From Onthophagus taurus (taxonomy: Eukaryota; Arthropoda; Insecta; Coleoptera; Scarabaeidae): 64,000 nt of DNA. The stretch's first letter is position 1. The number at the start of each line of letters is the position of its first letter. Of the stretch, positions 1 through 64,000 are shown piece after piece. The notes below the pieces were generated by a model. The model did not search any database. It saw nothing but the letters and a program-made list of their open reading frames with translations, and was not told where the DNA came from. The position numbers and the translations under genes are program-made. The stretch lies in the NCBI RefSeq assembly GCF_036711975.1, contig NC_091971.1, positions 12,717,501 to 12,781,500 of the forward strand, in the 5' to 3' direction.

Positions 1-242
1 AGGCCCCCTCTCCGCGCACGTTTTCTAGTTTATTTTAATCAAAACTGATTGCTTTAAAATAGTTCAATAACGTGATTTTGTAATGTTCACTCCACCGAAT
101 TAATCAGCTTTCTAAGAATTCCAATAATTTATCGTTTACCAGAAATTTTGGGTATTAAAAGTATCCGAGAAATTTTATATCTTTTCTTTTTAACGTTCAA
201 TACATTAATAATTCAATAATCCGAATAATTTTCAACTCGATC
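1..242. other. AT-rich sequence, nothing recognised
   Basis: I see no coding signal, inverted repeat or RNA gene in this stretch. Confidence 0.5.
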
Positions 243-460
243 CAGCATGGTTATCCCGCAGCATCTTCTCCAAAACATCATCTCTACACAAAATTCAATA
301 ATAGACTCTATAAATAAAAAGCAACTAAAATGGTATGAACATCTACAACTAATAAGTAAAGAGAGAATCCCACTTAAGGTTTGGAACTGGGTGCCACTAA
401 AAATCCAGAATATCAAGAATATCCAGAAAATCTCCAATTTTTATTTGCTTCCTTTCTGAC
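243..460 (+). pseudogene. Non-LTR retrotransposon C-terminal scrap
   Basis: A short open frame contains KKQLKWYEHLQ followed by ERIPLKVWNWVP. This resembles the region after the reverse transcriptase of insect endonuclease/RT-type LINEs, where a motif like RQLxWxGHVQRM is followed by a conserved Trp-Pro tail. There is no start, catalytic motif or poly(A) tail, so it is a fragment. It lies upstream of a fragment (600-1215) from an earlier part of such an ORF, so the two are not one collinear copy. Confidence 0.5.
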
Positions 461-599
461 TGTTGACTTTTTAGATAATCTTCTTCTCTTAAGTTGCTTA
501 AAATGGAAACATCATAATAAAATATATCATTTTCTTCAACCATGCAAAACACAGCCTGGGTCACAACACCTATTTTAACTCCAAAACCTAATCCAAATC

Positions 600-1215
600 C
601 AACATATATCCTAAATGCATTTGAGACGAAATTGCAGAAAAAACAGAGAGTTAGAAAGAAATGGTAAACTAATAGAATTCTTAGAGATAAAACTAAATAA
701 AATAAAATAACAGCAGAATTAAAAGCTTTAACAAAATAATATTCAAAATTATTTAAAAGATTTTACTGACGATGCCATTACTGATTATTCTATATATACT
801 CTATGGAAGTCAACAAGAAAGCTTAAAGTTCCAAAACAGAACTATATCTCATCAATTCGAGAGAGTAGCAGAAATAGGGCTAAGAGCAAGCAGGAAAAAA
901 CTAATTTGTTTGTTGAACATCTGAAAGAAACTTTTACATTAGACAGGCCAATAACTATGTTAAATATTGTTCCTAGCATAACTCAATGTAATGAGGAGAG
1001 TAATATACCATCTGCATCAGCAGACTTATTTAGCAGCCAATTACAAAACTATTACATCATTAATGCTGCTTTTGAACACAAATACTTTCCAAATATATGG
1101 AAAGTTGCCGAAATTAAGAAATTAGTTGCTGACAGATGTTGCATCATATAAGCCAACCTCATTATTACCGTTGATATCAAAACTATTTGAAAAGTTACTA
1201 AAACCAGCATTAGAA
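600..1215 (+). pseudogene. Jockey-like non-LTR retrotransposon fragment (linker to start of RT)
   Basis: Three frames together read as the connector between endonuclease and reverse transcriptase: LWKSTRKLKVPKQN (compare SLWKATRKLK in Jockey-type elements), then RAKSKQEKTNLFVEHLKETF (family pattern WARS-EKA-FAEHL-VF), then EHKYFPNIWKVAEIKKL (family pattern YFPxIWKxAEI). Stops and frame changes interrupt it, and the YxDD catalytic part is absent. It is a dead copy on the plus strand. Confidence 0.6.
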
Positions 1216-1221
1216 TCTAAC

Positions 1222-1259
1222 ACTAGACCTAGAACTAGAATCATTTGGGTTTAGCCGTC
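1222..1259. repeat. Half-unit of the dispersed CTAG-rich palindrome family
   Basis: The segment carries the arm (ACACTAGACCTAGAACTAGA then GGGTTTAGCCGTC) seen as a full palindrome at 26083-26335 and 63100-63830. It is cut exactly at the TTAA where a piggyBac end begins, so the piggyBac end interrupts this copy or sits beside it. Confidence 0.65.
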
Positions 1260-1342
1260 TTAACCCTTTGTGTCCCAAGAAGTCAAAAATTTTAAAACTT
1301 TGCGACAGAATTAAAACGCTATCAAAATACACTCAGTAAAGG
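1260..1342 (-). mobile_element. Solo piggyBac-family end
   Basis: A TTAA at 1260-1263 is followed by CCCTTTGTGTCCCAAGA and about 65 bp that match, in reverse, the right end of the element at 61442-62951 (compare 62863-62951), including the ACTCAGTAAAGG segment. The match stops where the 190-bp tandem array begins, so only the end of a second copy is present. Confidence 0.75.
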
Positions 1343-2555
1343 TGTCAAAAAGTGTCAAAAAAAATGCTAATTTAAAAATTCCTGGAAGCCGTATTTATTG
1401 AAATTAATGAATAAGACTCATTTTAAATTAAAGCTCAAAGCTTTCTCTTTAAAATGATGTATAATAATTGTTGGGTTGGATTGGAAAAATATTAAGAAAA
1501 AAAATGTTGAAAAAAAACTTACATTTTCGTATAACCTAAAAGTGTCAAAAAAGACGTTAATTTAAAAATTCCTGAAAGCCGTATTTATTGAAATTAAGGA
1601 ATGAGACTTATTTTAAATTAAAGCTCAAAGCTTTCTCTTTACAATGATGTATAATAATTGTTGGGTTGGATTGGAAAAATATTGAGAAAAAAAATGTTGA
1701 AACAAAACTTACATTTTCGCATAACTTAAAAGTGTCAAAAAATATGCTAATTTAAAAATTGCTGGAAGCCGTATTTATTGAAATTAAGGAATGAGACTTA
1801 TTTTAAATTAAAGCTCAAAGCTTTCTCTTTACAATGATGTATAATAATTGTTGGGTTGAATTGGAAAAATATTAAGAAAAAAAATGTTGAAAGAAAACTT
1901 ACATTTTCGTATAACCTAAAAGTGTCAAAAAAGACGGTAATTTATAAATTCCTAGAAGCCGTATTTATTGAAATTAATGAATAAGACTCATTTTAAATTA
2001 AAGCTCAAAGCTTTCTCTTTAAAATGATGTATAATAATTGTTGGGTTGGATTGGAAAAATATTGAGAAAAAAAATGTTGAAACAAAACTTACATTTTCGT
2101 ATAACCTAAAAGTGTCAAAAAAGATGTTAATTTAAAAATTCCTGAAAGCCGTATTTATTGAAATTAAGGAATGAGACTCATTTTAAATTAAAGCTCAAAG
2201 CTTTCTCTTTAAAATGATGTATAATAATTGTTGGGTTGGATTGGAAAAATATTGAGAAAAAAAATGTTGAAACAAAACTTACATTTTCGTATAACCTAAT
2301 AGTGTCAAAAAAGATGCTAATTTAAAAATTCCTGAAAGCCGTATTTATTGAAATTAAGGAATGAGACTTATTTTAAATTAAAGCTCAAAGCTTTCTCTTT
2401 ACAATGATGTATAATAATTGTTGGGTTGGATTGGAAAAATATTGAGAAAAAAAATGTTGAAACAAAACTAACATTTTCGTATAACCTAAAAGTGTCAAAA
2501 AAGATGCAAATTTAAAATTCCTGGAAGCCGTATTTATTGAAATTAATGAATGAAT
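1343..2555. repeat. 190-bp tandem satellite, about 6.4 copies
   Basis: The landmark CCTGGAAGCCGTATTTATTG and close variants recur at 1381, 1571, 1761, 1951, 2141, 2331 and 2520, a period of 190 bp (189 in the last). Copies differ by scattered substitutions only. No unit keeps an open frame, so this is non-coding satellite DNA. It abuts the piggyBac end on one side and a second, unrelated satellite on the other. Confidence 0.9.
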
Positions 2556-4005
2556 ACCTAACCTTTTATAGACAATATCTATCTTTTAAAGCAGTTTCTA
2601 GTATTGTATAGGTAGTATTAGTCTTTCTCAAGGAGTTTTTAATCTTCTGTCGGCAGTATTCAGTCTTGTACAAGCAGAATTAGTATTCTGCAATCAATGT
2701 GTAGTCTATTGGTAGCAATAACTAACCTTCTATAGACAATATCTATCTTCTGTAAGCATTTTTTAGTATTGTACAGGTAGTATTTGTTTTCCGCAAGGAG
2801 TTTTTAGTCTTCTGGCGGCAGTATTTGGTCTTTTACAAGCGATATTTGTATTCTGCAACCAATTTCTAGTCTGTTGGTAGCAGTACCTTGCCTTTTATAG
2901 ACAATATCTATTTTTTTAAAGCAGTTTCTAGTATTGTATAGGTAGTATTAGTCTTTCTCAAGGAGTTTTTAATCTTCTGCCGGCAGTATTCAGTCTTCTA
3001 CAAGCAGTATTAGTATTCTGCAATCAATGTGTAGTCTATTAGTAGCAATAATTAACCGTCTATAGACAATATCTATCTTCTGCAAGCATTTTTTAGTATT
3101 GTACAGGTAGTATTTGTTTTCCGCAAGGAGTTTTTAGTCTTCTGGCGGCAGTATTTGGTCTTCTACAAGCAATATTTGTATTCTGCAACCAATTTCTAGT
3201 CTGTTGGTAGCAGTACCTTGCCTTTTATAGACAATATCTATCTTTTAAAGCAGTTTCTAGTATTGTATAGGTAGTATTAGTCTCTCTCAAAAAGTTTTTA
3301 ATCTTCTGTCGGCAGTATTCAGTCTTCTACAAGCAGTATTAGTATTCTTCAATCAATGTGTAGTCTATTGGTAGCAATAACTAACCTTCTATAGACAATA
3401 TCTATCTTCTGCAAGCATTTTTTAGTATTGTGTAGGTAGTATTTGTTTTCCGCAAGGAGTTTTTAGTCTTCTGTCGGCAACATTTAGTATTCTACAAGCA
3501 ATATTAGTATCCTGTAACCAATTCCTAGTCTGTTGGTAGCAGTACCCAGCCATTTATAGACAATATCTATCTTTTAAAGCAGTTTCTAGTATTGTATAGA
3601 CAGTATTAGTCTTTCGCAAGGAGTTTTTAGTCTTCTGTCGGCAGTATTTAGTCTTCTACAAGCAATATTAGTATTCTGCAACCAATTTCTAGTCTACCAA
3701 TAATAACTAACCTTCTATAGACAATATCTATCTTCTGCAAGCATTTTTTAGTATTGTATAGGTAGTATTTGTTTACCGCAAGGAGTTTTTAGTCTTCTGT
3801 CGCCAATATTTTGTCTTCTGCAAGCAATATTAGTATTCTGCAACCAATTTTTAGTCTTCTGTCGCCAATATTTAGTCTTCTGCAAGCAATATTAGTATTC
3901 TGCAAAAAATTTTTAGTCTGTTGGCAGGAATAACTAACCTTCTATAGACAATATCTATCTTCTGCAAGCATTTATTAGTATAGTATAGGTAGTATTTGTC
4001 TCCTG
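2556..4005. repeat. 165-bp satellite with 330-bp higher-order (dimer) structure
   Basis: The landmark TATAGACAATATCTATC recurs about every 165 bp (near 2565, 2731, 2896, 3062, 3227, 3389, 3556, 3719, 3947). Alternate monomers share diagnostic variants. One class reads TCTTTTAAAGCAGTTTCTAG after the landmark and the other TCTTCTGCAAGCATTTTTTAG, so the real unit is a two-monomer dimer of about 330 bp. The last copies, from about 3780, are rearranged. Confidence 0.85.
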
Positions 4006-4511
4006 TCTTCAAAGTTTTTTTTATTACCAGAACAGCTAATAGAGTGTAAATTTTAGTTAATTTAGCACCTGAGTACTCTTCAACGACAAAGTGCTTTCTT
4101 TTTGCCATAATGATGGAGTGAGAATAAACATGTTGAAACACGCACAACACTTCATAAATTATAACGGTTATAAACGCTCAGAAAAAATTATACTAAAATA
4201 AATATGCATTAGGATTGAGGGATACAGTAATTAATAATTGTTTAAGATTTTTATAGCATTTTAGGATTTAAAGAAAAAATATTAAATTAAATCATTTTTA
4301 CATTTTTATTAGATATAGTTACACCATAATCCTAATTAATTTAATAAATTGTTAAATATGTTAAATATCAACGACAACATTTAATTTACAATGAATTAAA
4401 GGAATAAAAAACATCAGTCGATAAGCAAGAAAACAATTTTTTTCAAGAATATTAATTATTATGTTAATATCAAGTAAATATCCCAAATCATTTTTTTACA
4501 TAAATTAATAG
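4006..4511. other. AT-rich sequence, nothing recognised
   Basis: A short open frame on the minus strand here overlaps the satellite and has no recognisable domain. I see no other structure. Confidence 0.5.
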
Positions 4512-5578
4512 GATAAATATCATATATATACTATCTCCTATATCGCTGACTAAGGCAGCAAAAGAGTGTAAACACTAGAGTACAGATATATATATATCTG
4601 TCTCTGTCGTGCCCCCGTCTACTCAAGAGACATGCGTGAACACGTGGTGAGTACGCTTTTATCTTATTGGACGGTGAATTAAAAATTAATAGCAGCTGAT
4701 GACCTTGATGTTTATAAAACACCAAATAAATGTTTGACATAAACATAACCTAAAATCTAAATATTTAGTTATGTATATTATAGGTTTCATGTGTATAATA
4801 ACATAATTATTAACATATTTTAGGACTAAGCAATTTAAAATGTAATTATTATTTGTTAAGAAAGTGAAGAAAATTTGTTAAAAGTAAAATAAAAAAGAAA
4901 AAGAGTAGGGGAGATATTTTTGGGGCCTAAAAATTGGTTGAGCAGGTAGAAGGAAAGATCTCAGTGTAATAAAAAAGAATTCAAAGCCCTCCTTTTCTTG
5001 AAACATTTTTCTTAAAAATTTAATTAATAATTACATCGATATGATGAAAATTTTATGATAGAATATTATGTACATTAAATAGTAAGTACCCTAAGTACAT
5101 ATTTTATAACTTTAATTAATGTAACAACTTCATTAAAGGGCGTGAACTCACAAATTATGTTAAAAATTAATAACTATATTTTGGTACACATTTTTAATAA
5201 TTACTATGTATATATGTATTAATTTAATTTTAAAGAATATAATGTTTAATGAACAACCTACATAAAGTTGATATTTAAAGCAATATTCAACGTCAATTTC
5301 ACACAAAAGTACATATATTCTAATTTATTTGATGCATCTACGATAATTTATAACTAAAGTCAATTATCTACAATAATTACATTTCAAAGCTGCATAAAAT
5401 ACGCGCGAAACACTTCAAACTCTTTAAAATTTACGATTCGCGCAAGCGCGTTCGCGACATGGGGGCACGACAAAGACAAAACATATATCATTCCGTCTGC
5501 TTTTGATGGAAACGCTCGCCACTCATTGCTTAGATAGGGAGTCAGTGATATAGGAGATAGTATATATATGATAAATAT
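4512..5578. mobile_element. Non-autonomous element with long imperfect inverted repeats
   Basis: The left end (4512-4550, containing ATACTATCTCCTATATCGCT) is the reverse complement of the right end (5541-5578, containing GATATAGGAGATAGTATATA). A second pair further in (CTGTCGTGCCCCCGTCTACT near 4600 and ATGGGGGCACGACAAAGACA near 5460) is also inverted, so the arms extend to roughly 120 bp with mismatches. The interior of about 1 kb is AT-rich without a transposase. It is a long-TIR or foldback MITE of unassigned family. Confidence 0.65.
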
Positions 5579-6019
5579 AAAAGAATAGGCAACCACGTTC
5601 ACTTTTAGAATACAAACTAAAAATAAAAACAATATATAACAATAACTTATATAATATAAAATAAAACAAGGATAATATTTGTATATATAAAAAAACTGTC
5701 TTTGAAGAGAATAAAACGTGCTAAAAAAAAAGTTAAGAGACATCTATCATTGAGATGCAAAACTAGAGATAAGAATTAAAACTGAAAATTTCCCCTACCT
5801 CCTCTCTAAAACTTATAATGAATCTCAAGCTGTAAGGCAGTGTGAGAGAAATAGAATATAGGTCATTAAAAAAATAAAATTAAAAAGATAGAGAAGTTGC
5901 TATCACAAGAAGAACAGCAGTCTTATTAAGTACTCAATAAAAAGATTAAAAAACGTAGTTGTACTAATATTTGTGATGTTATGAAATTAATTTGTACTGA
6001 TTTTTGTTTTCATTTATCT
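5579..6019. other. 3' flank of the cytidylyltransferase gene
   Basis: AT-rich sequence downstream of the minus-strand gene. It probably includes the 3' untranslated region; ATTAAA (minus strand) overlaps the stop region near 6019-6024. Nothing else is visible. Confidence 0.45.
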
Positions 6020-12908
<6,889 letters not shown>

Positions 12909-13950
12909 GATTTTGTGTGGAGCTTCGCCGTTTTGTTGTTGAATATCTGCGAATAAAACGTAGAAGATGACGGAATGGTAACATACATAACCTCAACAAC
13001 TTATGTCTACGTGTTAATTTTGACGTTCTCTACTGTTGCTAATAGAAAAGGAAAATAAATAGGACGGAAATAATCTTACCTAACATTTCTCTTTTTTATT
13101 TTGTTGACCGATTTATTTCTTTTCACCGTGTGTGTAGAATCACGTCGACATAAATTTATATTAAACTGAGAACAATTTATTAATTTCTAATTAATATTTG
13201 GACACGTCACAATCACAACAAACCGAAAAGTATGCAAAAATTGAAATGTCACACTCCCTTTTCTAAATTTTCCTTTTCTCTCTGTATTGCAAAAACAATG
13301 TTTAACAGCGCGCTCTATTCGTTCGAATACGAATGACTGAACTAGTAGCTAAATTCGAGAATGGATCGTTTAAATAGGGGGTTAAGGTGCGTCAAAAAAC
13401 ACGTGTTGTGTTACTAGAGTTTCTTGCAGCCCGAAATTGATGACTCACCCAATTATTAAATTTAATTTGTTGAAATATAATTTTATTATAACTCTTTTTA
13501 CGTGTGTTTTAATGGTTTTACGAAAAAAAGAGGACTGAAAAATTTAATTGTACATCGATCGATTTTGAATTGTCCGCGCGCATCCGGTTCGTCACGTGAT
13601 CCAATGACGTCATATCGTACGATGGCCGGTACATCGGCGCAGTGGTTCGTACTTTGACTATTTTCGCTTACCAATTTTAGAACAAATAACACGTCAGCAT
13701 ATAAATGTTGAGTTCCTTTTCCTCGATGTCAATGAATCTTATACGGTTCAACGTTTTTTGGGTTCGTTGGGTCAGCATTTTAAAATAAAAACATACCACA
13801 ATTTTTTTAAATCAGTTTATTTCTTATCTTAAGAGTTGATGTAATCGTAAAATAATCGTTAAAAAAACACAGATATCGATTTGTTACATTATTCATATTG
13901 ATTATAACAAATTTTTTTAAATAATTATTACAAATTTTTTATTGATTATT
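12909..13950. other. Upstream flank of CCT
   Basis: This should hold the 5' untranslated region and promoter of the minus-strand CCT gene. I could not pick a TATA/Inr pair with confidence. A TGACGTCA (CRE-type) palindrome lies near 13605. Short open frames here have no recognisable domain. Confidence 0.4.
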
Positions 13951-15080
13951 TTAATTACGCCGCAGAACTTATCAAATATGAGTCATTCTAAAACCACTAC
14001 ACAATCAATAAAGTCGTACCGAAGCCATAAATAATAATCTTATTATCATTTTAATTAAATTTTAACAATTATGTATTAAATTTAATTTAAATTCAAATTT
14101 GACAATTTATGTAAGCACCATCTATGATTTAATGAATGAAGTAATCAATTTAATCAAAATAAATCATTTTTTAACGGGTTTCAAATTAATTTTTAAATTT
14201 AATTATTATATTAATTAATTAATAATTGTGTTTTTTCAATATTCTATACACCTTATTTTGAAATTTATCAATTTTTCAATAATTAGTTTTTATACAAATA
14301 AAATTCTCCAATAGATGTCACTTTCCTCAATCATTTTAAATGTCAATTTTAATTACGACGCAGAACTTATCAAAAATGAGTCATTCTAAAACTACTACAC
14401 AACTAATAAAGTCGTACCGAAGCCATAAATAATAATCTTATTAACATTTTAATTAAATTTTAACAATTATGTATTAAATTCAAATTTGACAATTTCTGTA
14501 AGCACCATCTATAATTTAATGAATGAATTAATCAATTTAACCAAAATAAATCATTTTTTAACGGGTTTCAAATTAATTTTTAAATTTAATTATATTAATT
14601 AATTAATAATTGTGTTTTTTTAATATTCCATACAACTTATAACTATCAATTTTTCAATAATTAGTTTTTTAAAAATAAAATTCTCCAAGAGATGTCACTC
14701 TCATCAATCATTTTAAACGTCAATTTTTATATCCATCAAAACAAAACTGTAAGTACTTTTTAATAACTATTATTATACCTTCATATTGATTGTCCCTATT
14801 TTTTATTGATTATTTTAATTACGACGTAAATCCGCTTAAAAATGATTTAAAAGTATGTTAAGAACTTATTAAACATGACTCGACTACTTGACATAACCAA
14901 TAAAGTCTCAGCGAAGCCATAAATAATAATCTTATTACCGTTATTAATTTATAATCATTTAATGTGATATTAATGATTTATAAATCATGAAAGATACGAT
15001 ATCTAAATTAAAGGATTGTATTGTAATTAATTTTTAATAATGATGTATAAAATTTAATTTAAATGTAAGCGCCATCTATA
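13950..15080. repeat. Three degenerate tandem copies, about 400-bp unit
   Basis: AATTACGACGCAGAACTTAT or a variant starts copies at 13953, 14351 and (diverged) 14817. Each is followed by a segment with AAGTCGTACCGAAGCCATAA (diverged in the third copy) and by AT-rich filler with an AGCACCATCTA motif. Spacing is 398 and about 466 bp. The region is intergenic, between the serpin 3' end and the CCT promoter side. Confidence 0.75.
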
Positions 15081-15467
15081 ATTTAATGAATCAACTAATC
15101 AATTTAATGAAATGTACACCTTCAAATACAAATTGGATTAAATAGATGGCACCACTTTGAATGTTTTTAAATCTAATTTTTATATTTATTAATATAAAAA
15201 CATTTCTAATATTTATAATTAAATCAAAAACGTTTTGTTGTAATAAAATTTCTTTATTTTTTTTATTTTGGTAACCTACATTCGTTCGTTTCGTATCTAA
15301 AAAAATGTCTTTCATGCTTAATTAATTAAAAGGAGGAAGATTAAGAAGTCCAATAAATACTAAAGTAACATTACAAATTATTTTAAATTAAAACTACCAT
15401 TGGTAATAAAACGAACATAAAATGAAAAAAACTAAAATTTCAGTTCTCTCGAAATCTTTGTTTAATG
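15081..15467. other. 3' flank of the serpin gene
   Basis: AT-rich; presumably the 3' untranslated region of the distal-exon isoform. A minus-strand AATAAA lies near 15253. Nothing else is recognised. Confidence 0.4.
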
Positions 15468-15749
15468 TTAATATGGTCTTCTAAATACTCCCATAAAAAC
15501 AACGGCGTCTTGTATTTTATCGTAAATAATGTAAATAAAGGGATGATTACATTTAAATTCAGCTGGTTCTATAGGTCTACTTGAACGGAATGTAAATAAT
15601 ACTGTTGAAGCTGCAGCTTCAGTTCCTTGCTCGTTCACCTCAATTTTCGCTTTATGCAACGCACTTCCTAACGTTACATTTCGGTTGGTTAACGTTGAAA
15701 AATTAGCACTTTCAGAAAATAAATCACCTACACCTAATTTTTGAAGAAC
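15468..15749 (-). CDS. Serpin alternative terminal exon A (distal reactive loop)
   Basis: It encodes 93 residues from VLQKLGVGDLF to GVFRRPY. The reactive loop reads GTEAAASTVLFTFRSSRPIE then PAEFKCNHPF. By hinge counting (Gly of GTE as P15) the scissile P1 falls on Ser after FTFR, or on the Arg itself if the loop is one residue short. The acceptor is TTTTTAG at 15750 upward. An Arg P1 would suggest trypsin-like targets; this is inference. Confidence 0.85.
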   Translation of the reverse strand, partial: VLQKLGVGDLFSESANFSTLTNRNVTLGSALHKAKIEVNEQGTEAAASTVLFTFRSSRPIEPAEFKCNHPFIYIIYDKIQDAVVFMGVFRRPY

Positions 15750-18700
15750 CTAAAAATAATCAAAATATTTAATACAATCGTTTTCTATTTTATCGACATT
15801 ATTAATTGTCATTTTAAATTTGTATAATTAGGCAACCAATTATACAATAAAATGAATAAATAAAAATAAGTATAATTTAACAACATAGTTAGTTTTTATT
15901 TACTTAAGAAATCTACATTACTTAATAATCACAATTGGTTATTTTTCTTTTTAATTATTATTAGTTTTATGGCAAGTCAAAGAAGAAGTTTTTTTAGTCA
16001 AATTAAAAAGTATGTACAACAAACACATCGTTACATAAAAAATAATGTAAAAGATTACTTCGGATTCCTATAGATACCAATAAACATGATCGTACTAGTT
16101 TTTTTGTTGTACAACAAGAAAATAAACGGTCTGTTACATTTGAATATAACGGCATCATCGTCCGCTTCGTCGGTCATCATACGAAAAGTGAACAAAGCAG
16201 TGGCGGCCGCCGCTTCAGAACCTTTTTCATCGACGTCTATCCGCGCTTTGTGCACTCCGGCTCCCAAAGAAACCTTCTGTTTATTGCTCAACAACGAGAA
16301 ATCGGCATCCGAATGAAACAAGTTTCCCACACCCAACGATTCTAGTATCTATATACCCGAAAAAAAAGTGTTAAAAAGACTTTCAAAATAGAATCCCCGA
16401 AAAACCAAAGCAAAAATAGTTAGCAATAATCTACGTCAATATTCAATAAAATTAATTTTTTAGGTTAACCTGTCAATTTTGACAATTCTAAATGTCAAAT
16501 TTCAAAACTAAATAGACTTTATTTTATTGAATATATCATAATTGTGTAATAAAATAAACATAATACGACTTACCGGTGTCATTTCGATTGTATCTTCTAA
16601 ACTGAACTTTGGTAAAGATAAATAAACAGTTTTTCCTAATAACGTGTTATGATTCCTAATCATGTGTTGGAATCTTTCTGGCGTGAGTTTTTTTAAAGTA
16701 TTATCAACACCATCCTCTTTAACGAATGGTGGGAGTAAAATGTACATGCTAATTTCTTCTCCTTTGTAAGGTAATTCTAAAATATGCGCATCCAAGACGT
16801 CTGAAACATCGTGACTAAGCACACCTTCCATATACATCATATCAACAATTGTTTGTTTTGACGGGGTTATATAAAATACTTCTTCTTTAGTATTAGAAAC
16901 ATTAAATTCATATTTCCAACTGCCCTTAAAGTAACCCGCATTGACCAAAACTAGATTGGTTTGGGGATCGATTACCCCAGGTGGAAGCAAATCTTTAATC
17001 ATGTTATGAGTTTGTTGTGAAACCCAGTTGTTTATTGTAAGTCTAGCCCCTTCGGGGTTTGTTGCAAAATTGGCCTTTTCAAATTCTTCTCGGAAAAGAT
17101 CTTCGATACAGTCTCTTATTTCAATACCTTTATCTACATAGATTCGGTTTGCGTTTGTAAATTCATATGAACTATTTGATTTTGCTATCGATTGAGTGAT
17201 GTATTTATCTAATTTGTAAGCGTTCATCACATCGGATTTATCCTAAGAATTAAACGAAAAGTGTTATAAATAAATAAATTTTGTGTTAAATTTTTAACGG
17301 TTGGTAATAAAAATGTGAAATTAAAAAAAAATATGTTAAATAACAAAAATTAATTATAAGTTATCCCTTGGGTTTATATTTATAAATAATCATGATTTTT
17401 CAAGGTTAATTTAATAAAAAAAAGTAAATTTGTTTATCTGTCAAATTTGAAAATTAATTAATTTTTGTATTTTTTTTTAAATATTAATAATAATTACTAT
17501 AATACGTTTAAAATTATTTATAATAACAATTTCTCAAGTTAATTGTCTAATTAAAAATAAATACATTTTTAGATTGATTACATTTAATTTTGTGTTAAAT
17601 TTTTAACGGTTGGTAATAAAATGAGAAATTAAAAGAAATATGTTAAATAACAAAAATTAATTAAAAACATTAATTATAAGTTATCCCTTGGGTTTATATT
17701 TATAAATAATCATGATTTTTCAAGGTTAATTTAATAATAAAAAATAAATTTATTTATCTGTCAAATTTAAAAATGAATTAATTTTTGTATATTTTTTTAA
17801 ATATTAATAATAATTACTATAATGCGTTTAAAATTATTTATAATAACAATTTCTCTATATCAATTGTTTAATTAAAAATAAATAAACTTTTAGATGGTTG
17901 GTTGACTATATTTAATTTTGTGTTAAATTTTTAACGGTTGGTAATAAAAATGTGAAATTAAAAAAATATATGTTAAATAACAAAAAATAATTATAAGTTA
18001 TCCATTGGGGTTTATATTTATAAATAATCATGATTTTTCAAGGTTAATTTAATAATAAAAAGTAAATTTATTTATCTGTCAAATTTAAAAATGAATTAAT
18101 TTTTTATATTTTTTTAAATATTAATAATAATTACTATAATGCGTTTAAAATTATTTATAATAACAATTTCTCAGTGTTAATTGGATAATTAAAAATAAAT
18201 AAATTTTTAGAAGATTGGTTGATTACATTTAATTTTATGTTAAATTTTTAACGGTTGGTAATAAAATGTGAAATTAAAAAAAAAGTTTAAATAACAAGAA
18301 ATAATTTAAAAAAATTAATTATAAGTTATCCCTTGGGTTTATATTTATAAATAATCATGATTTTTCAAGGTTAATTTAATAATAAAAGTAAATTTATTTA
18401 TCTGTCAAATTTAAAAATTAATTTTTTCTTTTAAATATTAATAAGAATTACTACGATACGTTTAAAATTATTTATAACAACAATTTCTCAATGTTAATTG
18501 TCTAATTAAAAATAAATAAATTTTTAGATGATTTGAATAAAAATTTCTGTTTTGACAGTTGGTATTAAATTTTCAAATCAAATGTCATTAATGAATGTTT
18601 ATATTTAATTTTAAACATATTATTATAAAAAAAACAACCTGCATATTCATCGTAAATAAACATAGATACAATTAACATAGAGAAAGCATACAACGAGAAA

Positions 18701-19039
18701 GTTCAAATATAAAATAATTACGTTTCAGGTATTCTTACTCACCATGGAGGAATCTAACCTCAAAGTTTTCTTAAGAAAACTCTCCGTTTGTCCCCCTGAT
18801 ATAAAATAGGCCAATAACAAAGCGTGGTAAGTGGAGTAAGGTGAGAAAAAAAGATTATCGTTCGGCCCCAGTTGATTAACAGCTCTTAATAAGTTCAAGG
18901 AAAACTCTTGCTCGCCGCTGTAGAGGTTTTGTTTGGCGTTCATTTGGGGGCTCTTATGATCTTGTACGGTCAGGCATTGTCCTTGAATTTCGTAGAAGAC
19001 GGTAACGAAAATGGTTAAGATGATGTTCCACATTTTTAT
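15468..19039 (-). CDS. Secreted serpin with two alternative terminal (reactive-loop) exons
   Basis: A serine-protease-inhibitor-fold protein, probably controlling haemolymph or extracellular proteases. Coding exons on the minus strand, all phase 0, are 18743-19033 (signal peptide starting MWNIILTIFVTVFYEIQG, then helix A to LRLDSSM) and 16574-17242 (starts DKSDVMNAYK; contains NPEGARLTINNWVSQQT, LVNAGYFKGSW, MYILLPP and ends LPKFSLEDTIEMTP). These are followed by either 16055-16348 (exon B) or 15468-15749 (exon A). Both terminal exons carry the hinge, reactive loop, the CN[H/R]PF motif and a stop, giving 417 or 413 residues, a normal serpin length. The ATG exon is preceded by an acceptor (TTGCAG at 19040-19045), so the longer upstream frame is 5' leader or intron, not coding. 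The EAAA hinge indicates an inhibitory serpin. It resembles arthropod Spn88Ea-type serpins, but the orthologue is not certain. Confidence 0.9.
15750..16054. other. Spacer between the two alternative serpin exons
   Basis: 305 bp of AT-rich DNA with minus-strand AATAAA near 15894, which could end the exon B transcript. No third reactive-loop exon is visible here. Confidence 0.5.
16055..16348 (-). CDS. Serpin alternative terminal exon B (proximal reactive loop)
   Basis: It encodes 97 residues from ILESLGVGNLF to GIYRNPK. The reactive loop reads GSEAAAATALFTFRMMTDEA then DDDAVIFKCNRPF. It is identical to exon A up to FTFR, but the P' side differs completely: it is acidic and four residues longer. 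The acceptor is TATATAG. P1 is Arg or Met depending on loop length. The codons are clearly richer in G and C than in exon A. Confidence 0.85.
   Translation of the reverse strand: MLESLGVGNLFHSDADFSLLSNKQKVSLGAGVHKARIDVDEKGSEAAAATALFTFRMMTDEADDDAVIFKCNRPFIFLLYNKKTSTIMFIGIYRNPK
17270..18560. repeat. Four tandem copies (308-328 bp) in serpin intron
   Basis: TTTAACGGTTGGTAATAAAA marks copies at 17293, 17602, 17930 and 18247. Each is followed by CCCTTGGGTTTATATTTATA (or a one-base variant) and CATGATTTTTCAAGGTTAAT. The copies differ by small indels. They lie entirely inside the intron 17243-18742 between the first and second coding exons. Confidence 0.85.
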
Positions 19040-19653
19040 CTGCAACGTTGAAACGATATGACTCATATGTAAGGGAAAGTGGCACATGAAAAGCGAAGAA
19101 CTCATCGACGAGAAAGAGGGGTTTTTATGAAACACTTTCTCGAATTTTTATGCTCCATTTTTCTTTTAATTAAATTTTTTTCTTTTTTAGTATTTCAAAA
19201 GTTAAATTTATTTGAAACGATTCATGTTTTGAATTTTAAAATCGAAAGATAAACGCCACTTGAATTTTAAACCGTTTTGATTTCGAAACGAAGAATTCCC
19301 CGATGTTTGACTATTACATAATCGAGGTGAACGTTTTTTTTTCTTCAGATTTCCGGTTTTTCCTTGCATCATCACTAATTATTTTCTTATATGAATGTAA
19401 AAGACGTTTCACGGATCTTATTGGGTTCTAAGAAAATTTTATGTTAAATAAAACAAAGATAAACAAAGAAACAGATATGAACGTGTTGAGGATAAAGACC
19501 GTGTTAATATAATCATTTAAAGCGATAAATTTTGAAGGTTATTGATAAAGTGTTGATGAAGCGAATCGAATAAATTTTGTTAAAATTAAACAATTAAAAT
19601 TTTTGGAGCACAAATAATGTGGTGGTGTAATTAATCGGCATTTTACTACGCAC

Positions 19654-19735
19654 CTCTTAAAATTTTTTTTGAAACACTTAAACACACTTAACACTAAAGA
19701 AGTAAACGACACCGCGCAGCTCTGGCAATCACACT
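19654..19735 (-). other. Serpin 5' untranslated exon (predicted)
   Basis: It runs from the predicted start at 19735 to a donor (AAGAG then GTGCGT) at 19653. Splicing to the acceptor at 19040 joins it to the coding exon six bases before the ATG. The intron 19040-19653 shows no other feature. Confidence 0.6.
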
Positions 19736-19767
19736 GAGCGCCACTCCGCAAGAAAACAAGTTTTATA
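19733..19767 (-). promoter_or_regulatory. Serpin core promoter: TATA box and TCAGT initiator
   Basis: On the minus strand TATAAAA occupies 19761-19767 and the arthropod initiator TCAGT occupies 19733-19737. The initiator A is at 19735, 32 bases from the first T of the TATA box, which is canonical spacing. Confidence 0.75.
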
Positions 19768-20729
19768 CATCGCGTGTCACCTTTCCAACGATGTCTAACT
19801 CGATTCGGATCGCTTAAAAGTACTTTTTCCGCTCATTTAAATTTAAATTTAGCTTGAAGAAGTACTTTTTATGTTATCTTTATGACGTAAAAGAAATCGT
19901 GATGTATTTAGTACAAAAACTTATTTCTTTTATTATACGTCTCTTGGTCGATCCACGAAGATTTAGCTCGGTGCTATTTTTTATAATGATTAATGTTACA
20001 AGAGTGGGATTTCCAATTCAAAAACCGCACCGAATCGTTTGGGATTTCTGTTTCGTTTTACAATACGGGCGAGGTTGTATGCAATTTCGCGAAATTTACA
20101 ATCCGGAAATTTATCAATGAATAACAATTAATAAAACAACAAAAATAGAATTTAGAAAAAGAACTCCCACATCTAAGAACTATAAAAGTATTAACTATTG
20201 CGGGTACTAGGAAGTGGATGGAAAAACGTGACTTTAAACAATACAACGAGTTTGAATGTACATAACTATTAAATGGGATTGTTGATTTTTTTGTTTGTTA
20301 TTTTTTGAGATTAACAGGAAGTTAGCGGTGTTCAATTGACCGTTGCCAATTTGACAAGGTTAAAATTGTAATGCATGTAAATTATTTAATAAGATATATT
20401 TAAAAAAAAATCTTATATAAAAATATTAAAATACCAACTTATTTTTTAAATAAATATTTACAGTTTGGTACATTAAAAATAGTATTCTAAATTAAAATGA
20501 TTGTAATTTAACAATATTTATACAGACCCATCGATTTATAAAAAAAATTAAGGTTATATTTTATTTAAACCGGATTTAAAACGAATTAAAACTTAATTTT
20601 TACTTTTCAAAATGTCAATTCATTATAATTTATTCATATCAAGATTTTTTGCATGTTTGTTAGATTTTCATGTTTATTCAAGGCGTTATTCTAAGAATAT
20701 TTTGTCCTTTAATGATTTTTAGACTACAC
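19768..20729. other. Intergenic, nothing recognised
   Basis: Short open frames on both strands lack domains or splice context. The region presumably includes serpin upstream regulatory DNA. Confidence 0.4.
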
Positions 20730-21530
20730 TACTAAATGCTAAGGCAGAGAGTTCATATTGAGTAGAGGAGTAAGACAAGGTCTCAGCCACATTATTCAAC
20801 CTGGCACGTAAAGCAGCACTAACAAACATCGTGGATAGTGAGACAATTATCTACAAGTCCAAGATGATCCTTGCTTATGTAGATGACATCGTCATTATTG
20901 CCAGGAACGAAAACCAACTCAGAGAAATTTACAACGAGGTGAAAATTTTATTTTAAGTATTTTGTCACCAAAGGAACAAGGACGAAATAGACATGACATC
21001 GTATCGAAGATGCAGCCTTCGAAAATGTCGAAAATTTCATGATATACAAAGAATACTTGCTGCCAATAGAGTCTACTACGCTAACAAAAACTTAATCAGG
21101 TTTAGAATCATCTCCAGAACAAACAAAATCAGGATATACAAAAACTCTGATTAGGTCGGTTGCCATATATGGATCAAAAACATAAAGCCTGACAGCAAGT
21201 GATACTAAAAAACTTCTAATTTTTGAAAGAAAAATAATCAGACGAATATTCGAATCAATATCAACGCAAAGATTGAAGATATCCTAGAGAGAGAGAAAAC
21301 ATTGTACGCTTCATAAAGGCCCAACGTCTTAGGTGGATTGGACATGTCATGAGAATGGCAAATCACTGGCGATCAAGAAGAATGTTCGAGTCTAACATGA
21401 CAGGGAAAGTAGCTCGAAATCGCTACAAGGATAAACTGGAGAGGAATCTTCGAAGAATGGAGGTGCGAAATTGGAAAGGCAGAACTGCAGAAAGAAAGAA
21501 TAATGATTTTTGGATTTTATTTCAAAGATA
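20730..21530 (+). pseudogene. Non-LTR retrotransposon reverse transcriptase remnant
   Basis: It reads FILSRGVRQG, LFNLARKAALTNIV, and LAYVDDIVIIARNENQLREI, the RT catalytic block (usually AYADD). After frameshifts and an internal deletion come LRWIGHVMRM and later NLRRMEVRNWKGRTAERK, the conserved C-terminal block of the same LINE type. Several stops show it is dead. Confidence 0.75.
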
Positions 21531-21589
21531 TAGGGGGGCAAAACAAAATTTTCAGCAGAATCATTTTTAGAAGACTGACTTGCATTTTA

Positions 21590-22407
21590 TTTGTGGGCTT
21601 GCTGATGGTAATTCATTAAACAGGCTCATTGAAAGGAAGTGGAGGATCAAGAAAATCAATGACAGAATGTAAAGAGAATGTGTTGAACAATAAAAGAAGA
21701 ACCTGGCATTTCTGAACTCGAATAATTGCAAATACTTTGAATGTAAGTAATGGGACTGATTGGAAAATTGTTAAAAAATATTTGTTGTACCCATACCATT
21801 GACAACACATTCAAGTACTTCTACCTGTTGATTTTCTTCCACGTTTAGCATTCTATCAGTAGCTCTTGGGCAAATTGGTTCAAATCCCTCAATTACTGAC
21901 TTTGATTCTTTTTACTGATGAAGCTAAGTGAAGAATGATTTCAACCTCAGTTCTCGTTGACCGTTTGGGTTGGAATTGTGGGTAACTGGCTAGTTGGAGA
22001 AGTATTTCTACCAAAAAGGCTTACTGGCGAAGTGTATTGCAAGTTTTTGGAACAAACGTTACATCAGTTTCTAGAGAATGTACCATTGGCAATACGAAAT
22101 TCAATGTGGTTTATGCACAATGGTGCACCAGCGTATTTGACTAGGGTTGCTCGTGAGTTTTTGACAGTAACATATGAAGATCGCTGGATTGGTCGAGGTG
22201 GATTTTTTTCTATGGGGCCATCTTAAATCTTTAGGTTACACTACTCCTCTGGAAAATGTGGAAGACTTGCGAAATCGTATAACTGCTTGCTGTAATTCAA
22301 TAAGAAACGATTCTGGTGTTTTTGAAAAGGTTCGGCAGTCAATGAGGAGAAGATTGGATTCTTATATGTTAGCTGGAGGTGGTCAATTTCAAGTTATTGT
22401 AGATTAG
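21590..22407 (+). pseudogene. Tc1/mariner-superfamily transposase, decayed
   Basis: Transposase of the IS630/Tc1/mariner superfamily. LFTDEAK with the first catalytic Asp is at about 21910, VWVGIVGNWLVGEVFLPKRL at 21963, MWFMHNGAPAYLT at 22108 and FFLWGHLKSLGYTTPLENVE at 22206, ending GGGQFQVIVD. The second catalytic Asp (MHDGAP in relatives) is Asn here, and the segment holding the third acidic residue (normally SPDL after WIGRGG) has been deleted. A stop follows FTDEAK. No inverted repeats were identified. Confidence 0.8.
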
Positions 22408-22801
22408 AAAGCTTATATTTGTAATTTTTAGTAATAAAATGTTGTTGAAATCCTTGTTCATGCTGTATCTTCGAAGCAAACCGGTTTTTCCAAAATTGTC
22501 AACGGATAAAATATTTTTGGAATAGTCCAAAGAATGAATTTTTGCCGCTTTACGTTATTTTGGGTTTCTTGAAAGTTTGAAAATCGTTTAAAATCAGTTT
22601 TAATCGTAATCAATCCTAATTCTTGTTGAAAATCATTTCCAAGGATACTAAATGAACCTTTTACTGCACATTTACTACAAGTTGTTAATATAAATTAACT
22701 ACAATATTAAATATAATTTGTTGATGTTGTCATTTGTGTTATGCATACTGTTTTACATATACAGTGTTTCCCAAAAGTAACGTATGAATTCCAATTTTCG
22801 T
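22408..22801. other. Intergenic, nothing firm
   Basis: AT-rich DNA. ACAGTGTTTCCCAAAAGTAA at 22761 looks like a MITE or transposon end leading into the hairpin that follows. Confidence 0.4.
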
Positions 22802-22926
22802 GAGGTAGAAAAATAGCAGCACCCATGCGTAACCATGGCAACCAATTGTTTTATTAAAGACAATGATTAATTTTTAAAACAATTGGTGGCCATGGTTACG
22901 CATGGCTACTGCTATTTTTCTATCTC
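22802..22926. repeat. Large inverted repeat (hairpin), 50-bp arms
   Basis: The left arm 22802-22853 contains CATGCGTAACCATGG. The right arm 22875-22926 contains CCATGGTTACGCATG. The arms pair over about 50 bp with few mismatches around a loop of about 22 bp. It is probably the core of a MITE. Confidence 0.8.
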
Positions 22927-24197
22927 ATATGAATGGGAAATAATGAAATTAACCAGTTTTATCCGCTTTTTACTATTTAATTGAAATTTAGATGAAGAAC
23001 ATATTAATACCGCTACTGTTATGGAATTTTCTCAATTGTAGTGGAGCCAGGTTATGAAAACTTCAAATACAAGCACTTCCACTCTACAATTTTGACTACT
23101 TAGTATTTTATTGTTCTTCGTTGTAATTTTAAGTGCAATACATGAATTAACAATGAATTACGTGCAGCTAGATATTGTATTTAGAACACTGTGCTATGTG
23201 TCAAAATAAAAAGAGGAGAAAATGGTTACAAATTAACAACTTTGCAAAAATTAAAAGCCAACATTGAACTTGAAGCCAGTTATTTGCGAGCAACAATTCA
23301 AAAATTTGATTTTGTCAGCAACCGATATTCTTTATTTCAAATTAATGTAAATAGTTTTACACCTTTAAATAAAGTTATGCTACTATAATAATAACATTAC
23401 TTTTGTATCTGAATTGCAATGGATGTTTTTAAATATTTCTTTATTAATTCATATTATTTAAAAAAATGTGCAGTAAAGGGTTAAATATCATAAGTAGTCA
23501 GATAGATAGTTCGGAATATAGTTAAACTAGATTCAAATTTGTGAAAAACACAACCTTAAAATGGGAAACATTAAAGACGATATGTTTAATGTAACTTTTA
23601 AAACAGTTTAAACCGTATAATAAAATAAATTACAATCATTTTATGGACTATTATTATTTTCTACAATAATATGGCAAACTATTCACGGCAAGAAACGTTT
23701 ACTTTTTATGTAAATTTGATTTATGTACATAATTTGACTTGGGTTTTTACCAAATTTACTCAACATAACATTTAATATCGACCTTTTCATTAAGATTAAA
23801 GCACGTAATTATAGCGGATATAAATTAGGAAGAAAAACGTCAAAATGTTCTTAAGATAACTGTAAACGCTGTATAGGGATCGTTTGATATTTAGTAAAAA
23901 CAAAAATACGGAAAATCCCATATTAACCTAATAAAATAATTTTTGCATATCTATTTATGTTAATTTTGATAGAGCCAAAAGAAGAAAAGAAAATATTTTA
24001 GAGCGACCAACTCAAAATAAAAAAAAAAAAACGAATCTAACTTTATATCTTTGGCATTGACACTATAACCCTAATTTCTTCACATTTACATTTGTAACAA
24101 GGTCTATTTTTGTTTTTTTTTATTGATCTTTTTGCTCAGACTCGAAAAAAAATGTGTTTTTTTTGATAATACATACCTATATATATATATATTATTA
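22927..24197. other. 3' flank of the repo-like gene
   Basis: This contains the likely 3' untranslated region of the minus-strand homeobox gene near 24000-24197. A 65-codon open frame at 23191-23388 has no recognisable domain. Confidence 0.4.
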
Positions 24198-28398
<4,201 letters not shown>

Positions 28399-29393
28399 TT
28401 CTCAAAAAAAAATCAAAATTCTTTTTTTAAATTTAATTGATAGAAATCACGTTGTTGAAAATCGGCGTCGTCGTCACCGCGTCGACTAAACTGACTTTCG
28501 TTATTATTATTTGTACCAATTTATAGTTAACGAGCTCAAATGGTAGGTTCGAAGCCAACCAATCGTAGTGCTCATGGTTAAGGGTTTATGTTGTTTGATT
28601 GGCCACTGTTTGAACGTTTTGGGAGGTGCTTTTGTTGGAGTCGACTCTATACCCTTTTGGTCACGTGTTTCTTTTATAGATCATGTGGGCTCTGCACGAA
28701 TTTTGGATTTTTATTTCCAAAAAAATTTTTTATTCATTTCTTTTTCTCAATCATTTAAGAATTTTGTCTACCATTAACTAATATAACAATTACTCTCCTG
28801 GATTACGAATAAGATATTTTCTTATTCTTATTAAACATTACAACATATTACACATTACCCAAAAACTTTCCATGTTTGCAGATAAAGTTATTGTTGCCCA
28901 TAAATTTTAAAATCTTTTTCTCTTAGGTCCATGATATAATAAATTCCATAATGCCTAAATAAAAAAGATAAATTTAAGATTTTTATTAACTTTATTGCAA
29001 TAATGTGAGATTAACTAAACTCGAATGCACCAAACCCACGTATTAAACTGGCGTGGAAAGAGTAGGTTGAAGTACAGGGTTACTCCGCACGTGTTCTATT
29101 TGTGTTAGTTTGGTGAGATAAGTGTCAAAATGACTCTAACGACAAGATCGATTTTTTATTTTCTTAATAAGGGTTGCGAATCTTTAATATTAATTTTAAA
29201 ACTTGTTTGAACTGTAGATTTTGACGTAAGGAAGGTTAAAAGCTTTTTGTTAAGGTAAATGTCAAAATTAATGTTAAAATTGACATTTTTGATAAATTAG
29301 TGTCAATTAGTGAGTTAAATCAAACTCTTTCTACTGTAAGTCTTCATGTTTATTATTCAAGGTGGTTTTTGACATTTAAGTGTTAAGTACATA
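28399..29393. other. Upstream flank of repo
   Basis: Presumed promoter and 5' leader. A short moderately GC-rich block lies at 28445-28500. I could not assign a start site. Confidence 0.35.
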
Positions 29394-29736
29394 CAGGGTG
29401 ATTCTCAACCTATACCTATAAACTTAAGGATTTACTCTTCATGACGAATGGTTCCGTAGATCATAGATATCCGTGATATTTACTTTCAAATAAAGAATAA
29501 TTGTCCCATCCGATTTTGTAATATTTGCTCAGTATTAACTTCCGTGGCGTACACGTGCTTTTTAAGTAACCCGAAAAGTAAAAATCAAGAGGATTATCTA
29601 GATGTCGCTGATTATATCGGATATTTAGGAAACTAAAAAACTTTTACTACAATTTTTTTCATCTATTAGTCATTATTTGTCATGAAGAATATATTTTATT
29701 TATATTGTTTATGCGTATAGATGGATAATCACCCTG
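29394..29736. mobile_element. MITE of the CAGGGTGATT family, copy 2
   Basis: TA then CAGGGTGATTCTCAACC at the left and GATAATCACCCTG then TA at the right. Internal similarity to copy 1 at 9354-9660 includes CTAAAAAACTTTTACTACAA and a TTAGTCATTATTTGTCATG segment. Confidence 0.75.
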
Positions 29737-32460
29737 TATAAGGATTGTTTAGGGTCACAGCAACTTCTTAATATACGTAATGATCCTGAAATATTGAACC
29801 GAATTAGCTGTTTTTAGTTTATATAGATTAAAATTTGATATTCTAAACCGGTCATAAAAGGTGAGTACACTATAAATGTCATTTTTGACAGTTTATTATC
29901 ACAATTTTTCCTTTTAATTATTAATCAACGTTTATTTTCAAACAATAATTGCTAATTTAAGTTTCTAAGCGGATACTCTTTGATGTTTTAATGTATTATC
30001 AAAGTAAATGTCAAATTTTGAATCTGTCATTTTTGACAAATTAGTGTCACAATGTTTAAGCTGTTTTTTTTTACTTTTCAATGTGAAGTTCGTTCATATT
30101 TTGAAAGTACTCATAACATTAAAAAATGTTATTTTAGATGATTTATTGTATACCTTCAATGCTAATTGTCATACTTACTTAAATTTTTATATTATTTTAC
30201 AATATATTTTTCTTCAAGGTCAAATTTTTAGGGTTTCCGTTGGTATTTTCTAAGGTCATTATAAAATTTATGTTGTTTTTCTTATTTCTAGTAACATTTT
30301 CAGTAACTCCGAATAAATTGCGATGTTTTCTCTTTCTAAAACCAAAAATTAACTTTTTCTAAACGTCAACTTGACACAAATTGATTTCAAAACATAATAT
30401 AACAAAATTTCCTATTTATCTTACCAGCTGTTACCAACTTTACAACAATTTGACAATGTGCATTTTGACGTTTGATTTAAAAGTGTTCTTTAATTTAAGT
30501 TTAACTTGACATTTTTAACGCTATAGCAATTTAGCTCCATCATAATTGCTTTTTCTAAAATCATAACATCATATACGACACGTTTCACTGGAAATCTTCT
30601 TTTGTTGACCTAGACACCGCTTAACTCTCTACACAAGCTTCATTTTCCTCCTTTTCTTGAAGTTCTTCTCTGACTGGCGTGTCATAATAACTGAATGTTG
30701 CATTCTATTAGTGGTACTTCTAGTTTTCACTGTCGGTATTATGTTCCCTTTCTTGGGTTGCACATTGTCATTGTCAGTTAGTTTATGTTCTAAATCTTCT
30801 TCTAGATCTAAACTTAAGGAAGAATCTGATTCTGACCATGAAGAAGACTTTCGAAGGGGTTTAAATTTATGAAGAAAGGTAGTTTAGAAGTGGACAGTCC
30901 ATGGCCAGGAGAAGGTGTATTTTCCAGACATAGAAAACGACGGGTTTTCTTCTTAACTTACTTTTTACAAAAAAAAACAACCTCCTAAGCGATGTTGCAC
31001 ATTCACCTGCTTTTCCATATCTTGTCAAGTTTAAATTTTCACAAATTAAGTGTAAAATGACAAATCTTGTATTTAATCTGGGATACATCTTGTTCATCTT
31101 CCCGCCAAAATCTTTGTGATTGTGACTATCAAATCAGTATTTGTACTTGCTCTCAGAGCAAACCATGTATGTTCAAACCATTTGAACTATCAAACATTGC
31201 TAGTTATCTCGAGCTTTCCTTGAACATTGTTTAATACTCTCAATATCTTTTTCTCTTTTAAATTACCCTTCCATAATATTCATAAAACCCACTTTTACCT
31301 CGGCTATAAGCAATAATAAAAATAACGCGTATTTGTCTAACCGCTGGAACTCTTGTTGTAATGTTTACTTCAACTGCTAAAGCATAGTTTTAGGATTTTC
31401 CTTCCTGTGGATTTTTATCCAAATCACTTTCATATTGTACACTGTGCAAATTCGGCGTTTCATTCTTCACCGGTTGACTTCATTAATAGGAACTGAATTT
31501 GATGGAACCCAACCCAACAAATTTGTGGACTCTCGAAATCTGTTGAATAATGAGATTGCGATTAATACTAATATCATTGCAATAGTTGCCAATTTAGTTT
31601 TGTTTAGTGCTAAATTTAAATATTAATATTGGCTCAAAAAGTCTTTCTGACTTTTAGGAAACCCATCATTCCATCCTTCCAGCTTTCCTTTGGTGCTAAA
31701 GACAAGACATAATGATTAGAAGTTTTCAACATCAGTAGAATGAAAATATCCTTTCATAATATGAGCACGCAGTAAATCAAAATAGAATCACACACCCAAA
31801 ATTGAAAACACTACTTTTTTCTAAGTGGTTCAATAGTACCTATTGGCCAAAAATACTTTCAAATCGTCGTTAATCTTAACATCACTTTTTTGTAAACGTT
31901 TATCAAGTTGATTAATATTTAATGTCATTTGAGACGTTAATGGCTTGATATAACGTTTAACATGATGCTGATATAGCCTTACAAAACCAACTTGGGACAT
32001 ACAACTACATATTGTATTTACAACTAGTCCATAGCATATCTGTTAAACTAGAATATAACAAAATGAATCAAAATCACAAATAGATTTCGTCCATAAATTC
32101 GGAAACAAATTTATTTTCTTAAAACTTTTTGTAAGCACTATTAATCAATAAAGTTTTGTCTTAATTATTTTTCATTTGTGGTCGTTTAAATGGTTTGAAT
32201 TGCCGTTTTCCTTTAGGAAACACCCCACGATAAAACCCCCAGTTCTCCATAAATGGGGTCCATCTCTCGCGGGCTATAATAAACCGTCGGACCAACCAAC
32301 GAACGCGGCTCGTTACAGAATTTATCAATTTACCCAATTTTTGCCTATTAGCGACAATAGCTATTAGTGCAGCTATTAGTATATTAGTTTAACAGCCACA
32401 GATTCTTTAATGCAATCCAGCTCAATATTGTCCAATTGTTGCTATTAAAACATTTTACAC
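29737..32460. other. Long gene-poor stretch
   Basis: No host exon is supported. The minus strand at 30640-31000 has an acidic/serine-rich reading (SSWSESDSSLSLDLEEDLEH) that may be a decayed ORF, perhaps of a mobile element, but I cannot name it. The remaining open frames are short and featureless. Confidence 0.4.
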
Positions 32461-33008
32461 ACCACAATTCCCGACCAGTCGAATACGAAGACGCACGTCG
32501 TTGGGGTTGGTTCAGTTTCACAACATCATTTTTCAACTTTTATTACAAGTTTTTTTTTGTTACAATTTTTAAACAAATTTGTACCTCATAGTATTATTGA
32601 GTGTAATCGGTTTTTTCTAATAATCAAAGTTTATTTTAAGTATGTGCTTTTTAAGTATTGTTTTAATTATTTGAGTGATTGTTAAAAGTGTTAGAAATAG
32701 AAGACAAGTTTGCCGTCGGATCAGAAGCGAGAAGATTCAAGTTTTACGAGCCCCGACTGGAATGTTTTTATTAATAGTTGAAAAAGTGTGACTTTTGAAC
32801 TCTTCAATCTGTGCGTGCGTCATCTTGTGTGTGAAAAAGTATTCGAATCATTTCAAGGAATTATAACAATCTTAAGTTACCTAAGATCTTAAATCAACCA
32901 TTTTTTGATTCTACTAACTAGAATTTGGACTAGATTATCAATAAAACCAAATTAATTACAACATTTTTGTAAAAAAGATATTTTAATGAAACATTTTTGA
33001 TCTTGTAG

Positions 33009-33247
33009 AGTTGTTGGTTTTGATTTTGGTTCCCAAGACCTCATTAAAATCGTCACGTGTGGGAATCCCGCATCTCGGAATTTTGGAACCCGCGTTTATA
33101 GACTCACACGCGCGTTTTCAAGAGAAACAGAAAGATATAGGTCCGGGTCACGTGTACAACCCTTATAACTTTTACGAATATCTACCCACTAAGCGGTACA
33201 ATAAAAAGGGTCTTTTGGGGTTGATACAGAGAGGGAGGGAAAGATGA
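33009..33247 (+). CDS. Candidate orphan terminal exon, product unknown
   Basis: A 78-codon frame follows a good acceptor (TTTTGATCTTGTAG). It reads PHLGILEPAFIDSHARFQEK and HVYNPYNFYEYLPTKRYNKK, then GLLGLIQRGRER and a stop. Codon use is clearly less AT-rich than the flanks, which suggests constraint. No ATG is in frame with it, so a start exon would have to lie upstream; 32460-32980 looks like leader sequence with a TCAGT initiator near 32513. KR and KK pairs might suggest a peptide precursor, but there is no signal peptide and no recognised motif. It could be a chance frame. Confidence 0.3.
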
Positions 33248-33249
33248 CG

Positions 33250-33930
33250 ATACCTTTTCATTTTTTGACATATGCTGGTCTCGTAAATTGATGCAGGTTC
33301 TTTTCATTTCATCTCCAAATAAGATATTAAAATGAACTAATAAGATAAAAAAAATTTAAAAGGCAAATCGTTTCTTTTACTTTTTTTGTTATTTTTATAA
33401 TTCAAAAATAGATAGAAGTATTATTTGTGAATGTAAAACTCGACGAGATGTTATGCCTCATATGACCCCCACACATTTACCAATTGAGCGAGTTAAGATC
33501 AATTGATGGTAATGGGGTCCTCTTAATTGAAGTAAATTGGTGGATTCGTCGGCGTTCTACGGGCGCAAGTGTTCTCTAGGCACCGGCATTCCGTTCGTTT
33601 TTCGTGCGTGGCACCGACAATAATAATTGTCCGGCACATTTCCTACACGATGATGACGATGATGATGATGATTGGAACACAAAACCACCCGGTTTCAAGT
33701 TAATGAGGATGTAACAGAAGAACGTAAAAAAAATAAATAAATATAAAAAGAGGTGCAACAAATAATTTTCCATAACCAAAAACTTATTTTTCTTCTTCTT
33801 CCTCTTTTTAAGGCCTTTGCCTTGTACTCTATAATCTAGAGACGTGACTGGGATTATTATTATTATCATTAATTAGCCGGGCTGAGGGGAGCAACCCCTC
33901 TCGTCATCACAACCTGTAAGATTTATTGTA
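33250..33930. repeat. Intergenic with a short GAT microsatellite
   Basis: A GAT-type microsatellite (GATGATGACGATGATGATGA) lies at 33650-33672. The minus-strand 97-codon frame across it is low complexity (poly-Ser, poly-Lys) and not credible as a gene. Confidence 0.5.
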
Positions 33931-34900
33931 ACTTAAGCCCTCCAAAAGTTTAGGGACCATACTATTGCTCTAAATTCTTGTTCCTTTATGTCGTCAGGTG
34001 TGAGGCGAACTTTAGTACAAGTTTGGTACGTGCAAAAGTTTATAGCAAAAACTACTGCTTGAAAAATGGTTATGTCCAAGCTAATGGGCAATTTAATGCG
34101 CTTATTTGGTATACTAATGCCGATATCTTCTCCAGAAGCAAGGACTCCTCTTTTAAGTTGAGGCTCACCCTTCGCCCAATCATCCCTGTATCTAAATATG
34201 ACCTTATACGGCTGGTCTAAATTATATTCTGTCGTTTTAATTTCAATCAAGTGGTTTAGCCATGGGTCTATGAGGATTTCGAGGTGTCCTCTGAGGTTAC
34301 CCTGCATCAACCTAAATGAAGAGCATAATTTCAAAGATAAGACTCTTAAAGCTGCCTCCTTTTGTATGTATAAATAAAGTGGTGTGAGACAAAGTAGGGC
34401 TTCAAGAGCACCCGTTGGACAAAATCTCATTGCACCGGTTATATTAAGACATGCTAACCGCTGGATTTGAGCCAGCTGTTGTTATGCCGTCTTGTGTTTA
34501 GTTTTTGGCCACCAGTCGACCATGGGTCTGATTATTGCTACATAGGCCCAGTGAGCCATTCGTGATTTAAGACCACAGTTCGTTCCAAGGAGCCTGGTCA
34601 GATCTGGTTAGCCATGATGGCCCTTTTCCTCACCTTGACTAACTTAAGTGGGAGTTCCAGTTTAAAACTTCGGTTTTGGGGTTAATAGTTCTGCCTTCAA
34701 TGGAGGGTGCGCGTAATTGCAGCTTGCTTCTCCGACTTTGTTTGAATTAATGCTGAGTCCACTGCTTCTGCACCATGTGCTAGTAAGTAGTAGGGTTTTC
34801 TGCATTAGTTGGGTTATGATTATATTATATATACCTCGAATTGTGATCACCAGGTCATCAGTTGCAACATGGCTTCCGAAACGTCAAACTTTTTCTTAAA
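33930..34900 (-). pseudogene. Jockey/R1-type non-LTR retrotransposon, RT end to RNase H
   Basis: Read on the minus strand from 34890 down: ATDDLVITIRGIYN (RT catalytic box, usually YADDLVI), WCRSSGLSINSNKVGE, then after frame breaks MRFCPTGALEALLCLTPLYL and YIQKEAALRVLSLKLC (family pattern RTCPTAALExLLxLPPLHLxIQxEA), and finally TIFQAVVFAINFC (RNase H block, usually TVFQAEVYAI with the catalytic Glu; here Val). Several stops, the Tyr-to-Thr change in the RT box and the lost RNase H Glu show decay. Confidence 0.75.
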
Positions 34901-34914
34901 ACACGCACCACCCG

Positions 34915-34975
34915 AAAGTTTCTAGTGTTAGTTCTAGTGTTAGTTCTAGTTTTAGTTCTAATTTTAGTTAAATTT
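34915..34975. repeat. Fragment of the CTAG-rich palindrome arm
   Basis: Tandem AGTTCTAGTGTTAGTTCTAG-type sequence matches one arm of the dispersed palindrome family. Confidence 0.55.
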
Positions 34976-35099
34976 TCAGCTCTTGTTAGCACAGCGTAAG
35001 TAATTCATAACAGTTCTTAGGCAGGTCTTGTATATGCCCAAGGTGACGACTAAGTGTGACCTGGAAACTGACCTGGAGTCTATTGGATACCATTTTCTT

Positions 35100-35420
35100 T
35101 TTTAGGTTGTGTTAGTCCCCACTTAGCTCTCAGGTTATTACAGAAAATGTCTTCAGTGGTCTTTTATGATATGCAGTGAGTGCTCATCAGCATAGTTAAA
35201 TATTTTTGCTCTTGTGGTTGATAGATCCGATGTGTATAGGTTAAGACAGGCGCAAGAAATGAGTCTTGTATAAGTCCGTTGTACAGTTTTTTCTGTTTGG
35301 CTATTTAAAAATTTGTTAAAACGCCCAAAAACTGGTGTTTTTTTGTTGAGAACCGCTGATACCTTGTTTTTATTGCTGCCAATCCAGTTGACTTGATTAC
35401 TTAGCAGCGGACATGTCATT
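35100..35420 (-). pseudogene. Second non-LTR reverse transcriptase fragment
   Basis: The minus strand reads NKVSAVLNKKTPVFGRFNKF ... NLYTSDLSTTRAKIFNYADE. This corresponds to the RT block ending LFNLYTSDLPxTxxKxFxYADD; the second catalytic Asp is Glu here. It differs from the family of the element at 33930-34900, so two LINE scraps lie side by side. Confidence 0.6.
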
Positions 35421-35481
35421 TAACAGTTAATATACATGTCATTTAACGTCAAAATTAGAACTATTACAAATCAAAAAGTAC

Positions 35482-35656
35482 AATGGCACTTTACAGTAAC
35501 GAGGAATATGTAGATGTGGTTATTATTTATGGAGTTGCTGGAGAAAACGCTGCACATGCAAGAGATCTGTATTTGAAACTATTTCCAAATCGACAGATGC
35601 CTTCAGAAAACACTTTTCTTCGGTTAGTCCAGCGGGAAAGAGAGAGAACCTAAGAA
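35482..35656 (+). pseudogene. N-terminal helix-turn-helix of an IS630/mariner-like transposase
   Basis: A clean frame starts MALYSNEEYVDVVIIYGVAG and continues ENAAHARDLYLKLFPNRQMP then TFLRLVQRERERT and a stop. This matches the N-terminal domain that precedes the DDE core in elements like the one at 21590-22407 (pattern IYG...NAxxAxxLYxxxFPxRxxPxxxTF). No DDE part follows. Confidence 0.7.
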
Positions 35657-36708
35657 AGGTTTATTTATTATTATTTTATTATTTAGAACCTATTAAGTTT
35701 TTAATAAAACTTACTGTTGAGTTTAAGTTTAAGGAAATCCCCAACCATAGTTACTGTGGCTGTGTTCAGTGTGAGTAATCTACCAATCTGTAACAACATT
35801 GCCTAAACTAAATTTAAATAATGAGGAATTATTTTGTAAAACTTGTGTCAAAGTTGTAAGTATTTTTTTAAAAATTACGTCGTAACGTTTTAAGTTAAAA
35901 ATTAGAGTTTTCAGCGGAGTTGCCAATGGTTTGATGACAACGGAATTGTATTTCTCATAGACTATTACACTAGGAGTTAAAAAAAAAATGGAAAACTGTT
36001 GTCCCACTTTCTTGGGATATGTTTTTAAATATCCCAAGAAAGTCTCAGATAATAGTCTCAGATTTAGATTTTTTATCTGTTAGAGTATCTATGGCTAACT
36101 TTTTTAATTACTCTTTTTTAACATAACGTGTGAGAGGAAGTCCCAAATAGAACAAAATGTAAAAATTGCAAAACATATACAAAAATGTGATAGAAATAGA
36201 TTGATAACATCTATAAGAAGCTTGCATTTCTCCTATAATTTGACTGCATAAAAATCCGAGCTCTAGTTATAATTTGTTATAAATCAGTCTGTATATAGAC
36301 GCAATTTTCGGACACCTGTATATATCGCCAAGTTGCATCTTCTCAGCTCTTTCGCTATGGATAGTGCTTTAGACTTTGTTACGGATATCGTCATGTGAAA
36401 CTTGAACGCTGTTGTAACTTCTTTTTATTTAAATAAAATTAATATCATCAAAATTGAAATATCCGTCTTAATTAGTGCCATCTATCAACAAATTATTCAA
36501 CTCCACAAACATAACCTAACTTGTTAAGTGTCAAACGTGTAAAAACATTTTTATCTCGCTTTTAATCAACAAAACTCCTTTTTAAGTAAAACAATTTCTA
36601 AAAAAATATGATGATTAATATCTCGATTATGATTAATACACAACAATCTCAGCAAAACGTATAAAAACCTTCCAAATCTGTTCAATAACCAGTAAATAAC
36701 CATCCATC
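35657..36708. other. Upstream flank of DUSP12
   Basis: AT-rich, no element recognised. The promoter of the plus-strand gene should lie in the last few hundred bases. Confidence 0.4.
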
Positions 36709-37656
36709 ATGGAAAAAAGTGTACCTAAAGGAGATGTTTTGCACACATATTTCAACGGTGGTCCAGTTAGCATAGATTTAATCGAGAAAAATCTTTATTT
36801 GGGTAGTCTTTCCGCAGCAACGGATATTCCAACATTAAATAAGTACGAAATAACTCACATTTTAACGATAGACACCGTACCGCTCCCAAGAAACGTATTA
36901 GATATTAGGAATATAACGAGTAAGTTTATCCAATTATCTGATCAACCAAAAGAAGATCTTTTATCGCATTTCACCAATTCGATTGAGTTTATCAATAACG
37001 GTATTTCAAGAGGAAATGTTTTGGTTCATTGTTATTTTGGAGTTTCTCGCAGCGCGACCATAATAATAGCTTACATTATGAAAAAATATAATTTGAATTA
37101 TACAGAAGCTTTAAAAAAAGTTAAAAAACGAAGAAGTATAGTTTGCCCCAACCGTGGATTTGTAACTCAATTAATATTATTTGAAGAGATGTTGTATAAA
37201 GTAAATCCGAATCATTTACGTTATAAGAATTATCGATTAACTTGTGCCGCGGATAAAGTAAAGAAAGCTAAAATTCTCCCCCAAGATTACCACGATTTAA
37301 TAAAAAGGGATCCGGGTGTCACTCAAATCCAACCGGAACCAAACGTTTATAGATGTAAACGATGTAGGAGAGTTTTAGCTGGCGAATCTAATTTAATTAC
37401 GCATAAAGAAAAGATTAGCGATGAACAAATTTGTCGAAAAACGTATTTTCTGGAGCCGTTAAGTTGGATGAACGGAATTACGCAATCCGTGCAAGGAAAA
37501 TTACATTGTCCAAAATGTAACAATAAAGTTGGATCGTTCAGCTGGGTGATGGGATGTGCTTGTCCATGCGGATGTGAAGTTGCCCCCGCTTTTTATCTTA
37601 CTCCATCCAAAATTGATTGGACCAATGTTGTAAAAAATGTTGAAATTACCCTATAA
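36709..37656 (+). CDS. DUSP12: Dual-specificity phosphatase 12 (YVH1 type)
   Basis: A protein phosphatase with a zinc-binding tail; in the family Yvh1/DUSP12 also acts in 60S ribosome maturation by releasing Mrt4. 315 residues, one exon. The catalytic domain occupies about residues 22-165 with the general acid Asp78 (LSDQP) and the P-loop HCYFGVSRSAT with nucleophile Cys108 and Arg114. The C-terminal half has Cys216, Cys219, His232, Cys242, then CPKC (267-270) and CACPCGCE (283-290), followed by APAFYL, matching the DUSP12 zinc domain. Ala, usual before GVSRS (HCxAGVSRS), is Phe here. The ATG context is CATCATGG; AATAAA at 37701-37706 lies 45 bases after the stop. The lack of introns could be ancestral or reflect retrocopying. 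Confidence 0.93.
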   Translation: MEKSVPKGDVLHTYFNGGPVSIDLIEKNLYLGSLSAATDIPTLNKYEITHILTIDTVPLPRNVLDIRNITSKFIQLSDQPKEDLLSHFTNSIEFINNGISRGNVLVHCYFGVSRSATIIIAYIMKKYNLNYTEALKKVKKRRSIVCPNRGFVTQLILFEEMLYKVNPNHLRYKNYRLTCAADKVKKAKILPQDYHDLIKRDPGVTQIQPEPNVYRCKRCRRVLAGESNLITHKEKISDEQICRKTYFLEPLSWMNGITQSVQGKLHCPKCNNKVGSFSWVMGCACPCGCEVAPAFYLTPSKIDWTNVVKNVEITL

Positions 37657-38268
37657 TTTAAGATGTATTGTTATTTAAGTTAATTAAAATGTTGTGAAAA
37701 ATAAAATTTATTTATATAAAAATATTAGTATAGTAAAACCTTGATGTGTAATGGATTAATACAGGTAAAGGGGTGTCTCTTACATCCAAAAGTCCATTAT
37801 ATGAATAATTGGTGACTTTATATTTATACCAAGGATAATAATAATAAAGGACTTTATTACTTGAATATGTACAGGGTGGGCAAATTTGGGTGTTATTATA
37901 GGCTATCTCAGAAACTATAAAGAGATACGAAAAAAGTAGGTGCTATGTTTCGGTTTCTTTTTCCGAGACTAATCTAATCCCACAAAGACCAAATGTCTAT
38001 CTGCTTTTGTTTTTAAGTTATAGACAAAAAGTCAAATTTTAACGATTTCAAAAATTGCTCATATTTCGTTTATTTTTCAAATTAGAGAAAGAAAATTAGA
38101 AAGAAAGAATATACTGCCGTTGAAAAATTTTAAACATTGCTGATAATTTTTGAGGTATAACATAAAGTTGTATTTTTCACACGTTCGCTGCCATGTCCAC
38201 CCAAATGGGTGGACACGGCGTTATTGGCAAAACTATTAAATTCACTTTGGCAGCTAACGTGTTAAATA
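37657..38268. mobile_element. DUSP12 3' flank with a pogo-like end and another repeat
   Basis: A diverged copy of the pogo/Tigger-like end seen at 25993-26070 lies at 37731-37806 (AGTAAAACCTTGATGTGTAA ... CCAAAAGTCCATTATATG). ACAGGGTGGGCAAATTTGGG at 37872 is the kind of end found on insect MITEs; its partner was not located with certainty. Confidence 0.5.
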
Positions 38269-39619
38269 CACTGTTGGAAATAATTCACGAGCACATCCTG
38301 TATAATCTGAACGCGTGTGTCTAGCGCAATAAAATTTGGTATGGAAGTAGTACTAAAGTAGTATAACTTACTCTCACATGGAGAACGGAGAACTCTGCTG
38401 GGAGGAGAAACATCAATAGCGAGAGTATCCCCCGTGAGCTTCGCGTACCATCGTTACACGACGTGGCATGGAGTCTATAAGTCGCTATATTGTAGCGAGA
38501 GGGATGGCCAACCATGCCACCTCAACTCGCCTCCATAGCTCCTCAACGTTAGCCGAGGAAGCCGGATAACGCAGAAGTCTCCGACCAGTCATGTCCCAAA
38601 CATGTTCGATCGGATTCAGATGCGGAAACCGAGCTAGCCATGGAAGCATTCGTATACAGTGCTCTTCCACAAAGGTCTGTACAACACGCCCGATGTGCTG
38701 TCGTACGTTGTCGTGCATGTATAGCAGACCCTACCTCATCTACGTATCGTTGACCCGTCATGGTCTACTATACACGCAGCAGACGTGTACGTCCACCATA
38801 TGTAATCGCACCCCATACCATAATGCTCGGTTGTCGGTGGATAGGGCGTTCTTGCACACACTGCTCGAGTAGACGATCATCACGGCTCCGACGAACTAAA
38901 ATTCGCGCATCACCGGTGCTCAATTCGAATCTTGATTCGTCGGAAAACAAAATGTCCCTCTACTCAATAACCTACTAATGCCTAGCGTCGACCCACTCGT
39001 GACGTATGCTGCGGTGCTTGGGGGTTACTGGAATCCGCTGTATCGCACGACGCGCGCGCCAGTCCATTGTCTACCAAACGCCGCCGTACAGTTCGCGTAG
39101 TGAGTGCGCCTTCCCCTGCCAGTGGCCAAACAGCTCCAAGTTGCCTTGAGGAGGACACACACGACGCTAAAGCGCTGAGCACAAGAGCGCGATCCTCGTG
39201 TGATGGGGACGCGCAGGGCCGTCCCGGCCGCGGCTGAAGGTACCTATGTCCTACCTCAGATCATTCTCGCCATGCCCGTCGCGCTGCCGATAACGACCGC
39301 TCGAGACGACGCGCAATTTCACAGAACGATACACCCTCAATGTGCATACCCACAAACACTCCTCGCTCAAACTCGCTTAAGTAACGCGATCCCTCACACC
39401 ACGCTAAAAACGACCGGTATTTTCCATCCACTTCGGTCTCTATAGCGACGGAATGTTCCACTTGGAAGGACGGCTCAGTCAACAATGCCGCGACGGAACA
39501 ACTCGAAACTCCCTGAATAAACTCGTCTACAGTAAACCTTTGTGCTCCGCAAATATTATGGATTTATCTTCACGCGTTCAGATTATATAGGGTGTGCTCG
39601 TGAATTATTTCCAACAGTG
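38269..39619 (-). mobile_element. Full-length Tc1-type transposon with disabled transposase
   Basis: 1351 bp flanked by TA (38267-38268 and 39620-39621). The terminal inverted repeats are about 47 bp: left CACTGTTGGAAATAATTCAC, right GTGAATTATTTCCAACAGTG. The transposase is on the minus strand in several frames: helix-turn-helix LSEFERGVFVGMHIEGVSFC then EIARRLERSLSAARRAWR, first acidic site MFSDESRFELSTGDARI, then SIMVWGAITYGGRTRLL, second site MHDNVRQHIGRVVQTFVEEH, third site HLNPIEHVWDM. Catalytic residues are present, but frameshifts break the gene. The interior is strikingly GC-rich against the roughly 30 percent GC surroundings. Confidence 0.9.
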
Positions 39620-39621
39620 TA

Positions 39622-40162
39622 CAAACTGTAGTTGATTATGATGTTACTGAAAAGAGCATATTTATAGCTTTCCAATGATGTATCTGCAGTAAATAAGCGT
39701 TATTTTTCAATCCTAAAATTTTAAAGATTAATATTAAAATTTTTAATTATAGTCGGCGAGGAAAACGATAAATGCTACTTAGTTACTATGGCAACGTGAG
39801 TTTACTTGTCACTTCATTTTCCCGTCAAAATACTTTAGAAGGATAGGTTGAAAGTACAAATAGGACCAAAACGTGCCCTATTATGAGTTAAACATATTCC
39901 CCATATTTCATTTTCCTAGCGTTTAGGGTTTTTGAGAAAAAAAAATTAATCCAAAATTTTCCGCCATTTCTGGAGGGGTGTAGCTTCTTAGGGGAGCCGA
40001 AATCGCTCATGGTTCATATATCAAAGTACCCTTAAAAATCACTAAAGAATCACCCCTTAAAGTTTGTTGCAGTCATTCACATACACTCTGTATATGCTTT
40101 CCTCGCTGAACGACACTCCCGAGTCACTAGGTTTCGCAAGGAGCAGTACTCGCGCTTAATTT
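39622..40162. other. Intergenic, possible element end
   Basis: GCAGTCATTCACATACACTC at 40068 resembles the end of an insect MITE or transposon and may pair with the repeat at 37872, which would mean the Tc1 copy sits inside an older element. This is not proven. Confidence 0.35.
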
Positions 40163-40535
40163 CTATGCTGTGTGTCTCAGGAAGGTCTGGAAAGACTGAT
40201 CGCGCTGTTCCATCAAGAATCTTATGTGAGGATTCAACCACGGGGCCGGCTGTTTCGAAATCCTTCTGGTTACCAGAGGTATATGTTTATAAAATAAAAT
40301 TTTTAAGCAGCCAGTAAAAAGCTCATCGTTAATACCACTGAAATGATAAATGTTACGCCAAGGTATACTCCTTAGCTCGCTTCTAAATTGATAATAATTT
40401 AAATTTTTGAAATCATGATAAGTTTTAAAAAAGGGAACCATCCCAGGTCTCGGAAACCTGCAAACGCAAAATATTCACCATAATCAATATTAAAATCCCC
40501 TAAAATCGTTATATTATTTGAATGTCTTAAAAGGA
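40163..40535 (-). pseudogene. Non-LTR retrotransposon endonuclease/linker fragment
   Basis: The minus strand reads NITILGDFNIDYGEYFAF (endonuclease motif GDFNxD) at about 40515-40460. It then reads PFFKTYHDFKNLNYYQFRSE, GCLKILFYKHIPLVTRRISK and QPAPWLNPHIRFLMEQRDQS, matching the linker pattern DKHAPLxxxxxxxxxAPWLxxxIRxxMxxRD. The segment between endonuclease and linker has been deleted. Confidence 0.7.
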
Positions 40536-42338
40536 CAATAAAAAATTAATCAATAAAAATAAAAAACCGTTCTACAACGTTGTCAAATTTTCAAATGACT
40601 TAGAGTCCGTGATAACATAACCAAACAAAATAACTCAAATTAATCGTTTTTAAGGTAAGTGAAGTTTGAAATAAAAATTAAAATAAAAAACGAATAAAAA
40701 TGAAATTGAAAATTATAACTTAGCTTATCTTGTAGGATACTGAAGTTCTCGGATGAGGAAATTTTGACTCTTCAAAAGGAATCGGTAACAATGATTCTTG
40801 ATTAAATTGGAATAATTCTTCGGAATGGTATACTGGATTAATTGGATCAGGAACCAGTTAATTTTCTTGTTTATTATTAAAGGTGAATAATTTTAATTCA
40901 AATAATCTTCTTATTTAACTTATTAATATTTTTGAGGTTATGTCACAATGGTGATTGACAAGTAACCTAACGTTTGTTTTTGTTTTTTAAATGATCCCGG
41001 ACAAAATTAGCGTGCGCTCCTCATCACGTTCGAAACCACACTAAAATCATAGATAAGATATAATATATTTGTTATATAGATGGGCAACTATAAACGTTTG
41101 ATTGAAATGCGTAATTAGTATTGGATACTGTCACCTACAGCGCTGAAATCATTGGCAGGCGGGAAATATAAATTAAATTTGTTATTTGTAAGGTTTATCG
41201 ATGATTTTTTACGAAAGCATTGCTTGGCGACAAAACTTTACAAACTGTGCAAAACTTTAAACACATTAAATTTTGTCGTTTACAATGTTTTACAAAAAAA
41301 CATCAAAAAAACATGACTAGGTATTAAATTATTATTTGGTACAGGGTCTATTAAAAAGTCTTTAAATGAATAACAAAGACTTTATTCTTTAATTTTTTTA
41401 TTATTATTTTTACCACATCGTTTCCTTTTAATTTTATTGCATTTATCCAATGCTGCTTCCGCATTGGATACGTGTACTTATTATAAAGCAACAACAACAA
41501 ATCGCTTTTTCTTCAAATCGCTAGCAACTCTTCCACTGTACACAATACAACGCAATCAAAAATATTAGTATGTCAAACCAGTCAAACTGACAACTCAAAA
41601 AATTGCCAAAATGGGTTCTGTAATCGAAAGCAACGCCATAAGTGACAGTATCCAGAATTAAACGTATGTTCCCAACTTCATTAATACGAGTGACTGGTGC
41701 ATGACTAAAATCTACCAGTTTCGTTTGTTTATTGCTAAAACGTTTCAAATAACGTCTTCTGATTGGTTAAATTCTTCAACTTGAAATTCGTAATTTAAAT
41801 TTCTCCGATATTGCCAACTTTGAAATGTCAAATGTCACCAATTAAATTTTATCAAAAATTATTAAAATTTCTATTTTAATAATATTTATGTATGAAATGT
41901 TGTAGTTTTGTTGCTTTAACTTTGTTTGTGCTGATTTCGGAACATTTTCTTTTAGATTTCAACGTTCAGCTTAAAAAAATATTCAAATATTTAATCTACG
42001 GATTTTCGTCCAATTCTTCATCAAAACTCCCATATGATGGATGATTTTCGTTCTTGACATGCTAAGATTATCGTTTTCAATAGTTTCAACCGGACAAACA
42101 TGAATTACAATAAGAAATTAATGAAAAATGTAATTTGAGGTTATGTCACTGTCAAAATTCTATTAAATTACTTCGTATCGACTTTACATGGATTAAATAC
42201 AATAAAGAACGTAAACGGTCAAGAATACATAATGAATTGTATCATATTTACAACATTTTATTAATACAAAATTAAATTTCTATAATTATTATTGGTAACC
42301 TCACCTCCGATTATGTAAAATTTCAAAGATAAATAATA
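40536..42338. other. Gene-poor intergenic stretch
   Basis: AT-rich with scattered short open frames (for example a 75-codon minus frame at 41521-41748) that lack domains. A TGACGTCA near 42389 belongs to the following element. Confidence 0.4.
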
Positions 42339-43206
42339 GCTTTGTTCGTTGGGACTGCACTACTCTGCACGACATGGCACTCGTATGACGTCATAGTGCA
42401 ATGAAGTGTAAGTCAGTGCAATGTCATGTCAACTTAGTGCAGGTCAGAAAAGTGTATAAACCGTGGTCGCAACGAACAGATTTTTATAAAAAAAGTGTAT
42501 AATATTTGAAATGGACGAACAGGAGATTGTCAGCGAAATACTTGTGGAAAATGAAATTATCGCAGAATGTTTTTTAGTAGCGTTTTTTTTAGTATTCATT
42601 AATTATTATTATTATTTTTTATTTTTTTCAATTATTAGCGAAATATATTTTCTATACCAAACTACTAACCCTTATTAGTTTTTTCAAAAGTACTACTTAA
42701 CGTATAAAGAAATCACATGCTAAATTGCACCAAAATCGATAAGCAGTACTTGAAAAAAAAAATCCCAAAATTTGGGATGGTGAGGGTAGTTAATCCCATG
42801 CACCCCTAAATAAGAAAAAACACATAATTCATATTTTTAAATGTACTATAAGTGTATTTAATGAAGCCTCTACTGGTATTGAATATACTGTGTTCTCTAA
42901 TACAACAAATATTAATTGTTATAAGGTTTTATTTCTTAATATTTATATCAATATTAATTATTACAAAACGCGCTTTCAAATATTCCGCCATTTTAGTTAC
43001 ACTGCACTTATTGAACTTAATCGAAAGCAGGTGCAACAAAATCTGCACTAACTTGCACCGGCTGCACTAAATTGCACTGCACCTGGCCCAACGAACAGTA
43101 TGAATGCAACTGCACTAAACTGCACTATCCCCAACGAACACACAACACCTGCACTAAACTACATAGTGCAAGTAAGTGCAAGTAGTGCAGTCCCAACGAA
43201 CAAAGC
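42339..43206 (+). mobile_element. Harbinger-like deletion derivative
   Basis: About 868 bp with inverted ends GCTTTGTTCGTTGGGACTGC and GCAGTCCCAACGAACAAAGC, flanked by TA. Subterminal regions are packed with short GTGCA/TGCAC repeats on both sides. At 42511 a frame opens MDEQEIVSEILVENEIIAEC and then decays, resembling the start of a PIF/Harbinger-type transposase. The rest of the gene is missing. The family assignment is tentative. Confidence 0.6.
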
Positions 43207-43395
43207 TAATGAATGACATGGTTTGGTTATATTATGTCACTATACATATATGTTTTTCTTCTCTGACGTGTTAAATGTTCCATGTACATTTTAGACCACT
43301 TTTAATAAACAATTTTTATTTAATTACTTATGACATTTATTAATCATTCTTATTCTTTGTACATTACATCATTACAAGAAAACTCCATATTAATT

Positions 43396-46300
43396 TTAAA
43401 ATTTATCGACGAGGTGTAAAATGTGTTGTTGCTCTTGATCTCTCCACTCTTTACTTCCTTCTTCGCCCAAATTTCCAGCATACTCCCTCATAACATGACG
43501 AATTGTTTTTAAAGATGCCCCTCGTAAATTTAAAACTTGACAAACTCGCTGTTTAATAGAAGCAGGACCCGCGGCGCAAACTTCAACAATAATATAATCA
43601 ACCAATTGCAACGTGAACAACCCACCTTCAAGTCTCTTCATATAAAAATCATCCTCATTATCTTGATCTTCATCAATTGCATTATCAAGTGCTTCGACTT
43701 TTTCTAAGTATTTAAAATGTAATTCCATCAATCTATCGACTTTTTCGTGATCATTTTCGGTGAATTTACTAATTAATCTTTGTCTTTGAGAACCTCGGCA
43801 ATTTCTTAACATTGACGCAATAATCGAGGTGACATGTTCCTCGTGTTTTTCAGCAGATAATACTTTTTTACGATTTTTCTTTGGGGTTTTCATGAAAAGA
43901 GGAAAAATTGTTCTTAATCCTAAAATATCAACGAATTTATTGCAATTATCACGTCCGTGAGGTCCAGACATTGCATAATCTAACACCCTTAGTGACCCAT
44001 TCCTTGACGTTTTCTTTTCTCTTAACATCAAATTCATCAATTGTAAACCTTCCCCTTTCAAAAATTTATCACGATTCGTAACCGCCATTAATGAGCTACA
44101 CAAACAATTAAATAAATTTTCCATTAACTCAAATTCTTCCGCATTCGAGGGATCGTGACGTTTATAAAACGCTAATTGTTGTAATAAAGTGTCAATTCCA
44201 TCGAGTTCGCTTAAAGCCAATCGATTTGAATTGTTATCTTGAAGCAAAATTGATAATAACTCGCTAGCGTATAATTTGTTTGGATCGAAAGGTACTTTTA
44301 GTTTTAAACGTTTTAATAACCATTGTAATAAACCTTGTTTGGAAGCTTCGTTGCAAATTTCGGTACGTAATTCGGTTAAATTCTCAACAATCGCGAGTGT
44401 GTTATGAACACCATCAGCTTCTTCTTTTACGTTTTCATCCAAACGATCTAAATTTTGTACTAATAAAGCGATAACTTGGTGCTCTAATAATGATTCAATA
44501 AGAGCTTCAGCTCCTTCTTCTGATTCGTGTAAAATATCAACGTCACTCATTTCTTGAATTAATTCTATTGTTGCAACCTAATTTAAAACAATTATTAAAA
44601 TTTTTTTGAAAAAATCAAGAATCATCATGAAAGTAAGGTTATTTTCAGTAAATTGAGTGAGATTACAACGTATATTTATGGATGAAACACCCTTGTTTTT
44701 CCACTGTCACTAGAACTAACATTAGACCTAAAACTATACCTTTTCAATTCAAATTGGCATTAAACAAAACCAATTTGGCAACTATCATAATCAAATTGGC
44801 ATTAATCAAACTCAAAATGACATTAATCAACATCAAATTGGCATTCAATAGTTTAATAAAACAATCTTTGATTCTTGATTAACGTTTTAAACGCATAATT
44901 TTATACTTGGTAATAAACAATATTGTAAGCTCAAAAGATGACATCCTCCATGTTTAAAATAGAGGTGATGTGCTTTTGAATTCTGGCTATAAACCTGTTA
45001 CAGTTAGTTACATTAATTATTGGAATATTGTTCCTAATTATATTTTCTAATTTTCGAATTCTGTACTCTGTTTGAGACAAGTCATTTGGTCATCCAAAAT
45101 ACTATAAGTCTTTTATAAGCCTTACAAGTTTCTGATGAAAAAATTCTTGTTCTTCAACACTACAATGATAAGGAGCATTATCAATGACCATTGAATATTA
45201 GCTATGTTGAGTTCTCCTTAAGCATTGGCTAACAAACTCTTTAGCCTCTTCTTTTTTAAATGACCCCTTCTTAATTCATGATAAATCAATCCCAAGCTAC
45301 TGGTACATCTGATAAGATGAACATTTGGCTACTGGCAACAATGAAAGTGCAATGACTTGACTTCGCGAGATAAAGATAATCTGTAATTTTTATTTTATGT
45401 TTTCCTTCTCTTGGTTTTTCTTCTTCTTGATTTTTTACCCATCTCAACTGCTCTTTTTGCAACGCCAAGAATTTCAGCTAAATTGCACTAGACGCAATTC
45501 GTATTGTAAATAGCACAAATTTGGCGTTTTACGTTTGCTGCTTCTTTTCCTATTCTTAATATAAGGCATTTTCTAGATAGTTTGTTAACAGTGACAATTT
45601 GTAATTGATTAATGTCATTTTGATTGACGATTAAAAATAACAAGAATGTGCGAAAAAGTGACTAACACTGATTAACTTCAGTTATAAAACTTTTATTATA
45701 TGATTTAGGTTTAAATGTCAACCTCAATTTTGACATATTAGTAATCTTCATTAAAAATCCTTTAAAATGAGTACAAACACGACATATTTATCTTCAATAT
45801 TAATGAAGTTATCGGTCAACTTCCGGTTTGAAATGTCAATGTCATTTTGACATATTCTTAATTTTTATAAAATGTCTTAATATTTGTCACAAAAACAAAA
45901 ATATAATAAAAAAAAAATTAAAAATTAAGGTTGGTATTAATATTTAAATATCTTCATTGTTGCTAACTTTGGGTTTAATGTTTTTTATTCCAACTTTTTT
46001 GTTTTTTGAGATAAGTGCGTCTTGTTTGGACTCATTTTAAAGGTTTTTTTAATAAAGAATACATCATGAAAGAACACCATGAAGTTGTCCATTTGTCTAT
46101 TATATGATAACTAACTTCAAGTTTAAAATGTCAACCTCAATTTTGACACATCAGTAATCTTCATTAAAAAGAGTACAAACACGATATATTTATCTTCAAT
46201 ATTAATGAAGTTATGGTCAACTTCCGGTTAAGAATGTCAACGTCAATTTTGACATATTTGTAATTGTCGTGAAAAATCCTTTAAAATGAATCCAAACATG

Positions 46301-48793
46301 ATACGTTTAATTCCAATATTACTCGAGATATAAGCAACTCCCGGTTTGAAATGTCAATGTCATTTTGACATTCTTAATTTTTATAAAATGTCTTAAAATT
46401 TGTCACAAAAAAAAATATAATAAAAAAAAATAAAAAATTAAGGTTGGTATTAATATTTAAAAATTAAATTGCTATCTTCATTGTTGCTAACTTAGGGTTT
46501 AATGTTTTTAATTTTTCATTTTAAAGGTTTTTTTTATTGAAGATGACAAATATGTCAAAATTGACGTTGACGTTTCAAACCGGAAGTGATTGTATTTCCA
46601 TTAATATTAAAGTTAAATATGTCGAGTTTGGACTCATTTTAAAGGATTTTTTATGAAGTTGACAAATATGTCAAAATTAAATGTTGAAAGTGCGAACTTT
46701 TTGGTTTTTTGAAAGAAATGCGTCATGTTTGGACTCATTTTAAAGGTTATTTTATGAAGATTACGAATATAATAAAATTAAAGTTGACATTGACAACTGA
46801 AATTTTTTTTCACGATTAAACCCGAATGTTTCTGGTTCTAGGTCCAGTGTTAGTTCTTGCTTATTGCTGAAACAACCTAAGTCACTTTTTGGCCATTTTG
46901 AGTTATGCATGTAAACATACAGTTTCGACCACTCCCCGTTGTTTGGTGGTGAAAGAACTTATGTACTGATACATAAGTTTATACACAGCCGCTTAGAGAT
47001 GCTAAAGAGCCTGCAAAAAAGCGTGAGGAATTAGCCCTCAAAATCAAGAGTCCATCTCTAGGAGATAATGCAAAAAGAGCCGAAATTGCTGAAAAGCTTC
47101 TTTGAAAAAGATCTTGCAGCTATTGCATTTGATTATTTCCAGAATCTACAACTGCCACAGATCCCTGTACAAGAATTAAGTTAAGTGTGTTCTGCATTCA
47201 CGACTTAAAGACAAACAAATCCTTTTTTTATATTTACCATGAGGGTGTAGCTGCAAAAGGCCATTGTCCAGGGCAAAACAAGAATCTCTGCATAATAAGA
47301 GCATGCATGGCCTTAACTGAAAGTGGAAGGTTTCAAAAAGTGCAGCAGTATTACCCCTTGTGAGGACATTCTTTTTTACCCTATCATAGAGATTTTGTAT
47401 ACATTCACTGAAATTATTATAACTTCTAGTGTCAAAAACGCTTTTACTGTAAAGGAAATTGCAACAAAAGATATCATAGATTATAAATACTGGTGGCCAA
47501 AATACTACAAGACTACATGTGCTTCTGATGAAACTGAAAAACATTATGGAAATTAAAGAACTCCATTTTCAGTATCAAAATTTCACCACTTTGTTCATGA
47601 AGCAAAAAATCATGGCGTTGTTAAAGTCACTGAAATATTAATGGATTCATTTGGAACACCTTTAAGCTGACTCATCCCAAAAGAGCAAAGAATATCCAGA
47701 TACAATTGCCAAGACAAAAAGCTTACCAATCTTAGAAACACATTTTAAAAATATCAAAACATTGCTTCAATGGGTAGAAGATGGTTATAAACAATTTTAC
47801 AAAAAAATTCTTGAAAATACCAAGGTCAAGGGGCCAAAACTAAGTAACTGTGTCTTATGTTAATGAAAACTTTTGTTCTTTCATGTAAAATAAAATTTTG
47901 AATTCATAAATGTACTTATTTATATAAAAAACAACTTAAGTCAATTTTTAAGAAGTTTTTTAAGTATTAAAATGTTCTAAAAAGTAACAGTTTTCATATG
48001 AAATATTTTTTTCGTTTCCTGAAAAGTTATAAAAAGTGTTTAACTTAAGTTGTTTCAGTAAGCGATTCATATGGTGACGTCACATATTTTGGTAAGTTTT
48101 ACACTATTTTTTTTATTTGTAACTTTTTACTTGAGTGATTTAGAAAAATATTGTCAATTAGAAAAATATTGTTGATTTTTAAGCAACATGATGATTTTTG
48201 AATTACTTATACCATTATTTTTTTAAATAAATTATAAACTTACTGCAATATCAGTGTTATCATGTGATAATAATTCGAGTAAACTTGGAATAACATTTAA
48301 TTTCACCAATAATGGATAATAATCAGGAGCTGTGGCTAAAACTCTCATTTCTTGTAAAATTTCGTGTAATTCAACTTCACTTTCCATAAATTTCTCAGGA
48401 CTATCCGGAAATTTAATCCTCATCTCACGATTTTTAAGACACCGCTTCTCAAAGTTCAAAACAATCTTCTTTATAGTAGCTTCATCGATAACTTCACCTT
48501 CCGTTTGTTCTGTCTCAACAAATTTAAGAATTTCTTGTCTTTCCTCCTCTGTTATTTGATCGAGAGTTTGTATGGAAGGTGTAGGCGAAGTTGGTCTGGT
48601 CATTTGATTTGCTTTAGCTCTAGCGATTCTTCGCATTCGTTTTTGCTTCTCGACTTCATCCTCGTCGTCATCTTCACCATCAACGGGACGTTTTATCGCT
48701 TTTGAAGGCTTAAAAAATAACGAATTTTAAAAAACTACGATTAAAATATTGTTTAATCTTCACCTTAAATGATAATAATTCTCCGATTTCCAT
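43396..48793 (-). CDS. CTNNBL1: Beta-catenin-like protein 1 (spliceosomal CTNNBL1)
   Basis: A nuclear armadillo-repeat protein that associates with the Prp19/CDC5L spliceosome complex. Three coding exons on the minus strand, all phase 0: 48764-48793 (MEIGELLSFK), 48244-48708 and 43396-44577, total 558 residues (human 563). The N-terminus matches human MDVGELLSYQ, followed by an acidic then basic nuclear-localisation-type stretch (DGEDDDEDEVEKQKRMRRIA). The core matches the family nearly word for word: EKRCLKNREMRIKFPDSPEK, NTLAIVENLTELR, QQGLLQWLLKRLK-type segment, LKGEGLQLMNLMLREKK, VDILGLRTIFPLFMKTPKK, FTENDHEKVDRLMELHFKYL. Intron 1 is only 55 bp. Intron 2 (44578-48243) is filled with repeats. 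Confidence 0.95.
44578..45690. other. CTNNBL1 intron, first part
   Basis: A piece of the CTAG-rich palindrome arm lies at 44690-44735, followed by short repeats containing AATTGGCATTAA at 44753-44850. The remainder is AT-rich with nothing recognised. Confidence 0.45.
45700..46800. repeat. Foldback-type repeat, copy 1 (CTNNBL1 intron)
   Basis: The motifs ATTAATGAAGTTATGGTCAA, AATGTCAACGTCAATTTTGA and AAATCCTTTAAAATGA occur in the first half (45750-46430). Their inverses (TCATTTTAAAGGATTTTTTA, TCAAAATTGACGTTGACGTT) follow in the second half (46530-46760), so the whole folds back on itself. The same structure is found at 54190-55030. Confidence 0.7.
46815..46865. repeat. CTAG-rich palindrome arm bordering the foldback repeat
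   Basis: AAACCCGAATGTTTCTGGTT leads into the CTAGGTCCAGTGTTAGTTCT-type arm, immediately after the foldback repeat. The copy at 54190-55030 is bordered in the same way. Confidence 0.6.
46900..47880 (+). pseudogene. Decayed transposase-like gene of a recurrent insect family
   Basis: Plus-strand frames give FDYFQNLQLPQIPVQE, VFCIHDLKTNKSFFYIYHEG, GHCPGQNKNLCIIRACMALT then ESGRFQKVQQYYPL, GHSFLPYHRDF, and DIIDYKYWWPKYYK. I recognise this pattern (CPGQNKN...TGRF...GHSFLP..RDF) as a widespread repetitive insect protein family that looks transposase-like, but I cannot name the superfamily. Stops and frameshifts show it is dead. It lies in CTNNBL1 intron 2. Confidence 0.55.
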
Positions 48794-49584
48794 CGTTTTT
48801 ATTTTAAAAAAGTTAGGTTAGTTTGTAAATAGTAAATGTCAAAATTAATTTTGTTAGGGTTGGCAGAAATGATTTGGTGGTTTATTGATGACTTGGATCA
48901 TTTATAAAATTATTTATAAAATTTTTATGTTCAAATATAGATCTAATTGAGTTTTAATTATGATTTCGTTTTTATTAATGAAATAAAAATGAAAAAATGA
49001 GTCATGAATTAAATGATGTTTCATCAAGTTATTACCAACCTAACAATTTATACTTAAGTACAATACAAATTGTTGATTTTCTAAAAATTTGAAATTTAAA
49101 TATAATTTTATTTAAAGTTTTCTTATATAAAAAGTGTTAAGTGATGTTTTAAAGTAATCAATGAAATAATTAACAAAGATTTTTGAAAATGTTGTGACGT
49201 TTCTAAAATGACGTATTCCCTAATTAAATTACAAAATCCATCTGACAGTTTATCTGTCAATTGTGCCCGATTGTTGTGTCCCATCGTATGTAAAAAAGAA
49301 CCCGCAAAAAAAGCTCTAATTACCGTTCAGCAACGCACGCAAAAAAAAATTCTAGTCCTTTCGTCTATAAAGATGTCTTGATAACTTTAAATTTAATCAA
49401 AATCTCACGCAAATAAATAAAATGTTAGGTTAGGGTATCTATCTCTCGGGAATTCGGCGCATATTTCCTCTTTGTTATTGTTGGGTTCATTTATGTCTAT
49501 TTTGTTATATGCCGTCGCTTATGCTGAACGGTGGTCGTGTGCTGTGAGCGGTGGTGGGCAAACCAGCGGGGTTGAGCGCGTGTG
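48794..49584. promoter_or_regulatory. Head-to-head intergenic region of CTNNBL1 and PI4K type II
   Basis: The two start codons diverge about 790 bp apart, so both promoters must lie here. A moderately GC-rich stretch at 49520-49580 precedes the kinase start. No TATA/Inr pair was assigned. The rest is AT-rich without recognised elements. Confidence 0.5.
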
Positions 49585-52665
<3,081 letters not shown>

Positions 52666-53035
52666 TGTTCCAAACAACAATTTTTTGTAAATATGTACCC
52701 AGAGAAAAAGATCTACAATACATAAATTGTATACCGCATCAGATAAATTTAATTAATTCTAAGTCTAACATTATTGATACTGTAAATTTCGTACGTAAGC
52801 CTAAGTTACATGAGAAATTAAAAGGATATAGCAAATTTATTTTTTATTTTTATTAATTGCTGCAGGTCTTTTTATTGTTAATATTTTTTTTCAAAATTTG
52901 CTGTATTATCTCTGTTTTAACATAAAAATAGTCAGTGATAAAAATGGAACAGAAAAAGAAATATAATAGACAATTAAGAATTTTATTCTATACTTTTTAT
53001 TTACATTTCAACCTTCTAAGACATTCCCTTTTGAT

Positions 53036-53251
53036 TTAATCTTTGCGCACTTTAGCTGCACGAGGATCATCATCCCTTATTACGGTATATTGGAATTTGT
53101 ATCTCCTATTATCACCATCCTTGCTGTAATAAGTGTAAAGCCCCAATCCTGCCAAACCAAGTCCTATTGCAGCCATAAACGAACTCCCCACTATTTCAGG
53201 AGAAGTACTCCACATTCGACTCAAATAGTTTCCTTTTGCAACTGCAGACAT
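53036..53251 (-). CDS. Small single-pass membrane protein, possibly NDUFA3/B9-like complex I subunit
   Basis: 71 residues with no intron in the coding part: a short polar N-terminus (MSAVAKGNYLSRMWSTSPE), one hydrophobic helix (about residues 20-41, VGSSFMAAIGLGLAGLGLYT) and a charged tail YYSKDGDNRRYKFQYTVIRD then DDPRAAKVRKD. Size, lack of a signal peptide and a Y-x-VxRDD tail suggest an accessory inner-membrane respiratory subunit such as NDUFA3. The identity rests on layout and weak motif memory only. Minus-strand AATAAA at 52996-53001 is a good poly(A) signal. The gene converges tail to tail with the PI4K gene, 370 bp away. Confidence 0.7.
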   Translation of the reverse strand: MSAVAKGNYLSRMWSTSPEIVGSSFMAAIGLGLAGLGLYTYYSKDGDNRRYKFQYTVIRDDDPRAAKVRKD

Positions 53252-54000
53252 GATTTTAAAACGGTTTCTATGGATATTTTACCAAAATTTTGCAGGGCGA
53301 TTTTGACAGATTCGTAATTGAGGTTATGGTTATACAATAGATTTGGGTTCGATTGACACTACATTTGAAGCTTTTTTTTATTAATTTTTACTTTCTGTCT
53401 TTGGTTAAAAATGTAGTATTACATATTTCTCACTTAATTAAAACGATTTTTATAAAATAATTAATTATTTCAATTTGTTTTGATTTAATTAAAAAAGTTT
53501 AGTAGAACATCACTATAATTATGTCAAAATGGATTCGTTCCAGTGTTGCCAAACGTAATAATTATTATACATACAATTATTTCAATTCGTATACAATAAT
53601 ACATTGATACTCATTATCGTACGATAATTTGGAATATCTATAGTTTTCCACACAACTTTATTTTTTATATGAAATTTGCACAACTTTATAAACGGATTAT
53701 TTTTTCCGAATTATGCAACTCTTTATACGTATATGTATTGTTTCCCGGCTCGAGCGCTCGCGATTCCAATAAATCGCCTCAGGCTGACATTGAGATGACC
53801 TACTAAGATCACAACTGTGATCAGTTGGTTCAACAAAGCAAAAAAAGCTATTGGGATGAACTCAGGTGAACTCACGGGATATATGGCTTTTGAAGGCATG
53901 TCTGCAACCATCAATCGCATAAAAGAATTTTAAGTGCAAAAAGGGGTAGCCTCAACTCAAGAAATAACATGGCCATGGGCAAGACTGATAAAGGACTGGT
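53252..54000. other. Intergenic, nothing firm
   Basis: AT-rich. At 53735-53935 the plus strand has a weak LINE-like reading (QSKKSYWDEL), too short to call. Confidence 0.35.
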
Positions 54001-54160
54001 TCTAGGTCTTGTGTTAGTTCTAGTGATAGTGCTAGTGTAAAACTAGTACTAACACTAGACCGAAAACTAGAAACATTCGGGTTTAGCCGCACGTCTCTCA
54101 AGACGGCTAAACCCGAATGATTCTAGTTATAGGTCTTGTGTTAGTTCTAGTTTTATTGCA
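54000..54160. repeat. CTAG-rich palindrome, full unit
   Basis: Arms containing ACATTCGGGTTTAGCCGCAC and its inverse GACGGCTAAACCCGAATG enclose CGTCTCTCAAGA. The outer arms are CTAGTGTTAGTTCTAG-type repeats on both sides. Confidence 0.8.
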
Positions 54161-54189
54161 ATAAAAATATACAATATAGTGATATCTAG

Positions 54190-55030
54190 CAACATCATGT
54201 TTGGACTCATTTTAATGGTTTTTTTAAAATAAAGAATACATCATAAATGAAACCATGAAGTTATCCATTTGTCTATTATATGATAACTAACTTCAGATTT
54301 AAAATGTCAACCTCAATTTTGACATATTTGTAATTTTCATTACAAATCCTTTAAAATGAGTACAAACACGACATATTTATCTTCAATATTAATGAAGTTA
54401 TGGTCAACTTTCGGTTACAAATGTCAACGTCAATTTTGACATATTTGTAATTGTCGTGAAAAATCCTTTAAAATGAGCCGAAACATGATACGTTTAATTC
54501 CAATATTACTCAAGATATAAGCAACTTCCGGTTTGAAATGTCAATGTCATTCTGACAAATTATTAATTTTTATAAAATGTCTTAAAATTTATCAAAAATA
54601 CAATAAAAAAATTAAAAATTAAGGTTGCTGATTTACGATCTGCTAAGGTTGGTATTAATATTTAATAATTAAATTGCTATCTTCATTGTTGCTAACTTCG
54701 GGTTTAACGTTTTTTATTCTAACTTTTTTGTTTTTTGAGATAAGTGCGTCATCTTTGGACTCATTTTAAAGGTTCTTTAATGAAGATGACAAATATGTCA
54801 AAATTGACGTTGACGTTTCAAACCTGAAGTGATTGTATTTCCAATAATATTAAAGTTAAATATGTCGAGTTTGGACTCATTTTAAAGGATTTTTTATGAA
54901 GTTGTCAAATATGTCAAAATCGACAGTTCAAAGTTCGAACTTTTCGAGATAAATGCGTCCAGTTTGGACTCACTGTTATTTTATAAAGACTACGAATATA
55001 TTAATAAAATTAAAGTTGACATTGACAACT
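54190..55030. repeat. Foldback-type repeat, copy 2
   Basis: Same organisation and motifs as 45700-46800: the first half contains ATTAATGAAGTTATGGTCAA and ATGTCAACGTCAATTTTGAC; the second half contains the inverses and ends with GACATTGACAACTGAACGTT. Both copies are bordered by the CTAG-rich palindrome family, which points to a composite mobile unit. Confidence 0.7.
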
Positions 55031-55064
55031 GAACGTTTTTTTCACGACTAAACCCGACTTTTCC

Positions 55065-55250
55065 CGATAGTGCTAGTGTAAAACTAAACCACAGTATATA
55101 TAACAGTTATATATACTGTGACTAAACCTAGAACTAGAAATATTCAGGCATAGCCGTGCGTCTTCAGACTTTTCTAAGTTCTTGTCTAAGACGCCCGACT
55201 AAATCTAAAACTTTCTAGTTCTACGACTAGTGTTAGTTCTAGTTTTAATT
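55065..55250. repeat. CTAG-rich palindrome unit plus a small perfect hairpin
   Basis: At 55085-55117 CACAGTATATATA and TATATATACTGTG pair perfectly around a 5-base loop. The following sequence holds another degenerate CTAG-rich palindrome (CTAGAACTAGAAATATTCAG ... TCTAGTTCTACGACTAGTGT). Confidence 0.7.
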
Positions 55251-56107
55251 GTTATTTAACCCTAAATTCTTGTACATTGTAATTGATCTAAAAAAAATTT
55301 TTTTTTGATTTAATCCACTTACCTTGCTTATAATTTCATCCGTTTACCCATTTTGAATTAAATACAACCTTTAAATCCAATTAATTATGTGTTTTTTATT
55401 AAAAAACTTAAATTCAATTTCAATTTTGACAACCACCTGCAATATTTGGATCTTAATCACCATGGTAACCGATTCAAGTTGCATAACCTAACAATAATAA
55501 AATTATAACCGTTAATATTTCGCTTTATATTTTAACATCTTTTTGATTTTATTTCATATCTTTTTTTTATATTTTTGTATATTGTTTCTTAATAGTGTAT
55601 TTCACACACTGTATAAATAAAAACATAGAAATGTCAATTCTTCCAATGACGTCACAGCCAGGCCTTTGTGGGGGGATACGTTCATAACAACAGCGTTCAT
55701 GTGGAGTTGGATAATCTAATACAATATGTTTCCTCAATGGACCTTGACCTAGAACTAGAAACATTCAAACATGTTGCATTTCATGTGGGACAAAGTGGTA
55801 CCTACGCCTAGTTTCTATAGAAATATATTTTTGTATATTGCATTTTAAGTGGAATTCACTGTATGTTTATTGCAAAGTTTGTTAAGAGTAAAATTTAATT
55901 TATTTACCTTTTGTATTCAATAAAGATTATTTATTTATACAAAACTTTATAATTTTTTATGCGTACGATGTTTTAATTTAAAAATCAATAATTTTTTCAA
56001 ATTTGGTCACACTGATTTGTTCCTAACTTCGCAATGAATACTTCAAATCCACATTCACGTCTGTTTTATATGACACGTCCAGCTCCAGCGGATAAAATCG
56101 TTTAAAA
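55251..56107. other. Upstream flank of SDF2
   Basis: A CRE-type TGACGTCA lies near 55647. A stretch at 55750-55800 (ACATGTTGCATTTCATGTGG) is repeated in inverse at about 62970-63000, next to the piggyBac element. The region otherwise should contain the SDF2 promoter. Confidence 0.45.
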
Positions 56108-56960
56108 ATGAAGAATATCATCGATTTATTCATCTCATTCTTTCTCGTTAACACCATTTGCAATTTTTCCACGATCGCAGGTAAAAATTATTTAAACATT
56201 TTTATAATTTCATTAAAAAAAACATCTTTTTAACTGTGTGATGGTGTGTGGACGATTCCTATTGGTCCACGTCGTTTTAACCGCATTCAATTTAAATGTT
56301 GATTTACTTTTTTTACATTTTAGGAGCTAAACAAAGATATGTAACATGTGGATCTGTTGTGAAATTAATGAATTCAGATTATAGAGTACGATTACATTCT
56401 CATGATGTGAAATATGGTACAGGAAGTGGTCAGCAATCTGTAACAGGAACAGAAGTTCAAGAAGATGTGAATAGTCATTGGGCGATTAAAGCTGGAACAG
56501 GGGAGGTTTGTCAAAGAGGCAAACCAATTCCATGCGGATCAGTAATTAGGTTCATAATGAAATTAAAATGGTTTTATGGGGTATTAATTAATTTTAATTT
56601 AGGTTAGAACATATAACAACAAATAAAAATCTGCATTCGCATCATTTTTCGAGTCCTTTAAGTGGAAATCAAGAAATTAGTTGTTATGGTGATGATAAAG
56701 GTGAAGGTGATACTGGGGATCATTGGATGGTGGTATGCCCAGGGGATTCTTGGACAAGGGATGATAATATTATGTTGAAACATATTGATACAAATCAATA
56801 TTTGGCTGCATCAGGAAAAACTTTTGGGAGACCAATTAATGGGCAAATGGAAATTGTAGGGGTGAGATCAACAAGTGGATCTGTTCATTGGCAAGCAATG
56901 GAAGGTGTCTTTTTACATGCACCTAATATAATGGAAAAACACATACATACAGAACTGTAA
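56108..56960 (+). CDS. SDF2: Stromal cell-derived factor 2 (SDF2/SDF2L1), ER MIR-domain protein
   Basis: An ER-lumen protein; SDF2/SDF2L1 works with BiP and ERdj3 in protein folding. Three exons in phase: 56108-56180, 56324-56549 and 56603-56960, total 218 residues (human SDF2 211). A signal peptide (MKNIIDLFISFFLVNTICNF) is followed by three MIR repeats with family signatures: YRVRLHSHDVKYGTGSGQQS then VTG, NLHSHHFSSPLSGNQEISCY, and GDHWMVVC ... GSVHWQAMEGVFLHAP. The C-terminus HTEL is an ER-retrieval signal of the HDEL/HAEL type. The donor of exon 2 is weak (AG then GTTCAT), but phase and homology support it. Confidence 0.95.
56261..56271 (+). promoter_or_regulatory. Exact ERSE-II-type motif in SDF2 intron 1
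   Basis: ATTGGTCCACG matches the ER stress response element II consensus ATTGG-N-CCACG (NF-Y site plus ATF6/XBP1 site). It lies in the 143-bp first intron, about 150 bp after the start codon. Vertebrate SDF2L1 is an unfolded-protein-response target, so a function here is plausible but inferred. Confidence 0.55.
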
Positions 56961-57372
56961 GCTAATTTCTTTTTTAAGTAGACAATTTATTACTTCTGTA
57001 ATTTTATATAAAAAATGCAAAAAAAAAAGTTTGGATTAATTACAACAAAAAACTAGTCATATCTTAAAATAACAATGTATTATTGTATAATTGGTCTCGT
57101 TGGTGGACAACAAATTGCTGCATACCTAAAAAGGAAATATATTATATAAGTTATAATCTTTCTTTTTAATGTAAAATTTGGTTATTACCCTAGAAAAATT
57201 CAAGAATCATCATGTGGCTTAAAAATCGACCAAAAAACACGTTAAAAATAAAAAGAAAGTGTAGAACATACCGAAAAATTATATTAAAGTATTAATGCGA
57301 CGTCACATTTTGTGACGTCACAAGCAATGTTAACCCAAGGTTATAATATAAGAGATTGTCTAGGTTCCTATA
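56961..57372. other. 3' flank of SDF2
   Basis: Untranslated and intergenic sequence. A palindromic TGACGTCA (57313-57320) with a neighbouring GACGTCAC half lies at 57299-57325. Confidence 0.4.
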
Positions 57373-57693
57373 CTGCAATACTAAAGATTAAAGAGTAAAC
57401 AAGATGCGACGCTAGAGTGAGAAACTCTAGTTTTGAAAAGTCCTCACAATAACAAACCTAACCTACAAATGTGCCAGTTGGTATATTCTAACCTATACAA
57501 GATGAGACGTTAGAGTCAGAAATTCAAATTTTGAAAAAAGATAGCAGACATTCCAATTTAAATGTCCTGGCAATGGCAAACCATTCCAATTTAAAGGTCC
57601 ATAGCGTTCAAGGTCATAAAAAATGGCAGCCCTACATCAAAGGTGCCGACAGGAAGCGCCGCATCTTGTTTACTATTTAATCTTTGGTAATAC
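57373..57693. mobile_element. MITE with about 38-bp inverted ends
   Basis: The left end contains ATACTAAAGATTAAAGAGTA and AACAAGATGCGACGCT. The right end contains AGCGCCGCATCTTGTTTACT and ATTTAATCTTTGGTAATA. Total about 320 bp, no coding potential. Confidence 0.75.
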
Positions 57694-58045
57694 TTTGATT
57701 TTAGTTTGTGGGCGAGAGTGTTTCATGACGTAAGTGGTTTGCGCGCGCAACCTCAAAGTCATGTTTAGTGTTAGTGTCTTCTCTAGTATAACATAAATCA
57801 ATTATTATTACTTTAGTTTGCTTGAATTATTTTATGGTAAGTGAATTTGTATCAAAAATTAAGTTGAATTAATATATATGTTAATTATATACCATACTAA
57901 ATATATTAAAGTAATTCAATTACATTATTTTAAAAATTTGAATTATTTCCCCATATTATTTGTCGCCAATGACGTAATGCGCATAAACTTAGACAACTTA
58001 TTATACGGGCTGTTTTATGAGTACATACGTAAATATGTTATAAAT
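57694..58045. other. Intergenic, nothing recognised
   Basis: AT-rich stretch between the MITE and the mariner-type element. Confidence 0.4.
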
Positions 58046-59056
58046 TTGTTCATTTTAAGCAGAAAAGTTCCTAAAAACATGTGCTCAATTCTCAAAGGTA
58101 ACTGAAATACAGCTAGTTAATGCATAAACTAAATATCGAAATTCTGACTGTAAAGGAAGGGTTCAAATATCCCACCGCCTAACTCGATGCACTTGGCTGA
58201 TCTGTTGAAGATATCATGCACTGTGCTGCATAATTTATCCTGATGTGCCTTGATTCGTGCAGCACTGGCCGTAATACGAGCTATTAGCTCGTGTTTACTT
58301 ATACTTGATAAACATCGCTTTTCAGTCATCCCCACATTCTGTAATTTAAGGGATTAAGTAATCAGTTGACCGAGCTGGCCAAAGGTTTGGTTCAGGTATT
58401 GTGTCACTTGCAATACCTGAATATCATGCTGGAAGAACATATTGGCTCTGGTAGCCAAAGGAATATCTTCTAACAGTATTGGAAGCTCATTGCGCAATAA
58501 CTCTAAATATCTGTCCGCTGTTAGACGCTCGGGTAGTACGAAATGTCCAATTAACTTTTTGCTAATTATTCCTCTCCATACATTCACCGAGAATTTTACA
58601 CAAAATGCCAATCTCCTGGCAAAGTCTGTTGGTTCAAAGTGTTATACTGGTTGAACATGGAATAGATACACAAGGCATTAGTACGCAATGTTCTCCATAC
58701 TTTTACATGAGGAACATCAAGACGAGCAGAAAGTACTTGTATTTGTAACAGAACCGGCTTCATACAATCTGTTGAATATTCGAGTAAATGCTCTTGAATC
58801 TGGTAATTCTGGTAGCACTCGGTTAGGAAACATTTGCATTGCAAAAACCGTAACAAACCACCATATCAGCATATTCTGCATGAGTCAATATGTGTGACAT
58901 TATCAACAACTTAGTCGACACGTCAACCAAATAATGTTAAATGTTAAACATTGAGGTACGTACGTGATATTAATTTATGCATTAACTGGCTGTAACTCAG
59001 TTACCTTTGAGAATTGAGCATATGTTTTTAGGAACTTTTCTGCTTAAAATGAACAA
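58046..59056 (-). mobile_element. Mariner-superfamily element with 83-bp inverted repeats
   Basis: About 1011 bp. The inverted repeats (58046-58128 and 58974-59056) match at nearly every position; the left begins TTGTTCATTTTAAGCAGAAA. The minus-strand transposase is in pieces: a helix-turn-helix block (LSARLDVPHVKVWRTLRTNA), then FSVNVWRGIISKKLIGHFVL and PERLTADRYLELLRNELPIL then LEDIPLATRANMFFQHD (second catalytic Asp), and a C-terminal block ending CIELGGGIFEPFL. The region with the first Asp is missing where WHFV joins FSVNVW, and the SPDL segment is missing after YLNQTFG. It is a non-autonomous deletion derivative. No target duplication could be fixed. Confidence 0.85.
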
Positions 59057-59199
59057 CTAACACTAAACCTAGAACAAGAAAATATCGGAATTTACAACCC
59101 ACCCTCTGGATTTTAGGTTATCTTTAGTTTATAGATGGTGAACAACGACATTTGCACAAATTGTCGATTTTTAAGCGACATGATTCTTGAATTAACCTA

Positions 59200-62100
59200 T
59201 TACCCTTCTATATCGCATTGGTATTGCTCAAAAATGTGCATGTTTGTTAAAAATCGTAACATTTCCGGACAGTCGTGGATAAATTTGCAATAACCTGTTC
59301 CACCCATCGGTGTTGTTGGGCAAGTAACATCATCTGGACTTCGTTTATTTATGTCAATTTTATATGTTCCTAGAAAAAACGGAAGAAAAATAATGTAATA
59401 ATTAAGAATTAATCTTTATTTGTTATTTTTAGTCTACCTTTTTCCGTTTTCATTAAATCATCTTTTAATATTTCATCTATCCAAGGAACTTTTCGTTTAA
59501 GTTGGTCAACATTTACAATTTTTTCTTTAGGTCGTTGAGTGGTGGTAGTAGTAGTAGTAGTTGTTGTTGGTGTTATTGTAGTGGTACTCATATCTAGGGA
59601 TACTATTGGTTCATCTTTACCAGTAGCTATCAAATCGACTACATCATTCGTCGCGTTTGGTTTAACAACCACCATAGAACTCACTGGAGTAACAAAATTA
59701 TATTTCAAAGCGATATCGAGCGCTTTCTGTTTAATTTCTTCCTCGTTTTCAGAATTTTCACTTATTTCTTTTTCTTCAAGTAATTGTTGAATCGTTACAT
59801 AAGCCCATAATCTTTCTAGTTTCGTTACTGGTTTTTTGACTTCCGGTACTAAATTTATGGGACCCGTCGCACTTTGTGCTGTTATTGTTGGAAGTGTATC
59901 AAAATTATTTTTATCTAGATAGCAAAAATAACACATTTTATTAAGTTGAATGATAGCTCTATTCTTATTATTCTGTTAAGACGACTTTTTAGGTTGTGTA
60001 GGGAGTAGAGAGGGCTGGGAGTCTTTACATCATCTACTTGTACTGTGTGATGAGTAGAGATGAGAGAGGAGAATATTCTTCACTAGAAAATTCTCCGAGA
60101 TAATTTCGCATAAACGCAAGGTAGATGAATAGATATATATTTGTTAAATGCTAACTGAAAGAAATGACACGATCTGATGCTGAAGACCTTTCTGATATTG
60201 AAGTGATTGAATGCAGTGAATGCAGCCATCTCTAGTAATGCGTTCAGAAATAAACAAGATGAGTTGTGATGAGAAACTGAGGAGAGGAGATGGATAGTGG
60301 CAATGAGGAGAGTTATTATTGTTATTACTGAGGGCAATAAACTCTTACCAAGTTTTCCTGTAACAACAAGTTCCGATCCATTATACATAATAGGAAAAGT
60401 AGTTTTTGTAACTTCTTTCGCATCAGAAACATATTTAAATGTTATATTATTCATAATCGGCAATGAAATCATTTTATAAAAATCGTGTAATTGAATTGCA
60501 GCATCAGCACCTTCATAAATATGCCTAGAAAACCCGTAATTTCTCAAACTCAATTTTTTTAAGAGATCCTTTTTCGCGTCAGCTCCAAAAGACAAACAAT
60601 AAATGGGGGTTTTATATTTATTGTTTTTTGTAACGTCCTCAATAATTTCATTGTGATTCGTATTTCCGACGGTTGCATCACCATCCGTTAAAAATATAAT
60701 AATCGGTTGAGGTTCATTCGGATTTCCTTTCAATTCATTCACCGAGTGTAATGCAAACATTAACGAATCGTAAATGTTAGTTCCTCCACCGGCTGCGAAA
60801 TTTGCGACAACACGTTCAGCTTCGTCGCGATTTTCTGAGGTCACATAATCACTGGGACGAAGTGTTAATTGGTTTAAATCTCCCCCTGTGTAAGTTGTAC
60901 GAGAACCATCTAAGTGTAAATGAATTACGAAGAAGTTAAATTCTATCAACGAAAATTTATCGTCAGATTTTAAGTCATTTAGAATTTTTTTCATCGCAGT
61001 TTTTAATTGCTCGATTTTTGCTCCTTCCATACTTCCGCTTGTATCTAATACGAAGAGAACATTTTTTGATAGTGGTTTTTGTTTTGGGGGAGCAAAAAAG
61101 TGTATGAAAAAACCATCTTCTAATAAAACCTAAAAATAAGAAACAACAATAATTGTAATTATTTAATTTTTAATTATATTTAAATCATTTCTTAAGTACT
61201 TTATCAAACATTTCATTCATTACACAACAATAAAATTATCCCTTAAATATACAGTGTGTTAATTAATTATCGAACCCGACGTCATCATTGAAAGTATGCA
61301 ACCAATATCACAGTATACACGATTTGCGTATTGCAATACCAATACTGGTTGCATACTTGCAGTGATGACGTCGGGTACGATAATTAATTAACACACTGTA
61401 TGTTCAACACTTCTCTTTATATACCAGTGAATTTCACTTAACCCTTTGTGTCCCGACGGTACTATTCGGCGCTTTTAGAGCTATCGGTACTTTCCACTAT
61501 ACAAGAAAGAACCTGTATAAAAAATGATGCAATCTGCACTGTAGGGTTTTAGGTATATTTAAACTTATTCATCCAGATGTGAGGTTGGATGTTTAGTGAA
61601 AAGTGGTGTTGCTGAATTTTGTTGTTCAAAAAGGTTGTTCGTGTAGAAAAAAGTTACATTTTGTGTTTAGTAGATCCGTCAGGATAATAACAGGTACAAT
61701 ATTGAGATTGATGAGCCAAGCGAATACAGATATGTTTTGGACTTGAATAAAGCTTTGACTGATGAAGAGCTTGAAAAATTTGTGTTGAATTAGAAAATCT
61801 TCCGTTGCATAATTCTGAACAGACAGACATAGAAGATTGAGAATAGAGTAGAGTGAGATACCTATACTAAAAGATGAAGAAGTAGAACAACTAACTAATC
61901 AAAATGAGGAAAGTGACACTGAAGTCGTAGAAATACATGGCAAAGGATCCAAGAAGAAGAACAAGGCAGAAATTGATATAAAATGGAGAAAACGGAAAAA
62001 GTGACTGAAATTCCAGGATACGATTATCCAGAAGGAATAATTGGTGATACTTTTGCAACTTGCAATAATCCTACAGATCATTTTCTGACACTAATGGGCA

Positions 62101-64000
62101 ACTGTGTGAAAGATATTACCTATCAAACGCTAAACTTGAAAGAAGAAGAGTTGCTGTGTTTCCTTGGCATAAATTTCTTAATGAGTTATGACAGTTTGCC
62201 AAACTATAAACTCTTATGGAGTAATGCTGAAGACTAAATAAAAATAGAATGATTGATTTCGATAACTTTTTTACAAGTATCTGTCTTTTGGAAAAACTGA
62301 AACTTGAGAAAACCTTAGCTTGTGGAACAATAAGGTCTCAAAAAGAGGTGCACCAAAAAATTTAGTAGATGAAAAACGAATGAAAAGAGGAGATTATGAT
62401 TACTAGATCTCAAATTTAGATATAAGTTATTACAAATGGAAGGGCAGTAAGTGCGTGAAATTTTGCTCTAATTTTCATGGAACAGAAGAGACCACCGTAA
62501 AAAGGAAGTTACAATAAAGACATGGGTTCGGTAGATTATGCCGATCAACTTCCAAGAAGTGATATATGCTTCGTCAATTCTTTTGTCATATATTCTGAAT
62601 GTGAAGCGCAATGTTCACCAGCCCAGTTACCCGAAAGACGAAAGTTTCGCTGTGGATTACTTTTGGAAAAGAAAGAGAAAGGTGTGAAAATTGTTCTGCC
62701 AATGCTATTCAGTTCAGAGAAAAAAGAACTGTTTTTCTGAATATCATAATGTGATTTAGCTAAAGCAAGTGTTACTTATTTTCTAAATTTTAATGCCTGA
62801 CGGTACTCTCAAGTAGCATTATGCCCCTAGAAATGGGGGACTGTCATATTTTGCTAAAATTGATCCCAAAGGCCTTTACTGAGTGTATTTTGATGGCGTT
62901 TTAATTCTGTCACAATGTTTCAAAATCTTTAACGTCTTGGGACACAAAGGGTTAAAATGCAATATACTTGCTTTGTCCCACATAAAATGCAACATGTCTG
63001 AATGTTTCTAGTTGTAGGTCTAATGTTATTAGTTCTAGTGACAGCGGTAGATAGCGCTAGTTAGCATGAGATATCGCTATGTTGCATACTTTTATTGAAG
63101 TAAACCTAGAACTAACACTAGACCTAGAACTAGAATCATTCGGGTTTAGCCGTCTTGAGAGACGTGCGGCTAAATCCGAATGTTTCTAGTTCTCGGTCTA
63201 CTGTTAGTTCTAGTATTGCACTAGCACTATCACCAGAACTGACACAAGACCTAGAACTAGAATCATTTGGGTTTAGCCGTCTTGAGAGACTTACGGCTAA
63301 ACCCGAATGTTTGTAGTTCTCGGTCTAGTGTTAGTTCTAGTATTGCACTATCACCAGAACTAACACAAGACCTAAAACTAGAATCATTCGGGTTTAGCCG
63401 TCTTGAGAGACGTGCGGCTAAATCCGAATGTTTCTAGTTCTCGGTCTAATGTTAGTTCTAGTTTTACACTATCACTAAAACTAACAGAAGACCTACAACT
63501 GGAATCATTCGGGTTTAGTCGTCTTGAGAGACGTGCGGCTAAATCCGAATGTTTCTAGTTCTCGGTCTAGTGTTAGTTCTAGTATTGCACTAGCACTATC
63601 ACTAGAACTAACACAAGACCTAGAACTGGAATCATTCGGATTTAGCCATCTTGCGAGACTTGCGGCTAAACCCGAATGTTTCTAGTTCTAAGTCTAGTGT
63701 TAGTTCTAGTTTTAATTGTTATTCAACGTTAAATTATGGCATATTTTTATTGAACGAAAAGTAGAACTAACACTAGACCTAGAATCAGAAACATTGGGGT
63801 TTAGCCATGCGTCTCTTTAAGACGGCCGAAAACTCAGGGTTATGATAAGGATGTCACCTTTTTTCTAGCAAATTAATAATTTTTATATTTACTTCACCAC
63901 CGTTTTGATTTCTTTCAACATCATATTGAACAACAAATTGTCCTGATAAACCAGTTTCTTCAAAATGGTTCATAAATTTTGCTAATTCCTTTTGTCTATG
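59200..64000 (-). CDS. Inter-alpha-trypsin inhibitor heavy chain-like protein (5' end outside window)
   Basis: A secreted matrix- and hyaluronan-associated type of protein built from VIT, VWA and ITI-HC C-terminal domains. Exons on the minus strand, in phase: 63893->64000 (end of the VIT part, LSGQFVVQYDVERNQNGGE), 60349-61129, 59438-59914 and 59200-59369. The VWA domain has a complete MIDAS: DTSGSM, then GGGTN, then LTDGDAT. The next exon carries the family block KLERLWAYVTIQQLLEEKEI and ALKYNFVTPVSSMVVVKP, then a run of Thr (likely mucin-like linker) and KRKVPWIDEILKDD. The last exon adds PDDVTCPTTPMGGTGYCKFI then HDCPEM ... YQCDIEG and a stop, a four-cysteine tail resembling a clip domain. 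The upstream intron (61130-63892) holds a piggyBac, a MITE and a palindrome array. Start, signal peptide and most of the VIT domain lie beyond position 64000. Confidence 0.9.
61252..61398. mobile_element. 147-bp hairpin MITE with TA duplications
   Basis: CAGTGTGTTAATTAATTATC at the left and GATAATTAATTAACACACTG at the right are inverted partners. The arms continue (CCCGACGTCATCA / TGATGACGTCGGG) to nearly 60 bp. TA flanks both ends. It lies in the ITIH-like gene intron, 40 bp from the piggyBac copy. Confidence 0.88.
61442..62951 (+). mobile_element. piggyBac-family element, internally deleted, with TTAA duplications
   Basis: 1510 bp flanked by TTAA (61438-61441 and 62952-62955) with ends CCCTTTGTGTCCCGAC and GGGACACAAAGGG. 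The transposase pieces on the plus strand are collinear: an N-terminal block (TFATCNNPTDHFLTLMGNCV ... LKEEELLCFLGINFLMSYDS then LPNYKLLWS), then MKRGDYDY and YYKWKGSKCVKFCSNFHG, MGSVDYADQL (family MGGVDLADQL), and a C-terminal zinc-type remnant ERCENCSAN. The middle with the first two catalytic Asp residues is gone and stops are frequent. It is non-autonomous. An end of a second copy lies at 1260-1342. Confidence 0.9.
63000..63095. repeat. Partial CTAG-rich palindrome arm beside the piggyBac copy
   Basis: It contains TGAATGTTTCTAGTTGTAGG and the GTTATTAGTTCTAGTGACAG arm, then short TAG-rich filler with TAGATAGCGCTAGTTAGC. Confidence 0.55.
63100..63835. repeat. Tandem array of five CTAG-rich palindromes plus one partial
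   Basis: Five copies of the palindrome core (GGTTTAGCCGTCTTGAGAGA then CGTGCGGCTAAA or a variant) are centred near 63157, 63284, 63403, 63524 and 63650, spacing about 118-127 bp. Each has arms of ACCTAGAACTAGAATCATTC and its inverse, so each unit could form a long hairpin. A sixth, partial unit ends near 63835, about 60 bp before the ITIH exon. Confidence 0.85.

Follow-up and report, generated by a model that had tools for sequence, protein, structure and literature searches.

A serpin gene of Onthophagus taurus with two probable alternative last exons that exchange its C-terminal quarter and reactive loop

The choice between exons that encode the reactive loop is known in serpin genes from Manduca, Bombyx, Cydia, Drosophila, Pteromalus and others, according to the portions of the literature covered here, and Manduca serpin-1, Drosophila Spn42Da and Pteromalus PpSerpin-1 each combine one core with alternative C-terminal exons that alter the reactive loop, like the gene described below. 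Among 192 insect serpin genes with C-terminal splicing that were surveyed (PMC10513286, sections covered), 180 were spliced at the end of the hinge (161 at +1 and 19 at +4) and the remaining 12 elsewhere, and the account of PpSerpin-1, taken from an excerpt, gives a swapped piece of 44-50 residues. In the described cases, as far as the covered portions go, the residues at the cleavage site usually differ between isoforms, for example among the six Cydia serpin-1 isoforms, whose predicted P1 residues are of the trypsin, chymotrypsin or elastase type. Four of the 31 serpin genes of Tribolium castaneum (serpins 1, 15, 20 and 28) have two variants each by exon duplication (PMC2375007, covered in part), and in this production of two reactive-loop variants they resemble the present gene. 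Parts of PMC10671500, PMC5691223, PMC3494705, PMC7193170, PMC9218052, PMC10735303 and PMC4408586 also served as a basis for the comparison.

The O. taurus genome (290.8 Mb, 33 contigs) was searched, and the gene was studied in a 64-kb window, the whole stretch of DNA analysed (positions 12,717,501-12,781,500 of its contig). The serpin gene is on the minus strand of the window and reads 19033-18743, 17242-16574, and then either 16348-16055 (exon 3a) or 15749-15468 (exon 3b), with the following features:

19654..19767, minus strand: candidate core promoter and 5'UTR exon, inferred by eye (TATAAAA from 19767, TCAGT from 19737)
19653 to just before the ATG, minus strand: candidate 5'UTR intron, by eye (GTGCGT donor at 19653, acceptor GTTGCAG)
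18743..19033, minus strand: coding exon 1 with the start codon and the N-terminal serpin region, 97 aa (Pfam Serpin E 1.4e-08, profile 3-56); its N-terminus, judged by eye, is hydrophobic and a candidate signal peptide
16574..17242, minus strand: coding exon 2, the constitutive serpin core, 223 aa, ending CCG/GTAAGT, the slash marking the junction (Pfam Serpin E 4.1e-55, profile 68-277)
16055..16348, minus strand: alternative terminal exon 3a, 97 aa and TAA, hinge DEKGSEAAAAT, loop ALFTFRMMTDEADDDAVIF (Pfam Serpin E 3.8e-24)
15468..15749, minus strand: alternative terminal exon 3b, 93 aa and TAA, hinge NEQGTEAAAST, loop VLFTFRSSRPIEPAEF (Pfam Serpin E 2.5e-27)

All exon junctions of the gene are GT-AG and in phase 0. 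The acceptors of the terminal exons read TATATAG/ATACTAG at 16348 (3a) and TTTTTAG/GTTCTTC at 15749 (3b), and the frames are open to the TAA in both, 3a ending at 16055 and 3b at 15468, giving predicted isoforms of 417 aa (A, with 3a) and 413 aa (B, with 3b). The Pfam Serpin family (PF00079) is matched along the length of its domain and by every exon separately, which places the product in the serpin superfamily, and a comparison of isoform B with PDB chains gave a conserpin as the best match (E 1.8e-60). Since 3a and 3b, each alone, match positions 279-370 of the 370 of this model at the E values listed, the terminal exons are not a chance pattern. Two in-phase C-terminal exons follow one common donor, an arrangement expected of alternatively spliced reactive-loop serpin genes. 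Such a pair, each member with hinge, loop and stop, had been proposed in the original prediction, and the junctions it gave are present, with exon 2 ending at 16574 and GTAAGT following. Judged from the sequence, this is most probably a single serpin gene of inhibitory type, its product probably secreted, with two alternative last exons.

Several further features of the gene body were observed. Third-position GC alternates along the gene (exon 1 0.53, exon 2 0.30, 3a 0.51, 3b 0.19), with exon 1 differing from exon 2 (p=1.5e-4) and 3a (50/98) sharply from 3b (18/94; p=4.7e-06); the latter contrast counts against the reading of 3a and 3b as alternative last exons. Intron 1 consists mainly of a tandem array at 17277-18530, with a unit of 317 bases, 4.0 copies and 88% matches, and near the presumed promoter the minus strand carries the kappaB-like strings GGAAATCCC and GGGGAATTCTTC, starting at 20014 and 19301.

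The extent of the exchanged piece sets the gene apart from the serpin-1/Spn42Da type. In an alignment to the conserpin, the boundary between exons 2 and 3 coincides with the beginning of helix I, so the swapped piece holds what we take to be helix I, strand 5A, the hinge, the loop, s1C, s4B and s5B. The splice point lies upstream of the end of the hinge, by 49 codons in B and by 50 in A, and not at the hinge end (+1 or +4) where serpin-1 and Spn42Da are spliced. At 93 or 97 residues, the exchanged piece is roughly double the usual length: the whole C-terminal quarter is exchanged here, whereas genes of the serpin-1/Spn42Da type exchange only the part after the hinge. The parallel originally drawn to Manduca serpin-1, Spn42Da and SRPN10 therefore holds for the alternative loop exons but not for the splice point, which in the cited kind is mostly at the hinge end. 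The two isoforms had been expected to share the P side and to differ in P' contacts, but the swap also alters the remainder of the C-terminal quarter.

We then examined how 3a and 3b are related to each other and to other serpins of this genome, in which a family search gave serpin matches at no fewer than six places (15 matches, 20 candidates scored). Of 93 aligned residues, 45 (49%) are identical between 3a and 3b, with identities of 60, 73 and 31% at codon positions 1, 2 and 3; dN was 0.44 and dS was not computable. Because residues have been kept while third codon positions have been randomised, the two exons look like an old duplication, both copies of which are held by selection on the protein. 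The original prediction had the loops identical in FTFR and diverging afterwards; FTFR is indeed common to both, within a block LFTFR, but the exons differ over their whole length. In genome-wide searches with 5 of 5 candidates scored, 3b and 3a as queries found each other at 90.4 bits; the runner-up for both was a place on contig C8, at 50.3 bits with 3b and 34.2 with 3a, which makes the two exons reciprocal best matches in this genome. No third cassette was found at the locus: these genome-wide queries gave only 3a, 3b and three other serpin places, and further terminal-exon matches inside the window (E up to 10) were sub-significant, the best at 0.30. The loop end FKCN is common to 3a and 3b, and no Cys is present at its position in the corresponding stretches of the serpin loci L009, L010, L011 and L012/L014. 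A collection of bacterial and archaeal contigs gave 7 pattern matches for relatives in one of two scans, none of them confirmed.

Given the in-phase acceptors, the two intact serpin ends, the constrained old duplication and the lack of an onward donor in 3a described below, a reading of the locus as a pair of alternative reactive-loop exons is strongly supported at the level of sequence. The exon 2 donor would either join 3a, the transcript being cleaved and polyadenylated ahead of 3b, to yield isoform A, or skip 3a and join 3b to yield isoform B, and each choice would replace the C-terminal quarter and leave the N-terminus and the remaining core unchanged. The following hexamers could mark the ends of the transcripts:

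15895..15900, minus strand: AATAAA, a weak candidate for the end of the 3a transcript
15253..15267, minus strand: two AATAAA (starts 15267 and 15258), weak candidates for the end of the 3b transcript
15190 (start), minus strand: third AATAAA downstream of 3b

The first of these, at 15900, could serve for polyadenylation after 3a. At least one AATAAA between 3a and 3b occurred in 76% of 2000 trials under a first-order model, which is not above chance; for the first 300 nt downstream of 3b, where the hexamers lie 200, 209 and 277 nt after the stop, at least one occurred in 68% of 2000 trials. We rejected the hexamers as evidence of alternative 3' ends and regard them as candidates only.

We considered whether only one terminal exon, probably 3b, is in use, 3a being a duplicate, intact in appearance, that was silenced not long ago or is seldom used. 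The better fit of 3b to the Pfam family model (96.5 bits, against 86 for 3a) and the greater closeness of isoform B than of A to L011 (63.5 vs 50.4 bits) and L009 (43.5 vs 38.5), an order also seen in the genome-wide searches, are consistent with this, as is a second AG 7 nt downstream of the 3a acceptor, the use of which would shift the frame and lead to a stop after 17 codons, so that accuracy at this acceptor matters. However, 3a has neither a stop nor a frameshift in its frame; its silent sites are randomised while it retains the hinge pattern and the 45 shared residues, which indicates long constraint on 3a; and it is isoform A, with 3a, and not B that is closer to L010 (45.8 vs 37.0 bits), with a weak tendency of the same kind for L012 and L014. 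We consider this explanation unlikely.

Less probable still, and by a clear step, is a single transcript that holds both exons by intron retention or read-through, in which 3a ends translation and 3b is 3'UTR. Just 305 nt separate 3a from 3b, and the chance-level poly(A) hexamer in this stretch would suit such a transcript, but 3b has kept an in-phase acceptor and encodes a complete serpin end, neither of which a 3'UTR would require. Neither GTRAG nor AG/GTR, the consensus-like donors sought, is present in 3a or in the A+T-rich stretch of 305 nt that leads to 3b, which argues against splicing from 3a to 3b; 3a thus probably cannot easily splice onward and looks terminal. Docking/selector RNA pairing is known in other mutually exclusive exon clusters, and we also rejected it as what sets the exon choice here, a hardly credible reading in which 16518-16534 near the donor would pair with 16439-16455 before 3a or 15841-15856 before 3b. 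The inverted repeats I1 and I2 have one arm in common, but this pairing reaches -11.9 kcal/mol before 3a and no more than -6.4 before 3b. The best element anywhere in the real introns (-9.0 on its weaker side) was equalled or bettered by 223 of 400 shuffles (mean -9.2), or by 96 of 400 by summed energy, a result that chance alone would give in sequence so rich in A+T.

Returning to the alternative reactive-loop exons, both predicted loops keep inhibitory hinges and LFTFR. The hinges EKGSEAAAAT (3a) and EQGTEAAAST (3b) fit, position by position, the inhibitory hinge consensus as quoted in the covered part of PMC2770083. From the hinge through the F of FKCN, isoform A has 29 residues (EKGSEAAAATALFTFRMMTDEADDDAVIF) and B has 26 (EQGTEAAASTVLFTFRSSRPIEPAEF), so the B loop would be of canonical length and the A loop three residues longer and strongly acidic. 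An excess of four residues had been reported earlier; the count after FTFR is 10 in SSRPIEPAEF and 13 in MMTDEADDDAVIF, and the excess is three. The acidity of the longer loop, also reported, was borne out by net charges after the Arg of -5 in A and -1 in B. None of six loop sequence strings was found in the literature searched.

Up to the Arg, 12 of 16 loop positions are identical between A and B, including all five of LFTFR, and on the P' side none of nine is, compared with 45 of 84 elsewhere (Fisher p=0.0027, with the boundary set after the alignment was viewed). The original prediction that the isoforms share the P side and differ on the P' side is in line with these counts, but the conventional P17 count places Arg at P2 and gives P1-P1' as Met-Met in A and Ser-Ser in B. 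Since this count makes Met or Ser, and not Arg, the P1 residue, primary specificity may differ between the isoforms; the position of P1 is uncertain by one residue. Cleavage after Arg in both A and B would need a P side shorter by one residue, as is known for some serpins, such as alpha-2-antiplasmin, and is possible but not established. The gene likely makes two inhibitors whose target proteases differ, or which contact different exosites on the proteases; that these proteases are of the clip-domain type is a guess.

Anopheles SRPN6 is grouped with Drosophila Spn88Ea. Its predicted P1 is Arg, according to the excerpt covered, and Table 1 of PMC2770083 (a source covered in part) lists Spn88Ea and Spn88Eb with a signal peptide and two introns each, and with P1/P1' of S/A and S/S, respectively. 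Isoform B fits this listing with its two coding introns and, by the 17-residue count, with the S/S of Spn88Eb, whereas the presumed 5'UTR intron would give the present gene three introns, compared with two in Spn88Ea. The likeness to Spn88Ea is one of intron number, signal peptide and the P1/P1' of the published table, and B is probably the older, Spn88Ea-like form. The literature passages covered mention no alternative loop exon for Spn88Ea, Spn88Eb or SRPN6.

Elsewhere on the contig of the present gene (C6), about 4.3 Mb away, the serpin locus L009 (C6:8472500-8482400) has the canonical hinge-end design. Its common part ends in GAEAAAAT (AACTG/GTAAGT, with GTAAGT from locus position 2949), which puts the splice point at the end of the hinge, and the following cassettes lie at the locus (locus positions):

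3776-3952, 6867-7031, 7309-7512, 7838-8032 and 8240-8401: cassettes with an in-phase acceptor and a serpin end (five found, a minimum)
3230-3431, 4160-4328 and 7620-7733: weaker candidate cassettes, some by eye; in 7620-7733 the serpin-end signature is present and no in-phase acceptor was found

With L009 spliced at the hinge end and the present gene upstream of the hinge, two splice designs coexist in this genome. Because the hinge-end architecture of Manduca serpin-1 and Spn42Da belongs to L009 here, genes of that type look like analogues, and not orthologues, of the present gene.

The present gene is unusual in its long cassette, in lying outside the serpin-1 type, and in a P' side that has changed completely next to a constant LFTFR. 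In the literature searched, which most subscription journals lie outside, such a pair was not found described. Strand 5A is the neighbour of the inserted cleaved loop. We tentatively suggest, as a possibility that we think doubtful, a second, old and independent route to serpin diversification, in which a gene not of the serpin-1 type exchanges strand 5A together with the rest of its C-terminal quarter, keeps the residues that precede the cleavage site and changes the P' side, so that targets would be chosen by an acidic P' exosite (in A) and by loop insertion rather than by P1. Constant pre-cleavage residues with a changed P' side would make a natural experiment on the share of the P' side and strand 5A in specificity, one that would need the expression of only two isoforms. 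Given that the general strategy of reactive-loop exon choice is well known, the impact is modest.

In the genome as a whole, thirty-base arrays of telomere type were nearly absent: TCAGG x6 gave 0 matches, and TTAGG x6 gave 2 overlapping matches, both at a single site on C3, forward only and none in reverse, with 0 and 10 in the backward control. The assembly may lack the telomeres, or their repeat may be of a different type.

Finally, L010 and L011 each gave one serpin end in a signature scan, and L012-L014 gave none; the scan was not exhaustive, since tblastn shows ends in L012 and L014 that it did not pick up, and it also overlooked 3b. A tandem repeat of about 183 bases lies beside the serpin gene of L010 (8465-9826), seen as regularly spaced weak protein matches. 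L012 (9208-9714) and L014 (3046-3552), about 310 kb apart on contig C10, show identical stretches and seem to carry the same serpin C-terminal part, a likeness that suggests a partial or whole gene duplication.
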